A DNA stretch of 64,000 nucleotides, from the NCBI RefSeq assembly GCF_004322705.1, contig NZ_SIZZ01000002.1, positions 124,001 to 188,000 on the forward strand. The letters run 5' to 3'. This document shows, in pieces, positions 1-64,000 of this stretch. The stretch comes from Dyella terrae. Lineage in GTDB: Bacteria > Pseudomonadota > Gammaproteobacteria > Xanthomonadales > Rhodanobacteraceae. Position 1 is the first letter of the stretch; each line of letters begins with the position of its first letter. The notes below the pieces were generated by a model. It had not been told where the DNA came from and searched no databases. It worked only from the letters and a program-made list of their open reading frames with translations. Both the position numbers and the translations under genes were made by a program.

Positions 1-77
1 AGGCGTTCTACATGGTCGGCGGCATCGACGAGGCCATCAAGAAGGCCGAGGAAATGGGCGCCAAGAAGGCAGCCTGA
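1..77 (+). CDS. atpD: ATP synthase F1 subunit beta (C-terminal end only)
   Basis: Only the last 24 codons lie in the window. They read AFYMVGGIDEAIKKAEEMGA and end in KKAA before TGA, which matches the conserved C-terminus of the catalytic beta subunit of F1-ATPase. The beta subunit carries the nucleotide-hydrolysing site of the cytoplasmic F1 head. The next gene is atpC, the standard end of a proteobacterial atp operon, which supports the call despite the short fragment. The 5' part is outside the window. Confidence 0.93.
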   Translation, partial: AFYMVGGIDEAIKKAEEMGAKKAA

Positions 78-102
78 TCACGGGAATCGTGAGATGGGCA
101 GG

Positions 103-125
103 GGAAGCCGGCCTGGCCGGTTTCC
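103..125 (+). other. Intercistronic hairpin between atpD and atpC
   Basis: An 11-base arm GGAAGCCGGCC pairs with GGCCGGTTTCC (one G-U pair) across a minimal loop, in the 91-base gap between atpD and atpC. No T-run follows, so it is not a convincing terminator. A stem here could adjust transcript stability or the subunit ratio; that role is inference. Confidence 0.4.
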
Positions 126-168
126 TTAAGCCCGATTCCCCGCTCCCGTTGAACCAAGCGAGAACACT

Positions 169-591
169 ATGAGCACTCTTCGAGTCGACATCGTCAGCGC
201 AGAAGCCGAGATCTTTCACGGTGAAGCCGCGATGGTCGTCGCCACCGGCGAAATGGGCGAGCTGGGCATTGCCCCCCGCCATGCGCCGCTGATCACGCGC
301 CTGAAGCCGGGCCACGTGGACGTGGTGCTGCCCAACGGCGAGCGCCAGCAGTTCTGGGTTTCCGGCGGCATCCTCGAGGTGCAGCCGCAGGTCGTCACCG
401 TGCTGGCCGATACGGCTGCCCGTGCTGCCGACCTCGACGAAGTCGCGGCGCAGCGCGCCAAGCAGGAAGCCGAGGACGCCCTGGCCAACCGCACCGACGC
501 GGTGGAAATTGCCGAAGCCCAGGCCAAGCTGGCCGAAGCGCTGACGCAGCTGCAGGCCCTCGAGCGCATGCGCAAGAACCTTAAGCACTGA
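169..591 (+). CDS. atpC: ATP synthase F1 subunit epsilon
   Basis: This 140-residue protein is the epsilon subunit of the F1Fo ATP synthase, part of the central stalk that couples rotor and catalytic head and inhibits ATP hydrolysis. The N-terminal beta-sandwich is recognisable from [19 protein letters not shown] to about residue 85, with the family signature [14 protein letters not shown] near residues 26-43. The C-terminal part (about 90-140) is an Ala/Glu-rich helical hairpin. The length is normal. It follows atpD in the usual order and is the last atp gene. Confidence 0.97.
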
Positions 592-626
592 GTGCGGCGC
601 CCTCGTGGCGCAGCCTGGTGACCATG

Positions 627-647
627 ACGCCGGCCTTGTGCCGGCGT
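627..647 (+). terminator. Possible terminator hairpin after atpC
   Basis: ACGCCGG and CCGGCGT form a 7-bp stem around a 7-base loop, 36 bases after the atpC stop. The downstream sequence TGTCG is not a real T-run, so intrinsic termination is uncertain. Position at the end of the atp operon is the main support. Confidence 0.35.
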
Positions 648-769
648 TGTCGAATTCGGGGTACCGAACGGCCCGGCGAGAACGCGCCGTCTGAGGTGGG
701 CCCGGACCCTTCACATCCGTGCCCCCCTTCATGCATTGTCGGTCCTCCCGGACCGGAGATACTCCACGC

Positions 770-1297
770 ATGAAGCGAACTGACGGTGCCCTCATCGCTG
801 CTATCGTGCTGATCGCCGGTTGCGCCGCGCAGCGACCGGTGCCCCCGGTCGTCAAAGCCAAAGCGCCCTCGCACGGATCCTCGTCCTATGAAGCGGTCGA
901 GCCGCAGGGCATGAAGCACTACCAGCTTGCGCTGGGGCAGGTCGCCAGCGGCGCCGGGCCCATCGCCCACGAAAGCCCCGCCTATCCCGCCTCCGAGCTG
1001 GGAGCTTGTCCCGAATCGGTCGACGTTCCTGCCCTGCTGGTCGTGGACGAGCAAGGCCAGGTCAGTGAGGCACGCATCGCCGCCGACACGCATGCGCCGG
1101 CATTCGACGACGCCGTGCGGGCGGCCGTGACTGGCTGGCGCTTCGAGCCGCTTCTCATCACGCATATGGCCGCCGATGCGAACGACGAAGCACATGTGGT
1201 GGATCAGAAGAAGCAGCCATTCAGCCTCAACTATGTATTCCATTTCAGGTGCAAGGCCGGGCAGGGCGCCGTGGTAACGGACGCAAGTCAGGGCTGA
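770..1297 (+). CDS. Lipoprotein with a TonB C-terminal-like domain
   Basis: The ATG at 770 is chosen over upstream starts because it gives a lipoprotein signal peptide with lipobox LIAGC (Cys18) and has GGAG 11 bases upstream. The 175-residue product has a Pro/Ala/Lys linker and then, from about residue 75, a segment resembling the TonB C-terminal fold: [17 protein letters not shown], then [18 protein letters not shown]. TonB normally has an N-terminal membrane anchor that contacts ExbBD. Here the anchor is a lipid, so energy transduction is doubtful and a periplasmic binding role is more likely (inference). It stands alone between atpC and glmU, with no exbB or exbD nearby. Confidence 0.7.
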
Positions 1298-1340
1298 CCC
1301 AGCCGGACGGCGTATGCCAGCCCGGCCCGGCGAAAGGCGC

Positions 1341-1349
1341 TGCTATGCT
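1341..1349 (+). promoter_or_regulatory. Extended -10 promoter candidate for glmU
   Basis: TGCTATGCT is an extended -10 (TGn plus TATGCT) ending 25 bases before the glmU ATG at 1374. No good -35 is seen, as is common when the extended element is present. The predicted leader is under 20 bases. Confidence 0.4.
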
Positions 1350-1373
1350 GCGCCGCTATCAGGGACCCGACGC

Positions 1374-2747
1374 ATGACCATGAAGAACAAGCCGCTTCAC
1401 GTGATCGTCCTCGCCGCTGGCGAAGGCAAGCGCATGAAATCGAGCAAGCCCAAGGTGCTGATGCCGCTGGCGGGCCGCCCCTTGCTCGAACACGTCCTTG
1501 CCGCCGCTCGCGCCCTGCAGCCGCAGGCCGTCCACGTGGTCTACGGCCATGGCGGCGACCAGGTGCTGAAGGCCTTCGATGGTCAGCAAGACCTCCGCTG
1601 GGCCCTGCAGGCCGAACGCCTCGGCACTGGCCACGCCGTGGCCCAGGCCCTCAAGAATGTGCCCGATCACGCCGCCGTCCTCGTGCTGTACGGCGACGTG
1701 CCGCTCACCCGCGTATCGACCTTGCAGCGACTGATCGGCACGGACGGTTCGCTTGCCCTGCTGACCACGCGCGTTCCCGACCCGAAGGGCTACGGCCGCG
1801 TGCTCCGCGATGGCAACGGCCTCGTACGCGCCGTTGTGGAAGAAAAGGACGCCGATGACGCCCAGCGCGCCATCAACCTGATCAACACCGGCATCCTCGC
1901 CGCCGAATCGGAAGCGCTCAGGCGCTGGACGTCGAAGCTTGATCGCAACAACGCCCAGGGCGAGTACTACCTCACCGATATCTTCGCCATGGCCGCCAGC
2001 GAAAATCGCGCCGCGCAGAACATCGAATGCGAAGACGCCATGGAAGCCGCCGGCGCCAACAATCCCTGGCAGTTGACCGAACTCGAAGCGGTTTTCCGCC
2101 AGCGCGCCGCCTACGAACTCACGCTCGACGGCGTGCGCATCGCCGATCCGGCACGGCTGGACGTCCGCGGCACCGTCGTGGCATCCAGCGACGTGGAACT
2201 CGACGTCAACGTGATCCTGGAGGGTGACGTTCGCCTGGGCGAAAACGTGCGCATCGGTCCTTTCACGCGCCTGAAAAACGTCAATCTCGCCGCCGGCACC
2301 ATCGTCCTGGGCCACTGCGACCTGGAAGGCGTCGTGACGCACGGCCCCTGCCAGATCGGTCCGTTCGCGCGGCTGCGCCCAGGCACCGAGCTGGCGCCCG
2401 GCGTGCATATCGGCAATTTCGTCGAAACCAAGAAAACCCGCATCGGCGAAGGCAGCAAGGCCAATCACCTGACGTATCTGGGCGACGCCGAGATCGGCAA
2501 CAAGGTGAATATCGGTGCCGGCACCATCACCTGCAACTACGACGGCGTGAATAAGAGCATCACCCGCATCGGGGACGGTGCCTTCATCGGCTCGAACAGC
2601 TCGCTGGTGGCACCGGTAAGCATCGGCAAAATGGCGACGATCGGTGCCGGTTCGGTCATTACCAAGGATGCGCCCGAAGATGCCCTGACGCTGGCCCGTG
2701 CGCGTCAGGGAACGCTGCAAGGATGGCACCGTCCGACCAGGAAATAG
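1374..2747 (+). CDS. glmU: Bifunctional UDP-GlcNAc pyrophosphorylase / GlcN-1-P acetyltransferase
   Basis: GlmU carries out the last two steps of UDP-GlcNAc synthesis in the cytoplasm, feeding peptidoglycan and LPS. The N-terminal nucleotidyltransferase domain shows the loop [15 protein letters not shown] at residues 13-27. The C-terminal half is a left-handed beta-helix of hexapeptide repeats, with the acetyltransferase signatures [19 protein letters not shown] and [13 protein letters not shown]. From the ATG at 1374, with AGGGAC upstream, the protein is 457 residues, the usual length. In-frame codons upstream (from 1314) would overlap the promoter candidate and were rejected. Confidence 0.97.
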
Positions 2748-2783
2748 CCGTCCATACGGCTTGGCCACATCAGGGGGTGTGTC

Positions 2784-3572
2784 GTGACTCGTTGCAATGT
2801 AGTGGTCGTCCTTTGCCTTTGGCTCGCCGCGCTGGCGCCAGCCCGCGCGTCCGATACGCACGTCGAACGGCACCTGCCCGGCCCGCCGGTGAGCAATCTC
2901 TCGCGACCCGGCGAAGATTTTCGACTGGCGACCGTGCAGGCGCGTGATGCGCAAGGTCAGCCCATCCCCGATGTACCCGCGCAACGCATCGACTTGCGCA
3001 GCGACCTCGACGGCTGGGAACAGCAGGGCGATACCTTGCCGCCGATCCATTTCGATGTACCCGCGGCGCAGCGCCCGTCACTGGCACTGTTCTACGCATC
3101 GCCGGTCGGCTGGATGCTCGTACCGCGCGACTGGAAGCTGGTGCGCGCGGTGCAGGGCATCGATGGCGGGGCGGTTTTCAGCTTCACCGCGGCCAGGGGC
3201 CCGGTCGAAGGCTGGTTGAGCGTGGTGTCTATCCCGGCCTGCGTCGGGTGCATGTATCAGGAAGCCGATGGCTTGTTCAGCGGTGCGCACGACAAACTCG
3301 ACAAATTGCTTGGCCAGTCGACGCCGGCGCCCATCCTCGCGCCCAACCCCGACAAGATCGACCACCCAAGCGCCTGCATGGTGGAATTCGGCTATCGACT
3401 GCCGGCATCGCCGGCCGTGCGTACCGTGGCGTTCTTCGCCGACGATGCCTACGACCCGCAGTTCCGGCAGCTGACGCTCGCCGCCCCCAAGACTCAGGCC
3501 AAAGTCGTGGCGGCGATCCTGGGCGCCTACCGTCAAGTCTTGCCAACGTGCAAGGACATGTCGTCGCCGTAA
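2784..3572 (+). CDS. Secreted protein of unknown function, paralogue 1 of a tandem pair
   Basis: A GTG start at 2784 has GGGGG six bases upstream and opens a Sec signal peptide (VVVVLCLWLAALAPARA) with cleavage near residue 22. The mature part, about 240 residues, has no domain I can name with confidence; a DUF4850-type protein is one possibility from memory. It shares with the next gene an order of features: a PxxRID element, WxxVPRDWxL (here MLVPRDWKLVRA), a CxxC (CVGC), a later single Cys and a Cys close to the C-terminus. The four cysteines could form disulfides in the periplasm. It lies 36 bases after glmU and 31 before its paralogue, so the pair is probably co-transcribed. Confidence 0.7.
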   Translation: MTRCNVVVVLCLWLAALAPARASDTHVERHLPGPPVSNLSRPGEDFRLATVQARDAQGQPIPDVPAQRIDLRSDLDGWEQQGDTLPPIHFDVPAAQRPSLALFYASPVGWMLVPRDWKLVRAVQGIDGGAVFSFTAARGPVEGWLSVVSIPACVGCMYQEADGLFSGAHDKLDKLLGQSTPAPILAPNPDKIDHPSACMVEFGYRLPASPAVRTVAFFADDAYDPQFRQLTLAAPKTQAKVVAAILGAYRQVLPTCKDMSSP

Positions 3573-3603
3573 CCCGTTGAAAACACGCTTCAGGGGAACA
3601 GGC

Positions 3604-4383
3604 ATGTTTCGCATCATGGCGTTCGTGTTGTTGGCGTGTGCCGCGATGGCGTCGGCTGGCATGCCTCGGAAGAAGGCGTCATCGCCGCCGAAGACGAGCG
3701 GATGGGAGCCTCATTTGGTCGAGGGCGTCGATTACCGACAAGCCGACATCACCGCGCTGGATCACGACGGACACCCGCTCACCGCGTTGCCAGCAACCCG
3801 AATCGACATCAACCAGGCCTACCCCGGTGACGTCGCCGAATGGGACGACCCTTCGCGCGCGATCCCCCGCTTGCCTGTCGACCTTCCGCTTGCGCTGCAA
3901 GCCAGGCTCAGGCTCTTCACGGATGGGTCCTCCTGGTTCGCCGTGCCGCGCGACTGGCGGCTCAAGTTCGCGATGCTGACGGGCGACACCACGCTCTTCT
4001 ATGTCTTCGAGCCGGCGACGGGACGCCCCGGTCGCGCCCAGTTCGTCGAGTACATCGCCTGCGCCGGTTGCGCCATCAGCGCCGCCGCATCGGTCCACCC
4101 GAATGCACGCCAGGCCTATCGCGAGCTGACCGGCGAAAGTCCTGACAAGCCCGACCGCAGGATCAAGACGACGTTTACGCAGCCATGCATCGCCACCCAG
4201 ACATGGCCGGTGCGCCATGGCATGCGCAAACACGTGGTCAGTCGCTATGAGAACGATGGTCCGCTCTACACGGCCTTTACCGTCGAACTGCCGGATGAAA
4301 GCGGGGTACCCGTCGACGCGATGCTTGACGTCTTCCGTGCGACCCTGCCCGGTTGCGATACCAGGGCGTCGGATCCCACCTGA
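3604..4383 (+). CDS. Secreted protein of unknown function, paralogue 2 of a tandem pair
   Basis: The ATG at 3604 is preferred over a TTG at 3577 because AGGGGA sits six bases upstream and the protein then begins with a clean signal peptide (MFRIMAFVLLACAAMASA). The 259-residue product aligns by eye with the preceding gene: PATRIDIN matches PAQRIDLR, FAVPRDWRLKFA matches MLVPRDWKLVRA, CAGC matches CVGC, and the later single Cys and C-terminal Cys are kept. This points to an old duplication of a periplasmic or secreted protein. Function is unknown. The gene converges on the chorismatase gene. Confidence 0.7.
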   Translation: MFRIMAFVLLACAAMASAGMPRKKASSPPKTSGWEPHLVEGVDYRQADITALDHDGHPLTALPATRIDINQAYPGDVAEWDDPSRAIPRLPVDLPLALQARLRLFTDGSSWFAVPRDWRLKFAMLTGDTTLFYVFEPATGRPGRAQFVEYIACAGCAISAAASVHPNARQAYRELTGESPDKPDRRIKTTFTQPCIATQTWPVRHGMRKHVVSRYENDGPLYTAFTVELPDESGVPVDAMLDVFRATLPGCDTRASDPT

Positions 4384-4414
4384 ACCCCTGGCCGGCTTCA
4401 GGCCGCCGCAGGCA

Positions 4415-5407
4415 TCACACGTACCGCCACCCGTCGATCTCCACCAACAACTCGCGGCGACACACGTCGCCATGCAAAGCCAGCACGGGTACGCCCGGAA
4501 GACGGTGGTTGAGCAGCTCGATGATGCGCGGCGCATCGCTGGCGCGACGCACATAGGCCTTCAGCGGTGAGCGAGTATCGAAGCCCGAGGGCATGCCCGC
4601 GCTGGCCAGCAGGGCTTCGAGATTGGCGAGGGTTTCTTCGAGTTGCGCGTCCGGATCGTCGGCATGGGCGGAGCTGTGGCCGACCACGGCCGCCGTCCCC
4701 GAAATGGCCAGCGCATCACCCTCGGGCAAGGCCATCGCACGGGCGAAGCTCGGCGCGGTGCGGCCGTAACGACGCGGGTACTGCCACGCGCTCACTTGCC
4801 GGGGATTCTCGACGCGTTTGCCTGGCTTGTCGCAGGCCAGCAGGTAGACCACCAGGCAGTGCGGTTCACCGTGATGGCCAATGGCCGTGGCAGCGGGAAA
4901 GCCGTGCTTGAACTGGCTGCGCATGCCGTCGCCGCGGCCTTCGCAAAACAGCTTGTAGCGCTCGACGTCACCGTCACCGTCATTGATCGCCCCGAGGTAA
5001 TTCCACAGGCGCAGCACGTGGTGTTCGTCGCGCTGGACGACGAATTCCCCCAGTGCCTCATAGGCTGCTGCCGCCGCTTGCCTGAGATCGTCGAAGTCGC
5101 GCTCGTCCAGGGTGAGCGAGGCGAACATCCAGCCTTCACCTGCGGACCATGACAGTGCACCTTCGCGGCCATGTTCGACCGGGCCTTGCACGTGCCAGAC
5201 CTCCAGCGGGGAGGGTGCTTCCAGACCTTCCAGCGGGATGTTCAGCCAGCGCGGGTCATCATGCTGCGGCGCGCCGGACCCGAAGCCGAAGACGGCGAGG
5301 GTGCCGGGTTCGGCCAGCACTTCCGTGCAGGTGGCGAGGCGGTAGGACACCAGCGGAGCCGGTCGATCAGGGGCGATAAAGGCTGCACCTTCAATAACTT
5401 GTGCCAT
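4415..5407 (-). CDS. xanB2: Chorismatase / hydroxybenzoate synthase (XanB2-like)
   Basis: This 330-residue protein resembles the FkbO/Hyg5/XanB2 chorismatase family, which eliminates pyruvate from chorismate. XanB2 of Xanthomonas makes both 3-hydroxybenzoate, the xanthomonadin precursor, and 4-hydroxybenzoate, a ubiquinone precursor (established). Support includes the N-terminal block LAVFGFGSG, the central RLWNYLGAIN and RYKLFCEGRG, the Ala-rich AISGTAAVVGHSS, and a RidA-like end with LKAYVRR and LLVEIDGW. ATG at 5407 is chosen; a TTG at 5428 is less likely. It is divergent from the carrier-protein gene of the aryl-polyene cluster, as expected for a starter-supply enzyme. Product specificity cannot be read from sequence alone. 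Confidence 0.85.
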   Translation of the reverse strand: MAQVIEGAAFIAPDRPAPLVSYRLATCTEVLAEPGTLAVFGFGSGAPQHDDPRWLNIPLEGLEAPSPLEVWHVQGPVEHGREGALSWSAGEGWMFASLTLDERDFDDLRQAAAAAYEALGEFVVQRDEHHVLRLWNYLGAINDGDGDVERYKLFCEGRGDGMRSQFKHGFPAATAIGHHGEPHCLVVYLLACDKPGKRVENPRQVSAWQYPRRYGRTAPSFARAMALPEGDALAISGTAAVVGHSSAHADDPDAQLEETLANLEALLASAGMPSGFDTRSPLKAYVRRASDAPRIIELLNHRLPGVPVLALHGDVCRRELLVEIDGWRYV

Positions 5408-5438
5408 GGAGCGGTCACCGGGGAGCAACGGAGGGCTA

Positions 5439-5447
5439 TGTTACACT
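5439..5447 (+). promoter_or_regulatory. Extended -10 promoter candidate for the aryl-polyene carrier-protein operon
   Basis: TGTTACACT (TGn plus TACACT) lies in the gap between the divergent chorismatase and the carrier protein, 53 bases before the carrier-protein ATG. The leader between them is GC-rich. No convincing -35 was found. Confidence 0.4.
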
Positions 5448-5499
5448 CCGCGCCCGTGCCGACGGGGTGGAGGCATGTTTTTAGCAGTACGGGACGAGC

Positions 5500-5772
5500 A
5501 TGGCAGAGCAAACCGCCGCACAACGTGAACTGGCCGCACTCATCGTGCAGAGCCTCAATCTTGAATCGCTCAAGCCCGAGCAGATCGACCCGGATGCGCC
5601 GTTGTTTGGCGGCGACCTGGGCCTCGACTCAATCGACGCGCTGGAGATCGCGCTGGCCGTGTCCAAGCGCTATGGCTTCCAACTGCGCTCGGACAATCCG
5701 GACAATGCCCGCATCTTCGCGAACCTGCGTGCGCTGTCGGATCACGTCGAACAGAACCGCGCGGCGTCGTAA
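5500..5772 (+). CDS. Acyl carrier protein of the aryl-polyene cluster
   Basis: This 90-residue protein has the phosphopantetheine attachment motif GLDSIDALE with the modified serine at residue 44, and the acidic, helical profile of a type II carrier protein. It would carry the growing polyene on its prosthetic arm in the cytoplasm. Characterised aryl-polyene loci often have two carrier proteins; only one is present here. It is the first gene of the rightward operon. Confidence 0.9.
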   Translation: MAEQTAAQRELAALIVQSLNLESLKPEQIDPDAPLFGGDLGLDSIDALEIALAVSKRYGFQLRSDNPDNARIFANLRALSDHVEQNRAAS

Positions 5773-5827
5773 CTCCGTCCGCGCACGTAACCTGCGTGCG
5801 CCGACCCGACACAAGGGCGAAGGTCCG

Positions 5828-6133
5828 GTGACTCCCAACGACGCATTCCACGTTCCGCTGTGCATCGCCGCGTCGCATCCGAGCTTGCCGGGGCATTTCC
5901 CGGATCAGCCGCTCGTGCCGGGCGTGGTCATACTTGAAGCCGTGGCCGATGCGCTGCGCGCGTGGCGTGGCATGCGCCTGGCGCGCGTTGTCGAAGTGAA
6001 GTTCCTGGCGCCCCTGCTGCCCGGGGAGCAAGCCACCATCGCGCTCAGCGGCACCGGTGAGAAGATCCGATTCGATGTCCGACGCGACGAGCACCTGCTC
6101 GCCAAGGGCATTGTCGAAGCAGCGTCGGCGTGA
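5828..6133 (+). CDS. 3-hydroxyacyl-ACP dehydratase, hotdog fold (ApeI/FabZ-like)
   Basis: A GTG at 5828 gives a 101-residue single-hotdog protein. The motif GHFPDQPLVPG at residues 22-32 corresponds to the FabZ-type substrate channel. It would dehydrate the 3-hydroxyacyl chain in each polyene extension cycle without a following reduction, leaving conjugated double bonds. It sits 55 bases after the carrier protein and overlaps the next gene by four bases (GTGA), indicating translational coupling. Confidence 0.85.
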   Translation: MTPNDAFHVPLCIAASHPSLPGHFPDQPLVPGVVILEAVADALRAWRGMRLARVVEVKFLAPLLPGEQATIALSGTGEKIRFDVRRDEHLLAKGIVEAASA

Positions 6134-7068
6134 GCGGTCACTGGCAAGATCAGCCCGAAGGCGCCGGGCGCCAGGGCTTTGCGGTCCTGCGCTGGTCGGC
6201 GCTGCATCTGGGCCGGCCCCTGATGCGCGCCATTCTCTATCCGCTGACGCTGTTCTACATCATGCACCGCCGTGATGACCGGCGTGCCTCGCGGGACTAT
6301 CTGCGCCGTGTTTTGCCACAGCGGGTGCGTGCCTGGCATGTGTACAGGCACATGCATTGTTTTGCCGCCACCTTGCTGGACCGCATCTACCTGCTGGCGA
6401 ACGGAGAGCGCGGTTTCGTGATCGAAACCGAAGGTGTCGACCTGCTGGTGGAACAGGTGGAACAAGGACGCGGCGTGCTGTTGATTGGCTCGCACCAGGG
6501 CAGTTTCGATGCGCTGCGCGTACTGAGTACGCGTCGCCCGGACCTGGGCCTGCGCGTGGTCCTGGACAAGCAGAAAACCCCCGAACTCACCGACATGCTC
6601 GAATCGCTGGCGCCAGACATCGCACGCTCGATCATCGATGCATCGGGCGATGGCACCAGCATGGTGCTGGCGATCGCTGAAGCCTGCCGCGAAGGTGCGA
6701 TGGTGGCGCTGCTTGCCGATCGCGGCCGCGAGCACGAAGTGCTGCGCCATGCCCTGTTGCTGGGCGAGCCGGCACCTTTCCCCGTGAGCCCCTGGCTCCT
6801 GGCCCATACGCTCCGGGTGCCCGTGCTGCTGTGTTTTGGCCTGTACCTGGGCGGCAACCGCTACAAGCTGATCTTCGAAGCCTTCGCCGAACGCGTGGAG
6901 ATTCCGCGCCAGACCCGCAACGAGGCCCTGGATGCGGTCATCGCGCGTTACGCTGCGCGCGTGGAGCATTACATGCACGTGGCCCCCTACAACTGGTTCA
7001 ATTTCTATGACTTCTGGCAGCAAGATCGGCACGCTTCTGCTCGCTTTGGCGCTTCCCCTGTGCGCTGA
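6130..7068 (+). CDS. LpxL/HtrB-like lysophospholipid acyltransferase of the aryl-polyene cluster
   Basis: The 312-residue product has the acyltransferase catalytic pattern HxxxxD in GSHQGSFDALR (His122, Asp127), a hydrophobic N-terminal segment around residues 32-46, and the C-terminal NWFNFYDFW typical of this family. In aryl-polyene loci such enzymes are thought to attach the polyene acyl group to a lipid carrier at the inner membrane. In many loci it is fused to a glycosyltransferase; here the glycosyltransferase is a separate gene at 10414-11187. The GTG start overlaps the dehydratase stop. Confidence 0.85.
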   Translation: MSGHWQDQPEGAGRQGFAVLRWSALHLGRPLMRAILYPLTLFYIMHRRDDRRASRDYLRRVLPQRVRAWHVYRHMHCFAATLLDRIYLLANGERGFVIETEGVDLLVEQVEQGRGVLLIGSHQGSFDALRVLSTRRPDLGLRVVLDKQKTPELTDMLESLAPDIARSIIDASGDGTSMVLAIAEACREGAMVALLADRGREHEVLRHALLLGEPAPFPVSPWLLAHTLRVPVLLCFGLYLGGNRYKLIFEAFAERVEIPRQTRNEALDAVIARYAARVEHYMHVAPYNWFNFYDFWQQDRHASARFGASPVR

Positions 7069-7654
7069 GGCCTCGACGCCCGCGACCCTCGGGGACGCGC
7101 ATGCGCTGATCGCCTCGCTGGCCAGGCCGGCGCCCGCGCGCACCCCGTTTGCCGAGGCGCGCTTCATGAAGATGCTCGACCAGCCACTGGTGTTGTCCGG
7201 TGAGCTGGGTTGGTTAGGCGGGGATAAGCTCGAGCGGCGTGTCGACAAACCGCAGCGCGAAACCTCAACCATTGCCGACGGCGAGGTCACGCAGACGCGC
7301 GAAGGTCGTTCGCCGCGTACGTTCTCACTCAAGCGCGCACCACAGTTGCAGGTGCTGGTGGATAGTTTCGTGGCGCTGCTCGGGGGCGATGCGTCCCGGC
7401 TGGATCGCGCCTTTACGCTTGAGCACAGCGGTGACGGCGCGCGCTGGACGCTGGTGCTGACGCCGCGCGACGCGAAGGTCGCGGGTGCCGTGGCGAGCAT
7501 CGCCATCGATGGCCGCGGCGACGAAGCGCGCTGCATGCGCATGCAGGAAGCCGATGGCGACCTGTCGATCGATCTGCTCGGCCCGCTGGCGGCGCAGATG
7601 CCGGCGGCACCGACGCGCGAAGGGCTGCTCGCCCTCTGCCAGGCGCCGAACTGA
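7007..7654 (+). CDS. LolA-like outer-membrane lipid/lipoprotein carrier
   Basis: From the ATG at 7007 the product has 215 residues and starts with a Sec signal peptide (IGTLLLALALPLCAEA). Upstream in-frame starts would lengthen the overlap with the acyltransferase and bury the signal, so they were rejected; the remaining overlap is 62 bases. The mature part fits the LolA-like proteins of aryl-polyene loci, with the early element FAEARFMKMLDQPLVLSGEL. These are believed to ferry the lipidated polyene across the periplasm together with the neighbouring exporter. Confidence 0.8.
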   Translation: MTSGSKIGTLLLALALPLCAEASTPATLGDAHALIASLARPAPARTPFAEARFMKMLDQPLVLSGELGWLGGDKLERRVDKPQRETSTIADGEVTQTREGRSPRTFSLKRAPQLQVLVDSFVALLGGDASRLDRAFTLEHSGDGARWTLVLTPRDAKVAGAVASIAIDGRGDEARCMRMQEADGDLSIDLLGPLAAQMPAAPTREGLLALCQAPN

Positions 7655-7656
7655 GC

Positions 7657-9984
7657 ATGCGCCGGGGGGCTCGTTGGTTGCTGCTGGCTGTCTGGCTGGT
7701 CGTCCTGGCGGCGCTTGCCGTCGTGGTGATCCAGCGGCTCAAGGTCAGCACCGATCTGCGCGATTTCATGCCGGCGGCCACCACGGCCGACCAACGCCTG
7801 CTGATGGAGCAGGTGGGCGAAGGTCCGGGATCGCGTTTGCTGATGCTGGCCATTCGCGCGCCCAGTGACGAGCAGGCAGCCGCGCTCAGCCAGGGGCTGG
7901 CGCAGGCATTGCACGGCGACGCGCGCTACAGCCAGGTCGTCAATGGCAGTTTCGACACGACGGCGCTCGATCCCAAACTCTTGCCCTATCGCTATCTGCT
8001 GTCGAACACGCTCGACCACCAGCCGCTGGACGAGGCCTACCTCGCCGACCAACTGGACCAGCGCCTGGACGATTTGTCCTCGCCTGCAGCGAGCCTGCTA
8101 AAAACCTGGTTGCCGCGCGACCCCACGCTGGAAATCCTGAAACTCGCCGAACAGTGGGCGCCGGCCAAGTCGCCCGATGTGCGCGAAGGCGTGTGGTTTT
8201 CCGCCGATCACGAAGCGCTGATGCTGGTGCAGACGCAGGCGCCCGGTTTCGATCCGGATGCGCAGGCGAAGGCCATCGACGGCATCGAGCAGGCATTTCG
8301 TGCCTTGCCGCAAAGCGCATCGGCTTCGCTGATCTTCAGCGGCCCCGGCTATTTCAGCGTGCGGGTGGCGACGCAGACACGCCAGCAGGCCGAATGGATC
8401 GGCAACATATCTACCGTGGGTTTTATCGCGCTGTTGCTGCTGGCGTATCGCAGCTTCGGCTCGCTGGTGCTTTCCGCCTTGCCCATCGCCAGCGCCGGAC
8501 TTGCAGGTATCGGTGTACTGATCCTGAGTTTCCCGCAGGTGCACGGCATCACGCTGGCGTTTGGTTTCACCTTGCTGGGTGTCGCGCAGGAATATCCCAT
8601 CCGCGTGCTCAGCCATCGGCGTGCCGGCGAGAACGCGCTCGCCAGCGTGCGTGATCTGTGGCCGTTGCTGCTGACCGCGATTGCATCGGCGTGTATCGCG
8701 TACCTGGCGTTCTATGCCTCCGGCGTGAAAGGCCTGCAGCAGCTTGCGGCCTTCACCATCACCGGCCTGCTGGTGGCGGGCCTGACGACGCGCTACGCCT
8801 TGCCGCACATCCTGCCCGATCGCGTGCGCGACGTGGCCGACATGCCCTGGCTGGTGAAGGCGCGCGAGCGCGTCGATCGCCTGCCGCGTCCGCGCTGGGT
8901 CCCTGCGCTGGTGGCCGTTGCGACCGTGGTCATGCTGGTGGTGGCACCGGGCTCGTTCTGGCAGAACAACCTCGCCGCGCTGACGCCGCTGCCCCAGGAT
9001 CTGCTCCAGCAGGATGCGCGGCTGCGCGGTGCGCTGGGTGCACCGGACGTGCGTTACCTGCTGGTGCTGCAGGCCGGGGACAGCCAGGCCCTGCTGAGGC
9101 TGTCGGAATCCATGCAAGGCGAGGCGGACGCGCTGGTGAAGCGTGGCGCGGTCGATGCCATCGAGCTGCCTTCGCGCTATCTCTCCAGTGTGGACGTACA
9201 GCGCGCGCGCCAGGCGCGATTGCCCGATGCGGCGACGCTCCGGGCCGAGCTGGGCAAGGCAACGACAGGTCTGCCGTTCCGCAGCGATCTGTTCGAGCCC
9301 TTTCTCGCCGATGTCGAGGCCGCGCGCGAGCTCCCGCCCCTGACTCCCGAAGTATTCGCGCAAAGCGCCCTGGGTCAGCGCCTGGCGGCCATGCTGATGC
9401 AGCGTGACGGGCATGCGCTCGGGCTCGCCACGCTTAGCGGCGTGCATGATCTTGCCGCCGTGGAAGCCTTTGCTGCGTCCAGTCACGGCGCCATGCGCCT
9501 CCTCGATCTCAAGCAGGCCTCCGAGTCCCTCGTGCAGGCCTACCGCACGCGTATCCTCCATGCGCTGATGGTGGCGTCGCTGTTGCTGGTGATCACCATC
9601 AGCGTGGCGCTGCGCAGCCTGCGTCGCGCCTGGCACGTGCTGGCGCCCATGACGCTGGCCACGTTCCTGGTGCTTGCGGTTGAGCGCATCGTCGGCGTGG
9701 AGATCTCACTTTTCCATCTCGTCGCGTTGATCCTCGCCGCTGGCCTGGGCCTGCATTACGCGCTGTTCTTCGAGCGCGACACGGGCGATCCGGCCGAGCA
9801 GCGCCGCACGTTGCACGCCACGCTGGTGTGCGTGGCGTCCGCGCTGCTGGTGTTTGGCATGCTGGCCTGGAGCGCGATTCCGGTGTTGCGCGCCATTGGC
9901 CTGACCGTGGCGCTTGGCGTGGCCTTCCACTTCTGCCTGTCCATTCTCATGGCGCCGCATGCGGCGAAATCCGATGCTCGATAA
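7657..9984 (+). CDS. MMPL/RND-family polyene exporter
   Basis: This 775-residue membrane protein has the MMPL layout: one N-terminal transmembrane segment (about 6-26), a periplasmic domain, a membrane cluster at about 235-400, a second periplasmic domain and a second cluster from about 615 to the end. Such exporters in aryl-polyene loci are thought to move the pigment lipid across the inner membrane. It starts two bases after the LolA-like stop and overlaps the next dehydratase gene by 11 bases. Confidence 0.88.
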   Translation: MRRGARWLLLAVWLVVLAALAVVVIQRLKVSTDLRDFMPAATTADQRLLMEQVGEGPGSRLLMLAIRAPSDEQAAALSQGLAQALHGDARYSQVVNGSFDTTALDPKLLPYRYLLSNTLDHQPLDEAYLADQLDQRLDDLSSPAASLLKTWLPRDPTLEILKLAEQWAPAKSPDVREGVWFSADHEALMLVQTQAPGFDPDAQAKAIDGIEQAFRALPQSASASLIFSGPGYFSVRVATQTRQQAEWIGNISTVGFIALLLLAYRSFGSLVLSALPIASAGLAGIGVLILSFPQVHGITLAFGFTLLGVAQEYPIRVLSHRRAGENALASVRDLWPLLLTAIASACIAYLAFYASGVKGLQQLAAFTITGLLVAGLTTRYALPHILPDRVRDVADMPWLVKARERVDRLPRPRWVPALVAVATVVMLVVAPGSFWQNNLAALTPLPQDLLQQDARLRGALGAPDVRYLLVLQAGDSQALLRLSESMQGEADALVKRGAVDAIELPSRYLSSVDVQRARQARLPDAATLRAELGKATTGLPFRSDLFEPFLADVEAARELPPLTPEVFAQSALGQRLAAMLMQRDGHALGLATLSGVHDLAAVEAFAASSHGAMRLLDLKQASESLVQAYRTRILHALMVASLLLVITISVALRSLRRAWHVLAPMTLATFLVLAVERIVGVEISLFHLVALILAAGLGLHYALFFERDTGDPAEQRRTLHATLVCVASALLVFGMLAWSAIPVLRAIGLTVALGVAFHFCLSILMAPHAAKSDAR

Positions 9985-10417
9985 GTCCGACTGGGCCCAT
10001 CTCATTCCGCATGCCGGCACCATGTGCCTGCTCGACAGCGTGGTCAGCTGGAGTGACGGCAGCATCCATGCGCGCAGCGCAAGCCATGGGCATCAAGGAC
10101 ATCCCCTGCGCGGCGAGCATGGCCTGCATGCGGTGCATCTGGCCGAGTACGGCGCGCAGTGCATGGCGGTGCACGGCGCGTTGCTCGCGCGCGACCGGGG
10201 CGAAACCACGGTGCGGCAGGGGCGGCTGGTGAGCCTGCGTGACGTGGTCCTTGGCGTGGAATACGTCGATCCCTCAGGCGACCTGGACGTCTATGCCGAA
10301 CGTCTCTACGGCGACGCCACGGGCGCGCAGTACAGTTTTCGCGTTATGCAGGGCGAACGGCTCCTGGCGAGCGGTCGCGCTGCCGTGATTCATCCCCAAC
10401 CGCAGGGCTTCGTCTAG
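9974..10417 (+). CDS. Second hotdog dehydratase (ApeP-like)
   Basis: The ATG at 9974 gives 147 residues with an ApeP-type N-terminus (LIPHAGTMCLLDSVVSW) and the helix motif EYGAQCMAVHG. Proteins of this type partner the small dehydratase of aryl-polyene systems. The start lies inside the exporter gene. The stop codon CTAG overlaps the stop of the opposing glycosyltransferase, so the two operons meet tail to tail without a spacer. Confidence 0.8.
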   Translation: MLDKSDWAHLIPHAGTMCLLDSVVSWSDGSIHARSASHGHQGHPLRGEHGLHAVHLAEYGAQCMAVHGALLARDRGETTVRQGRLVSLRDVVLGVEYVDPSGDLDVYAERLYGDATGAQYSFRVMQGERLLASGRAAVIHPQPQGFV

Positions 10418-11187
10418 AACTTCGTCAGCGTAGATGTTGCCGCGGCATCGAACAGCAACGGGCCGTGCGCACGCGAGCGACGATAGCTCGCCATGACGTG
10501 ACCGTAATGGAAGACGCGGGCGACCGTGTAGAAGGTGATGCGGCTGACGTCGCGCACCGGATGAAAGTAGCTGCCGCGAAAGTCGCCGTGATAGCGCGAA
10601 GCGATCGGCACGGAGGCCACGCCCAGCCCTTTCTCGCGACATGCCGCGATCAGGATGGCCGCTTCGAAGACGAAATCTTCGGCCGGCAGGTCAACCAGGT
10701 CCAGTGCTTCGCGCGGATACCAGCGCTGGCCGCTTTGCGTGTCGGCGACGGGCTGCGCGCACGCCCAGGAAATGCCCCAGTCGGCGACGGCATTGGCGCG
10801 TCGGCGCGACATGGGTTGCTGCTGTCGATCGAGCAGGCGCGCGCCGATCACGATATGGCGCGGATAGCGCTTCGCGGCATCGGCGATGCGTGGCACGTCA
10901 CAGGCAAGGTGTTGTCCATCGCCATCCATGGTGACCACGGCGTCGAAGCCTTGTCGCAGCGCTTCGCGAAAACCGCTGCGCAGGGCATGACCCTTGCCGC
11001 GTCGGGTCGGATGACGGACCAGCGTGACCGGCAGCGCGCCGACGATGGCGGGCGTGCGATCGTCGGACCCGTCGTCGACCACGATCACCGGTATGCCCAG
11101 ATCCAGCACGCTCTGCACGACCCCGCCGATCGCCGCCTCTTCGTTGAGGCAGGGAATCAGTACACACCAGCGCGGTTCGATGTTCAC
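10414..11187 (-). CDS. Family 2 glycosyltransferase
   Basis: This 257-residue GT2 enzyme has the nucleotide-sugar fold opening WCVLIPCLNEEAAIGGVV, the VDDGSDD motif and a metal-binding DGDGQH. It would transfer a sugar to a lipid or polyene acceptor on the cytoplasmic face. The GTG start at 11187 overlaps the upstream gene stop by four bases (GTGA), so it is the last gene of a three-gene leftward operon. No signal or transmembrane segment is evident. Confidence 0.85.
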   Translation of the reverse strand: MNIEPRWCVLIPCLNEEAAIGGVVQSVLDLGIPVIVVDDGSDDRTPAIVGALPVTLVRHPTRRGKGHALRSGFREALRQGFDAVVTMDGDGQHLACDVPRIADAAKRYPRHIVIGARLLDRQQQPMSRRRANAVADWGISWACAQPVADTQSGQRWYPREALDLVDLPAEDFVFEAAILIAACREKGLGVASVPIASRYHGDFRGSYFHPVRDVSRITFYTVARVFHYGHVMASYRRSRAHGPLLFDAAATSTLTKF

Positions 11188-11987
11188 GCCAGCACCTCCC
11201 GGCGAATCTCCAGGCCCATATGGGCCGCCGCAGGCAGATGATGCTGCCGTCCATGCCCGGCGACCAGCATCAACAGCGGCAGCGCATCCGCGGCGGTGCT
11301 GTTGGCCCGGCTCCAGTCCGGCGGCAACACGGAGGCGCCGGCCGGCGCGCGTTCCCCGCCGTGCGTGGGGTGAAGTACCAGGCGCGCCAGCGTGTGCGGG
11401 CCGGGCCGGGGCGACAGCACGAACGCACAGCCGAATGACTGCGTGCTGCCTGTCATTTCGGCGATGGGGCCGCTTCCGGCGATGTCGCTGCACACCAGCA
11501 GGACGGGTCGTTCATCAGCCAGCGTGAGCATCGCCGCTTCCAGCAAGCCCGCGCCCACGCTGGCGCGATGGCCGCACACGGCGGCCGATGGCGCGCGGCA
11601 TCCCGTGGCAATGGTCCAGTAGCCGGCGGGCGCGTTGTGGACGGAGTTGTGGAAACGGGTGGGTGACAGCGCTGTCGGATCGTCCGCCAGCGTCGCGCAC
11701 ATGTAATCGGTGATCGCCTGGTCGCCATGCGCCGAAGTGAAGACGCAGGCAAGTTCCGCTGCGTCATAGCCGCTCATGCCGATCGCCTGGCCCGCCGCTT
11801 CGATGGCGAGCAGCACGTGCTCCGGCGCGCGGCGACGTTCGTTGGCCGGCAGGCGTTCGGCCGGTGGGCGCGCGGTTTCGGGCGCGTCGATCATGCCACT
11901 TTCCAGCCAGTGCCGGAACGCGTCGAAGCGGGCCGCATACGGCGACCACAAGCCCGCACCGTCAATGAAGATTTCCAGCACGCTCAT
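11184..11987 (-). CDS. Beta-ketoacyl synthase-like chain-length factor
   Basis: The ATG at 11987 is coupled to the preceding stop (ATGA). The 267-residue product has the ketosynthase-like fold elements HNSVHNAPAGYW and VGAGLLEAAML but lacks the histidine motifs and complete active-site context of a working ketosynthase. This fits the chain-length factors that pair with a catalytic ketosynthase in aryl-polyene loci. It is expected to form a heterodimer with the product of 11984-13180. Confidence 0.75.
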   Translation of the reverse strand: MSVLEIFIDGAGLWSPYAARFDAFRHWLESGMIDAPETARPPAERLPANERRRAPEHVLLAIEAAGQAIGMSGYDAAELACVFTSAHGDQAITDYMCATLADDPTALSPTRFHNSVHNAPAGYWTIATGCRAPSAAVCGHRASVGAGLLEAAMLTLADERPVLLVCSDIAGSGPIAEMTGSTQSFGCAFVLSPRPGPHTLARLVLHPTHGGERAPAGASVLPPDWSRANSTAADALPLLMLVAGHGRQHHLPAAAHMGLEIRREVLA

Positions 11988-13180
11988 ACCCCGCCTCGGC
12001 GAAAGGCCAGACACGCGTTGTTGCCACCAAAACCGAACGAGTTGCTCAGCGCAACGTTGACCGCGCGTGTTTCATTGCGCCAGGCAAACTGCGGGCCGCA
12101 GACGGGATCCGGTTCGCTGGCACCGAGATTGCCCGGCACGAACCCCTGCTGCATGGCCAACAGCGTGATCGCCGCTTCGACGATGCCTGCCGCGCCCAGA
12201 GTGTGCCCGGTGAATCCCTTCGTGGAGCTAACGCGCGTGTGGTCTGGAAAAACCTGCGCGATCAGTCCAGCTTCGACGTCGTCGTTCTTCTGGCTGGCGG
12301 TGCCGTGCAGGTTCACGTAATCGACCTGTTCGGGCGTGATTCCGGCGCGGTCAAGCGCGTCCTGCAGCGCAAGTCGCGCGCCAGCGGCTTCGGGATGCGG
12401 CGTGGACATGTGGTAAGCGTCGCTCGACTCGCCATAGCCGATCAGCTGCGCCGCGCCAGGCCGTGCGGCGGCGCGTTCGAGCAAGGCGAAGCCCGCCGCC
12501 TCGCCGATGGAAATACCATTGCGCGTGCGATCGAACGGCCGGCACGGCTCCGGCGACACCAGCTCCAGCGCGTTGAAGCCGTAAAGCACGCTGTCGCACA
12601 GGGTATCGACGCCACCAACCACGGCGGCATCGACGACGCCAAGACGGATCAGGCGCTCGGCGCTGGCAAACACCTTGGCGCTGGACGAGCACGCCGTGGA
12701 CATCGTCAGCGCGGCGCCTTCCAGGCCCAGCGCGTCGGCGACGAAGAGGATCAGCGAGTGCGGGCTGTGGATGTCCGGCTCGCGCATGTCCGGGGGAATG
12801 CGCTGATCCTCCAGGCGTCGATAGGCTTCTTCGGTCGCTCCGATGCTGGCCGTCGACGTGCCGAGGATCAACGCGACGCGCGAGGCGCCGTATCGATCGC
12901 GCGCGGCATTCACCTGATCGAGGAATCCGTCCTGCTGCAAGCCGAGCCAGGCGAGCCGATTGTTGCGGCAGTCGCGGTGACGCCAGTCGTCGGGGATGGG
13001 TGTTGATTCCACGTCGGCGACGCGGCCGATCCAGCAGGTCAGCGCATCGCGACTGAAATCGTTGGCACGCAGGCCGGTGCGCGCGGCGGTCAGCGCTTCG
13101 AGGTGGGCATCGAGCCCGTGACCCAGCGCCGACGTAACGGTATAGGCGCTGACGGCGAGAGGTTTGATGGGTACTGCCAT
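11984..13180 (-). CDS. Beta-ketoacyl-ACP synthase (FabF-like) of the aryl-polyene cluster
   Basis: This 398-residue condensing enzyme keeps the full Cys-His-His triad: Cys164 in STACSSSAK, His292 in NLHGTASQ and His326 in KGFTGHTLGAAG. It would elongate the aryl starter with malonyl-ACP. It is the first gene of the leftward operon ketosynthase, chain-length factor, glycosyltransferase, with four-base overlaps throughout. It is the only catalytic ketosynthase in the window, whereas larger aryl-polyene loci carry two or more. Confidence 0.88.
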   Translation of the reverse strand: MAVPIKPLAVSAYTVTSALGHGLDAHLEALTAARTGLRANDFSRDALTCWIGRVADVESTPIPDDWRHRDCRNNRLAWLGLQQDGFLDQVNAARDRYGASRVALILGTSTASIGATEEAYRRLEDQRIPPDMREPDIHSPHSLILFVADALGLEGAALTMSTACSSSAKVFASAERLIRLGVVDAAVVGGVDTLCDSVLYGFNALELVSPEPCRPFDRTRNGISIGEAAGFALLERAAARPGAAQLIGYGESSDAYHMSTPHPEAAGARLALQDALDRAGITPEQVDYVNLHGTASQKNDDVEAGLIAQVFPDHTRVSSTKGFTGHTLGAAGIVEAAITLLAMQQGFVPGNLGASEPDPVCGPQFAWRNETRAVNVALSNSFGFGGNNACLAFRRGGV

Positions 13181-13357
13181 TCAATGAGCCTACTTAGCCA
13201 CTTGGTGATTGCCTAGTGATGGCTTCATGAGGCATGCGTGGGTTGGTTCATGTTGGCTGCTAAGAAATTCCGCCATCGCCCTGCCTGCATCGGGCTAGCT
13301 CTTGGCAATGCCGGCGCAGGAGAATAGGTTGATTCGCAACCAACCCTGGCGCGGCGC

Positions 13358-15051
<1,694 letters not shown>

Positions 15052-15061
15052 TCAAGGGCGT

Positions 15062-15117
15062 GGGAAGCGCGCATGAGCCGGTGACCCCTCCGTCATCCGG
15101 CGACACCCGCGCTTCCC
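15062..15117 (+). terminator. Long two-part hairpin between convergent hemF and the repeat-protein gene
   Basis: GGGAAGCGCG (15062-15071) and CGCGCTTCCC (15108-15117) pair perfectly. Between them a nested stem, GCCGGTGAC with GTCATCCGGC, forms. There is no T-run, so it may stop transcription poorly, but the symmetrical structure could act in both directions. Confidence 0.5.
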
Positions 15118-15132
15118 GCGCGTGACGCACGA

Positions 15133-15798
15133 TCAGTCGATCGACGGCGGCTCGCTGCCGCTGAACTTCACGGCCGTCGCGCCCTTCACCGGGCCGATCG
15201 TCGCCGAATCGCTCACGTGCAGGATCACTTCACGACGGAAGTCGAGCGTGCCCTGGACCACGGCATGCGGGCCGATGACCACGTGCACCGGGCGGTTGCG
15301 ACGGCTGCTGAACCAGCCGCTGGGCTTGTCGACCAGAATGCCGCCTTCCACGTGGGAATCGGTGCCCACGTATACGTCGCCGGTGACGGTTTCGATGCCC
15401 TTGGCGACGTGGCCGCCTTCGAGGTTGATCGATCCATTGACGTTGCTGACCTTGCCCAGCACTTCCGCGCCGCGATTGAGGCGGATGGAGCCATTGGTGG
15501 TTTCGACGGTGCCGGTCACGCGTGAACCGGCACCCAGCGAAGCGCCGCCGTTGACGGTGGAAATCTCTTTAGCCTGCGACTTGTCGCCCAGCTCGACCGA
15601 GCCGTTGACGGTGCTGGCCTTTTCCACCGTGGCGTTGTCGCCAATGCGGACCGCGCCGTTGACCGTGCTGACGTCGCCGGCGGTCTGGCCGTTTTCGACG
15701 CGGACGGTGCCGTTGATCTTGTCGATATCGTTGTCTTTGGCCAGGGCGGCCAGGGGCAGGGCGAGGGCAAGGCTGAGGATGAGCAGGGTACGGCGCAT
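15133..15798 (-). CDS. Periplasmic beta-helix-like repeat protein (bactofilin/DUF4097-like)
   Basis: The ATG at 15798 gives 221 residues with a signal peptide (LLILSLALALPLAALA). The mature part is built of tandem repeats of about 16-18 residues with the core STVNGxxxxG: STVNGAVRIGDNA, STVNGSVELGDKS, STVNGGASLGAGS, TTNGSIRLNRGA and NVNGSINLEGGH. This periodicity predicts a right-handed beta-helix as in polymer-forming or DUF4097-type proteins. A final segment (HVVIGPHAVVQGTLDFRR) continues the solenoid. It could be a structural envelope protein, but the role is unknown. Confidence 0.7.
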   Translation of the reverse strand: MRRTLLILSLALALPLAALAKDNDIDKINGTVRVENGQTAGDVSTVNGAVRIGDNATVEKASTVNGSVELGDKSQAKEISTVNGGASLGAGSRVTGTVETTNGSIRLNRGAEVLGKVSNVNGSINLEGGHVAKGIETVTGDVYVGTDSHVEGGILVDKPSGWFSSRRNRPVHVVIGPHAVVQGTLDFRREVILHVSDSATIGPVKGATAVKFSGSEPPSID

Positions 15799-15939
15799 GG
15801 TTCGACTCCATTGAACGGTTCCTAGCCTAGGATGCACCCCTGCGGCCTAAGGTTTAGCGTGACCTTTGACACGGGCGGGATTTGACGCCCCGGAAAGCGG
15901 GCCTCACCATTCCCTCTTTCCCGCCAAGCAGCCCCCGCC

Positions 15940-16686
15940 ATGCATAAGCTCGTCCTGATCCGTCACGGCCAATCCCAGTGGAACCTCGACAACCGCTTCA
16001 GCGGCTGGGCCGATGTCGACCTGACCGAGCAGGGCCGCGCCGAGGCGGCCGAGGCGGGGCGCTTGCTGAAGGAAAACGGCTACACCTTTGACGTGGCTCA
16101 CACCTCGGTGCTCAAGCGCGCCGTGCGCACGCTGTGGGGCGTCCAGGACGCGATGGATCTGCTGTGGATCCCGGTGATCACCGACTGGCGCCTCAACGAG
16201 CGTCACTACGGCGCGCTGACGGGCCTCAACAAAGCTGAGACGGCGGCCAAATTCGGCGAGGACCAGGTCAAGGTGTGGCGCCGCAGCTACGACATTCCGC
16301 CGCCGGCGCTTGATCGCGCCGACAACGAGGCGGTGCAGGATCCGCGCTACGCCGGCCTCGATCCGTCGGTCATTCCCGATACCGAATGCCTGAAGGACAC
16401 CGTGGATCGCGTGATGCCGTACTGGCATGACGTGCTGGCGCCGGCCATCCGTTCCGGCCAGCGTGTCGTCGTCGCGGCCCACGGCAATTCGCTGCGCGCG
16501 CTGGTGAAGTACCTCGACAACATCTCCGACGAAGCCATCGTCGAGCTCAATATCCCCAACGGCGTGCCGCTTGTGTATGAATTCGACGCCGACCTGAAGC
16601 CGCTGCGCAGCTATTACCTCGGCGACGCCGACGCGATCGCGGCGAAGATGGCCGCCGTGGCGAACCAGGGCAAGGCGAAAGGGTGA
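15940..16686 (+). CDS. gpmA: 2,3-bisphosphoglycerate-dependent phosphoglycerate mutase
   Basis: GpmA interconverts 3- and 2-phosphoglycerate in glycolysis and gluconeogenesis. The 248-residue protein has the phosphohistidine motif [10 protein letters not shown] (His9), the acid residue in [12 protein letters not shown], and the second catalytic histidine in [13 protein letters not shown]. The length and the family-specific insertion ([10 protein letters not shown]) are normal. The gene is monocistronic and is followed by an intergenic inverted repeat. Confidence 0.97.
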
Positions 16687-16689
16687 TCA

Positions 16690-16760
16690 GTAAAGGGAAG
16701 AACGGAAAACGGTAAACGGAGCCCAGCTTTTACCCGTTCACTGTTTACCGTTCACCGTTT
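16690..16760. repeat. Composite inverted repeat, copy A (arms only)
   Basis: The left arm contains ACGGAAAACGGTAAACGG (16702-16719) and the right arm CCGTTCACTGTTTACCG (16735-16751) followed by TTCACCGTTT, which are imperfect reverse complements of one another. The outer ends are TCAG and CTGA. The same arm sequence occurs at 42.1 and 47.5 kb. This copy lacks the flanking mini-palindromes of the other two. Confidence 0.6.
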
Positions 16761-16875
16761 CTTGCTGATTCCCACCTGACGGCTGTCACCTGCAGATCCT
16801 GTGGCGCGTCAATCGAAACCATTGCCATCAACGGATACGCTGAATCAGCAGTCTCGACACACACGGAGGTTTCCC

Positions 16876-17415
16876 ATGGCAGTGCCTGTCTTCCCCGTCA
16901 TCATGGCGCCCCTCATGGCGCTGGCCATCTATCGCCGCGTGCGCGGCAGCTTTGGCATGCAGCCGATCCGGCGCAAGCGGATGATGGGGCGCGTGGTGAT
17001 GTTCTTCATCGTGGCCTGCCTCTCCGCCACGGCTGGCCTCTACAACATCCGGTTGCTGGAAGGCCTGCTCGGCGGCCTCGCGCTCGGTGGCGGGCTCGGC
17101 CTGCTGGGGCTGAAGCTGACCACCTTCGGCCGCAATGCCGCGGGCGAAGACATCTACCTGCCCAATCCCTGGATCGGTGCCGGCCTGACGGTGTTGCTGG
17201 TGGGTCGCCTGGCCTGGCGCTTCCTCTACGTGATGCCGCAGATGCAGGACCCGGCCATCGCCGCGCATGCGCCGCCGATGGGCAACAGCGCGCTGACCTT
17301 CGTGGTGATCGGCCTGACGTTCGGCTACTACATCGCCTACTTCATCGGCCTGCTGATCCATCACCGTCGCTTCCAGCGCGGCGAGCTCGGTGGTCCGGCT
17401 TCAGCGACCGAGTAA
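16876..17415 (+). CDS. Inner-membrane protein, possibly CcdC/DUF1453-like
   Basis: The ATG at 16876 is fixed by GGAGGT five bases upstream. The 179-residue product has about five transmembrane segments: residues 3-15, 40-57, 60-77, 98-117 and 138-160. After the first is a basic loop RRVRGSFGMQPIRRKRMMG, which recalls the DUF1453/CcdC group, though I cannot confirm the family. No catalytic motif is visible. It is a single gene ending in a strong terminator. Confidence 0.6.
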   Translation: MAVPVFPVIMAPLMALAIYRRVRGSFGMQPIRRKRMMGRVVMFFIVACLSATAGLYNIRLLEGLLGGLALGGGLGLLGLKLTTFGRNAAGEDIYLPNPWIGAGLTVLLVGRLAWRFLYVMPQMQDPAIAAHAPPMGNSALTFVVIGLTFGYYIAYFIGLLIHHRRFQRGELGGPASATE

Positions 17416-17431
17416 GACGCGTGTCCGGATG

Positions 17432-17468
17432 CGGGCGGCTGCGATGCGGCCGCCCGTTTGCGTTTCTG
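17432..17468 (+). terminator. Rho-independent terminator after the membrane-protein gene
   Basis: CGGGCGGC (17432-17439) pairs with GCCGCCCG (17449-17456), followed by the T-rich tract TTTGCGTTTCT. It sits between this gene and the convergent glnB. Confidence 0.7.
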
Positions 17469-17476
17469 GCGGGCGC

Positions 17477-17827
<351 letters not shown>

Positions 17828-17908
17828 TCAGAAGGGTGCCGGGCGCAGGCCCGGTACAGGCGTGCATTCTGCCTTTTGGGGCCTTGGCTTGTCGCCTGAA
17901 TCGTCTCG

Positions 17909-17926
17909 TGTAGGAGAATTCCTACA
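17909..17926. promoter_or_regulatory. Perfect dyad TGTAGGA-N4-TCCTACA between glnB and ubiK
   Basis: TGTAGGAGAATTCCTACA has 7-base arms that are perfect reverse complements around GAAT. It is 94 bases upstream of the glnB start and 80 upstream of ubiK, a typical operator position in a divergent promoter region. I cannot assign a regulator. Confidence 0.45.
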
Positions 17927-17959
17927 TTAACCAGTGGAGCAGGCCGATGGCGTGTGAAT

Positions 17960-17987
17960 TTGACCTTTACGTAAACTTTGGATCGAC
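17960..17987 (+). promoter_or_regulatory. Sigma-70 promoter candidate for ubiK
   Basis: TTGACC (17960-17965) and TAAACT (17982-17987) are separated by 16 bases. The predicted start, about 17994, leaves a leader of roughly 12 bases before the ATG at 18006. Confidence 0.45.
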
Positions 17988-18005
17988 CGGTTCGAGGTGC
18001 TATCC

Positions 18006-18263
18006 ATGATGGATAGACAGGATATCGACCAGCTCGCTTCACGACTTGTTTCGTTGGTCCCGCCAGGATTGGCAAAAGCGCATGAGGATTTGCGCGCCAA
18101 CTTTTCCGATGTCCTGGCGCAGGGACTGCGCCGCCTTGATCTAGTCACTCGCGAGGAATTCGAAGTTCAGAGCCTTCTGCTTGCGCGGACGCGAGCCAAG
18201 GTCGACGAACTCGAACGCCGGGTCGCCGAGCTGGAATCCAGCCTGGGTGCACGCGAGGGCTAG
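18006..18263 (+). CDS. ubiK: Ubiquinone biosynthesis accessory factor UbiK (YqiC/BMFP family)
   Basis: The 85-residue product has an amphipathic N-terminal region (DRQDIDQLASRLVSLVPPG) and a C-terminal coiled coil (ARTRAKVDELERRVAELESSL), the organisation of UbiK. UbiK works with UbiJ in the cytoplasmic assembly of ubiquinone-synthesis enzymes. ATG at 18006 has GAGG at a normal spacing; GTG at 17997 is less likely. ubiJ and ubiB lie about 12 kb away in this window, and ubiE farther still. Confidence 0.88.
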   Translation: MMDRQDIDQLASRLVSLVPPGLAKAHEDLRANFSDVLAQGLRRLDLVTREEFEVQSLLLARTRAKVDELERRVAELESSLGAREG

Positions 18264-18288
18264 ACAGGTAAGTCCTCCCTCCCGGGAG

Positions 18289-18333
18289 CCGCCCCCGATC
18301 CGTCACCCTCACCCCGAGAACGATCGGGGGCGG
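18289..18333 (+). terminator. Strong hairpin between ubiK and comM
   Basis: CCGCCCCCGATC (18289-18300) and GATCGGGGGCGG (18322-18333) form a perfect 12-bp stem with a 21-base loop, 26 bases after the ubiK stop. No T-run follows, so its strength as a terminator is uncertain. Confidence 0.5.
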
Positions 18334-18419
18334 TCATGTCTATCGCGCGCGCATCGAAGGGAGTCGCCCATGTTTCAGTCCGGTAGCGACTCACCTGATG
18401 TCCGTCACCCCGACGTCCC

Positions 18420-19916
18420 ATGAGCCTCGCGGTAACGTTGAGCCGCGCGCAGGAAGGTGTGAGCGCGCCGCAGGTCATGGTCGAAGTCCATCTATCCGGT
18501 GGACTGCCCGGCACCAACATCGTCGGCCTGCCTGAAGCCGCCGTGCGCGAAGCGCGCGACCGCGTGCGCGTGGCTATCCAGAACACTGCTTTCGAATACC
18601 CCAACCGCCGCGTCACCGTGAACCTGGCGCCCGCCGAGCTGCCCAAGGATGGCGGCCGTTTTGACCTGGCCATCGCCCTGGGCATCCTCGCGGCCGGGAA
18701 CCAGGTTCCGCGCGAGAAGCTCGACGACTGCGAATTTCTCGGTGAGCTCGCCTTGTCAGGCGCGTTGCGTGGCGTCTCCGGCGTGCTGCCTGCGCTGCTG
18801 CGAGCCCGTGCGCGCGGGCGCAAGGTGGTGGTGCCTCGCGCCAATGCCGCCGAAGCTGCCCTGATCCCGGACGCCGACGTTCGCGTCGCCGACACCCTGA
18901 GCGATGTCTGTGGGTGGCTGTGCGGCGCCCGGGATCTGGCCGTCCCGCTCGGTGTCGAAGCGATCGAAGAGCGCTCCGGCCCGGACCTGATCGATGTCCG
19001 CGGCCAGCGCCAGGCGCGCCGCGCACTGGAGATCGCCGCGGCGGGTGGACATCACCTGCTGCTGATGGGGCCGCCGGGCACGGGCAAGACCATGCTGGCC
19101 GAGCGCTTGCCCGGCATCCTGCCACCCATGTCGGAATCGGAGGCGCTGGAAACCTGCGCCATCCTCTCGGTGGCCGGACAGGAAGTGGATCCGGCGCAAT
19201 GGCGTCGGCGGCCGTTCCGGTCGCCGCATCACACAGCATCGGCTGCAGCGCTCGTCGGCGGCGGTTCGCAGCCCCGTCCGGGCGAAATCTCGCTTGCGCA
19301 CAACGGCGTGCTGTTCCTTGATGAACTCCCCGAATTCACGCGACACGTACTCGACGTGCTGCGCGAGCCACTCGAATCCGGTTGCATCGTCATTTCACGC
19401 GCGGCGCGCCAGTCGACGTTTCCTGCGCAATTCCAGCTCGTAGCCGCGATGAATCCGTGTCCCTGCGGATATGCGGGTGATCCGCGCCAGCGTTGCCGCT
19501 GCACGCCCGACCAGGTGCAACGCTATCGTTCGCGGATCTCCGGACCGCTGCTCGACCGCATCGACATGTGCGTCGATGTCCCGCGTCAGCCGCTATCCGA
19601 TCTGAGTGCGCGACGAAGCGCGCACGATGAAGATTCCGCCACCGTGCGGGCGCGCGTGATCAGGGCGCGCCACCAGGCACTCATGCGTGCCGGTCGTTCC
19701 AACGCTGAAATCAGTACGCGCGAACTGGAACGCGATTGCGCCCTGGGGCCCACCGAACGCACATGGTTCGACGGCGCGCTCGAACGACTCGGCCTGTCGG
19801 CGCGTGCCTATCACCGTACCTTGCGCGTGGCACGCACCATCGCCGACCTCGATGGCGGCGCCGGTACGCTGGATCGCGCGCATCTGGCCGAGGCGCTGCA
19901 ATACCGCCGCCTGTGA
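18420..19916 (+). CDS. comM: ComM/YifB AAA+ Mg-chelatase-like protein
   Basis: The 498-residue protein has the N-terminal YifB domain (VEVHLSGGLPGTNIVGLPE), a Walker A motif GPPGTGKTM, the Walker B segment GVLFLDELPEF and a cysteine-rich insert (NPCPCGYAGDPRQRCRC) characteristic of ComM. ComM is a hexameric helicase that promotes branch migration during natural transformation in related bacteria. Length matches the family (about 500). No other competence gene is in the window. Confidence 0.95.
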   Translation: MSLAVTLSRAQEGVSAPQVMVEVHLSGGLPGTNIVGLPEAAVREARDRVRVAIQNTAFEYPNRRVTVNLAPAELPKDGGRFDLAIALGILAAGNQVPREKLDDCEFLGELALSGALRGVSGVLPALLRARARGRKVVVPRANAAEAALIPDADVRVADTLSDVCGWLCGARDLAVPLGVEAIEERSGPDLIDVRGQRQARRALEIAAAGGHHLLLMGPPGTGKTMLAERLPGILPPMSESEALETCAILSVAGQEVDPAQWRRRPFRSPHHTASAAALVGGGSQPRPGEISLAHNGVLFLDELPEFTRHVLDVLREPLESGCIVISRAARQSTFPAQFQLVAAMNPCPCGYAGDPRQRCRCTPDQVQRYRSRISGPLLDRIDMCVDVPRQPLSDLSARRSAHDEDSATVRARVIRARHQALMRAGRSNAEISTRELERDCALGPTERTWFDGALERLGLSARAYHRTLRVARTIADLDGGAGTLDRAHLAEALQYRRL

Positions 19917-19929
19917 GGCCGTCGTTCCG

Positions 19930-20952
19930 TCAGTACCCGAGCACCAGCACCTGGAACGTGCCGGCCTCGGTCGTGGCAGGCTTGCCGGCCGCCGCCACGC
20001 TTCGCTCACCCACCGACAGATAGAGCCGGTGCGCTGATGCATCGAGCGCTTGCGTTCGTGCACCGACCTGCGTCGGCACCGTCGCCACGACGTGATACCG
20101 GTTGACGCCGTCCTGATGGATCACGGTGAGATTGCCGCTGTGTCCATTGGAGGTGTAGATGGTTCCCGTGTCATCGTCGAACGACACGGCATCCGGGCCT
20201 TGTCCGATCGGCAGCTTCGCTACGACGCGACCTTTCGTGGCGTCGCTGACCACCATCGTCTCGTTGTCGCAAACCGAGAACAGCCGGTGATGTGCCTTGT
20301 CCATCGCCAGGCCGCTGGGTGACTCGCAAGGCTTGAGTGACCAGGTGCGCGTGACTTTGCGTTGCAAGGCGTCGATCTGCACCATCTCGGCGCGGTCTTC
20401 GATGTTGACGAAGATATGCCCCGCGCCGTCCGCCTGGGCAAATTCCGGCTTGCCCGGTAGATCGATCGTGGCCACCACGCTGCGCTTTTCGGGATCGATG
20501 ACGCTGGCGCTGTGCGCCTTGCCGTTGAAGGTGAAGACATCGTGTGACATGGGGTCGAAAAGGATCGCATCGGGATTGGCACCCGTGCCCGGGATCGTGG
20601 CGAGCGTCTTCAGGCTGGCCAGGTCGAAGACGGTGACGGCGTTGGCGGCACCGTTGCTGGTGAACCCCTGGCCCAGCTCTGGCGCGACGGCGATGCCATG
20701 CACGCCCTGGGTGTCCGGGATGTCGGCCACGACGTGGTCGTCGGAGGTATCGACCACGATCACCCTGTCGCCATGGCTGACAAAAAGGTGGTGGTGCGCC
20801 GGATCGACAGCCAGGTAATCCCATCCACCCGTGCCTCCCAGGGGAATCCGCTTGATGACCTGGACGGGCGGGGCGTCGGCCGCCAGCAAGCCTGCGGGGC
20901 AGGGCAGCAGGGCCAGGGCGACGGCAAGTGCTCGCAGCGGGATGACGTACAT
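19930..20952 (-). CDS. Exported YVTN-type beta-propeller protein
   Basis: The ATG at 20952, with GAGGAC upstream, gives 340 residues beginning with a signal peptide (VALALLPCPAGLLAA). The mature protein contains repeated blades resembling the YncE/YVTN family: WDYLAVDPAHHHLFVSHGD, DTQGVHGIAVAPEL, GANPDAILFDP and GPDAVSFDDDTGTIYTSNG. Such proteins form seven-bladed propellers in the periplasm and often bind ligands or DNA; no enzymatic motif is visible. The gene converges on comM and its start faces a putative small RNA. Confidence 0.8.
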   Translation of the reverse strand: MYVIPLRALAVALALLPCPAGLLAADAPPVQVIKRIPLGGTGGWDYLAVDPAHHHLFVSHGDRVIVVDTSDDHVVADIPDTQGVHGIAVAPELGQGFTSNGAANAVTVFDLASLKTLATIPGTGANPDAILFDPMSHDVFTFNGKAHSASVIDPEKRSVVATIDLPGKPEFAQADGAGHIFVNIEDRAEMVQIDALQRKVTRTWSLKPCESPSGLAMDKAHHRLFSVCDNETMVVSDATKGRVVAKLPIGQGPDAVSFDDDTGTIYTSNGHSGNLTVIHQDGVNRYHVVATVPTQVGARTQALDASAHRLYLSVGERSVAAAGKPATTEAGTFQVLVLGY

Positions 20953-21110
20953 GGCGGAGTCCTCAGGGTGATCATGCAGGAGTAGCCGAGGCGCGCTTAT
21001 AAAGAGCTTAGAGGACGTTGTCCGAACCGGAGGCAACAACAAACGTGGGTCCTAAAGGCATGATTGTGTGGAATAAATAAGTCAAATCCGAATTTATGTA
21101 CTGACGGGTA

Positions 21111-21138
21111 TTGACTTGTCTCCCGAACAATCTAATAT
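21111..21138 (+). promoter_or_regulatory. Strong sigma-70 promoter of the candidate small RNA
   Basis: TTGACT (21111-21116) and TAATAT (21133-21138) are 16 bases apart; each matches the consensus at five or four positions. This is one of the best promoter matches in the window, in a locally AT-rich stretch. Transcription should begin at about 21145. Confidence 0.65.
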
Positions 21139-21144
21139 CTGCAC

Positions 21145-21302
21145 CGACGAGTTCTCTTATGGACTACGTCCCCCCGCCGCCCCGGTATCGGCCCCTCCTC
21201 CCTCCCCCCGTCCGATACCGGGGTTCGGCATCTCAAAAAGCTCCTGCCGTTTGCCGTTTGATTCGCTCTCTCCGGGTCCCCCGAGAGGGCGTTTTTGTTT
21301 TG
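21145..21302 (+). ncRNA. Candidate small regulatory RNA with a C-rich anti-Shine-Dalgarno loop
   Basis: A transcript of about 155 bases is bounded by a good promoter and a strong terminator with no credible coding sequence between. A perfect 12-bp stem, CCCCGGTATCGG (21180-21191) with CCGATACCGGGG (21212-21223), presents a 20-base loop made almost only of C and U, with CCUCC three times. That loop is complementary to Shine-Dalgarno sequences. C-rich-loop RNAs such as sX13 of Xanthomonas act in trans this way (established for sX13); homology here is not tested. Very short reading frames over this region lack good codon use and were rejected. Confidence 0.65.
21264..21302 (+). terminator. Rho-independent terminator of the candidate small RNA
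   Basis: CGCTCTCTC (21264-21272) pairs with GAGAGGGCG (21283-21291), one G-U pair included, followed by TTTTTGTTTT. It is a textbook intrinsic terminator, 118 bases before the antiporter start. Confidence 0.85.
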
Positions 21303-21420
21303 GCGCAGGCCATCGGCGGATGATCCGGTTGGCTATACGAATCCTGCGCGTTCCTTAAGGGATGCTCTGGCGGCGCGCCGTTCGAAGCGCGCCATCGCCA
21401 GCCTGGGGGAGTGTGAGCGC

Positions 21421-23211
21421 ATGATGGAACTGAGCCTGGTTCTCGCCGGCATCCTGGCGATCGGCTTCTTCTCGCAGTGGCTCGCGTGGCGCGTGCGGCT
21501 TCCGGCCATTCTCTTCCTGTTGCTCGCGGGCATCCTGCTCGGGCCAGTCGCGGGATGGCTGCATCCCGAGCATCTTCTGGGCGACATGCTGTTTCCCGTC
21601 GCGTCACTCTCCGTTGCGATCATCCTGTTTGAAGGCAGCCTCACCCTGAAATTCCAGGAGCTGCCCGGCATCGGACCGGCGGTGCGCGGCCTGGTGACTT
21701 ACGGCGCCGTGCTCTCGGTGATCCTGCTCGCGGGCGCCGCGCATCTGCTGGCCGGCCTGCGCTGGGAAATCGCCTGGTTGTTTGGCGCGCTGACCTGCGT
21801 CACCGGGCCTACCGTGATTGCTCCCATGCTGCGCACCGTGCGTCCCAACGCACGCATCGCCAATACGCTGCGCTGGGAAGGCATCGTCATCGATCCGCTG
21901 GGCGCGCTGTTCGGCGTGCTGATCTTCGAGGCCATCGTGTCGCGTCGCGAAGGGCACAGCCTCTGGATCTTCCTGACCACCATCGGCGCAGGGGCGCTGA
22001 TGGGCTATGTCGCGGCGCTCATACTTGGCGCACTTCTGCGCCGCCACCTGATTCCCGATTACCTGCAGAATTTCGGCACGCTTGTCGCCGTGTTACTGGC
22101 CTTTACCTTGTCGAATGAACTGGCCCACGAGTCCGGCCTGCTCGCCGTCACGGTGATGGGCATCGCGCTGGGGAACATGCGCGGCGTGCATATCGAGGAC
22201 ATCCTGGACTTCAAGGAGAGCCTCACCACCTTGCTGGTGTCGATTCTCTTCATTCTCTTCGCCGCGCGACTCACCTTGCCCTTGCCCGATGGCATGGGCT
22301 GGGCGGGTGTCGCCATCTTCCTGGTGGCTCAGTTCATCGTTCGTCCCGTCACGGTGCTTCTGTCGACGATCGGCAGCGTCCTGACATGGCGCGAGCGCGC
22401 ACTCATCGCGTGGGTGGCGCCGCGCGGCATCGTGGCCGCCGCCGTGTCCGCCTTGTTTGCCCTGAAGCTCGATGCCCTGGGCATGAACGATGCTGGGGCG
22501 CTCGTGCCCCTGGTCTTCATCCTGATCATCGGCACGGTGGTGCTGCAAAGCGCCACCGCGAGGCCCCTGGCGCGTTGGCTCAAGGTGGCCGAGCCCGATC
22601 CCACGGGCGTGCTCATCTTCGGTGCGGACCGCGTGTCGCGCGCCGTCGCGCAATCACTGGTCGACGCCGGATTTCGCGTGGTGATCGCCGATGACGACTG
22701 GGATGGCATCAGCGCAGCACGCATGGAAGGTTTCTCGACCTTCTACGGCTATCCCGCCTCGAATTACGCGGAGCGGCACCTGGACCTCACGGGCGTCGGT
22801 CGCCTGCTGGCCATGTCGACCAATCGCGAGCGCAATTCACTGGTGTCCGTGCACTATCGCCAGGAGTTTGGCCGCGAGCGCGTTTACCGGCTGCGCATCC
22901 GGCCGCCAACCGCTGACAAGGACCGCGACGCGTTTGCCACCAACTTGCTGGCACCGCCGCTGTTCGCCGAGGACATGACCCATGCGCGCTTCGGCGCGCT
23001 GCTCGATCGCGGCTGGCGCATCAAGTCGACCAAACTCACGGCGACGTTCGACTGGCCGAACTTCATCGAGCAGTACGGCTCGAATACGGTGTTGATGTTC
23101 GGCGTGGAGGAACGCGGTGCGCTGCGCGTCGCGTCGGCCAAGCGAGAGCTTGAGCCGCGACCGGGGTGGCACATCATCGCACTGGTGCCACCGGGCATCG
23201 GGGTGACCTAG
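21421..23211 (+). CDS. CPA1-family cation:proton antiporter with a C-terminal Rossmann domain
   Basis: The start at 21421 (ATGATG) has GGGGGAG nine bases upstream and yields 596 residues. Residues 1 to about 400 contain 11-12 transmembrane segments of a sodium/proton exchanger, including the unwound-helix region TCVTGPTVIAPML. Residues from about 405 resemble TrkA-N: GVLIFGADRVSRAVAQSLVDAGFRVVIADDD. Coupling of a CPA1 exchanger to a nucleotide-binding domain suggests regulation by NAD(H) or another nucleotide. The gene follows the small-RNA terminator, so it needs its own promoter. Confidence 0.88.
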   Translation: MMELSLVLAGILAIGFFSQWLAWRVRLPAILFLLLAGILLGPVAGWLHPEHLLGDMLFPVASLSVAIILFEGSLTLKFQELPGIGPAVRGLVTYGAVLSVILLAGAAHLLAGLRWEIAWLFGALTCVTGPTVIAPMLRTVRPNARIANTLRWEGIVIDPLGALFGVLIFEAIVSRREGHSLWIFLTTIGAGALMGYVAALILGALLRRHLIPDYLQNFGTLVAVLLAFTLSNELAHESGLLAVTVMGIALGNMRGVHIEDILDFKESLTTLLVSILFILFAARLTLPLPDGMGWAGVAIFLVAQFIVRPVTVLLSTIGSVLTWRERALIAWVAPRGIVAAAVSALFALKLDALGMNDAGALVPLVFILIIGTVVLQSATARPLARWLKVAEPDPTGVLIFGADRVSRAVAQSLVDAGFRVVIADDDWDGISAARMEGFSTFYGYPASNYAERHLDLTGVGRLLAMSTNRERNSLVSVHYRQEFGRERVYRLRIRPPTADKDRDAFATNLLAPPLFAEDMTHARFGALLDRGWRIKSTKLTATFDWPNFIEQYGSNTVLMFGVEERGALRVASAKRELEPRPGWHIIALVPPGIGVT

Positions 23212-23217
23212 CCTTAT

Positions 23218-23251
23218 GTCCACTCCCTTTCGCATGCGAAGGGGAGTGGAC
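23218..23251. terminator. Bidirectional hairpin between the antiporter gene and aceA
   Basis: GTCCACTCCC (23218-23227) pairs with GGGAGTGGAC (23242-23251), and the loop contains the self-complementary TTCGCATGCGAA. The structure lies between two convergent stops. There is no long T-run on either side. Confidence 0.6.
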
Positions 23252-23258
23252 GCACATC

Positions 23259-24557
23259 TCAGGCCGCCGAAGCCCGCGCATGGAACTGCGCTTCTTCCGT
23301 CGAGCCCTTCAGCGCCGTCGTCGACGACTTGCCTTGCTGGATCGCCTGCGTCACCTGATCGAAGTAGCCCGTACCCACTTCACGCTGGTGCTTCACGGCG
23401 GTGAAACCGCGATCGGCCGCGGCGAACTCACGCTCCTGCAATTCGACAAACGCACTCATCTGGCGGCGCGCATAACCATGCGCCAGATCGAACATGCCGT
23501 AGTTGAGGCTGTGGAAGCCGGCCAGGGTGATGAACTGGAACTTGTAGCCCATGGCGCCAAGTTCCTTCTGGAACTTCGCGATGGTCGCGTCGTCGAGGTT
23601 CTTCTTCCAGTTGAAGCTCGGCGAGCAGTTGTAGGCGAGCAGCTTGCCGGGGAACTTCGCGTGAATCGCTTCAGCGAACTTGCGTGCTTCTTCCAGATTC
23701 GGCTTGCTGGTTTCGCACCAGATCAGATCGGCATACGGCGCGTAGGCGAGGCCACGGCTGATCGCCTGGTCCAGGCCCGGGCGTACGCGGAAGAAGCCTT
23801 CGACGGTGCGTTCGCCGGTGATGAACGGCTTGTCGTTGTCGTCGATGTCCGAGGTGAGCAGGTCGGCCGCATCGGCATCGGTGCGTGCGACCAGCAGGGT
23901 CGGCACGCCGAGCACGTCGGCGGCCAGGCGCGCCGCATTGAGCTTGTCGACAGCTTCACGCGTCGGAACCAGCACCTTGCCGCCCATGTGGCCGCACTTC
24001 TTCACGGATGCGAGCTGGTCTTCGAAATGCACGCCCGCAGCCCCGGCTTCGATCATCGCTTTCATCAGTTCGAAGGCATTGAGCACGCCGCCGAAACCCG
24101 CTTCGGCATCGGCGACGATCGGCACCATCCAGTCGGTGTCGTCGTTACCTTCGGCGTGATGCAGCTGGTCCGCGCGCATCAGTGTGTTGTTGATACGCTT
24201 GACCACCTGCGGCACCGAGTTGGCCGGATACAGCGACTGATCGGGATACATTTCGCCGGCGAGATTGGCGTCCGCTGCCACCTGCCAGCCGCTGAGATAG
24301 ATCGCCTGCAAGCCGGCCTTCACCTGCTGCATGGCCTGGTTGCCGGTCAATGCACCCAGCGCATTGACGAAGTCTTCCTTGTGCAGCGACTTCCACAGGC
24401 GCTCGGCGCCGCGACGGGCCAGCGTGTGTTCCACCGCGACCGTGCCACGCAGGCGGGTCACGTCGTCGGCGCCGTAATTGCGCTCGATGCCCTTCCAGCG
24501 GGGATTGTTCTTCCAGTCCAGCGCGATCTGTTCGGCGGTCGGCAGTTGGCTCTTCAT
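23259..24557 (-). CDS. aceA: Isocitrate lyase
   Basis: AceA cleaves isocitrate to glyoxylate and succinate in the glyoxylate shunt. The 432-residue protein has the catalytic KKCGH motif (Cys188), metal and substrate elements such as [11 protein letters not shown] and VHFEDQ, and [11 protein letters not shown]. The start ATG at 24557 is clear. aceA follows aceB by 45 bases on the same strand, so the two form an operon. Confidence 0.97.
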
Positions 24558-24602
24558 GGCAAAACTCCTTCGATTCGCGAGATACGTTTGAGGCTTGGTC
24601 GC

Positions 24603-26201
24603 TCAGTGCAGCTGGGCGTAAGCGGGCAGGGTGAGGAAGTCGCCGAGCTGTTCGGCATGCGTGAGTTGGGCAAGCAGCGTGGCCGCTTCGTCGGCGCGCG
24701 CGGCGCCCGGGTGCTGGCTGGCGCGCAGGCGATGTGTGTGCGCGGCGAGCACCTGATCGAACAGCACGACGTTGATCGGCGCGTGGTCGGTGAATTCGAC
24801 GTTGCCGTGATGCAGCCATTGCCACAGCTGCGAGCGGGCGATTTCGGCCGTGGCCGCGTCTTCCATCAGGTGATGGATCGGCACGCAACCGAGGCCGTCG
24901 AGCCAGGCAGCGGTGTAGCGCAGGGCGACGTCGACGTTGTTGTCGAAGCCCGCGCGGCTGATCGAGCCGGCGCAGGGTGCGATCAGCTGGTCGCGCGTCA
25001 CGCTGACATCGGCGCGCACCACATTGAGCTGGTTCGGCGAGGGCATGTACTTGTCGAAGATCTCCTGCGCCACCGGCACCAGCGCCGGATGCGCGACCCA
25101 GGTGCCGTCATGTCCGGCCTGCACTTCGCGCAACTTGTCGGCGCGCACCTTGGCCAGCGCGGCATCGTTCGCCGCTTCGTCGCCCTTGATCGGGATCTGC
25201 GCCGCCATGCCGCCCATGGCGAAGGCGCCGCGACGGTGGCAAGTCTGGATCAGCAGTTCCGAATAGGCCTTAAGGAACGGCACCGTCATCTGCACCTGGC
25301 TGCGTTCCGGCAGCAGGCGATTGCGATGGCCGCGGAAGGTCTTCAGGTAGGAAAAGATGTAGTCCCAGCGGCCGCAGTTGAGGCCGACGACGCGATCCTT
25401 CAGGGCGTGCAGGATCTCGTGCATCTGGAACACCGCCGGCAGCGTCTCGATGAGCACCGTGGCCTTCATGCAGCCGTGCGGCAGGTCGAGCGCTTCTTCC
25501 GTGGCGGACATCACCTCGTCCCACAGCGCGGCCTCTTCCATGGCTTCGAGCTTGGGCAGGTAGAAGTACGGGCCGCGATCGCGTGCCTGCAGCGTGCGGG
25601 CGTTGTGGAAAGCAAACAGGCCAAAGTCGACCAGCGCGCCGGCCATCGTTTCGCCGTCGACGGTGACGTGACGTTCGGGCAGATGCCAGCCGCGCGGACG
25701 CACGATCAGCACGGCAGGGTTGTCGTTGACGCGATAGAAACGGCCTTCCGGCGAGGTGTGGCAAATGTCGCCGTTGACCGCGTCGCGCAGGTTGATCTGG
25801 CCGTCGATCTGATTGGCGAAGGTCGGCGCGCTCGAATCCTCGAAGTCGGCCATGAACACCTTCGCGCCGGAGTTGAGCGCGTTGATGATCATCTTGCGCT
25901 CAACCGGGCCGGTGATTTCGACGCGGCGGTCGAGCAGGGCGGTCGGGATGCGGGCGACGGTCCACTGGCCCTCGCGAATGGCGGCCGTGTCGGCGCGGAA
26001 ATCCGGTAGCTGGCCAGCGTCGTAGCGGGCCTGGCGCTCGCGGCGGGCGGCCAGCAACTCCCTGCGGCGGCCGTCGAAGCGGCGGTGCAGTCCGGCCAGG
26101 AAGGCGAGCGCCTCCGGGGTCAGGATCTGGGCGTGGCTCGGGCCGGTTGCCGCATGGATCTGGGCCGGCTGAAGAAGGATGCGTTCCTTGGGGACAGCCA
26201 T
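24603..26201 (-). CDS. aceB: Malate synthase A
   Basis: AceB condenses glyoxylate with acetyl-CoA to malate. From the ATG at 26201 the protein is 532 residues, the normal size for the A isoform. Signatures include MADFEDSSAPTF, RPRGWHLPE, KATVLIETLPAVFQMHE, LNCGRWDYIFS and TVPFLKAYSELLI. It is the first gene of the aceB-aceA operon and is divergent from a LysR-type regulator across an AT-rich spacer. Confidence 0.96.
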   Translation of the reverse strand: MAVPKERILLQPAQIHAATGPSHAQILTPEALAFLAGLHRRFDGRRRELLAARRERQARYDAGQLPDFRADTAAIREGQWTVARIPTALLDRRVEITGPVERKMIINALNSGAKVFMADFEDSSAPTFANQIDGQINLRDAVNGDICHTSPEGRFYRVNDNPAVLIVRPRGWHLPERHVTVDGETMAGALVDFGLFAFHNARTLQARDRGPYFYLPKLEAMEEAALWDEVMSATEEALDLPHGCMKATVLIETLPAVFQMHEILHALKDRVVGLNCGRWDYIFSYLKTFRGHRNRLLPERSQVQMTVPFLKAYSELLIQTCHRRGAFAMGGMAAQIPIKGDEAANDAALAKVRADKLREVQAGHDGTWVAHPALVPVAQEIFDKYMPSPNQLNVVRADVSVTRDQLIAPCAGSISRAGFDNNVDVALRYTAAWLDGLGCVPIHHLMEDAATAEIARSQLWQWLHHGNVEFTDHAPINVVLFDQVLAAHTHRLRASQHPGAARADEAATLLAQLTHAEQLGDFLTLPAYAQLH

Positions 26202-26324
26202 GAGCGTTCTCCGCGATGACGATGGGATGACACTAGGTCCCACGGATTGGCTTTGACAAAGCAAATGTTTCAATTATTGGTATTATCAAATTCAATGCAT
26301 GGTGTAAGCCATTGACGGTTCGCT
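26202..26324. promoter_or_regulatory. Divergent regulatory region between aceB and the LysR regulator
   Basis: The 123-base gap is much more AT-rich than its surroundings. It contains TTGACA (26253-26258) and a dyad TTGA-N13-TCAA (26253-26273), the type of symmetric T-rich/A-rich site bound by LysR-family proteins. No -10 at ideal spacing was found on either strand. Control of aceBA by the adjacent regulator is inference from this layout. Confidence 0.5.
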
Positions 26325-27365
26325 ATGAAAACGCCGCCCGAAAAGCTGAACAAGGCACGGAAAAGTCGTAAATCAACGACCAAACGAACCGTGCGTCCGC
26401 GTAGGGAGGCCGGTGAGAGCGGTCGGTTCTACTACAAGGGCAACCGGCAAAAGCAGCTGCGTGCCTTTGTGTACACGGTCAAGCTAGGCACCCTGACACG
26501 CGCCGCCGAGGCGCTCTTTCTGTCTCAGCCGAGTGTGAGTCTCCAGCTCCAGGCCCTGGAGCGCGAGCTGGGCGTTCAGCTGCTCGAACGCAGCCGGCGA
26601 CGCATCAACCTCACCGATGCGGGCGAGGCGCTCTACGAACTGGCGCGACCGCTAGTGGAAGGTTGGGAGAGCCTCGATCGCGAATTCCAGGCGAAGGTGA
26701 AAGGCCTGCAATCCGGGCGCCTGACCATTGCCGCCGGCACCTCGACCATCCAGTACCTGCTGCCGGATCTGGTTCGCCGCTATCGCGAGACGTTTCCTGC
26801 GGTGCAGTTGCAGCTGGCCAATGTCACCGGCAAGGACGGCATGGCGCTGCTACGCGCGGACGAGGCGGATTTCGCGGTCGGCTCGATGCTCGATGTTCCG
26901 CACGACATCGCCTGGGCACCGATCTACCACTACGACCCGATGCTGATCACGCCGCCGGACCACCCGCTGGCGCACAAGACCAGCATCACGCTGGAAGACC
27001 TGTCGCCCTATGGCTTGATCCTGCCGCCGCAACGCCTCTCCACGTATCGACTGGTCGATCTCGTTTTTCAGCAACGGCAGGTGCCGTACCACGTCGCCAT
27101 CGAAGTGGGTGGCTGGGACGTCATCAAGGAATACGTCGCGATGGGCCTGGGCATTTCCATCGTCACCGGCATCTGCATCACGGAAGCCGATCGCGGGCGA
27201 CTGGCCGTGCGCAACCTCAGGCAATACTTCCCCCAACGCAGCTACGGCGTGGTGATGCGCAAGGGTAAATTCCTCAGCGCCGAGGCGCGAGCGTTCATCG
27301 ATCTCATCAAGCCGGGCATGTTGACCCATCGCGACTACGACGAGTCAGGCCACTCCGAACGTTAG
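26325..27365 (+). CDS. LysR-type regulator with a basic N-terminal extension
   Basis: This 346-residue regulator has a winged helix-turn-helix (residues about 45-100; TLTRAAEALFLSQPSVSLQLQALE) and a LysR substrate-binding domain of the CysB/CbbR type. Unlike most LysR proteins, about 40 extra residues precede the helix-turn-helix, rich in Lys, Arg and Ser (KSRKSTTKRTVRPRRE). No later in-frame Met would give an intact DNA-binding domain, so the extension appears genuine. The divergent position next to aceBA suggests control of the glyoxylate shunt. Its stop overlaps the stop of the opposing LysE gene. Confidence 0.88.
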   Translation: MKTPPEKLNKARKSRKSTTKRTVRPRREAGESGRFYYKGNRQKQLRAFVYTVKLGTLTRAAEALFLSQPSVSLQLQALERELGVQLLERSRRRINLTDAGEALYELARPLVEGWESLDREFQAKVKGLQSGRLTIAAGTSTIQYLLPDLVRRYRETFPAVQLQLANVTGKDGMALLRADEADFAVGSMLDVPHDIAWAPIYHYDPMLITPPDHPLAHKTSITLEDLSPYGLILPPQRLSTYRLVDLVFQQRQVPYHVAIEVGGWDVIKEYVAMGLGISIVTGICITEADRGRLAVRNLRQYFPQRSYGVVMRKGKFLSAEARAFIDLIKPGMLTHRDYDESGHSER

Positions 27366-28000
27366 ATGCGCTGCGTGGCGAGCTTCACGCCGAAGCCAAG
27401 CAAGACGCCACCGCACACGCGATCCATCCAGCGACTGGCTTTGGGACGTCCATGCATCCAGCGATGCATGTGGCCGCCGAGCATCGCCAGCACCATCGAC
27501 CACGTCATGCCCACGCCGATAAAGGCCACGCCGAGCACGAGCAGTCCCAGTTGCGGATGGGCCGCATGCGGCGAAACGAACTGCGGCAAGAAGGCGAGGA
27601 AGAAGAGTGCCACCTTCGGATTGAGCACATTGGTCAGCATGCCCTGGCGGAAGGCGGCGGAAAAACCGCTGCCGCGCGTGACGGCTTCACGCGGACCCTC
27701 GCTGCGCGACAAGAGCATGCGCACGCCGATCCACACGAGATACGCCGCGCCCGCGTACTTGAGCACGCTGAAGGCGAGCGCCGACGTCATCAGGATCGCG
27801 GAGATGCCGAGCGTTGCCGCCAGCGTGTGCACGATGCATCCGGCATTGACGCCAAGCACCGCCGCCACACCCACCGTGCGTCCTTCGCGACCGCTGCGCG
27901 TGAGAATGTAGAACGTGTCGAGCCCGGGCGTCAGCGACAGCGCAACGCAGGCCAGCAGGAACGCGCCAAACTGATGGATGCCCAGGGATTCCATGATCAT
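27362..28000 (-). CDS. LysE/RhtB-family amino acid exporter
   Basis: The 212-residue protein has about six transmembrane segments and the family opening LTPGLDTFYILTRSGREGRTVGV. LysE/RhtB proteins export amino acids or related small molecules; the substrate is not evident. The ATG at 28000 overlaps the acyltransferase stop (ATGA), so translation is coupled. It ends tail to tail with the LysR gene. Confidence 0.88.
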   Translation of the reverse strand: MIMESLGIHQFGAFLLACVALSLTPGLDTFYILTRSGREGRTVGVAAVLGVNAGCIVHTLAATLGISAILMTSALAFSVLKYAGAAYLVWIGVRMLLSRSEGPREAVTRGSGFSAAFRQGMLTNVLNPKVALFFLAFLPQFVSPHAAHPQLGLLVLGVAFIGVGMTWSMVLAMLGGHMHRWMHGRPKASRWMDRVCGGVLLGFGVKLATQRI

Positions 28001-28590
28001 TCCGTGTTGCGATGCTTGCCGCGATAGGGTTTGAACAGCGCGCGGATACGCGCCATGTCGGCCTCGTGGTCGTCCGTCGTGGTGACGACCGGGCCGAGCG
28101 TGAACGTCTTGGTGGGGTAATCGAGGAACAGCGTCTGGATCGGCACATTGGCATCATGCGCGATGCGCAGGAAACCGGACTTCCAGTGCGTGACCTTTTT
28201 GCGCGTGCCTTCGGGCGTGATGCCCAGCCACAGGCGATCCTTGGCATTGAAGCGCTCGACCATCTGGTCGACCACGTTCAGTGCCGCCTTGCGATTGATC
28301 GGAATCATGCCGATGGGGCGCAGGATCAGGCCCAGCGGCCCATCCAGCACTTCCTTCTTGATCATGATGTTGATGTCCACGCCCAGGCCGATCTTCATCA
28401 GCAGGCCCCACAAGCCATCCCAATAGGACGAATGCGGCGCGCCGATCAGAATCAGCTTGGGGACGTCGGGCAGCGTGCCGACCAGGCGCCATCCCGACAT
28501 CCGCAGCAGCACGCGCGCCAGCCAGGGCCAGAAGCGGCTGTTGAGTTTGGGTGCCGACGGCGGGGAGGGCGGCAACATGGGTGATTTCAT
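27997..28590 (-). CDS. PlsC-like 1-acylglycerol-3-phosphate acyltransferase family protein
   Basis: The ATG at 28590 is chosen because GGAG lies six bases upstream. The 197-residue product has the acyltransferase HxxxxD in GAPHSSYWDGL and a second block GITPEGTRKK that matches motif III (EGTR). The short length and lack of a long membrane anchor match small PlsC-like proteins of unknown acceptor. It overlaps arfB upstream and the LysE gene downstream by four bases each. Confidence 0.82.
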   Translation of the reverse strand: MKSPMLPPSPPSAPKLNSRFWPWLARVLLRMSGWRLVGTLPDVPKLILIGAPHSSYWDGLWGLLMKIGLGVDINIMIKKEVLDGPLGLILRPIGMIPINRKAALNVVDQMVERFNAKDRLWLGITPEGTRKKVTHWKSGFLRIAHDANVPIQTLFLDYPTKTFTLGPVVTTTDDHEADMARIRALFKPYRGKHRNTE

Positions 28591-29009
28591 TCGGAGCTCC
28601 ATGAGCGCGAGCGCCCTTGCTTGACGCGCGAGCGTTGCTGCTTGCCGGCGAGACGACGTTCTTTCGAGGCCCGGGTGGGCTTGGTGGCAATGCGGGGTTT
28701 GGGTGGCTCAAGCGCGCTGCGGATGATCTCGACCAGGCGTTCGCGGGCGTCGTCACGGTTGCGGCCCTGATCGCGGAAACGGCGGGCCTGGATCACCAGT
28801 ACGCCGTCATCGGTCAGGCGGCGGTCGCGACGGGCCAGCAGGCGCGCGCGGACCGGTTCGGGCAGGGACGGCGAGTTGACCACGTCAAAGCGCAGCTCCA
28901 CCGCACTCTCGGTGCGATTGACGTGCTGGCCCCCAGGGCCGTCGGCGCGCAGGAAACGCTCGGTCAGCTCGGTCTCGGGCAGGGCGATGGATCGGCTGAC
29001 GGTAAGCAT
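28587..29009 (-). CDS. arfB: Alternative ribosome-rescue factor ArfB (YaeJ)
   Basis: The 140-residue protein has the release-factor GGQ motif (ADGPGGQHVNRT) and a C-terminal basic tail (RRLAGKQQRSRVKQGRSRS) that inserts in the empty mRNA channel. ArfB hydrolyses peptidyl-tRNA on stalled ribosomes. ATG at 29009 is chosen over TTG at 29015. It overlaps the downstream acyltransferase gene. Confidence 0.93.
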   Translation of the reverse strand: MLTVSRSIALPETELTERFLRADGPGGQHVNRTESAVELRFDVVNSPSLPEPVRARLLARRDRRLTDDGVLVIQARRFRDQGRNRDDARERLVEIIRSALEPPKPRIATKPTRASKERRLAGKQQRSRVKQGRSRSWSSE

Positions 29010-29043
29010 GGCCAAATTCTAGCGGGTGTCCGTGGGTGCGGGG

Positions 29044-29742
29044 TTACGCGGGCATCGACCAGCCGAACCGCGCCATCACGCCGGCAAACGCCGGGTCGAG
29101 CGGCGCCTCGATCCGCATCGGCTCGCCGCTGACCGGGTGTCGGAACGACAGGCGCCAGGCGTGCAGCAGCATGCGATGGCAGCTGAAGTACTGCTTGTAC
29201 AGGCGGTTATGGTCGCTGCGCCCATGCTGGCAGTCGCCGATGACGGGATGATGGAGGTGCGCCATGTGCTTGCGGATCTGTCGGAAGCGGCCAGTTTCCG
29301 GCTCGGCCAGGACCAGGGCATAGCGTTGCTGCGGATAGCGACCCAGTTCGATCGGCACCTCGACCGTGGCCAGGCGCTGGAAGCGCGTGCGCGCATCGCG
29401 GCGCGGGCCGGTGTCGCGCGAGCCGGGCAGGGGGTAGTCCACCACGCCCTCTTCGGGGTCGGGCCAGCCGCGCACCACGGTCAGGTATTGCTTGTGCACA
29501 TCGCGGCCCATGAACTGTTCGCCCAGCGCCGAGGCGACCTCGGTCGAGCGGGCGATCAGGAGCACGCCGCTGGTGGCGCGGTCCAGACGATGCGCCAGGT
29601 ACACGGTGCCGCCGACCTGATCGCGCAGCAGGTCGATCAGGAATTCGTCCGCGTTGCCGACCATCTTGGAGCGATGGACGGCCAGACCCGCGGGCTTGTT
29701 GACGGCGATGATCGCGTCGTCGGCGTAGAGGATGTCGAGCAT
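29044..29742 (-). CDS. RluA-family pseudouridine synthase (TruC-like)
   Basis: The 232-residue enzyme carries the catalytic HRLDRATSG motif and the family blocks VNKPAGLAVHRS and TGRFRQIRKHMAHLHHPVIGD. Size without an S4 domain and the sequence DCQHGRSDHNR fit TruC, which modifies tRNA U65, better than RluC or RluD. The exact target is inference. It lies 27 bases downstream of ubiB. Confidence 0.85.
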   Translation of the reverse strand: MLDILYADDAIIAVNKPAGLAVHRSKMVGNADEFLIDLLRDQVGGTVYLAHRLDRATSGVLLIARSTEVASALGEQFMGRDVHKQYLTVVRGWPDPEEGVVDYPLPGSRDTGPRRDARTRFQRLATVEVPIELGRYPQQRYALVLAEPETGRFRQIRKHMAHLHHPVIGDCQHGRSDHNRLYKQYFSCHRMLLHAWRLSFRHPVSGEPMRIEAPLDPAFAGVMARFGWSMPA

Positions 29743-29769
29743 GAGATTCAGAAAGTGAGCTGAATAGCG

Positions 29770-31416
29770 TCAGCGACGGCGCCAGCCCACGGCAAAGCTG
29801 ATGACGCCAGCCACGGTGGCAAGCGCGGGAAACCAGAAGCTGCGCATCGGCGCGAGCGTGGCAATGAGCACGGCGCAGATGATCAACGTCGCGCCCAGCA
29901 AGCCGGCGATCAGCGTGCGCTGCTGACGCACCGATTCCTCGCGCCGCTGCACCAGAGCCTGCGGATCGACGAGCTGGCGCTGTTCGCCACGCGCGGTCTG
30001 GCGCAGCGCATCGCGAATCAGTTCCGGGAACTGCGGTGCCGCGTGGAACCACTCGGGCAGGCGTTTGCGCACTTCGCGCAGCGTCCGGCGCGGGCTGTAG
30101 CGCTCGCGCAGGATGCGCTTGAGCACCGGATGCGCCACGGCCCAGATGTCGATCTCCGGATCGAGCATGCGACCGACGCCTTCGATGTTCAGCAGCGTCT
30201 TCTGCAACAGGATCAGCTGCGGCTGCAGCACCAGCTCGAACTTGCGCGCGGTCTGGAACAGCTTCACCACCAGCTCCGCCAACGAAATCTGCGACAGCGG
30301 GCGCGTGAAGTAGGGCTCGCACACCGTGCGCACCGCCGCTTCCAGCTCATCCACGCGCACCGTGCCGGGCATCCAGCCGGCGTCGATATGCAGCTGCGCA
30401 ATGCGCGCGTAATCGCGCTCGAACAGCGCGATGAAGTTCTGCGCCAGCCAATACTGGTCGGCCTCGGGCAGCGAGCCCATGATGCCGAAATCCAGCGCGA
30501 TGAAACGCGGTTCGCTGGCGCGCTCGACGTCCACCCAAATGTTGCCCGGGTGCGCATCGGCGTGGAAGAAATTGTCGCGGAACACCTGTTCGTAGAACAC
30601 GCGCACGCCCTTCACCGCGAGCGCTTTGCGATCGACGCCCGCCGCATCGATGGCAGCGATGTCGTCGCAGCTCACGCCGTGCACGCGTTCGAGCGTCAGC
30701 ACGCGTTCGCTGGTGAGGTCCCAGTGCACTTCGGGAACGTAGAGGTCCACGCCGCTGACGAAATTGCGGCGCAGCAGGCTGGCGCTGGCGCCTTCGCGCT
30801 GCAGGTCCAGCTCGTTCTCGAGCATCTTCTCGACTTCCGCCACCACGTCGAGCGGACGGATCTTGTCGGCGTTCGGGTGCCAGCGGTTGGCCAGTTCGCC
30901 GAGCGAATGCAGCAGCTTGATGTCGCGTTCGATGCGCTTGTCGATGCCGGGGCGCAACACTTTGACCACGACTTCGCGGCCGTCGTGGAGCGTTGCCGCG
31001 TGCACCTGAGCGATGGAGGCTGAGGCGAGGGCGTTTTCGTCGAAGCCGGCGAACAGCGTGGCGACGGGCGCCTTCAGCTGGCTCTCGACAATCGCACGCG
31101 CTTCGCTGCCCGGAAACGGTGGCACCTGATCCTGCAGCAGCGCGAGTTCGTCGGCGATATCGGCTGGCACCAGGTCACGGCGCGTCGACAGCACCTGGCC
31201 GGCCTTGACGAAGATGGGGCCGAGTTCGGTAAGGGCGAGTCGCAGGCGCGCACCGCGCGACAGCTGTGAGACGTCGACCTTCGGGCGCGACACGAACGGA
31301 CGCACCAGCTTGAGCGGGCGGAACAGGTGCGCGTCGTCGACCAGTTCGTCGAGGCGGTAGGCCAGCAGCACGGAAGCGACGCGCATCACGCGCGGTATCA
31401 CTTTCAACGGCGTCAC
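29770..31416 (-). CDS. ubiB: UbiB protein-kinase-like ubiquinone biosynthesis factor
   Basis: UbiB (548 residues) is an atypical kinase/ATPase of the ABC1/ADCK family needed for ubiquinone synthesis. The diagnostic KxGQ motif ([14 protein letters not shown]), the Ala-rich loop ([12 protein letters not shown]), the catalytic [14 protein letters not shown] and [10 protein letters not shown] are present. Two C-terminal transmembrane segments (about 500-545) anchor it to the inner membrane. It overlaps ubiJ by four bases. Confidence 0.96.
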
Positions 31417-32063
31417 GCGCGCGATCCTTTCGCCTGGCGCTCCAGGCGGGCGAGACGGGCTTCCAGGCGCTCGCTGCGTTCACGCAGCGCGTCCACGCCA
31501 TCGAGAAATCCTTCCACTTCACCCGGCGCCATCGCGACACGAATTTCATCGCGCAGCCAGTCGGCGGTGTCTTCGGTGAGGTGGGATGCGCTGCGCTTGG
31601 CCTGCTCAAGCGCTTTGCGCACGGCTTTGGCCAGGGGGACGCCGAGCACGTCGCCGAAGGTGCGGGCGAAGGCTTCTTCAAAATCGGGGGCGAACTTGCT
31701 GGCGAGTTTTTCCAGGCGACGGGCGAGATCGGCATCGCCGGCGATATCCACCTTTCCCGGCGACACACCGTCTTCGTCCCGACGCAGTGCCATGGCCAGC
31801 AGGCTGCCCGGCGAGGCGCGCACGCGCAGGTGGCTATCGTCTGCCGCGGGGCCGACCTTCAGGCGGCCTTGCTCCACGGTGATCGCCAGGGCGAGGCCGG
31901 GGCCGTCGAGGGTCAGCTGCACGCTGCGTCCGTCGAGCGCTTCAAGGCGCTGGATCGTGTCCGGGTCCAGTGACAGCACGTGGTTGAGCGCGGTCTCCAG
32001 CGCGCGGCCGGCGACGACGCGCAAGGGGCGCGGCAAGAAGGAGCGTGGGGTGGCGTCGGTCAT
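31413..32063 (-). CDS. ubiJ: Ubiquinone biosynthesis accessory factor UbiJ
   Basis: The 216-residue product begins with an SCP2-type lipid-binding domain ([21 protein letters not shown] ... [13 protein letters not shown]) and ends in a coiled coil ([21 protein letters not shown]) that would contact UbiK. UbiJ binds polyprenyl intermediates in the cytoplasmic ubiquinone complex. It is translationally coupled to ubiB. In E. coli ubiE precedes ubiJ; here ubiE is about 21 kb away. Confidence 0.9.
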
Positions 32064-32108
32064 CCGCGCATTGTAGCCGCAGGCCGGTGGATGGCATCCG
32101 CTGCCGCG

Positions 32109-32573
32109 TCAGGCCGCGCCGTCGAATCCCATCTGGCGCCAGGCTTCGTACACGGCGATGGCCACGGTGTTCGACAGATTGAGGCTGCGGCTATTCGGGC
32201 GCATCGGCAGGCGCAGGCGCTGTTCGGCGGGAATGGCGTCGAGCACTTCGCCCGGAAGGCCGGCCGTTTCGCACCCAAACAACAGGGTATCGCCGTCCTG
32301 GAAGCGGGCGTCGACGTGGGCCACGCGACCGCGCGTCGAAAACGCGAAGACCCGGGTAGGCCCGATGGCTACCAGACAGCTGTCCATATCGTCATGGACA
32401 GCAAGGCTTGCGTACTCGTGGTAGTCCAGCCCGGCGCGGCGAAGGCGCGCGTCATCGAGCTCGAAGCCCAGCGGCCGGATCAGGTGCAGCGAGGCACCCG
32501 TGTTGGCGCAGAGGCGGATGACGTTGCCGGTGTTCGGCGGAATTTCGGGTCGGAAAAGGATGACATGCAGCAT
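32109..32573 (-). CDS. trmL: tRNA (cytidine/uridine-34-2'-O)-methyltransferase
   Basis: This 154-residue SPOUT enzyme has the family opening [20 protein letters not shown], the block [13 protein letters not shown], and the C-terminal knot motifs [10 protein letters not shown] and [16 protein letters not shown]. TrmL methylates the wobble nucleotide of two leucine tRNAs. Length is normal. Confidence 0.95.
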
Positions 32574-32631
32574 CCGGCCATTATCGATGCTTTTGTGCAG
32601 GGCGTGGCTGATCGCCCGTGGAGCGGGTCGA

Positions 32632-32835
32632 TCAGCTGCTGATGCGCGGGCAGACGATGCCGTCCGGGGGAAGCATGCAATCCGAATGGGCCGACATCAC
32701 CACCTGGCCGGCTGCCGCGGTCGCGGCCAGACGAACCGCTTCGGGCTTGGCCGTCACCATGGCACCGAGGATCAGGCCGCACATCGCCAGGCAGGCGACG
32801 AACAGGCCGCGCAACATCAAGGCTTCGAACTTCAT
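32632..32835 (-). CDS. Small membrane or exported protein, unknown
   Basis: A 67-residue product starts at ATG 32835, where GGAG lies seven bases upstream; an ATG at 32841 is also possible. Residues 8-25 ([20 protein letters not shown]) form a single hydrophobic segment or signal peptide; the rest is short and ends with two cysteines ([13 protein letters not shown]) that could form a disulfide in the periplasm. No family is recognised. It lies on the opposite strand to the peptidase gene, across a region with operator-like repeats. Confidence 0.5.
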
Positions 32836-32960
32836 GGTCATGCTCCGATGAACAAATGGGGTCCTGCACCCCAGATATGGCAAGGCCCGTGCCAACCGTT
32901 CGTTCACTAACAAGTGACTGAAATGCCGATATTTTCGTCGCCCATTCAGGTTCGCTGGAT

Positions 32961-33004
32961 TGTCCGCGGACAGCGTACGTACCGGCGCGGACAGCGTCCG
33001 GACA
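32961..33004. promoter_or_regulatory. Palindrome and 21-bp-spaced direct repeats upstream of the M16 peptidase
   Basis: TGTCCGCGGACA (32961-32972) is a perfect 12-bp palindrome. GCGGACAGCGT occurs at 32966-32976 and again at 32987-32997, 21 bases apart, that is two helical turns, and GTCCGGAC overlaps the end. The cluster looks like a cooperative operator array for a regulator acting on the peptidase or the divergent small gene. Confidence 0.5.
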
Positions 33005-33103
33005 CACCAAAACCTGTCCGTTCCGGCGCGTGCCGTTGGTCATTTGCGGTTCTCGATCACCACTACTAGCCTCGGAGGTTCCGTGAAACAGGAGGTTCAC
33101 CTC

Positions 33104-36016
33104 ATGCGTAAACCGCTGGCCCTGCTCATCGCCGGGCTGATGTCCATCTCGGGCGGCGTCATGCCGGCCATGGCCGCCGAACCGGCGAGCCAGTCCACCC
33201 CCGACATCGCCTTTACCCGCTTCACCCTGCCCAACGGCCTGACCGTCGTGGTCCACGAGGATCACAAGGCGCCCGTGGTGGCCGTGAGCATCTGGTACCA
33301 CGTCGGCTCCGGCGACGAACCCAAGGGCAAGACCGGCTTTGCGCATCTGTTCGAGCACCTGATGTTCTCGGGCTCCGAGAACCACAAGGGCACGTACTTC
33401 GCGCCGTTCGAGCTGGCCGGTGCCACCGACATGAACGGCACCACCTGGTTCGACCGCACCAATTACTTTGAAACCGTGCCGACCACCGCGCTGGACATGG
33501 CGCTGTGGATGGAATCGGATCGCATGGGGCACCTGCTGGGCGCCATCGGCCAGAAGGAGCTGGATACCCAGCGCGGCGTCGTGCAGAACGAAAAGCGCCA
33601 GGGCGAGAACCGTCCGTATGGCCGCGTGGACCAGAACATCCTGTCCAACACCTATCCGGCCAATCACCCCTACCAGCACGACACCATCGGCTCCATGGCC
33701 GACCTGGATGCCGCCTCGCTGGCTGACGTGAAGCAGTGGTTCCACGACTACTACGGCGCCGCCAACACCACCATCGTGCTGGCCGGCGACATCACCGTGG
33801 CCCAGGCCAAGGAAAAGGTTGCCAAGTACTTCGGCGACATCCCGGCTGGCCCGCCGGTGCCGCGCCAGCAGCCGTGGATCACGCCGCTGACCAAGTCCAC
33901 GCGCGGTACGCAGCACGACCACGTGTCGCAGCCGCGCATCTACCGCACCTGGGTCGTGCCGCAGCTGGGTACCGAAGACGCCATCGCGCTGGATCTCGCC
34001 TCGACCGCGCTCGGTGGCGGCAAGACCTCGCGCCTGTACCAGCGCCTGGTTTACCAGGACAAGCTGGTCGATGACGTGTCCGCCAGCATCGCGCCGTTTG
34101 CGCTGGCCAGTCAGTTCCAGATTCAGGCCGACGTGAAGGAAGGCGTGGATCCGGCCAAGGTCGAAGCGGCCATAGCCGACGAACTGCAGAAGTTCCTCGC
34201 CCAGGGCCCGACCCAGGACGAACTCGATCGCGCCAAGGTCGGTACGCGTGCCGCCTTCACCCGTGGCCTGGAAAAGGTCGGCGGCTTCGGCGGCAAGGCC
34301 GTGATCCTGGCCGAAGGCCAGGTCTATCGCGGCGATCCGGCGGCCTACAAGAAAGACCTGCAGATCATGGATGCCGCGACCATCGGTTCGGTCAAAGCGT
34401 CGGCTGACAAGTGGCTCACCAAGGGCGACTACGTGCTCACGGTGCTGCCGGCGGGCAAGGGCTTCAATCCGGATGCGGAAGACGCCAAGGTCGTCGCGCT
34501 CGGCGATGCCACCGGCCGTCCCGAAGCGAAGGTGCCGGCGGCCAAGGACTTCACGGTCGAGAAGAACACCGTCGATCGCGCCAAGGGCGTGCCCGACGTC
34601 ACCAAGTTCCCCGACCTGACCTTCCCGAAGCTCGAACGCGGCAAGCTCAAGAATGGCATCGAAGTGGTGCTCGCGCAGCGTCACACCGTGCCGGTCACGC
34701 AGGTGCGCCTGTTGTTCAACGCCGGCTATGCGGCGGACCAGGGTCGCAAGCTCGGCACCGCCAGCTTCACCACCACGCTGATGAACGAGAGCACCAAGCA
34801 GCTCGATTCGGTGGAAGTGTCCAAGCGCAAGCAGCGCCTGGGTGCGATCACCAGCATCGGTTGCGGCCTGGACACCTGCACCGCGTCGCTCAATGCACTG
34901 AATGATCAGCTCAAGCCGTCGCTTGAACTGTTCGCCGACATCGTGCGCAACCCGGCCTTCAAGGCGGAAGACATCGAGCGCATCCGTGGCCAGTGGCTGG
35001 CGAGCATCGCGCAGGAAAAGACCCAGCCCACCGGCCTGGCCCTGCGTACGCTGCCGCCGCTGCTTTACGGCGCCGGCCATGCTTATGGCATTCCGTTCAC
35101 CGGCACCGGCACGGAAGCGGCGATCAAGTCGATCACGGCGGCCGATCTTGCGGCGTTCCAGGGCGACTGGCTGCGCCCGGACAACGTGAAGATCCTCGTG
35201 GCCGGCGACACCACGCTCGACAAGATCATTCCGCAGCTCGAAGCGGTGTTCGATGACTGGAAGGCGCCGGCCACCCCGGTCCCGACCAAGAACGTCGCCA
35301 CCGTGGCCGCCCAGCCGAAGCCGCGCGTGTTCCTGATCGATCGTCCGGATGCGCCGCAGTCGCTGATCCTCGCAGGTCTCCTGGCACCGTCCAGCAAGGC
35401 CCCGAACGACATCGACATCGACGTCGCCAACGGTGCCTTCGGCGGCAGCTTCACCTCGCGCCTCAACATGAATCTGCGCGAAGACAAGCGTTGGGCCTAC
35501 GGTGCCTTCAGCTTCCTGCGCGATGCGACGGGCCAGCGTCCGTTCCTGATGTACGCGCCGGTGCAGACCGACAAGACGGCCGAGTCGGCCAACGAGGTCC
35601 GTAAGGAGTCGGACGAGGTCGTCGGTTCGCGTCCGCTGACGCAGGCGGAGGTCGACAAGATCAAGTCGTCCAACATCCGCGGTCTGCCGGGCAGCTTCGA
35701 AACCACGTCCGAAGTGCTGGCGGCGGTGAATGACATCGTGCAGTACGGTCGCCCAGACGACTACGTGCAGACGCTCAAGCAGCACACCGAAGCGGTGAGC
35801 CAGAAGAGCGCCCAGGCGGCGATCACCGAGATCGTCCATCCGCAGGCGCTGACCTGGGTGATCGTGGGCGATCTGAAGAAGATCGAAGCCCCGGTGCGTG
35901 CGCTCAACCTCGGCGAACTGCATGTGATCGACGCCGATGGCAAGCCGGTCACGTCGACCAAGCCGGCCGCGAAGGCGGCAGGCAAGGGCGAAGCCAAGGC
36001 GAAGTCCGGCAAGTGA
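33104..36016 (+). CDS. Secreted M16-family zinc metallopeptidase (two-domain)
   Basis: The ATG at 33104 has AGGAGG eight bases upstream and opens a signal peptide (LALLIAGLMSISGGVMPAMAA); a GTG at 33083 is possible but less well placed. The 970-residue product has an active N-terminal M16 half with the inverted zinc motif HLFEH (residues 81-85) and a second M16-like half (GIEVVLAQRHTVPVTQVRLL) that lacks HxxEH, as in pitrilysin-type enzymes where the second half is structural. It is predicted periplasmic and degrades peptides; the substrate is unknown. A Lys/Ala-rich tail ends the protein. Confidence 0.93.
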   Translation: MRKPLALLIAGLMSISGGVMPAMAAEPASQSTPDIAFTRFTLPNGLTVVVHEDHKAPVVAVSIWYHVGSGDEPKGKTGFAHLFEHLMFSGSENHKGTYFAPFELAGATDMNGTTWFDRTNYFETVPTTALDMALWMESDRMGHLLGAIGQKELDTQRGVVQNEKRQGENRPYGRVDQNILSNTYPANHPYQHDTIGSMADLDAASLADVKQWFHDYYGAANTTIVLAGDITVAQAKEKVAKYFGDIPAGPPVPRQQPWITPLTKSTRGTQHDHVSQPRIYRTWVVPQLGTEDAIALDLASTALGGGKTSRLYQRLVYQDKLVDDVSASIAPFALASQFQIQADVKEGVDPAKVEAAIADELQKFLAQGPTQDELDRAKVGTRAAFTRGLEKVGGFGGKAVILAEGQVYRGDPAAYKKDLQIMDAATIGSVKASADKWLTKGDYVLTVLPAGKGFNPDAEDAKVVALGDATGRPEAKVPAAKDFTVEKNTVDRAKGVPDVTKFPDLTFPKLERGKLKNGIEVVLAQRHTVPVTQVRLLFNAGYAADQGRKLGTASFTTTLMNESTKQLDSVEVSKRKQRLGAITSIGCGLDTCTASLNALNDQLKPSLELFADIVRNPAFKAEDIERIRGQWLASIAQEKTQPTGLALRTLPPLLYGAGHAYGIPFTGTGTEAAIKSITAADLAAFQGDWLRPDNVKILVAGDTTLDKIIPQLEAVFDDWKAPATPVPTKNVATVAAQPKPRVFLIDRPDAPQSLILAGLLAPSSKAPNDIDIDVANGAFGGSFTSRLNMNLREDKRWAYGAFSFLRDATGQRPFLMYAPVQTDKTAESANEVRKESDEVVGSRPLTQAEVDKIKSSNIRGLPGSFETTSEVLAAVNDIVQYGRPDDYVQTLKQHTEAVSQKSAQAAITEIVHPQALTWVIVGDLKKIEAPVRALNLGELHVIDADGKPVTSTKPAAKAAGKGEAKAKSGK

Positions 36017-36019
36017 TCG

Positions 36020-36052
36020 TGAACGGCGTGGCGAGTTTCGTCACGCCGTTCA
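36020..36052 (+). terminator. Hairpin just after the M16 peptidase gene
   Basis: TGAACGGCGTG (36020-36030) and CACGCCGTTCA (36042-36052) pair perfectly around an 11-base loop, four bases after the stop codon. No T-run follows; it may protect the mRNA 3' end. Confidence 0.5.
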
Positions 36053-36091
36053 GCCAGGCTTGAACCATCACCATCCCATCACGTTAGGATG

Positions 36092-36127
36092 TTGGCCGGG
36101 CGCATCACGTGCCCGGCCAATTTTTTT
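36092..36127 (+). terminator. Strong intrinsic terminator 22 bases before the DUF4156 lipoprotein gene
   Basis: TTGGCCGGGC (36092-36101) pairs with GCCCGGCCAA (36111-36120) and is followed directly by seven T. It should end the peptidase transcript. It is so close to the next ATG (36149) that no promoter fits behind it, so it may also act as an attenuator in the leader of that gene. Confidence 0.85.
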
Positions 36128-36148
36128 GCCACCTCACTGGAGTGTTCC

Positions 36149-36556
36149 ATGCGCAAGACGCCGCTGTTGCTTGTTCCCATCGCCTTGCTCGGCGCCTGCA
36201 CCTGGGGCATCAACCTCGACGATGCCGCGAAGAACGTGCGCACGGTCTGGTCCGGTGACGTGGCTGCTTCCTGCCAGGACCTGGGCAAGGTCACCGTGTC
36301 GGTGATGAGCCGCATGGGCCCGGTCAACCGCAACGACATCAAGGTGCGCGACGAGCTCGAAGTCATGGCGCGCAACGAAGCCGCCAAGATGCAGGCCGAC
36401 ACCATCAAACCACTGGCCGAGCCGGTCGACGGCTCCCAGGCCTGGGGCGTGTACCGCTGCGGCGCCAACCGCGTCGCCCCCTCCCGCCCGACGGCGGCAC
36501 CGGCCGGCCAGAACGCCAACCCCGGCAACGCCGAGACCTTCCCGGTCAAGAACTAA
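36149..36556 (+). CDS. Small lipoprotein, DUF4156-like
   Basis: The ATG at 36149 gives 135 residues with lipobox LLGAC (Cys near residue 17) after a short basic signal. The body (VRTVWSGDVAASCQDLGKVTVSV, RDELEVMARNEAAKMQADTI, WGVYRC) resembles the DUF4156 lipoproteins (YjeI type) of Gammaproteobacteria, whose function is unknown. The C-terminus is Pro/Ala/Asn-rich. Ribosome binding is by CTGGAG shortly before the ATG. Confidence 0.7.
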   Translation: MRKTPLLLVPIALLGACTWGINLDDAAKNVRTVWSGDVAASCQDLGKVTVSVMSRMGPVNRNDIKVRDELEVMARNEAAKMQADTIKPLAEPVDGSQAWGVYRCGANRVAPSRPTAAPAGQNANPGNAETFPVKN

Positions 36557-36584
36557 TCGCGGCGCCACGGGCTTTGCCATCCAG

Positions 36585-36613
36585 GGCGACCTCTCCGGAG
36601 GTCGCCTTTTTTA
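36585..36613 (+). terminator. Rho-independent terminator after the DUF4156 gene
   Basis: GGCGACCTC (36585-36593) and GAGGTCGCC (36598-36606) form a 9-bp stem with a TCCG loop, followed by TTTTTTATT. Confidence 0.88.
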
Positions 36614-36735
36614 TTGCGTAAAAACAGATATTTAGGACTTCCTTTCGGCACTCGCACTTGGCTCTTTCCGTTAGCCGTTCACCGATCGCCGCTCTTGCAC
36701 CCCCGCGTTCCCAAGCGTATCCTTCATAACTGTAA

Positions 36736-36751
36736 AGTACATATATGTACT
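36736..36751. promoter_or_regulatory. 16-bp perfect palindrome, probable MarR operator
   Basis: AGTACATATATGTACT is a perfect palindrome 33 bases upstream of the MarR start, in an AT-rich stretch that also offers a -10-like TATATG. MarR proteins bind such 16-20 bp palindromes over their own promoters, so autoregulation and control of the downstream efflux genes is likely. Confidence 0.6.
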
Positions 36752-36784
36752 AATGCCGTGGCCACTACTGGCCCCAAGAGTCCC

Positions 36785-37279
36785 ATGAGCAGCTTCCTTC
36801 CTACCGAACAGCGTCTGGCGGTCACCCGCCGGCGATACCCGGATTTTCCCCGCGAGCCGGCCGTCCTCGTGCGCCTGGTCAAGCACATCTACAAGCGCGT
36901 GCACGACGACGCCAACGCCATGCTCAAGCCCTGGGGCATCAACCACCCCGAGTACAACATCCTGATGATGCTGTACGGCACCGAGGGCTTCACCCTCAAC
37001 CCGAGCCAGCTCGCCGACGCGGCGGGCGAGAAGTCGGCCAACATCACGCGGCTTACCAATGCGCTGTGTGATAAGCAGCTGATCGAGCGCACCGCGAGCG
37101 ATGAAGATCGACGCAAGGTGTCGCTCACGCTCACAGCTGCAGGTGTTGCGATGATCGAAGACTTCCTGCCCGACATCTGCAAGCTGCTCGAACGCCAGAC
37201 GCAGGCGCTGGCCGCCGATGAGATGCAGCAGCTCGAACACCTGCTCAAGCGCTTCCTCGATAACCTCGACGCTGCCTGA
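36785..37279 (+). CDS. MarR-family transcriptional regulator of the FUSC efflux operon
   Basis: The ATG at 36785 is chosen because upstream in-frame codons run through the operator region. The 164-residue product has the MarR winged helix (NPSQLADAAGEKSANITRLTNALCDKQLIERTASDEDRRKVSLTLT split across its recognition helix and DR wing), flanked by dimerisation helices. It ends two bases before the FUSC gene. MarR proteins of this setting usually respond to phenolic or aromatic acids, which fits an AaeXAB-type operon. Confidence 0.88.
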   Translation: MSSFLPTEQRLAVTRRRYPDFPREPAVLVRLVKHIYKRVHDDANAMLKPWGINHPEYNILMMLYGTEGFTLNPSQLADAAGEKSANITRLTNALCDKQLIERTASDEDRRKVSLTLTAAGVAMIEDFLPDICKLLERQTQALAADEMQQLEHLLKRFLDNLDAA

Positions 37280-37281
37280 TC

Positions 37282-39408
37282 ATGTCCGCTGTCCCCGGCC
37301 CTTCGATCACCAAGCCTGCGCGCGTGCCGTGGCTGGCTGCGTTCCTCGTCGAGGAACGCGCCGCGTGGATCTTCGTGGCCAAGACCCTGCTGGCGATGTA
37401 CATCACCTGCTGGCTTGCGATGCTGTTCCAGCTGGAACAACCGGCCACGGCGATGATCACGGTCGCGATCGTGATGCACCCGCAAAGCGGCATGGTGTTG
37501 GCGAAAAGCTTCTACCGCGCGATCGGCACGCTCGCCGGCAGCCTGTTCGGCCTCGCCTTGATGAGCGTGTTTCCGCAGCAGCGAGAACTGTTCCTGCTGA
37601 GTCTTTCGCTGTGGGTCGCCATCTGTGCCGGTGGCGCGACGCTGTACCGCAACTTTGCCGCCTATGGCTTCGTGCTGGCCGGTTACACCGCCGCGATTGT
37701 TACCTTGCCGGCCATCAGCGATCCGCTGAATGTGTTTGACTCGGCGGTGATGCGCGTGAGCGAAGTGCTGCTGGGCATCATCGTATCCGGCGTCGTCAGC
37801 GACCTGATCTTCCCTGAGCGCCTGCGCGAAGTCCTTCGTCGCAGTGCACGCGAGCATTTCGCGCACTTCATCGATTTTGCGCGCGGAAGCACCGGCGGCT
37901 CCATTGCGCGCGCCGACATGGAGCGTGCGCACATGCGTTTTGTGCGCGCGGCCGTGCAGCTGGAAGACTTGCGCGCCTCGGTGATCTTCGAAGATCCGGA
38001 AGCCCGCGCGCGCAGCAGTCGCATGCGCCTGCTCAACCTGCGTTACATGGCGGCGTCGACCAGCTTTCAGTCGGTCCATCACCTGATCAATCGCCTCGAA
38101 CGAAGTCGTCCCGATGTTGCGCAGGCGCTGATCGCGCTTTATTCGCCGATCGGCAAGGCGTTGTCGCCGGGGCAGGGGCGCGACCAGGATCCGGGTGTGC
38201 TGGCGCCACGACTGGCCGAGTGCGAAGACATCCTGCCGCCGATGGCCGCGCAGTTGCGCACCTCGTTGCCGCCGGAAACCTGGCTGGAATTCGACACCGG
38301 CGCCGGCCTGCTTCGCCGCTTCGCCAGTGAAATGCGTGACTTCACCGCGCTGGAAGCGTCGCTGCGCGAAGGCAAGCTCAGGGGCACCGTCGAGACCGTG
38401 CGCTTCCCGCGCGGCAATGACTTTGCCGGCGCCAGCATCAGCGTCCTGCGTACTTTTCTCACCATGTCCGCGTTGAGCGTGTTCTGGCTTATGAGTGGCT
38501 GGCCGTTCGGTTCCAGCGCCATGCTGCTGGCGACGATCTTCAGCGGACTGTTCGGCGCGTCGGCGCATCCGATGTCGGGCATCGTCAATACGATGATCGG
38601 CTACGCCTCGGGCATGCTGGCCGGCTACATCGTCACCTTCTGGCTGCTGCCCGGCGGCGACGGCTTCACCATGTTGATCATCGCCACGATGCCGCTGCTG
38701 ATGATCGGACCGTACCTGAGCACGCGCGCCACGCTGCCGGGAGTGGGCGCCGGCTACACGCTAGGCTTCGTCTACATCCTCGCGCTGAAGAACCCGATGG
38801 TGTACGACCCGACGCACTTCCTCAACGACGCTATTGCGCAGATCGTTGGCCTGGGTCTGACTGCCGTCGCCTTTGTGTTCGTCCCTGCGGTCACGGGTAC
38901 ACAGTGGCAGCGCCGCCGTCAGCTCGGTCAGTTGCGTCGACAGGTGGTGCTTGCCGCCACGGCGCCGCTCGAAGGTCTGCTGTACCGCTTCGAAAGCGTC
39001 AATCGCGATCTGTTCCACCAGATCGTGTCGCATACCGCGTCCGGCAGTCCGGAATCGCGCTCGCTGTTGGCGTGGGCGCTGGCCGTGCACGAATGCGGTC
39101 GCGCCGTGATCGAACTGCGCCGGGATATCGCATCGTCCAACGTGCCGCACGAAGTAAGCGTCTGTGCGGAAGAAGCTGTGCGCGCCGTGGCCCATCTTTA
39201 CCAGGCGCCGAGCAAGGCCTACTGGCTCGAAGCCGACCAGGCCGTCGAGCGCGCCATTGCCGCGACCGCCGGCAAGCTCGATCTCGCCCGATCGGCCTGC
39301 CAGCCGACGCTCCATCATCTGCACCTGCTGCGCTCCGCGCTGCGCGATGACGAGTCGGCCATGGGGCCCTTCATTCAACTCCCGCCGGAGCCTTCGCATG
39401 CCTCGTGA
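37282..39408 (+). CDS. FUSC-family aromatic acid exporter (AaeB-like)
   Basis: The 708-residue protein has the FUSC arrangement of two membrane clusters (about residues 25-180 and 385-540), each followed by a cytoplasmic helical domain. The first cluster contains ITVAIVMHPQSGMVLAKSFYR, typical of FUSC/AaeB. AaeB with AaeA exports p-hydroxybenzoate and related acids in E. coli (established). It is followed by DUF1656 and HlyD genes in the canonical order B, X, A. Confidence 0.9.
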   Translation: MSAVPGPSITKPARVPWLAAFLVEERAAWIFVAKTLLAMYITCWLAMLFQLEQPATAMITVAIVMHPQSGMVLAKSFYRAIGTLAGSLFGLALMSVFPQQRELFLLSLSLWVAICAGGATLYRNFAAYGFVLAGYTAAIVTLPAISDPLNVFDSAVMRVSEVLLGIIVSGVVSDLIFPERLREVLRRSAREHFAHFIDFARGSTGGSIARADMERAHMRFVRAAVQLEDLRASVIFEDPEARARSSRMRLLNLRYMAASTSFQSVHHLINRLERSRPDVAQALIALYSPIGKALSPGQGRDQDPGVLAPRLAECEDILPPMAAQLRTSLPPETWLEFDTGAGLLRRFASEMRDFTALEASLREGKLRGTVETVRFPRGNDFAGASISVLRTFLTMSALSVFWLMSGWPFGSSAMLLATIFSGLFGASAHPMSGIVNTMIGYASGMLAGYIVTFWLLPGGDGFTMLIIATMPLLMIGPYLSTRATLPGVGAGYTLGFVYILALKNPMVYDPTHFLNDAIAQIVGLGLTAVAFVFVPAVTGTQWQRRRQLGQLRRQVVLAATAPLEGLLYRFESVNRDLFHQIVSHTASGSPESRSLLAWALAVHECGRAVIELRRDIASSNVPHEVSVCAEEAVRAVAHLYQAPSKAYWLEADQAVERAIAATAGKLDLARSACQPTLHHLHLLRSALRDDESAMGPFIQLPPEPSHAS

Positions 39409-39598
39409 AATCGCTTTGGCTGATGCCTTTGTTCCCGGCCTGCTGCTGGTGTTCGTAGCCTGCCTGCTGATGCTGTGGGTGGTGGACACGATCGTCGGCC
39501 GCTTCGGCCTGTACCGCTTCGTGTGGCATCCGCCGCTTTTCCGTCTCGCCATTTTCGTCTGCATGTTCGGCGCCGCCGGACTGCTGTTGTTCCGCTGA
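39398..39598 (+). CDS. DUF1656 small membrane protein (AaeX-like)
   Basis: The ATG at 39398 overlaps the FUSC gene by 11 bases. The 66-residue protein has two transmembrane segments (about 12-32 and 46-64) around the family element RFGLYRFVWHPPLFRLA. DUF1656 proteins always accompany FUSC and HlyD efflux partners; their exact role is unknown. Confidence 0.9.
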   Translation: MPREIALADAFVPGLLLVFVACLLMLWVVDTIVGRFGLYRFVWHPPLFRLAIFVCMFGAAGLLLFR

Positions 39599-39607
39599 GT
39601 CCACTCC

Positions 39608-40624
39608 ATGAAGATCCAGTCACTGCTTCGTTTCCTCATCACCGCCGTGGTTGTCGTGGCCGCCGCATGGCTCGGTCATGCCTTGTGGCGGCATTACATG
39701 TACTCGCCGTGGACGCGCGATGGCCGCGTGCGCGCTGAAGTGGTCCGGATCGCACCGGATGTATCCGGTCTGGTCACGCAGGTGGCCGTGATCGACAACC
39801 AGCTGGTGAAGAAGGGCGACCTGCTGTTCGCCATCGACCAGCCGCGCTTCAAGTACGCCGTTTCGCAGGCCGAGGCCAATCTCGCCGCTGCCGAAGCGGC
39901 CGGACGCGCCGCGGGGGCGAACATCAACGCCGCGCTCGCCAGTGCCGCCGCGCGCAAGGCCGAATTCGACATGGCGTCGACCCAGTCCGAGCGTCGCCAG
40001 AAGCTGGGTGATGTGGTGTCGATGGAAGTGCGTACCGACGCCATTTCCGCGGCCAATTCGGCCAAGGCCAACTGGCAGCAGGCCCAGGCCAGCGGCAACC
40101 AGGCCAGCGCCGCACGCCAGCAGGCGGAAGCCGCTGTCGAGCAGGCGCAAGTCGCACTCGACCAGGCCAAGCTCAACCTGGAGCGCACCGAAGTACGCGC
40201 TCCCGTCGACGGCTACGTCACCAACCTTGACGTGCGCGTGGGTGACTACGCTGCCACCGGCAGCCCGCGCCTCGCTTTGATTGACGCCCACAGCTTCTAC
40301 ATCTACGGCTACTTCGAAGAGACCAAGCTGCCGCACCTGCGCATCGGCGACCCCGTCGACATCCGCCTGATGGCCGGCGGCGTGCACCTGAAAGGCACCA
40401 TCACCGGCGTCGCCCGCGGCATCACCGATCGCGACAATCCCGCCGGAAGCGACCTCCTCGCCGACGTCAATCCCACCTTCAACTGGGTGCGCCTGGCCCA
40501 ACGCGTGCCGGTGCGCATCGACATCGACACCAATCACATTCCCGAAGGCACCATCATCGCTGCCGGCATGACGGCGACGATCGTGGTCAGTCCTAACGAG
40601 GACGGGCGCAAGCGCACGCCGTGA
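39608..40624 (+). CDS. HlyD-family periplasmic adaptor (AaeA-like)
   Basis: The 338-residue membrane-fusion protein has one N-terminal transmembrane segment, a biotinyl-lipoyl half (VRIAPDVSGLVTQVAVIDNQLVKKGDLLF), a long Ala/Gln-rich coiled coil (about 75-190), the second lipoyl half (LERTEVRAPVDGYVTNLDVRVGDYA) and a beta-barrel domain. It would link the FUSC exporter to an outer-membrane channel. It completes the MarR-FUSC-DUF1656-HlyD operon. Confidence 0.92.
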   Translation: MKIQSLLRFLITAVVVVAAAWLGHALWRHYMYSPWTRDGRVRAEVVRIAPDVSGLVTQVAVIDNQLVKKGDLLFAIDQPRFKYAVSQAEANLAAAEAAGRAAGANINAALASAAARKAEFDMASTQSERRQKLGDVVSMEVRTDAISAANSAKANWQQAQASGNQASAARQQAEAAVEQAQVALDQAKLNLERTEVRAPVDGYVTNLDVRVGDYAATGSPRLALIDAHSFYIYGYFEETKLPHLRIGDPVDIRLMAGGVHLKGTITGVARGITDRDNPAGSDLLADVNPTFNWVRLAQRVPVRIDIDTNHIPEGTIIAAGMTATIVVSPNEDGRKRTP

Positions 40625-40671
40625 TGCCGGTTTGACGAGGCCGGGGGCGACGCGGGTTACCATGTCGCCCC

Positions 40672-42066
40672 ATGAGCCGCACCTTTCCCTCCCCGCGCGC
40701 GCTGGCGCGCCGACTCAATCCGTTCCGTCGTCCGGGTCTGGCCGATCCGGCCGCGCTGCCGGCGTTTGCCGTGCCGGCGGGGCAGGTGCGGGAGCTACAA
40801 AGCCCGGAGGCGTTCCGTGCGACCTTGCTCGACCTGATCGCCGGGGCGCAGCAGCGGATCGTGCTGGTCGCGCTGTACCTGCAGGACGACGACGCGGGAC
40901 GGGAGGTGCTGGAGGCGCTGTACGCGGCCAAGCAGGCGCGACCGTCGCTGGAGGTCGAGGTATATGTCGACTGGCATCGCGCCCGCCGCGGCCTGATCGG
41001 CAAGGATCGCAGCGAAGGCAATGCGGCGATGTATCGCGCGTTTGCCGAGCGCCTGGGTCCGGGAGTGACAGTCCGTGGTGTGCCGGTGCAGACGCGCGAG
41101 TTGTTCGGCGTGTTGCACCTGAAAGGTTTCATCATCGACGACGCGGTGTTGTACAGCGGCGCCAGCATCAACGATGTGTACCTTGCCGCGCAGCAGCGCT
41201 ATCGCCTGGATCGCTATCACCTCATTCGCGATGCCGCGCTGGCCGACAGCATGGCCGGGTACGTGCGCACGCAGTTTCGCGACAGCGACGCCGTGCAGGC
41301 GCTTGACCGTCGCCCCTTGCCGGTGACCAGGGAATTGCAGCCGGCGATCGTGCGCTTTCGGCAGAACCTGGCCAAAGCGCAGTACGAGGTGCCGGTTGCG
41401 TCGCGCGGCGAAGGCGACGTGCTGGTTACTCCTTTGGCCGGCTTCGGTCGCAGCGACAACCTGCTCAACGAAACGCTGCTCGGCCTGTTGCATGGCGCGC
41501 GTCGCCGCGTCGTGCTATTCACCCCGTACTTCAATTTGCCGCGTCCGGTGCGCGCGGTGCTGGGCCAGCTACTTCGTCGCGGCGTGCAACTGGACATCAT
41601 GGTCGGTGACAAAACCGCCAACGACTTCTACATCCCGCCGACGCAGCCGTTTACGCGCATCGGCCTGCTGCCGTATCTCTACGAAGCCAACCTGCGACGC
41701 TTCGCACGCCTGCATCAGGCGCAGGTCACGCGCGGTCAGCTCAACCTCTGGCTCTGGCGCCACGGCGATAACAGCTATCACCTCAAGGGCATGCTTATCG
41801 ATGACGAGGTGGCCGTCCTGACCGGCAATAACCTCAATCCACGCGCATGGGCTTTGGATCTGGAAAACGGCCTGATCCTGCGCGATCCCGAGCACCTGCT
41901 CCTGCCACAGCACCTGGCCGAATGGGACCGCCTGCGAGCGCATGCCACCCGCCTGGATGACTATCACTCGCTGGAATCGCCACGCGCGTATCCGGAAGAG
42001 GTGCGCAAGCTGCTTCGACGGCTTAGCCGCGTGAGGCTGGACCGCTTGTTGAACCGGTTGCTGTAA
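40672..42066 (+). CDS. pssA: CDP-diacylglycerol-serine O-phosphatidyltransferase (phospholipase D type)
   Basis: The 464-residue enzyme closely resembles E. coli PssA along its whole length: IVLVALYLQDDDAGREVLEALY, VDWHRARRG, GVPVQTRELFGVLHLKGFIIDD, GASINDVYLA, FTPYFNLP, VGDKTANDFYIPP and NNLNPRAWALDLENGLIL. Two HxK-D phospholipase D motifs (in HLKGFIIDD and HLKGMLIDD) form the active site. It makes phosphatidylserine, the precursor of phosphatidylethanolamine. It is separate from the efflux operon; TTACCAT just upstream of the ATG may be its -10. Confidence 0.95.
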   Translation: MSRTFPSPRALARRLNPFRRPGLADPAALPAFAVPAGQVRELQSPEAFRATLLDLIAGAQQRIVLVALYLQDDDAGREVLEALYAAKQARPSLEVEVYVDWHRARRGLIGKDRSEGNAAMYRAFAERLGPGVTVRGVPVQTRELFGVLHLKGFIIDDAVLYSGASINDVYLAAQQRYRLDRYHLIRDAALADSMAGYVRTQFRDSDAVQALDRRPLPVTRELQPAIVRFRQNLAKAQYEVPVASRGEGDVLVTPLAGFGRSDNLLNETLLGLLHGARRRVVLFTPYFNLPRPVRAVLGQLLRRGVQLDIMVGDKTANDFYIPPTQPFTRIGLLPYLYEANLRRFARLHQAQVTRGQLNLWLWRHGDNSYHLKGMLIDDEVAVLTGNNLNPRAWALDLENGLILRDPEHLLLPQHLAEWDRLRAHATRLDDYHSLESPRAYPEEVRKLLRRLSRVRLDRLLNRLL

Positions 42067-42077
42067 AGGGGGGAGTC

Positions 42078-42194
42078 GCGCCTTTGGCGCAGTGAACGGT
42101 GAACAGTAAAGGCAAAGGGCGCGCACGGTTGCCGTTCTTGCTCTTACCTGTTGACCGTTTACCGTTCACAGGGCGCGCAGCGCCCGACCTCACA
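42078..42194. repeat. Composite inverted repeat, copy B, with flanking mini-palindromes
   Basis: The left arm, GTGAACGGTGAACAGTAAAG (42092-42111), mirrors the right arm, ending TTGACCGTTTACCGTTCAC (42151-42169). Outside the arms are GCGCC-TTT-GGCGC (42078-42090) and GGGCGC-GCA-GCGCCC (42171-42185), then CCTCACA. The element lies between convergent pssA and the GNAT gene and reaches into the GNAT stop codon. Confidence 0.65.
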
Positions 42195-42789
42195 TCGAAG
42201 CAAGGCGAGCGAGGCGCAACGTGAGCCACTTCGACACATCCGGCCATTCCCGGTCGAGGATGCTGTAGCAGACCGTGTCGCGGAGCGTGCCGTCGGGGCG
42301 GCGCTTGTGCAGTCGCAGGACGCCTTCGCGCACCGCGCCCAGGCGCTCGATCGCCCGCTGCGAATCCTGGTTGCGGCTATCCGTGTGAAATTCCACGGCG
42401 ACACAGCCCAGCGATTCGAAGGCATGTTGCAGCAGCAGGCGCTTGCAGGCGGTGTTGAGGTGGCTCTTCTGCCAGCGACGGGCGTACCAGGTGTAGCCGA
42501 TGGCCGCGCGGGCAGGATCGGCGACGATGTCGTAGAAGCGCGTGGTGCCGGCGATCTCGCCCGTCGACTTCTCGCGGACCGCGAACGGCAACATGACGCC
42601 GCGGGCCTGGCCGTCCAGAGCGGCCTGGATATAGGTCGCGGCCTGTCCTGGCGCCGGAGCGCTGGTAAACCACAGATGCCACAGTTCGCCGTCGGCTGCC
42701 GCGGCCTCCAGGCCGGGCGCGTGTTCGGGGGCGAGTGGTTCCAGGACGACGTAGTCGTCCTCCAGGCGGATCGGGGCGGAGTGGGGCAT
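42190..42789 (-). CDS. GNAT-family N-acetyltransferase (RimJ/RimL-like)
   Basis: The 199-residue enzyme has the RimJ/RimL-type GNAT fold: [18 protein letters not shown] at the N-terminus, the acetyl-CoA stretch at about residues 85-115 ([23 protein letters not shown] lies across it) and the end motif [23 protein letters not shown]. The acceptor is unknown. Its stop codon TGA falls inside the conserved CCTCACA end of repeat copy B, so the repeat has set the C-terminus. Confidence 0.85.
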
Positions 42790-42796
42790 GGGCTCG

Positions 42797-43003
42797 TCAG
42801 GCGTCCAGGTCGGGAATCAGCCGACTTTCCAGCCGGGCGATGGCGTCCTTGAGCAGGAGCTTGCGCTTCTTCATGCGGGTCAGCTGGAGCTCGTCGCGGC
42901 CCGTGGCGCCGGACATCTGCTCGATGGCGGCGTCCAGGTCGCGGTGCTCGATCCGCAATTCGGCCAGCAGATGGGCAATCTCGGCGGGGTCCTGGACCTG
43001 CAT
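42797..43003 (-). CDS. YdcH-like DUF465 small coiled-coil protein
   Basis: The 68-residue protein fits DUF465 in length and pattern: [20 protein letters not shown], then [18 protein letters not shown]. It is predicted to be a charged helical hairpin in the cytoplasm; the function is unknown. It lies seven bases upstream of the GNAT gene on the same strand and is divergent from ttcA. Confidence 0.85.
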
Positions 43004-43071
43004 GGCATTCGTCGGAAGCGGAAGGGTAAGCGTCGAGTGTACCCCCGCCAGACCCCGGGCGGTCAGGTGGC

Positions 43072-43077
43072 TACAAT
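43072..43077 (+). promoter_or_regulatory. -10 box candidate for ttcA
   Basis: TACAAT lies 28 bases before the ttcA ATG in otherwise GC-rich DNA, predicting a leader of about 20 bases. A matching -35 is weak. Confidence 0.4.
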
Positions 43078-43105
43078 AGGCGGTCCCTCCGAATGCACCA
43101 GCCCC

Positions 43106-43981
43106 ATGTCCGCCCAGATCCGGCCCGAACCCGACGCCACCCGCAAGCAGCAGTACGAAGCCGGCAAGCTGGCCAAGCGGCTGCGCCACCAGGTGGGCCA
43201 GGCCATCGCCGACTTCAACATGATCGAAGATGGCGACAAGGTGATGGTGTGCCTGTCCGGCGGCAAGGATTCCTACACTTTGCTCGACGTGCTGCGCTCG
43301 CTGCAGGCGAAGGCGCCGGTGCGCTTCGAGCTGATCGCGGTGAACCTGGACCAGAAGCAGCCGGGTTTCCCGGAGCATGTGCTCCCGGAGTACCTCACCG
43401 GCCTGGGCGTGCCGTTCCACATCATTGAACAGGACACCTACAGCACCGTCACCCGGGTCATTCCCGAAGGCAAGACGATGTGCAGCCTGTGTTCGCGTCT
43501 GCGCCGCGGTGCGCTGTATCACTGGGCGGCCGCCAACGGCATCACCAAGATTGCGCTGGGCCATCATCGCGACGACATCCTGGCCACGTTCTTCCTGAAC
43601 ATGTTTTACCAGGGCAGCCTCAAGGCGATGCCACCGAAGCTGCGTTCGGACGATGGTCGCCATGTAGTCATTCGCCCACTGGCATACTGCCGGGAAGACG
43701 ATATCGCCGCGTACGCCGAGCAGCGACAATTCCCCATCATTCCGTGCAATCTTTGCGGCTCGCAGGAAAACCTGCAGCGCAAGTCGGTTCGCCGCATGAT
43801 GGACGAATGGGAAAAGCAGCATCCCGGCCGCAGTGAGACGATCTTCCGCGCGCTGGGTTCGGTCGCACCATCGCAACTGACCGACCGCAACCTGTTCGAT
43901 TTCGCGTCGCTGGGTTCGCGCGACGGCGCCAACCGCGCCGATGCCCATCGATGGCTTGCCGGTTCGCCGGACGAAGCCTGA
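43106..43981 (+). CDS. ttcA: tRNA 2-thiocytidine(32) synthetase TtcA
   Basis: TtcA thiolates C32 of certain tRNAs using ATP and an iron-sulfur cluster. The 291-residue protein has the PP-loop [14 protein letters not shown], the CxxC pair CSLC and a second pair CNLC, which hold the 4Fe-4S cluster. The ATG at 43106 gives the usual length. [18 protein letters not shown] is the family signature after the first cysteine pair. Confidence 0.97.
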
Positions 43982-44009
43982 CCTTTCACCTTTTTGAAGA
44001 GCAACCGCC

Positions 44010-45209
44010 GTGTCCCACTTTGCAAACGTTGAAATGACCCCGGGCGATCCGATCCTGGGCCTCACTGAAGCCTTCGTGGCCGATACGCGTCCGGGCAAGG
44101 TCAACCTCGGCGTGGGCATCTATTACGACGAACAGGGCCGCATCCCGCTGATGCGCGCAGTGCGCGAGGTGGAGCAGGCGCTGGCCCTGGAGGCCAAGCC
44201 GCGCGGCTACCTGCCGATCGACGGCCTGCCGGCTTACAACCAGGCCACGCAGAAGCTGGTGTTCGGCGCGGATTCGCCGCTGCTGGCCGCCGGCCGCGTG
44301 GCGACGTCGCAGACCATTGGTGGCAGCGGCGCGCTGCGCATTGGCGCGGACCTGCTCAAGAAAGTGCTCCCGCAGGCGAAGGTTGCCATCAGCAGCCCGA
44401 GCTGGGAAAACCATCGCGTGGTGTTCAACGCGGCCGGTTTCGAAGTGGTGGAATACGCCTATTACGATCCGACCACGCATGGCCTGAACTTCGAAGGCAT
44501 GCTGGCCGATCTGGGCAAGCTCGAATCGGGCACGGTCGTGCTGCTGCATGCATGCTGCCACAATCCGACGGGCGTGGATCTGACCACGCAGCAGTGGGAG
44601 CAGGTGGTGGCGCTGGTGAAGGAGCGCAAGCTGTTCCCCTTCATCGACATGGCCTACCAGGGCTTCGACAAGGGCATCGATGCCGACGCCACGGCCGTGC
44701 GCCTGCTTGCCGCCTCGGGCATTGAGTCGTTCGTGGTCGCCAATTCGTATTCGAAGTCGTTCTCGTTGTACGGCGAGCGCGTGGGTGCGTTGTCCGTCGT
44801 CGCTGCGACGCGTGACGAAGTGCTGCGCGTGCAGTCGCTGGTCAAGCGCACCATCCGCTCCAACTATTCCAGCCCGGCTACGCATGGCGGCGCGCTGGTG
44901 GCGGGCGTGCTCAATAGTGCCGAGCTGCGCACGATGTGGGAGCAGGAGCTGACCGAGATGCGCGAGCGCATCCACGCGATGCGTGCGGGCATGGTCGAAA
45001 AGCTCGCCGTCCACGGTGCGCCGCAGTTTGATTTCATCCAGCGCCAGGCGGGTATGTTCTCGTACTCGGGGCTGAGCAAGGCGCAGGTCGATCGCTTGCG
45101 CGAGGAATTCGCCATCTATGCGATCGGCACCGGTCGCATCTGCGTGGCAGCGCTCAACACCAACAATCTGGATACGGTGGTCGCCGCAGTCGCTGCGGTC
45201 AGTCGCTGA
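44010..45209 (+). CDS. tyrB: Aromatic amino acid aminotransferase
   Basis: This PLP-dependent class I aminotransferase (399 residues, GTG start at 44010) strongly resembles TyrB/AspC: GDPILGLTEAF, KVNLGVGIYYDEQGRIPLM, GGSGALRIGADLLK, LLHACCHNPTGVDLT, FPFIDMAYQGFDKG, and the PLP lysine in NSYSKSFSLYGERVG. It would transfer amino groups to aromatic 2-oxoacids or oxaloacetate. Aromatic preference is inferred from overall likeness to TyrB rather than AspC. Confidence 0.92.
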   Translation: MSHFANVEMTPGDPILGLTEAFVADTRPGKVNLGVGIYYDEQGRIPLMRAVREVEQALALEAKPRGYLPIDGLPAYNQATQKLVFGADSPLLAAGRVATSQTIGGSGALRIGADLLKKVLPQAKVAISSPSWENHRVVFNAAGFEVVEYAYYDPTTHGLNFEGMLADLGKLESGTVVLLHACCHNPTGVDLTTQQWEQVVALVKERKLFPFIDMAYQGFDKGIDADATAVRLLAASGIESFVVANSYSKSFSLYGERVGALSVVAATRDEVLRVQSLVKRTIRSNYSSPATHGGALVAGVLNSAELRTMWEQELTEMRERIHAMRAGMVEKLAVHGAPQFDFIQRQAGMFSYSGLSKAQVDRLREEFAIYAIGTGRICVAALNTNNLDTVVAAVAAVSR

Positions 45210-45228
45210 TCCAAATCACTCCTGATCG

Positions 45229-45304
45229 TTGTCCCGGCGCAAGTCGGGACCTGGGCGTTTCGCGCTGTCGATACGCCGGATGCCGGCCTGAGCCGGCATG
45301 ACAA
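45229..45304. repeat. REP-like paired-hairpin element between tyrB and rdgC
   Basis: Two hairpins, GTCCCGGCGCAAGTCGGGAC (45231-45250) and ATGCCGGCCTGAGCCGGCAT (45280-45299), sit 29 bases apart inside matching ends TTGTC and GACAA. This looks like the dispersed extragenic palindromes seen in many gamma- and betaproteobacteria that read GGATGCCGGC...GCCGGCATGAC. It fills most of the 113-base gap. Confidence 0.65.
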
Positions 45305-45322
45305 ACCAGCCACGGACAATGC

Positions 45323-46240
45323 ATGTTCTTTCGCAATCTCACGCTGTTCCGCTTTTCCCCTGCTGTTGCCGAAGACCTCCATCGCCTCGATGACGCACTC
45401 GCCGACCATCGCCTGCGTTCGTGCGGTCCGCTGGAAATGGGCACGAAGGGCTTCGTGCCGCCGGTGGGTCGCGGCGAAGAAGCGCCGCTGACGCATGCGG
45501 TCAACGCTTCCACGCTGGTCACCGTCGGCAGCGAGGACAAGCTGCTGCCGGCCGCCGTCGTCAACGACGAGCTGCATCGCAAGGTGCAGAAGATCGTCGA
45601 AGAAGAAGGCCGCAAGGTCGGCGGCCGCGAGCGCAAGCGCATCAAGGAAGACCTCCTCACGGAGCTCCTGCCGCGCGCGTTCGTGCGCAGCTCGCGTTTG
45701 TCCGCCTACGTGGACAAGCGTCATGGCTGGCTGGTGCTCGATACCTCGAGCCGCAAGTCGGCCGAAAACGCCCTGACCCAGGTGCGCGAGGCGCTGGGCA
45801 GCTTCCCGGCGGTCCCGCTCGCACCGGAAGAAGGTCCGCGCGTACTGATGACCGACTGGCTCGCTACGGGCAATTTGCCGGCCGGTCTTGCCCTGGGCGA
45901 CGAATGCGAACTGCGCGATCCGGCCAGTGCCACCGGTGCCATCGCACGGTGCCGTCGCCAGGAGCTGGACAGCGAGGAAGTGAAGGAGCATCTGCGCAAC
46001 GGCAAGCAGGTCTTCCAGCTGGGGCTCACCTTCGACGACCGCATGAGCTTCGTGCTCGGCGAGGACCTCGTCGTGCGCAAGCTGAAATTCCTGGACGTCG
46101 TGCTCGATGAGATGGGCGACAGTCACCAGGACGCCGCCGCCGAAATGGATGCACGTTTCGCGCTGCTGACGCTGGAGCTCGAGCGACTGCTTGCCAAGAT
46201 GGAAGAGTGGTTCGGTCTGCCGCGTCCTGCCGATGCCTGA
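45323..46240 (+). CDS. rdgC: Recombination-associated protein RdgC
   Basis: The 305-residue protein has the RdgC opening MFFRNLTLFRF, the block ALTHAVNASTLVTVGSEDKLLPAAVV, and the diagnostic GRRKRIKEDLLTELLPRAF-like region (here GGRERKRIKEDLLTELLPRA). RdgC forms a ring around DNA and limits RecA activity. Length is typical. A strong terminator follows. Confidence 0.95.
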   Translation: MFFRNLTLFRFSPAVAEDLHRLDDALADHRLRSCGPLEMGTKGFVPPVGRGEEAPLTHAVNASTLVTVGSEDKLLPAAVVNDELHRKVQKIVEEEGRKVGGRERKRIKEDLLTELLPRAFVRSSRLSAYVDKRHGWLVLDTSSRKSAENALTQVREALGSFPAVPLAPEEGPRVLMTDWLATGNLPAGLALGDECELRDPASATGAIARCRRQELDSEEVKEHLRNGKQVFQLGLTFDDRMSFVLGEDLVVRKLKFLDVVLDEMGDSHQDAAAEMDARFALLTLELERLLAKMEEWFGLPRPADA

Positions 46241-46260
46241 GGCCAGCAGGTCAGGAAACG

Positions 46261-46291
46261 AAAACGGCCCCGGATTTCCGGGGCCGTTTTT
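46261..46291 (+). terminator. Rho-independent terminator after rdgC
   Basis: AAAACGGCCCCGG (46261-46273) pairs with CCGGGGCCGTTTT (46278-46290) and continues into T. The A-tract on the other side makes it usable from both directions, so it also serves the convergent permease gene. Confidence 0.93.
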
Positions 46292-46312
46292 CTGTGCGCG
46301 ATGGGCGGCGGG

Positions 46313-47350
46313 TCAGATCAACTGCTCGGCTTCCAGCTCGCTCTTCAAGTAGGCGTAGTAGATCGGCGCGGCGACCAGGCCAGGCAAGCCGAATGCCGCT
46401 TCCATCAGCAGCATCGCCACCAGCAACTCCCAGGCGCGCGAGCGGATCTGCGTGCCGACGATGCGCGCGTTGAGGAAATATTCCAGCTTGTGGATCAGGA
46501 TCAGGAAGCCTAGCGCGGCCACGCCCACGCCCAGCGACACCGACAGGCCGGCGATGGTGATGGCGGTGTTGGATAGCAGGTTGCCGATGACCGGTAGCAG
46601 GCCGACGATGAAGGTGATCACCACCAGGGTCTTGGCCAGCGGAATATGGATACCCATGATTGGCAGCACGCCGAGCAGGAAGATCGCCGTGGCGACCGTG
46701 TTGATCAGCGAAATCTTGATCTGCGCGAACACGATGTTGTGAAACGCTTCGGCCAGGCGCAGCGCGCGCAGGCTCAGTGCGGACGCGAGCGGCCCGACCT
46801 GATGCGGCGGACGCGTGCGGCTCAGCGCCACGATCGCGCCCAGCACCATGCCGATGATGATGTGCACAAACACGCGGGCGGTTTCCTTGCCCAGTGACTG
46901 CAGGCTCACCGAATGCTTGCGCGTCAGCTCCATGGCCATATCGCGCAGGTCGTCCACGCTGTCGGGCAGCCAGCCCACCACCGAGGGCGGCATCTGTTGA
47001 CGCGCCTTTTCTACCAGCGGCATCAGCTGCTGCTGCCAGAGCAACTCGGGGTTGCCCAGTTCGGTGCGGAAAAAGCTGATCGCGCCCAGGATCAGCAGGG
47101 TCAGCAGGCCCACCACGATGGTGCCCAGCAAGGCGACCACGACAATGCGCGCCCGGTCACTTGGCACCCGCTTGCCCAGCAGTGGCGCCGTCGACTGCAC
47201 GATCTCAAACACCAGCAGGCCCGCGAACAGCGCGGGAAGCAACCGCAGCACCAGCACCGCGATCAGCAGGATGCCCGTCAGGACATAAGTGGCGATGCGA
47301 ATGGCGAGGCTGTGCTGGCGTGCCTGGATCGGGATGTAGGAGGTCGACAT
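46313..47350 (-). CDS. AI-2E-family transporter (YdiK/PerM-like)
   Basis: From ATG 47350 the 345-residue protein has about eight transmembrane segments in the AI-2E pattern: two at the N-terminus, a soluble helical stretch (residues 95-150), then the rest with IMGIHIPLAKTLVVITFIVGLLPVIGN. Despite the family name, many members export other compounds; the substrate is unknown. Confidence 0.85.
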   Translation of the reverse strand: MSTSYIPIQARQHSLAIRIATYVLTGILLIAVLVLRLLPALFAGLLVFEIVQSTAPLLGKRVPSDRARIVVVALLGTIVVGLLTLLILGAISFFRTELGNPELLWQQQLMPLVEKARQQMPPSVVGWLPDSVDDLRDMAMELTRKHSVSLQSLGKETARVFVHIIIGMVLGAIVALSRTRPPHQVGPLASALSLRALRLAEAFHNIVFAQIKISLINTVATAIFLLGVLPIMGIHIPLAKTLVVITFIVGLLPVIGNLLSNTAITIAGLSVSLGVGVAALGFLILIHKLEYFLNARIVGTQIRSRAWELLVAMLLMEAAFGLPGLVAAPIYYAYLKSELEAEQLI

Positions 47351-47410
47351 GAAATCTTGCGTTGGCCGGGGAGGGGGCAGTGTGGCAGGGCGCTGCACGC
47401 TGGTGAAGTC

Positions 47411-47612
47411 GCTCGCTGCGCGAGCTGTGAGGCCGCCCGCTGCGCGGGCTGTAAACGGTGAACAGGTAAGAGCGGGTTCCGGTGACTTTGCGTCCTGCTT
47501 TTCTCCGTTTACCGTTTACAGCGCCGCAGGCGCGATTTCACAGCCCGCGTAGCGGGCGGCCTCACAGCGCCGTAGGCGCGACCTCACAGGGCGCGCAGCG
47601 CCCGGATTCACG
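47411..47612. repeat. Composite inverted repeat, copy C, with six mini-palindromes
   Basis: Central arms GTAAACGGTGAACAGGTAAG (47451-47470) and CTCCGTTTACCGTTTAC (47503-47519) are imperfect reverse complements. To the left are two mini-palindromes, GCTCGC-TGC-GCGAGC (47411) and GCCCGC-TGC-GCGGGC (47435). To the right are four: GCGCC-GCA-GGCGC (47521), GCCCGC-GTA-GCGGGC (47543), GCGCC-GTA-GGCGC (47567) and GGGCGC-GCA-GCGCCC (47589), with period 22-24 and TTCACA/CTCACA linkers. It fills most of the 316-base gap between two divergent genes. Confidence 0.75.
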
Positions 47613-47666
47613 CTGTCATAAACTAGGGGCATTCTGTCCGTTTCACCCGCAAGAACAGGGAACTCC

Positions 47667-48575
47667 ATGTCCATTCGATTGCCGGCGACGCTTGTCGCGT
47701 TCGCCCTGCTGGCTGGCTGTGCCTCGCAGGCCCCGGTCAAACCTGCTTCCGATGCCTCGGCGCCTGCCGCCCCGGTCGCCGCCAAGTCCGCCGCGCCGGG
47801 CGTTGCCGCTGACGACAACCTCAATGCCGTGGCCTGGTCGCAAACGGCGATCGAGCACGACCTGATCTACCTGCAGACCTACCGTGACGCCCAGGCTCGC
47901 CTGCTGGCAGCCATGAAGGACAAAAGCTGGGATGCGCTCCCCAAGGACGATCGTCTCGCCCCGGTGGCAGGCCTCAAGCCCGCCATCGTGCTGGATATCG
48001 ACGAAACCGTGCTGGACAACTCGCCTTACCAGGCACGCCTGATCAAGAGCGGCGGCGAATTCAACGAAGCCGACTGGGCCGCCTGGTGCAACGAGCAGAA
48101 CGCACGCGCACTGCCGGGCGTGGTCGCGTTTACCCAGTTCGCCGCCAAGCATGGCGTCGAAGTGATCTATATCTCCAATCGCGCCAAGGATCTGGACCAG
48201 TCCACGCTGGCAAACCTGCGCAAGGCGGGCCTGCCAGTGTCCGGCCCCCAGTCGTTCCTGGGCCTGGGTACCTTCGTTGAAGACTGCGAGCAGATCGGCA
48301 CCGAAAAGGGTTGCCGCCGTCAGCTAATCAGTCGCAAATATCGCGTTTTGATGCAGTTTGGTGACCAGATCGGCGATTTTGTCACCGTTCTGGCGAACAA
48401 CGCCGAAGGTCGCGAGAAGGCCATGAAGCCGTACATGGAGTGGATCGGCACCCGGTGGTTCGTACTGCCTAACCCCACTTATGGCGCCTGGGAGCCGTCG
48501 CTGTTCAATAACGACTGGACCGCGCCACGCGACGAGCGTCGTCGCTTGAAGATCAACGCCTTGCGCTTTGATTGA
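47667..48575 (+). CDS. Class C (lipoprotein e(P4)-type) acid phosphatase, HAD fold
   Basis: The 302-residue lipoprotein has lipobox LLAGC (Cys near residue 18) and the HAD motif IVLDIDETVLDNSPYQ. Further elements are EADWAAWCNEQNARALPGVV and VIYISNRAKDLDQ. Class C acid phosphatases dephosphorylate nucleotides such as NMN at the outer membrane. TAAACT upstream (47619-47624) may be its -10. No operon partner. Confidence 0.88.
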   Translation: MSIRLPATLVAFALLAGCASQAPVKPASDASAPAAPVAAKSAAPGVAADDNLNAVAWSQTAIEHDLIYLQTYRDAQARLLAAMKDKSWDALPKDDRLAPVAGLKPAIVLDIDETVLDNSPYQARLIKSGGEFNEADWAAWCNEQNARALPGVVAFTQFAAKHGVEVIYISNRAKDLDQSTLANLRKAGLPVSGPQSFLGLGTFVEDCEQIGTEKGCRRQLISRKYRVLMQFGDQIGDFVTVLANNAEGREKAMKPYMEWIGTRWFVLPNPTYGAWEPSLFNNDWTAPRDERRRLKINALRFD

Positions 48576-48587
48576 TTTGGTCGAAAT

Positions 48588-48616
48588 ATGAAAATCAATA
48601 ACTTACATGATACAAT
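48588..48616 (+). promoter_or_regulatory. Promoter candidate of the second small RNA
   Basis: ATGAAA (48588-48593) and TACAAT (48611-48616) are 17 bases apart in an AT-rich pocket. TACAAT is a five-of-six -10. It overlaps the dyad at 48602-48621, so a bound regulator would block it. Confidence 0.55.
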
Positions 48617-48621
48617 GTAAG
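48602..48621. promoter_or_regulatory. Operator-like dyad CTTACAT-N6-ATGTAAG over the -10 box
   Basis: CTTACATGATACAATGTAAG has perfect 7-base arms separated by six bases and contains the -10 TACAAT. A regulator bound here would repress transcription of the downstream RNA. Confidence 0.5.
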
Positions 48622-48622
48622 G

Positions 48623-48760
48623 TATTGCTTTAGCTTTCAGGGTGCGGTTAAGATCGCTCCCGCCAACCCTGCTGACCTACAAATTCTGCGGGCAAGGCCA
48701 TTTCCCTTCCGGCTCTGCCGGATTACCCCGCGAGGCCCAACGCCCGCGGGGTTTTCTTTT
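48623..48760 (+). ncRNA. Second candidate small regulatory RNA
   Basis: About 138 bases from a promoter to a terminator hold three stems and no credible reading frame. Stem 1 is CAGGGTGCGG with CCGCCAACCCTG (48638-48671, with a small bulge), stem 2 is TCCGGC-TCT-GCCGGA (48708-48722) and stem 3 is the terminator. Between stems 1 and 2 is an unpaired stretch of about 36 bases ending in pyrimidines, a possible seed region. I cannot match it to a known RNA family. An alternative is a long leader of the lipoprotein gene at 48890, but the terminator argues against that. Confidence 0.55.
48726..48760 (+). terminator. Rho-independent terminator of the second small RNA
   Basis: CCCCGCG (48726-48732) pairs with CGCGGGG (48745-48751), followed by TTTTCTTTT. 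There is no coding sequence immediately upstream other than the phosphatase gene ending at 48575, so it could also end that transcript. Confidence 0.8.
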
Positions 48761-48889
48761 GGGGCCTCCTTAACAGGAACACAGGCCCAGTCCCCGCGGC
48801 CCTTGTTTCATCGCCACACGCCCGCGTACGCTCCGCCGCTCTCGGCTCCCTGACAGGCGCTCTGTCGCCTACCACCGTGAGACTCGCCC

Positions 48890-49876
48890 ATGCGTCGTGC
48901 TTTCCTCCGCCTCGGTTCGATCAGCCTGCTTTGCGTGCTGGCGCTGGCGGCTTGCCACAATAAAGACAAGGACCAGGCGGCCCAGTCCGGTGGCGACACC
49001 CCCGTGGAAGCCGTCCAGCAGTCCGTGACCCTGCTCAAGACCGGTGACTTCGCCGGCTTCTGGAAGCACGCCCTGCCACCGGCTGACTATGAAACCTTGC
49101 GCACCGACTGGGCCAAGACCCCGCCGGACCAGCCGCCACTGACGGACGAGGACCGGGCCGAATTCAAGGAACACATCAAGGAGCTGACCGAGCCGGGCGC
49201 CGAGGACAAGCTCTTCGCCGCCGCCCGCCCCAAGCTCATCGAGTACCAGCAGCAGTACAGCGACCAGCTGCCGCTGATGGTCGGCATCTTCCAGGGCATT
49301 GCGCGTGCCGGCATCGAGAAGTCCCAGGACATGAGCTCCACGCAGAAGAAGCAGGTCTCCGACGTGCTTGACGTGCTGGCGCCGTGGGCGCAGCAGACGC
49401 CCTGGTTCGATCAGGCGCGCGCCAAACAGGCGATCGGGATCGTCGTGGCGACCGCGCGCAAGCTCGACCTGAAGAGTGCCGACGACATGCGCGCCATGGA
49501 TTTCGACACGGCCATGCAGAAGTACTCCGTCGGCTTCCTCGGTCTGAAGGAGCTGCTCAACGTCTACGGCCTGTCGGTCGATGCCGCGCTCGATTCGGTC
49601 AAGGTCGCCACGGTGGAAACGGGCCCCAACTGGGCGCGCGTGAAGATCGACTACACCTTGCAGGGCAAGCCGATCACGACCGAATCGGTGCTGATCCAGC
49701 AGGACGGGCGCTGGTACAGCGAGGACCTGCTGCGCAACGTGCACGACTCCCACGAACGCCTGATGGCGCCGCCGGCGGCCGGTACCTCGGCCGTCGAAGC
49801 GGCGACGACGCCCGTCGAAGCCCCGGCCAAAGCCGAGGCGAAAGCACCCGAACCCAAGTCTCCGAAGAAGGGCTGA
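48890..49876 (+). CDS. Lipoprotein of unknown function
   Basis: The 328-residue product has a lipoprotein signal with lipobox LALAAC (Cys near 22) and a charged spacer (HNKDKDQAAQSGGD). The body is mostly helical; a C-terminal segment (VKIDYTLQGKPITTESVLIQQDGRWYSEDLL) resembles the beta-sheet of NTF2-like or DUF4878-type lipoproteins, without certainty. The tail is Ala/Pro/Lys-rich. It is 25 bases upstream of plsB. Confidence 0.7.
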   Translation: MRRAFLRLGSISLLCVLALAACHNKDKDQAAQSGGDTPVEAVQQSVTLLKTGDFAGFWKHALPPADYETLRTDWAKTPPDQPPLTDEDRAEFKEHIKELTEPGAEDKLFAAARPKLIEYQQQYSDQLPLMVGIFQGIARAGIEKSQDMSSTQKKQVSDVLDVLAPWAQQTPWFDQARAKQAIGIVVATARKLDLKSADDMRAMDFDTAMQKYSVGFLGLKELLNVYGLSVDAALDSVKVATVETGPNWARVKIDYTLQGKPITTESVLIQQDGRWYSEDLLRNVHDSHERLMAPPAAGTSAVEAATTPVEAPAKAEAKAPEPKSPKKG

Positions 49877-49901
49877 ACATTCGACCCGTTAGAATGGGCG
49901 G

Positions 49902-52604
49902 ATGCCGACTATGTCCAACGATTCTCCAAGCCGCAGCCGCGCTCCCTGGTGGTTCAACCTCGCCGGGCAGCTGCTTGAGCCGTGGGTGCGCATCCGCCGC
50001 GATCCGGCGGAGCCGGCCACCTTGCTGCAACCGGGTACGCCGGTTTGCTATGTCATCGAGCGCGACGGATTTTCCGACGCGCTGATCCTTGACCGTGCCT
50101 GCCGCGAGGCGGGCCTGCCCAGTCCGATGCAGCCGTTGCCCGGCACGCGCCGCAAGCGCTCGGTGTTCGCCCTGGCGCGCCGCGACGGCTGGCTGTTCGG
50201 TCGCAGTCGCCAGCGCGCGCCGAACGAGCCGCTCGGCCAACTGGTGCGTTCGCTGGAAGGCGAGCCCGAGCGCGACATCCAGATCGTGCCCGTGTCGATC
50301 TACGTCGGTCGTGCACCCACGCGCGAATCCGGCTGGTTCAGCGTGTTGTTCTCGGAAAACTGGGTGGTGGTCGGTCGCTTTCGCCGCCTGTTGGCCGTGA
50401 TGCTCAATGGCCGCGACACGGTGGTGCATTTCTCCGCGCCGGTGTCACTGCGCCAGGTGATGAGCGAAGGTGGCGACCTGCGGCCTGAGCGCTTCGCCCG
50501 CAAGATCGCCCGCGTGCTGCGTACCCACTTCCGCCGCATCCGCGCGGCCGTGATCGGCCCCGATCTGTCGCACCGCCGTACCGTGGTCGACGCCGTGCTC
50601 AATGCCGAACCGGTGCGCTCGGCGATTGCCGCCACCGCCGCCAAGGAAAACATCCCGCCCGCCAAGGCCTGGCGTCGCGCGCAGGACATGGCGATGGAAA
50701 TCGCCGCCGACTACTCCCATCCGGTGGTGCGTTCGGTGTCGTTCCTGCTGTCGAATTTCTGGAACAAGCTGTACGACGGCATCGCCATGCATCACTTCGA
50801 CAAGGCCCGTGCCGCCGCGCCGGGTCATGAAGTGGTTTACGTGCCCTGCCACCGAAGCCACACGGATTACCTGCTGCTGAGCTACCAGCTGCACCAGGCG
50901 GGCGTGGTGGTGCCGCACATCGCGGCCGGCGTGAACCTCAACCTGCCGGGCATCGGCCCGATCCTGCGCCGTGGCGGTGCGTTCTTCCTGCGCCGAAGCT
51001 TCAAGGGCAACGCGCTGTATTCCGTGGTGTTCAACGAATACCTCGCGCAGCTGATCGATCGCGGCGTGCCGATCGAATACTTCATCGAAGGCGGCCGCTC
51101 GCGCACGGGTCGCCTGCTGGCGCCGCGCGCCGGCATGCTGGCGATGACCGTCCGTGCCTTCCTGCGCGCGCCGCGTCGACCGGTGCTGTTCCAGCCGGTC
51201 TACATCGGCTACGAAAAGCTGATGGAAGGCAAGAGCTACATCGGCGAGCTCTCCGGCAAGCCGAAGGAAAAGGAATCGCTGATTGGCCTGCTGCGCGGCC
51301 TGAAGGTGCTGCGCCAGCGCTACGGTCACGTCGCGCTCAATTTCGGCGAACCCATCGAGCTCAATCCCATCCTCGATGCCGCCGATGCCCAGTGGCGCGA
51401 GAACACGAACGACCCCGATGCCAAGCCCGAGTGGCTCGGTCGCGTGGTCGACGATCTGGCCGAGAAGATCCAGATCAACATCAACCGCGCCGCCGACGTG
51501 AACCCGATCAACCTGCTGGCCGTGGCGCTGTTGGCCACGCCCAAGCACGCGATGGCAGAGAACGATCTGCTGGCGCAGCTGGAGTTGATGAAGGCGCTGC
51601 TGGAAGAGCTGCCGTACTCCGATCGCATGACCCTCACGCCGATGGATCCGCCAGGCATCATCGCCTATGGCGAGCAGATGGGCTGGATTCGCCGCGTGCG
51701 CCATCCGCTGGGCGACGTGCTGGTCACTGAAGACGAACAAGCCGTGTTGCTGAGCTATTTCCGCAACAACGTGCTGCACCTCACCGCCGCTGCGGCGTGG
51801 GTGGCCTGCTGCTTCCTCAACAATCGCCGCATGTCGCGCGCGTCGGTGCTGCGACTTGGCAAGGTGATCTACCCCTTCATCCAGGGCGAACTCTTCCTGC
51901 CCTGGGATGCCGATGGTTTCGCCATGCAGCTTCAGGCCACCATCGACTTCTTCGTGCGTCGCGGCTTGCTCGAATCCAGCGGCGAAGGTCGCCTGCTGGA
52001 GCGCGGCCCGGGTCAGGACGATGGCGCCTTCCAGCTGAAAGTGATCGCGCGCAGCCTGATCCAGGCCTTTGAGCGCTACTACATCACCATCGCCGCGCTG
52101 GTGAAGAACGGCCCGCATACGCTCACGGCCGCCGAGCTGGAAAACGCCTGTACCCTCACGGCGCAGCGCCTGAGCCTGCTCAACGAGTTGTCCGCACCGG
52201 AATTCTTCGACAAGGCGCTGTTCCGGGGCTTCATCCAGAAGCTGCGTGAGAGTCGCATCGTGTGGACTGATCCGAACGGCAAGCTCGATTACGACGCCAA
52301 TCTCGAAGTGATGGTGCGCGATGCGCGCGTGATCCTGGCGCGTGAAGTGCGCCATTCGATCCTCAAGATCACGCCCGGTGGCGACGACAAGGAAGCCACG
52401 CCAGCCGCCGAGGCCGCGCCTGTCGCCACACCGCCGCCGGCGTCCGTCGAGGAAACACCCGTGCAGCCGTCCTTGCTGCCGCCGGATGCCTCCAGCGACG
52501 ATCTGCATGCTCGCCACGTGGCCACCGAACACCACGAGCACGCCCATGAGCCGGTGCGCACGGTCGATGACAAGGCCCCCACCGACGTCGAACCGCGTTC
52601 CTGA
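49902..52604 (+). CDS. plsB: Glycerol-3-phosphate O-acyltransferase
   Basis: PlsB performs the first acylation in phospholipid synthesis at the inner membrane. The 900-residue protein carries the catalytic HxxxxD in CHRSHTDYLLLSY (about residue 316) and the substrate blocks FFLRRSFKGN, IEYFIEGGRSRTGR and RPVLFQPVYIGYEKL. Beyond the usual C-terminus there is an Ala/Pro- and His-rich tail of about 80 residues. ATG at 49902 has TAGAAT seven bases upstream; if that is the -10 the transcript is nearly leaderless, or the second ATG at 49911 is the start. ubiE follows. Confidence 0.96.
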   Translation: MPTMSNDSPSRSRAPWWFNLAGQLLEPWVRIRRDPAEPATLLQPGTPVCYVIERDGFSDALILDRACREAGLPSPMQPLPGTRRKRSVFALARRDGWLFGRSRQRAPNEPLGQLVRSLEGEPERDIQIVPVSIYVGRAPTRESGWFSVLFSENWVVVGRFRRLLAVMLNGRDTVVHFSAPVSLRQVMSEGGDLRPERFARKIARVLRTHFRRIRAAVIGPDLSHRRTVVDAVLNAEPVRSAIAATAAKENIPPAKAWRRAQDMAMEIAADYSHPVVRSVSFLLSNFWNKLYDGIAMHHFDKARAAAPGHEVVYVPCHRSHTDYLLLSYQLHQAGVVVPHIAAGVNLNLPGIGPILRRGGAFFLRRSFKGNALYSVVFNEYLAQLIDRGVPIEYFIEGGRSRTGRLLAPRAGMLAMTVRAFLRAPRRPVLFQPVYIGYEKLMEGKSYIGELSGKPKEKESLIGLLRGLKVLRQRYGHVALNFGEPIELNPILDAADAQWRENTNDPDAKPEWLGRVVDDLAEKIQININRAADVNPINLLAVALLATPKHAMAENDLLAQLELMKALLEELPYSDRMTLTPMDPPGIIAYGEQMGWIRRVRHPLGDVLVTEDEQAVLLSYFRNNVLHLTAAAAWVACCFLNNRRMSRASVLRLGKVIYPFIQGELFLPWDADGFAMQLQATIDFFVRRGLLESSGEGRLLERGPGQDDGAFQLKVIARSLIQAFERYYITIAALVKNGPHTLTAAELENACTLTAQRLSLLNELSAPEFFDKALFRGFIQKLRESRIVWTDPNGKLDYDANLEVMVRDARVILAREVRHSILKITPGGDDKEATPAAEAAPVATPPPASVEETPVQPSLLPPDASSDDLHARHVATEHHEHAHEPVRTVDDKAPTDVEPRS

Positions 52605-52661
52605 CGCGGCTCGGCCACCCTTTTCACCAGGCCTGACCGGCCACTGCGGTACCATGCGCCC

Positions 52662-53414
52662 ATGAGCGATCAGTCCAAAACCACCCATTTCGGCTTCCGT
52701 GACGTTCCCGTGGGCGACAAGCAGAAGCTCGTCGGCCAGGTGTTCACCTCGGTGGCGCGCAATTACGACCTGATGAACGACCTGATGTCGTTCGGCGTGC
52801 ATCGCCTGTGGAAGCGCCATTTCGTCGCCATCAGCGGCGTGCGCAAGGGTGATCGCGTGCTCGACCTGGCCGGTGGCACGGGCGATATCGCCGCGCTGCT
52901 CAAGCCGGTCGTCGGCGCCGATGGCGAGGTGGTCGTGGGTGACATCAACGCCGCCATGCTGGGTGTCGGGCGCGATCGCCTGACCGATCGCGGCCTGGTG
53001 TCCGGTCTGCGCTGGGCGCAGATGAACGCCGAATGCCTGCCGTTCCCCGATAACAGCTTCGACGCAGTGACCATGGCGTTCGGCCTGCGCAACGTCACCG
53101 ACAAGGACAAGGCGCTGGCCGATATCTGCCGCGTGCTCAAGCCGGGCGGCCGTGCGTTGATCCTCGAGTTTTCGCGGGTGCAGAGCGAAGCTTTCAGCAA
53201 GCTCTACGACTTCCATTCGTTCAAGATCCTGCCAAAGCTTGGCCAGCTGTTCGCCGGTGACGCCGACAGCTACCAGTACCTGGCCGAGTCCATCCGCAAG
53301 CATCCGGATCAGGAAACGCTCAAGGGCATGATGGCGCGCGCCGGCTTCGGCAAGGTGGAAGTGCGCAACCTCACCAACGGCGTGGTGGCCATACACAAGG
53401 GTTACAAGATTTAA
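52662..53414 (+). CDS. ubiE: Demethylmenaquinone/2-methoxy-6-polyprenyl-1,4-benzoquinol methyltransferase
   Basis: UbiE is an SAM-dependent C-methyltransferase of quinone synthesis. The 250-residue protein has the UbiE motifs [18 protein letters not shown], the SAM loop [37 protein letters not shown] and the end [22 protein letters not shown]. Its last 44 bases overlap the 3' end of a gene on the other strand. Confidence 0.97.
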
Positions 53415-54519
53415 CCTGCCTGCTTGAGATGCCGCGGCCCGCATCGGGTGGCATTTCCTCGCGCAGGATCTCGAGGTTGTCGAACTGCAGGCAGATCCGT
53501 TCGCCTGGACCGTTCTCCCGGCTTTGGGGCGAGTAAATGCCCCATTTGACGTATTCGGCATTCGAGTCCGGCGAACCAAAAGGACCCCGATACGCGAGCA
53601 CGAGTTTGCCGTTCATTCGAACGACGACGCCGTGCGCGCCCCGCACCCGATGCAGCGCTACCTCGAATTGCTGGAAGTCAGCGTTTGCGCCCATCCGCTC
53701 GCTGTTGAGCCAGTGAAGGTCGATGTTTTTCCTGAGCTCGCGTGGTTTCCCGTCGAAGCGAGGCGCGACCTGGTTGATGGTCGCAAAGATCCTTCCCTCT
53801 GAAGTGATTTTCAGCGCGACCGCAGGCTTGCTGCATCCATGGCCGAAAGCTCTCTTGAGTTCGCCGCCACATTCCTTGATCTGCATGAAAATCGTCGGTG
53901 GCCCCTGGCGTGGCGGTTGGGAAAACCGCACGTCCAGGCGATAGGTTGTCCGGGTGTCGTCGGAGCGGATGATCGGTATCGGGTTGAGCGCACCTTCGCT
54001 GCGATAGCTACCCGGTCGGGGGTGGACGCATGTCTGCATGGCACTGTTGTCGCGGGACGGGCCAACGCGTACGCCACCGATGAGCCGGGCACGTCGCGCC
54101 TCCCGCAGCGCCTCAGGCCGGCAGCCTTCGGGCGCATGGCGCGTCATCGTTGCGCTATCGACGCTGACACACATGAGCTTTGGCGGTTCGTCGAAATCAA
54201 TCCGCACACGGTCCAGTGTGCGCAACGGAAGCGCATGGACGACTTCAAGAATGCTTGATTCCCAATCCGCGGGGGGAAAGGGCGGCTGGCTGTCAGGGGC
54301 CGCACGCGCCATCCGCTGTACAGCCGTCGCCGTGTCTTGCTTGTCCTGCGCTTGCCAAACTTTCAAGGCGCCGAACGCGGGAAGCTCATTGGTAGCGGCC
54401 TTGAACGCTGCTTCAAGCCTGTCGCTTTGGACATCTGCGTAGGTGGCACGGGGGTTCCCAAGGCCGGCAATGGCCTGCTGCGCGAACAATGCTTTGGTCA
54501 GGAGTTGAGGGAAGTGCAT
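53371..54519 (-). CDS. Unknown protein, possibly polysaccharide-lyase-like (jelly roll)
   Basis: From ATG 54519 the product has 382 residues; a GTG at 54570 is also possible. There is no signal peptide. The C-terminal half has alternating beta-strands: [61 protein letters not shown], and [13 protein letters not shown], the last being typical of heparin-lyase or alginate-lyase-type jelly-roll proteins. I hold this family call loosely. The last 14 residues are encoded antisense to the end of ubiE, so the original stop seems to have been lost. Confidence 0.5.
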
Positions 54520-54668
54520 GCAAATGCCTGACACAGCGTGCGTTTGGTGAAAAGGAGTACCAGCTTGCACTCATCGCCGTCGCCTCGCTTCTGGATTTCG
54601 GGCGGATGTCCCTTGATCCCCCTGCCATTCATGCCGCACGATCCGGAAAATGCCATGGGGAAGGCCAC

Positions 54669-55307
54669 ATGAATCGCAGTGCTTCGCAGCTCGAACGCCT
54701 CACATTCTTTTCGGACGCGGTGTTCGCCATCGCCATCACGTTGCTGATCATCGAGGTGCACGTACCGCACCTGAGCGGCACCGACGATGCGGCGTTCTGG
54801 CAGGCCCTGCGCGAGCTGCAGCCGAGCTTCATGGGCTTCATGCTGAGTTTTCTGGTGATTGGTGCGCTGTGGGTGGCGCACCATCGCGTGTTCGGCATGC
54901 TGGAGAACTACAACCCCAAATTCGTGTGGCCGAACATGTTGCTGCTGATGGTGGTGGCCTTCATGCCCTTCGCCACGGCGTTCATGGCCAGCAATCCGCT
55001 GGCACGGGTGCCCGAGCTGTTCTATTCAGGCGCGTTGCTGACGGCCGGCCTGCTGCAGCGATGGCTGTTCTCGATGGTCTTGCGACCGGAGTACGTTCAC
55101 GCCGACGTTCCTGCCGAAGACATCATCGCCACGCGCTGGCGCGCCTGGGGCCTGCCGACGGCAACCGCGCTGTCCCTGATCGCGGCCTGGTTCGCGCCGG
55201 GCTACAACAACTTCCTCCTGATCGGCATTCCGTTCCTCGTGCGGCTGTTCGCGTCGCTGGGCCGGCGCCGCGCCCAGCGGGTGCAGGCCGTGGCAAGCGG
55301 AGCCTGA
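54669..55307 (+). CDS. TMEM175-type potassium channel-like protein (DUF1211)
   Basis: The 212-residue membrane protein begins LERLTFFSDAVFAIAITLLIIEV, the signature of the TMEM175/DUF1211 family, in which RxxxFSD forms the conserved N-terminal helix. About six transmembrane segments follow. Bacterial members are potassium-conducting channels (established for some). ATG at 54669 has GGAAGG upstream. Confidence 0.88.
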   Translation: MNRSASQLERLTFFSDAVFAIAITLLIIEVHVPHLSGTDDAAFWQALRELQPSFMGFMLSFLVIGALWVAHHRVFGMLENYNPKFVWPNMLLLMVVAFMPFATAFMASNPLARVPELFYSGALLTAGLLQRWLFSMVLRPEYVHADVPAEDIIATRWRAWGLPTATALSLIAAWFAPGYNNFLLIGIPFLVRLFASLGRRRAQRVQAVASGA

Positions 55308-55317
55308 GGGACGCCCC

Positions 55318-55971
55318 ATGCGCGCCGGGCTGCGCTGGTACGCCATGCTCTTTGCCCTCCTGGGCGGGGGGAGCTGGCTGCTGCAGGCCTGGCTCGCCAT
55401 CAATGTGGCCCATGAAGGCGGTCAGTCGACGCTGTCGGGGGTCTGGACCTTTTTGGGCTACTTCACCGTCCTGACGAACGCGGCGGTGGTGGTGGCCCTC
55501 GCATCGTCCGTGCTGGGCCCGGTTGGCCCCTGCACGCGATGGTTTGGACGCGCCGGGGTTCATTCGGCGCTGGCGATGAGCATCATCGTCGTGGGGGCCA
55601 TCTACAACCTGCTGCTGCGGCAACTGTGGCATCCGCATGGCTTGCAGATCTTCGCTGATGTCGTGCTGCACGACGTCATGCCGGTCGCCTTCGTGCTGTG
55701 GTGGTGGCTGGGGGTGCCCAAGATGTCGCTGCGATGGGCCGATGTCGTGCGCTGGCAGGTTTATCCGGCAGCGTACTTCGCCTACGTGCTGATCCGCGGG
55801 GCATGGGACAACGGGTACCCCTATCCCTTCCTGGACGTACCGACCCTGGGTTACGGTTGGGTGCTGCTGGACGCGATCGGCGTGCTGCTGGTCTTCATGG
55901 CGGTGGCGGCCATCCTGATCGCTCTGGCGCGCTGGCAGGTGAGTCGTGAGGCCGGTGTGTCACGCGCCTGA
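55318..55971 (+). CDS. Pr6Pr-family membrane protein
   Basis: The 217-residue protein has six or seven transmembrane segments and the pattern FLGYFTVLTNAAVVVALA, LLRQLW, VLHDVMPVAFVLWWWLGVPK and YPYPFLDV that marks the Pr6Pr (FAR-17a/AIG1-like) family. No activity has been established for bacterial members. It is ten bases downstream of the TMEM175-like gene. Confidence 0.82.
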   Translation: MRAGLRWYAMLFALLGGGSWLLQAWLAINVAHEGGQSTLSGVWTFLGYFTVLTNAAVVVALASSVLGPVGPCTRWFGRAGVHSALAMSIIVVGAIYNLLLRQLWHPHGLQIFADVVLHDVMPVAFVLWWWLGVPKMSLRWADVVRWQVYPAAYFAYVLIRGAWDNGYPYPFLDVPTLGYGWVLLDAIGVLLVFMAVAAILIALARWQVSREAGVSRA

Positions 55972-56028
55972 CGTCGCCTGCGCCCAGGATGCATAATTCG
56001 CGCGCCCTGGCGGGCCGGGAGAATTCGG

Positions 56029-56586
56029 ATGCGAAGCCTAGCTGTCCTGTTTGCCGCTGCGATGCTCCTGCCGGCGATGCCCGCGCGGGCGGCGCCGGCC
56101 GACGGACACACGTTCTTCATCCAGCTGTTTGCATCCACGTGCATGAAGCACTACACCCATCTCGAGGGCCTGAAGGACGCGATGGCGGCAGAGCATGCTG
56201 CCGAACTGCCCGCGGAAAAGTCCGGATTCTTCCTCGGCGGCCAACCCGGCAAGGCCTGGGTGCGTAGCGACAGTGACGGCGTCGGCTATGTCGTCTCGCT
56301 TCGGGATGACGGTATCTGCGCGGTATTCGCGCAAAAGGCGGACACCGTGATGGTGGAGCAGCAGTTCAATGCGATCGCTTCGACCAGTCCGAAGCCCCTC
56401 GTCGCCGAAAAGCTCATGGACCAGAACAAAATGGTCGAGACCGGTCCGATCCACACCATCAGCTATGGTTGGTCGGCTGGCAAGAGCGATAACACCCAGC
56501 TCACCTTCACGCTCACCACGGCGGTTTCCCCGGACGCTCCGGTGCAGGCCATGGCCTCACTGGTGCGCACGCAGAAGGATCACTGA
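56029..56586 (+). CDS. Secreted protein of unknown function
   Basis: The 185-residue product begins with a signal peptide (LAVLFAAAMLLPAMPARAA). Two cysteines remain in the mature part (ASTCMKHY and DGICAVF), plausibly a disulfide. The order CxxH, GKAW, YVVSLRDDGICAVFA resembles small NMCC_0638-type secreted proteins, from memory and with low certainty. It lies after the Pr6Pr gene and converges on a GST gene. Confidence 0.6.
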   Translation: MRSLAVLFAAAMLLPAMPARAAPADGHTFFIQLFASTCMKHYTHLEGLKDAMAAEHAAELPAEKSGFFLGGQPGKAWVRSDSDGVGYVVSLRDDGICAVFAQKADTVMVEQQFNAIASTSPKPLVAEKLMDQNKMVETGPIHTISYGWSAGKSDNTQLTFTLTTAVSPDAPVQAMASLVRTQKDH

Positions 56587-56592
56587 GCGCGC

Positions 56593-57276
56593 TTAGCGTG
56601 CGCGCAGGTCTTCCAGCCATTCGCCGGCCAGGTGCGCTTCGTCGTCGTGCGCGCTGTCTCGCCAGGTTTCGCGTAGCGCGTCCTGATACCAGCGCTGCGA
56701 CGATGGAAGCTGGCGAAGCTGCTCCGCGAGCGCGGCCGTGCTTGCCTGCACGGGCAAGTCATAGGTGAGGATGCGGAAGGCGACGGGCACGAAGAATGCG
56801 TCGACCGCACTGAAATGCCCGCCCGCGAGAAAGGGGCCGCCAAAGCGCACGAGACCTTCGTTCCACAGTTCATCGATGCGGGCGATATCGGACTTGAGCG
56901 CATCCGTAAGGTGATGCAGGCGAACGCGCACGCCGCAGTTCATCGATGCCTGCTCACGCAGCGCGCCGAAGCCCGAATGCATTTCCGCCGCGGCGCAGCG
57001 TGCCCACGCGCGGGCGTCGGGATCGGATGGCCAGACGCCGTCGTGGCGCTCTGCCAGGTACTCGACAATCGCCAGTGAATCCCACACGACGCGGTCGCCA
57101 TCGAGCAGGCATGGCACTTTGCCGGTGGGAGAGAAGGCGCGAAAGCTATCCCAGTTGCAGCCCTGCTCAAAGGGAACGAGCTTTTCCTCGAAGGGGATGC
57201 CCAGCTGCGACATCACCGACCAGGGCCGCAACGACCACGACGAATAATTCTTGTTAGCGATGTACAGGGTGTACAT
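56593..57276 (-). CDS. Glutathione S-transferase
   Basis: The 227-residue protein has an N-terminal thioredoxin-like glutathione site (NKNYSSWSLRPWSVMSQLGIPFEEKLVPF; Ser in SSWS the likely catalytic residue) and GKVPCLLDGDRVVWDSLAIVEYLAE, then an all-helical C-terminal domain. The substrate is not evident. Single gene. Confidence 0.9.
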   Translation of the reverse strand: MYTLYIANKNYSSWSLRPWSVMSQLGIPFEEKLVPFEQGCNWDSFRAFSPTGKVPCLLDGDRVVWDSLAIVEYLAERHDGVWPSDPDARAWARCAAAEMHSGFGALREQASMNCGVRVRLHHLTDALKSDIARIDELWNEGLVRFGGPFLAGGHFSAVDAFFVPVAFRILTYDLPVQASTAALAEQLRQLPSSQRWYQDALRETWRDSAHDDEAHLAGEWLEDLRAR

Positions 57277-57343
57277 GCGGCCGATCCATGTGGGTATCTG
57301 CCGCCTAGATTAATGCCGGTCGCTTACAGGGAGATGTGCACGA

Positions 57344-58261
57344 TCAGCACTGTTTCACGGGCGCAGCCGTCACCACGGCCGGCGCCGACCGCTTGCGCGC
57401 ATTGGCCAGGACCACGCCACCAACCGTGATGACGCCGCCGACCAGGGTCAGCAGTGTCGGCTGCTCACCGAGCCACGCCCAGCCAATCAGCACGGCGATC
57501 GGCGGCGAGAAGTAGATAAAGCTGCTTACCTGCGAGGCGGAGGCACGATGCAGGGCCGCGTTCCAGGCGATGTACCCGATGAAGGTCGGCGCAATGCCCA
57601 GGTAGACGAGGGCGGCGATATGCGACGCCGGTGCATGGGCAAGGGCGCCGGGCAAGCCGAGGCCGAACGGGATGCTGGCGAGCGCCCCGGCGAAGAAGGT
57701 AAACCCCGTGACGCCCAGCAAGGTGTTGCGGGCAAACAGCGGTTTCTGGCCAACGAAGAAGATCGCGCAAGCCACCACGCTTACCAGCACCAGGGCCGCC
57801 ATCGGTTCGAAGCGGACGTTCTTGCCGCTGGCCAGCACGACCATCACCACGCCGATCAGCGCGATTGCCAGGCCGGTGAGCGTGCGCGGCGACAGGCGTT
57901 CGCGCAGCCAGATGGCCGACACCGCCGCCGTGGTGGCCGGCACCAGCGAAATCAGGATCGCCGCCGTGCCGCTGGCCACGCGGGTTTCGGCCGTGTTGAG
58001 GCACAAGTGGTACACGGTCAGGCCGATCACGCCCAGCGCCGCCAGCTGGGGCCAGTCACGCTTCGCCGGCATGGGGACGCGCTTGGCCGCCATCAGGATG
58101 GCAAAGCTGATCGCGCCGATGCCAAGGCGGGCCAGGGCCACTTCACCCGGGGTGAAAGAGGCCAGCGCATAGGCGATCGCGGCGTAGGCCGACGACCAGG
58201 TGATCAGGGCGATACCGACGTAAAGCAGGGCTCGCCCGTCGAGGCGTTCCGGGGTGCTCAT
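57344..58261 (-). CDS. EamA/DMT-family transporter
   Basis: The 305-residue protein has ten transmembrane segments in two EamA repeats, each with the family's IWLRERLS / IGWAWLGEQPT-type signature. Such proteins export or import metabolites or amino acids. ATG at 58261 is chosen. It is divergent from an Lrp/AsnC-type regulator, which often controls adjacent exporters. Confidence 0.87.
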   Translation of the reverse strand: MSTPERLDGRALLYVGIALITWSSAYAAIAYALASFTPGEVALARLGIGAISFAILMAAKRVPMPAKRDWPQLAALGVIGLTVYHLCLNTAETRVASGTAAILISLVPATTAAVSAIWLRERLSPRTLTGLAIALIGVVMVVLASGKNVRFEPMAALVLVSVVACAIFFVGQKPLFARNTLLGVTGFTFFAGALASIPFGLGLPGALAHAPASHIAALVYLGIAPTFIGYIAWNAALHRASASQVSSFIYFSPPIAVLIGWAWLGEQPTLLTLVGGVITVGGVVLANARKRSAPAVVTAAPVKQC

Positions 58262-58362
58262 GGGGGAAAATTCCGGTGGGGAATGTGCGCATCGTATGCC
58301 TGTGAAGGCTCCGCCGGAATGATGAATCAGCGTAGGATGGGCATGTTTCGCCACGGAACGAA

Positions 58363-58878
58363 ATGAGAATGAACGCCCTGACCTTCGAATCGAAACCCGC
58401 CTGGGACACCAAGGACTGGCAGCTTCTCGAAGCCCTGCAGCAGGACGCGCGCCAGGGCTACGCCGAACTCGGCCGCAAAGTGCAGCTGTCGGCCCCCGCG
58501 GTCGCCGAGCGCGTCAAACGCCTGGAGGAGGCCGGGGTGATCACGGGCTACCGCGCCGCCATCAATCCCAAGCGCCTGGGCTATGACATCGAGGCGATGA
58601 TTCGCCTGCGCTGCGATGGCGGCACCTGCGCCCGCGTCGGGCAGCTCGTGGTCGGCATTCCCGAGGTGCTGGATTGCCGGCGTCTGGCCGGCGAGGACTC
58701 CGCGCTGCTGCGCGTCGTCGCCATGTCGATCGCGCACCTGGAAGATGTGCTGGACCGGATCCTCAAGATCCATTCCAGCATCAGCACCACCACTTTGATC
58801 GTGCTGCAGACGTCGCACGAAAACCGCCCGTTGACGCTCGCCATGCGCAACGCCGCCCAACTGACCCAAGAACGCTGA
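58363..58878 (+). CDS. Lrp/AsnC-family transcriptional regulator
   Basis: The 171-residue regulator has a winged helix (DWQLLEALQQDARQGYAELGRKVQLSAPAVAERVKRLEEAG VITGYRA across residues 18-65) and a C-terminal RAM domain with YDIEAMIRLRC. It likely senses an amino acid and controls the divergent EamA transporter (inference). Its stop is one base before pip. Confidence 0.9.
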   Translation: MRMNALTFESKPAWDTKDWQLLEALQQDARQGYAELGRKVQLSAPAVAERVKRLEEAGVITGYRAAINPKRLGYDIEAMIRLRCDGGTCARVGQLVVGIPEVLDCRRLAGEDSALLRVVAMSIAHLEDVLDRILKIHSSISTTTLIVLQTSHENRPLTLAMRNAAQLTQER

Positions 58879-58879
58879 C

Positions 58880-59842
58880 ATGACCGAGTTGCGCACCCTT
58901 TATCCCGCCATCGAACCCTACGCCACCCGCCAGGTTGCCGTGAGCGAACTGCATACCTTGCATGTGGAGGAGTGCGGCAATCCGGAAGGTTTGCCGGTGA
59001 TCTTCCTGCACGGCGGTCCGGGCGCCGGCAAGTCCGCCTACCATCGCCAGTTCTTCGATCCCACGCGCTACCGCATCGTGCTGTTCGACCAGCGCGGCGC
59101 CGGGCAGTCGACGCCGTTCGCGGAGCTGCGCGAAAACACCACGTGGGATCTGGTCAAGGACATCGAAACGATCCGCGAACTGCTCGGCATCGAGCGTTGG
59201 GTCGTCTTCGGTGGCTCGTGGGGTTCAATGCTGGCGCTCGCTTATGCGCAGACGCACCCGGAGCGCGTGCTCGGTCTGGTGCTGCGCGGCATCTTTCTTT
59301 GCCGTGATGACGAGCTGCGCTGGTTCTACGAAGAAGGCGGCGCGTCGAGCATCTTCCCGGACAACTGGAAGCACTACGTCGAAGCGATTCCGGAAGCCGA
59401 GCGCGGCGATCTGCTGGAGGCGTACTGGAAGCGCCTGACGTCCGATGACGAAGACGTGCGCGTGGCGGCGGCCAAGGCGTGGAGCGCCTGGGAAAGCGGC
59501 ATGCTTACGCTCGAACCCAGCCCCGATACCGTCGAGAGTTTCACCCAGCCGGGCGTGGCCGTGTCGATGGCGCGCCTTGAGGCGCATTACTTTCGAAATC
59601 GCGCGTGGCTGGAACCGGGGCAGTTGATTCGTGACGTGCAGAAGATCCGCCATATCCCGACGACGATCGTGCACGGTCGCTACGACATCGTGTGTCCGGT
59701 GAAGAATGCGTTCGACCTCGCGGCAGACTGGCCGGAAGCGCATTTCCATGTGGTTGTTGCGGGGCACGCGGCCGGCGAGCCGACGATCGCCGACGTGCTG
59801 GTGCGCGCGACAGACGGCCTGGCGGACAAGTACGCGGTGTAA
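58880..59842 (+). CDS. pip: Proline iminopeptidase
   Basis: The 320-residue alpha/beta hydrolase removes N-terminal proline from peptides. It has the oxyanion element HGGPGAGKS, the DQRGAGQSTPFAELRENTTWDLVKDIE block, and the nucleophile elbow GGSWGSMLAL (catalytic Ser). The length matches the family. It is directly downstream of the Lrp/AsnC gene. Confidence 0.93.
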   Translation: MTELRTLYPAIEPYATRQVAVSELHTLHVEECGNPEGLPVIFLHGGPGAGKSAYHRQFFDPTRYRIVLFDQRGAGQSTPFAELRENTTWDLVKDIETIRELLGIERWVVFGGSWGSMLALAYAQTHPERVLGLVLRGIFLCRDDELRWFYEEGGASSIFPDNWKHYVEAIPEAERGDLLEAYWKRLTSDDEDVRVAAAKAWSAWESGMLTLEPSPDTVESFTQPGVAVSMARLEAHYFRNRAWLEPGQLIRDVQKIRHIPTTIVHGRYDIVCPVKNAFDLAADWPEAHFHVVVAGHAAGEPTIADVLVRATDGLADKYAV

Positions 59843-59851
59843 TCCATCACA

Positions 59852-59877
59852 CCTCCTCTCCCGTGCGGGAGGGGAGG
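59852..59877. terminator. Hairpin between convergent pip and rep
   Basis: CCTCCTCTCCCG (59852-59863) pairs with CGGGAGGGGAGG (59866-59877), with one G-U pair, ending right at the rep stop. It could serve both genes; no T-run. Confidence 0.55.
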
Positions 59878-61860
59878 TTAGTTGCCAGCGAGCATTGCGG
59901 CGATCTTCGCCATGTGCGATTCAGCGGTCTCGCGCACCACTTCCTTGTCCGCCTCCGGATCCTTGCCCTGCCAGTGCAGGTCGTCCTGCGGCAGTTCGTG
60001 CAGGAAACGGCTGGGCTGGTTGCTGTGCACCTCGCCATAGCGCTTGGTCTTGGCCGACCACGACAAGGTCAGCATTTCCTTCGCGCGCGTGATGCCTACG
60101 TACATCAGGCGGCGTTCTTCATCGACGCGGCCTTCGTCGAGCGCGCCTTCGTGCGGCAGCGTGCCGTCTTCGCAGCCGACGATGAACACGAAGCGGAACT
60201 CAAGGCCTTTGGCCGCATGCATGGTCATCATGCGCACGGCGTTGCCCGGTTCGTCGCGATCAGCGTGACTGAGCAGGGCCAGCTGGCCGGCGAGATCACC
60301 GGCGCTGTTGTTGCCCTTCTGCATGGCGCGGAACCAGTCGGCCAGTTCGCGCAAGTTGCCGAGGCGGCGCTCGCGCATGGCGGGGTCGGGCGTGCTGGCG
60401 ACGATCTGCGCGGCGTATCCGGTGCGCTTGAGCAACGTTTCGACGAGATCCGCGGCGCTTTCATGCAGCGAGGCGCTACGCAACTCATCCATCAATTGCG
60501 TGAACTGTGCGAGGGCGGCGGCAGGGCGCGGCGTCAGCTGTCGCAGCACGGCATCGCTGCGCGCAGCGTCGAGTAGCGAGGCATTGCGCGTCTGCGCAAT
60601 CTGGCCCAGCTTTTCCAGCGTCGTCGATCCAATTTCGCGCTTGGGCACGTTCACCACGCGCAGAAACGCCGCGTCATCGCTGGGATTGGTGAGCAGGCGC
60701 AGGTAACAAAGCACGTCCTTCACTTCAGCGCGATCGAGGAAGCTCAGTGCGCCGGTGAGGTGATAAGGCACGCGCGCTAGTCGCAGGGCCTTCTCCAGCG
60801 GGCGAGCCTGGAAATTGCCGCGATACAAGATGGCGATGTCGTGCCAGCGCGCCTTGTGCTTTTCCGCGAGCGTTGTCGCGATGGCGGCGACGCGCTCGGC
60901 TTCGTGTTCATTGTCCTTGCACTCGAGAATGCGGATCGGCATGCCTTCGGGCAGGTCGCTCCACAGCTTTTTTTCGTGCAAGTGCGTGTTGTTGGCGATC
61001 AGCTTGTTGGCCGCGCGCAGGATGCGCTTGCCACAACGGTAGTTCTGTTCGAGCTTGATCACGCGCAGCGTCGGCCAGTCCTTGCTGAGCTGGTCGATGT
61101 TTTCCGGATTCGCGCCACGCCATGCGTAGATCGACTGGTCGTCATCACCCACGCAAGTGAAGCCGCCACGTTCGCCAGCCAGCGCGCGCACCATGCGGTA
61201 CTGCGCGTCGTTGGTGTCCTGGTATTCGTCGACCAGCAGATAACGCAGGCGCTCGCGCCAGGCATTGCGGCACTCCTCGTCGGTTTCGAGGATGCGCAGC
61301 GGCAGGCGGATCAAGTCGTCGAAATCCACCGCGTTGAAGGCGGCCAGGCGCTGCTGGTACAGCTGGTAGATCATCGCCGCATCGATCTCACGCGGGCTGC
61401 GTGCGGCGGCCATGGCTTCTTCGGGCGACAGGCCGGCATTCTTGGCGCGGCTGAGCAGGTTGCGGATACCGAACAGCACGTCGGGCTTGGCGCCCTTGGG
61501 TGCGAGTTCCTTGACGATGCCTTCGCTGTCGTCCGCGTCCAGCACGGAAAAGCCCTTACGCAATCCGGCGCGCGCATGTTCGATCTGCAGGAACTTCAGG
61601 CCCAGCGCATGGAACGTGCACACGGTCAGGGCAGCGGCGTCCTCGCTGCTGATCAGCTTGGCCACGCGCTCGCGCATTTCCTTCGCCGCCTTGTTGGTGA
61701 AGGTGATGGCCGCGATCTTCGAGGCCGACAGCTTCCGCCGCTGGATCAGGTGCGCGATTTTCTGCGTGATCACGCTGGTCTTGCCCGAGCCGGCGCCAGC
61801 CAGCACGAGAAGCGGGGTGTCGCAGTGTTCGACTGCGGCAAGCTGTTGGGGGTTGAGCAT
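59878..61860 (-). CDS. rep: ATP-dependent DNA helicase Rep
   Basis: Rep is an SF1A helicase that helps replication forks past protein blocks. The 660-residue protein shows Walker A (LAGAGSGKTSVITQKI), motif II (LLVDEYQDTN), GDDDQSIYAWRGA, and the late motif MTMHAAKGLEFRFVFIVGCEDG. Overall likeness and size (about 670) favour Rep over UvrD or PcrA. The gene converges on pip. Confidence 0.95.
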   Translation of the reverse strand: MLNPQQLAAVEHCDTPLLVLAGAGSGKTSVITQKIAHLIQRRKLSASKIAAITFTNKAAKEMRERVAKLISSEDAAALTVCTFHALGLKFLQIEHARAGLRKGFSVLDADDSEGIVKELAPKGAKPDVLFGIRNLLSRAKNAGLSPEEAMAAARSPREIDAAMIYQLYQQRLAAFNAVDFDDLIRLPLRILETDEECRNAWRERLRYLLVDEYQDTNDAQYRMVRALAGERGGFTCVGDDDQSIYAWRGANPENIDQLSKDWPTLRVIKLEQNYRCGKRILRAANKLIANNTHLHEKKLWSDLPEGMPIRILECKDNEHEAERVAAIATTLAEKHKARWHDIAILYRGNFQARPLEKALRLARVPYHLTGALSFLDRAEVKDVLCYLRLLTNPSDDAAFLRVVNVPKREIGSTTLEKLGQIAQTRNASLLDAARSDAVLRQLTPRPAAALAQFTQLMDELRSASLHESAADLVETLLKRTGYAAQIVASTPDPAMRERRLGNLRELADWFRAMQKGNNSAGDLAGQLALLSHADRDEPGNAVRMMTMHAAKGLEFRFVFIVGCEDGTLPHEGALDEGRVDEERRLMYVGITRAKEMLTLSWSAKTKRYGEVHSNQPSRFLHELPQDDLHWQGKDPEADKEVVRETAESHMAKIAAMLAGN

Positions 61861-62005
61861 GGGGGCCGTGCGCTGGAGGTTGGACAGGCATGGTAGCGGG
61901 GGCGGGGGTGGGCGGGGAGGCTTGACTTGACGCCCCTGGCCACCCGGCCTCGCCCCTGGCCCGTCACCCCGTTACCATGCAGGCCGTCATACCGTCGGCA
62001 CCCTC

Positions 62006-62635
62006 ATGGCCAAGCTCTACTTCTATTACTCGGCAATGAATGCCGGCAAGACCACGACGTTGCTGCAGAGCGCGTACAACTACCACGAGCGCGGCATGCG
62101 CACGCTCATTCTCACGCCCGCGCTGGACAACCGTTTCGGTGAAGGCGTGGTGGCTTCGCGTATCGGCCTGAAAGCCCATGCCCGCCGCTTCGGTGGCGAG
62201 GAGAACCTGCTGGCGCTGGTGGAGGCCGATATCGCCGCGCGCGGGCCGCTGCATTGCGTGTTCGTCGACGAGGCGCAGTTCCTGACCAAGGCGCAGGTCT
62301 GGCAGATCACCGACGTGGTGGATCGCCTGAACATCCCGGTGCTGGCTTACGGCCTGCGCACGGACTTCCGCGGCGAACTGTTCGAGGGCAGCCGTTACCT
62401 GCTGGCCTGGGCGGACAAGCTGGAGGAGATCAAGACCATCTGTCACACCGGCAGCAAGGCCACGATGGTCGTGCGCGTTGATGAACAGGGCCGGGCCGTG
62501 ACCGAGGGTCCGCAGGTTGAGATCGGCGGCAATGACCGCTATGTCTCCGTGAGCCGCCCCGAATTCAAGAAGATCACCGAAGGACGCGGCCGTATCGAGC
62601 TGCAACAACCGGTCCTGCCGCTGGGCGAGCCCTGA
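62006..62635 (+). CDS. tdk: Thymidine kinase (type II)
   Basis: The 209-residue kinase has the P-loop [15 protein letters not shown], the DEAQFL motif ([13 protein letters not shown]) and the nucleoside-binding [17 protein letters not shown]. It phosphorylates thymidine for salvage. The zinc site usual in this family is degraded: the first cysteine is kept (CHTG) but the expected second one reads Thr, and the C-terminal Cys/His pair in RYVSVxRxxxK is Ser and Glu. Catalytic parts are intact. Confidence 0.93.
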
Positions 62636-62697
62636 GGCGTTCCGTACCCCATTTGTGCCGGGGCCGCGTTGGCCTGGCGAGCTAAAGGAAGACCCGC

Positions 62698-63465
62698 ATG
62701 GCCAACCCGATCACCATCCCCGCCTGGCAGCGTCCGCACTGGCAGCCCAGTGACGAGGAAATCGTCCTGCAGTTCTACGTGTTCGGGCAGTTCGGCGACG
62801 GGCGGGTCCCTTCCGAGGCCTACGGCAGCGACGGCTTGCCCTCGGGCATCGAGCTGACCAGCCACCATCACAACGCGCTGCGCCAGTGGGACGGCTATCC
62901 GCTGAAGGGCGCGATCGGCCGCATGTTCAAGGACGATGCGCCGGAGGCCTACAAGGCCGCCATCGAGTCGCCGCAGGTGCTGGTGGTGCGCGGTCGCATC
63001 AAGGACACCGCCGATACCGGTTACATGCGCGACACGCTCGGCGTGCTCGCCGGTTTGCTGGACGTCGGTGCCGTAGCCATCCTCGATCCGCAAGTGCTCA
63101 CGCTCTACGGCGCCGACGAATGGCGCCATCAGTACCTGGTGCGCGACGGAGCGCCGATTCGCAATCACCTGCTGATACTGCGCGACGAAGACGAAGTGAA
63201 TCCGGGTCGCTACTGGATCCACACGCGCGGCATGCGCAAGTGGGGTCGTCCGGACATCAGCATCCGCAACGTGCCGGAAGGTGATTCCAACCGCGCCGGC
63301 ATGCTGGCGGAGCGTCTGGTGGACCTCGAAGCGCTTGGTGCCCACTTCGTCGACGGTCAGGAACTCGATGCCGAAGGCGTGCTGGGCGGCATGGTGGCCA
63401 AGCTGGGTGGCGGGGAAGAGGACGCGGACTTCAACAACACGTTCGTGGAATTCCGCTGGCCCTGA
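62698..63465 (+). CDS. Hypothetical cytoplasmic protein
   Basis: The 255-residue product has no signal peptide or transmembrane segment and no motif I recognise. Visible features are an N-terminal WQRPHWQPSDEEIVLQFYVFG, a central VLVVRGRIKDTADTGYMRDTLGVLAGLLDVGAVAIL and GRYWIHTRGMRKWGRPDISIRN. It looks like a single folded domain. It stands alone between tdk and mutM. Confidence 0.65.
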   Translation: MANPITIPAWQRPHWQPSDEEIVLQFYVFGQFGDGRVPSEAYGSDGLPSGIELTSHHHNALRQWDGYPLKGAIGRMFKDDAPEAYKAAIESPQVLVVRGRIKDTADTGYMRDTLGVLAGLLDVGAVAILDPQVLTLYGADEWRHQYLVRDGAPIRNHLLILRDEDEVNPGRYWIHTRGMRKWGRPDISIRNVPEGDSNRAGMLAERLVDLEALGAHFVDGQELDAEGVLGGMVAKLGGGEEDADFNNTFVEFRWP

Positions 63466-63466
63466 G

Positions 63467-64000
63467 TCACTTTTGGCAGGACGGGCACCAAAAGGTTGAA
63501 CGCTGCCCCAGCACCACCTGTCTGATCGCCGTGCCGCACACGCGGCACGGCTCGCCTTCGCGGCCGTAGACCATGAGTTCGCGGAAGAAATAGCCGGGCT
63601 TGCCGTCCGGGTTGATGAAGTCGCGCAGCGTCGTGCCGCCGCGTTCGATGGCCCACGCCAGGATGCGTTTCACTTCAGCGGCAAGCCGCGCATAACGCGC
63701 CCGGGATACGGTGCCTGCCGCCTTGCGCGGATCGATGCCCGCGGCGAACAACGCTTCGCTCGCGTAAATGTTGCCCACGCCCACGACGATGGCGTTGTCC
63801 ATCAGGAACAGTTTCACCGCCGCCTTGCGACCGCGCGAGGCGCGCCATAGCAGGTCGCCGTCGAAATCATCGGTGAGCGGCTCCGGTCCCAGGTCGGACA
63901 ACAGCTCGTGCGTTCCCCCGGGGGATTGCCACAGCACGCAGCCGAAGCGCCGCGCATCGGTGTAGCGGAGAATGCGGGGGCCTTCCGTGCTCGTTGCTTC
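63467..64000 (-). CDS. mutM: Formamidopyrimidine-DNA glycosylase (C-terminal part, start outside window)
   Basis: The reading frame runs off the window at 64000, so the catalytic N-terminus is not seen. The 177 visible residues include [11 protein letters not shown], the helix-two-turn-helix segment [38 protein letters not shown], and the zinc finger CRVC...CPSC at the end. MutM excises 8-oxoguanine. Its stop is next to the unknown gene's stop. Confidence 0.95.

Follow-up and report, generated by a model that had tools for sequence, protein, structure and literature searches.

In the 64-kb window (the whole stretch of DNA that was analysed), a promoter and two hairpins were identified that very probably belong to a real, undescribed family of small regulatory RNAs from Dyella and related soil bacteria (Rhodanobacteraceae), as their conservation in sequence suggests. 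Our preferred reading, to which we give a probability of roughly 60%, is that of an independently transcribed antisense RNA that acts in trans and uses the loop of its C-rich 3' hairpin to mask ribosome-binding sites rich in G. A conserved promoter behind comM would drive an RNA of ~92 nt, which in the window could be extended by read-through to as much as ~155 nt. This RNA would have one hairpin at its 5' end and another at its 3' end, the very stable stem of the latter holding open a pyrimidine-rich loop of 14-23 nt, which would cover the ribosome-binding sites of mRNAs in the manner of RepG and sX13. On anatomy and analogy, such an anti-Shine-Dalgarno mechanism appears to be the best explanation. 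The family is encoded at a nearly fixed position, covaries strongly and offers a clear candidate for the site of pairing; the literature search described below gave no small-RNA study on Rhodanobacteraceae.

Architecture of the locus and the predicted RNA

The RNA locus is arranged in the order minus-strand beta-propeller gene, promoter, 5' hairpin, C-rich hairpin, second hairpin and Na+/H+ exchanger gene. The conserved upstream neighbour is a gene that we take to be comM (yifB). The features are listed below.

18420-19916, plus strand: comM (yifB, presumed name), conserved upstream neighbour; Pfam Mg_chelatase, ChlI and Mg_chelatase_C
19930-21042, minus strand: beta-propeller gene that separates comM from the RNA; DUF5074 and lactonase match weakly
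21097-21110, plus strand: conserved upstream element TGTACTGACGGGTA abutting the -35 hexamer; TGWACY lies 4-9 nt before TTGAC in 58/66 members
21111-21138, plus strand: sigma-70-type promoter TTGACT-16-TAATAT; 9/12 consensus bases
21144-21235, plus strand: conserved RNA core, ~92 nt; start placed from the promoter and end from conservation in alignments
21146-21170, plus strand: 5' hairpin GACGAGUUC/GGACU(A)CGUC, predicted by folding; helix 69.8% paired in the 50-sequence alignment
21176-21229, plus strand: C-rich hairpin with stem, outer pairs and loop, from folding and covariation
21192-21211, plus strand: C/U loop CCCCTCCTCCCTCCCCCCGT, 20 nt, with one G and CCUCC three times; presumed mRNA-binding site
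21264-21301, plus strand: second hairpin and U-tract, predicted downstream intrinsic terminator, from folding and a bulge-tolerant scan
21421-23211, plus strand: Na+/H+ exchanger (antiporter) gene; Pfam Na_H_Exchanger

The near-consensus promoter described in an earlier note on this DNA is present, and it is the only one of the TTGACT-16-TAATAT type between 20600 and 21800, against a mean of 0.2 in shuffled sequences. Among the 66 full-length members of the family (the 74 genomes matched by a first covariance model minus 8 weak ones, in 2 of which the contig ends at the hairpin), TTGAC was found within 50 nt 5' of the model start in all 66. The best-scoring -10-like hexamer follows at a spacer of 14 (5 members), 16 (37), 17 (20) or 18 nt (4). 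The abutting element TGTACTGACGGGTA is possibly an activator or UP-type site; together with the -35 hexamer, it occurs once perfectly and twice with a single mismatch in its own genome. The promoter is followed in the family by a mostly conserved CTGYACC and the 5' hairpin, which is predicted in the 66 members when they are folded singly, in some of them in weak or irregular form.

The perfect 12-bp stem that the earlier note had seen beneath its 20-base C/U loop is formed by CCCCGGTATCGG (21180-21191) and CCGATACCGGGG (21212-21223), and is extended by outer pairs between GCCG (21176-21179) and CGGC (21226-21229). For the predicted transcript of 159 nt, the folding energy is -63.2 kcal/mol (z -5.5), a stability that none of 200 shuffles reached, and the 92-nt core alone reaches a z of -5.3. 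The C-rich hairpin is near-unique in 364 kb of its own genome: a scan of both strands of this DNA for stems of at least 8 pairs with loops of 14-24 nt and at least 90% pyrimidine returned only one other, an 8-bp hairpin. No Rfam family was detected at threshold within the 64-kb window.

The downstream terminator, previously called textbook, consists of a hairpin at 21264-21291 followed by TTTTTGTTTT. It folds and is recovered by the bulge-tolerant scan, but it contains a one-base bulge and a simple scan misses it. The transcript of about 155 bases proposed with it finds support in this second terminator, whereas conservation already ends at ~21235, where similarity fades soon after the C-rich hairpin. 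Directly after the C-rich stem, GGC and then pyrimidine-rich sequence was observed in 61/66 members. At least 5 T in the 8 nt after the stem occur in 27/66 members versus 8/66 shuffled tails (one shuffle each); L161 has TTTTTT there, and in the window itself the C-rich hairpin has no such tail. The bulge-tolerant scan, which keeps the best site per member, placed a further terminator-like site within ~190 nt in 19/66 members versus 8/66 shuffled sequences. At an offset of 62-75 such a site is shared by the window and 15/18 members of genus g11, and no site was placed in any of the other 47 members. The fading similarity, the T-rich tails and the second terminator of g11 together indicate a conserved unit of ~92 nt, whose 3' end may in many relatives be formed by the C-rich hairpin itself, while ~155 nt is plausible for the window's RNA.

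Conservation, covariation and gene neighbourhood

A DNA search of 61 relatives gave 22 matches, and the hairpin is present in 21 of them; in the excluded one (genome G026), the similarity is a short stretch near the antiporter only. The search returned no match in any of the 24 genomes of other families. The first covariance model, built from 20 sequences, matched 74 of 197 sampled family genomes and, at the order level, 40 of 299 genomes, all 40 belonging to the same family (Rhodanobacteraceae). A second model, covering both helices and built from 50 sequences, matched 76/197 sampled family genomes, a few of them weakly. At the class level it matched 3/369. These are the genome of the window, a weakly matching relative and G733, whose match lacks the C/U loop and was judged false. 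The family, order and class searches were run with stricter filters, at which some weak matches are lost. Matching family genomes carry one copy, apart from two weak copies in G126 with the second model; the first model gave two matches each in G062 and G126. With the second model, a match was found in 18 of 26 genera, which leaves a sizeable share of the family without the RNA.

In addition, a pattern scan of named genomes produced 57 stretches, 31 of which score at least 53 bits and were taken as members. These carry the names Dyella, Frateuria, Fulvimonas, Oleiagrimonas, Luteibacter, Rhodanobacter glycinis or Rhodanobacteraceae, and NCBI taxonomy places all of their genera within Rhodanobacteraceae. 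The 26 stretches that were not counted come from actinobacteria, Acidimicrobiia, other records, Tahibacter (32.1 bits) and a Lysobacteraceae record (26.9 bits).

Several other hairpins were observed. A weaker, related-looking hairpin occurs in Tahibacter soli and some other relatives, and genus g15 (L193, L194, L196, L249) carries a variant C-rich hairpin on a different stem, present in L196 in two copies ~0.9 kb apart. In six records of Acidimicrobiia/Acidimicrobiales, another type of hairpin is conserved (CCGGTGTCGGCAGCTCCCGCAAGCCGCCGACACCGG and variants of it), and agctggagcctaggagggga comes after it in nearly identical form; a record named 'marine group bacterium Sva0996' also carries a hairpin of this type with agctggagcctaggagggga (the records with it are L106, L109, L112, L114, L123, L089 and L085). 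Five Pseudonocardia genomes (L076, L084, L101, L118, L124) share an identical 42-base inverted repeat, CCGGTATCGGCGAGGGGGCTCCCCAGTCCCCGCCGATACCGG.

For covariation, 50 distinct sequences chosen from the 66 full-length members were aligned with MAFFT. In this alignment, 99.8% of the cells of the 12-bp stem are paired and double changes occur at 9 of its 12 pairs; 2 of the 12 never vary and several hardly vary. The 5' helix, whose length changes the alignment treats poorly, is paired in 69.8% of cells, with double changes at 5/8 pairs. Over the whole structure, 87 double-change cells were counted; shuffles averaged 27, and slid versions gave 9-36. Four of the five covariation measures lie above all 500 shuffles, and the fifth, on further pair types, is no better than the shuffles (29 versus 29.6). 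The family search that the earlier note had proposed thus returned a conserved stem and loop with compensatory changes, and judged by its sequence record the hairpin is not a chance feature.

The 66 members have 26 distinct stems and 40 distinct loops of 14-23 nt. Every loop contains CCUCC, CUCCC and CCCC, and the loop core (first 3 and last 4 nt left out) is purine-free in 66/66. The threefold CCUCC pointed out earlier is correct for the window's loop and rare in the family: three copies are present in 2/66 loops, two in 53/66 and one in 11/66. A G-quadruplex or i-motif reading of the loop was rejected, with four C-runs in 2/66 loops only. The C/U make-up of the loop is kept while its sequence drifts, a pattern that suits pairing with G-rich RNA.

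The gene neighbourhood is similarly well conserved on the upstream side. A comM gene on the same strand, at most 200 nt 5' of the RNA, was found in 26/28 testable named members; in L096 it lies 1803 nt away and in L099 none was detected, and L081, L103 and L129 were left out of the test, although L129 does show a comM tail. No match to the beta-propeller gene was obtained in the 31 named member loci. On the 3' side, the exchanger follows on the same strand in 24/29 testable named members (L080 and L125, too short, were left out), and in the other 5/29 it is absent and a convergent isocitrate lyase gene is found instead. Furthermore, three relatives without the RNA (L142, L143, L144) show comM and then directly the exchanger, an empty-site arrangement. 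Since comM adjacency holds with or without the antiporter, the RNA is a gene of its own. It is not an obligatory exchanger leader, because the exchanger is absent in 5/29 and the RNA is absent in three exchanger-bearing relatives, and it is not simply the 3' end of comM, because it has its own promoter. The earlier proposal of an independent small-RNA gene with a C-rich loop is borne out by the conservation in the family, the compensatory changes and TTGAC in 66/66 members. The RNA-less relatives, in which comM adjoins the antiporter, would serve as natural controls. Between the RNA and the exchanger gene, a TGGACG...CTCCGATAG block was seen by eye to recur in L007, L013, L020 and others; it may be the exchanger gene's own promoter.

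Candidate pairing sites and rival explanations

Predicted pairing of the loop was scored against 269 predicted starts, taken as the most upstream ATG of long frames. It is best ~10 nt before the start codon, with a mean of -4.8 kcal/mol, compared with -1.9 to -3.3 kcal/mol outside the -14 to -6 windows; at the peak 31 starts reach -10 kcal/mol, versus 2-18 in the outside windows. Reversed or shuffled C/U loops equalled or slightly exceeded this result, and the 16S tail came close to it; no clear peak was observed at the ribosome-binding site with stricter cut-offs (-13 and -16 kcal/mol). Because of these controls and the simple start calls, the profile supports an anti-Shine-Dalgarno role only in general. 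The complementarity to ribosome-binding sites suggested in the earlier note shows in the mean profile, which peaks at -10, and shows equally for shuffled C/U loops.

Among all 269 starts, the best pairing was obtained for an amino-acid permease gene (Pfam AA_permease_2, AA_permease) with the ribosome-binding site GGAGGGGGG. Of 18 orthologue loci, 12 were scored. In all 10 scored genomes with the RNA (one of them, G006, a weak member), the site is G-rich and pairs with the genome's own loop at a predicted -12.6 to -21.2 kcal/mol. The other 2 genomes, which have no copy of the RNA, likewise have a G-rich site (-14.6 and -16.9 kcal/mol). The permease gene can be regarded as a lead among candidate targets. 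The antiporter was rejected as a conserved target, as its G-rich ribosome-binding site, GGGGGAG in the window, is not kept in relatives.

Other explanations of the locus were weighed against the antisense reading. An RNA that titrates an RNA-binding protein through its C-rich loop or 5' hairpin, with no mRNA pairing, is unlikely. In its favour, some stem pairs vary less than base pairing by itself would require (2/12 pairs invariant), which could mark a protein site, and a 5' hairpin is predicted in the singly folded members. However, the drift of loop sequence at constant C/U make-up suits pairing with G-rich RNA, and because the loop core is purine-free it offers no GGA loop of the CsrA/RsmA type. 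We consider it distinctly improbable that the hairpin is a terminator behind comM with an incidental loop and no regulatory RNA, although its position within 200 nt of comM in 26/28 members, its strong GC stem, the excess of T-rich tails (27/66 versus 8/66) and the TTTTTT of L161 are what such a terminator would show. TTGAC lies 5' of the hairpin in 66/66, followed by mostly conserved CTGYACC and the 5' hairpin, and in the window a whole opposite-strand gene separates comM from the hairpin. Terminator hairpins usually have small loops, whereas this one is large (14-23 nt) and constrained to C/U.

If the RNA served the Na+/H+ exchanger gene behind it as a leader or attenuator, this would account for the exchanger lying next on the same strand in 24/29 testable named members, but this reading was rejected on synteny and appears very unlikely: a convergent isocitrate lyase gene is next in the 5/29 without an exchanger, the three RNA-less relatives keep the exchanger, and in the window a terminator-like hairpin stands between the two. 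A small protein gene is exceedingly improbable. The frames considered for it begin at 21111 or 21116, or with an ATG at 21159, and there are open frames of 70 and 80 aa; however, an ATG in the 5' hairpin region is found in 52/66 members, its phase relative to the main hairpin is spread 29/13/10 over the three frames, and the changes that occur preserve base pairs. This candidate was rejected, in agreement with the earlier statement that the transcript holds no credible gene.

Relation to sX13 and other C-rich-loop RNAs

According to PMC3771888, sX13 is always located downstream of polA and is a highly structured RNA with three C-rich loops that act on G-rich motifs near translation starts. The Xanthomonas sX13 (RF02232) and the comM-side RNA have in common the C-rich-loop theme, a high degree of structure and an origin in the same order. 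In contrast to the three loops of sX13 at polA, the comM-side RNA has one C-rich loop and a 5' hairpin, and lies near comM.

A separate sX13-like RNA was identified in the same genome at C2:398778-398893 (L141:1271-1386, minus strand), scoring 43.1 bits, below the gathering score of 50 bits for RF02232. It shows three C-rich loops in the model alignment and lies just downstream of polA (C2:399008-400132), a position that was established for the window's genome. The sX13 model matches 42/61 relatives at E<=0.001, 14 of the 42 over the cut-off. All 37 searched Rhodanobacteraceae genomes match at this level, 11/37 over the cut-off, and 1/14 control genomes also matches, below the cut-off. The sX13-like matches extend beyond the Xanthomonadaceae named in PMC3771888, published in 2013.

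The covariance search with the sX13 model that the earlier note had suggested returned no match to the comM-side RNA at 20950-21450, even up to E 10. The ar14 model (RF02344) gave 23.9 bits on the window (E 0.019; gathering 58.8) and the ar7 model 12.6 bits (E 4.3). A search of 20 further member loci with the sX13, ar14 and ar7 models brought up no match at E<=0.5. These sub-threshold scores, the R2 covariance model reaching at most 19.9 bits over 11 sX13 loci, and the shared C-rich-loop theme are what speaks for an sX13 orthologue or a member of alpha-r14, which we nevertheless hold to be highly improbable. The comM-side RNA is not sX13, because the genome has a separate sX13-like RNA at polA; sX13 orthology was rejected on this and on the missing model matches in the window and the 20 member loci, and the single loop in place of three also speaks against the homologue option raised earlier. 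The C-rich terminal hairpin may share a remote origin with that of sX13.

If the antisense reading is correct, two such RNAs would coexist. A more tentative extension, which we regard as doubtful, is that the comM-side RNA acts as a second global anti-Shine-Dalgarno RNA beside the sX13-like RNA, with its C-rich hairpin serving as a leaky terminator that yields ~92- and ~155-nt forms, and with both RNAs acting jointly on genes with G-rich ribosome-binding sites, such as those for amino-acid permeases. If true, this would amount to a two-RNA layer of translational control in one cell. The reason for keeping two C-rich anti-Shine-Dalgarno RNAs in one cell becomes testable, because sampled family genomes also carry an sX13-like match.

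In a literature search covering titles and the beginnings of abstracts, with few subscription papers, no report was found of an RNA at comM or of small RNAs of Rhodanobacter, Dyella or Luteibacter. Similar RNAs have been described elsewhere. As outlined in PMC10746234, alpha-r14/NfeR1 of rhizobia (RF02344) has three hairpins, each with a CCUCCUCCC anti-Shine-Dalgarno motif. The window's RNA has this motif in common with it, and both have a conserved block upstream of the promoter; alpha-r14, however, is Alphaproteobacterial and has three motif hairpins, whereas the window's RNA has one. The 9-base motif CCUCCUCCC occurs in 2/66 members. In Staphylococcus aureus, C-rich loops of RNAs with UCCC loops, such as RNAIII, bind ribosome-binding sites (PMC3771888); RNAIII and the comM-side RNA both have C-rich loops, but they are unrelated RNAs of unrelated organisms, likened by description only. 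The closest published mechanism is that of RepG of Helicobacter pylori (PMC8295292), whose C/U-rich terminator loop pairs with a G-rich sequence in an mRNA 5' UTR; its second stem-loop alone suffices, and its main target is a phase-variable G-repeat. This organism is likewise unrelated, and the two RNAs are likened by description. As in these C-rich-loop antisense RNAs, the comM-side RNA presents a predicted single-stranded C-rich loop on a conserved stem, and by this analogy it appears to represent a new family within a functional kind that is already known.
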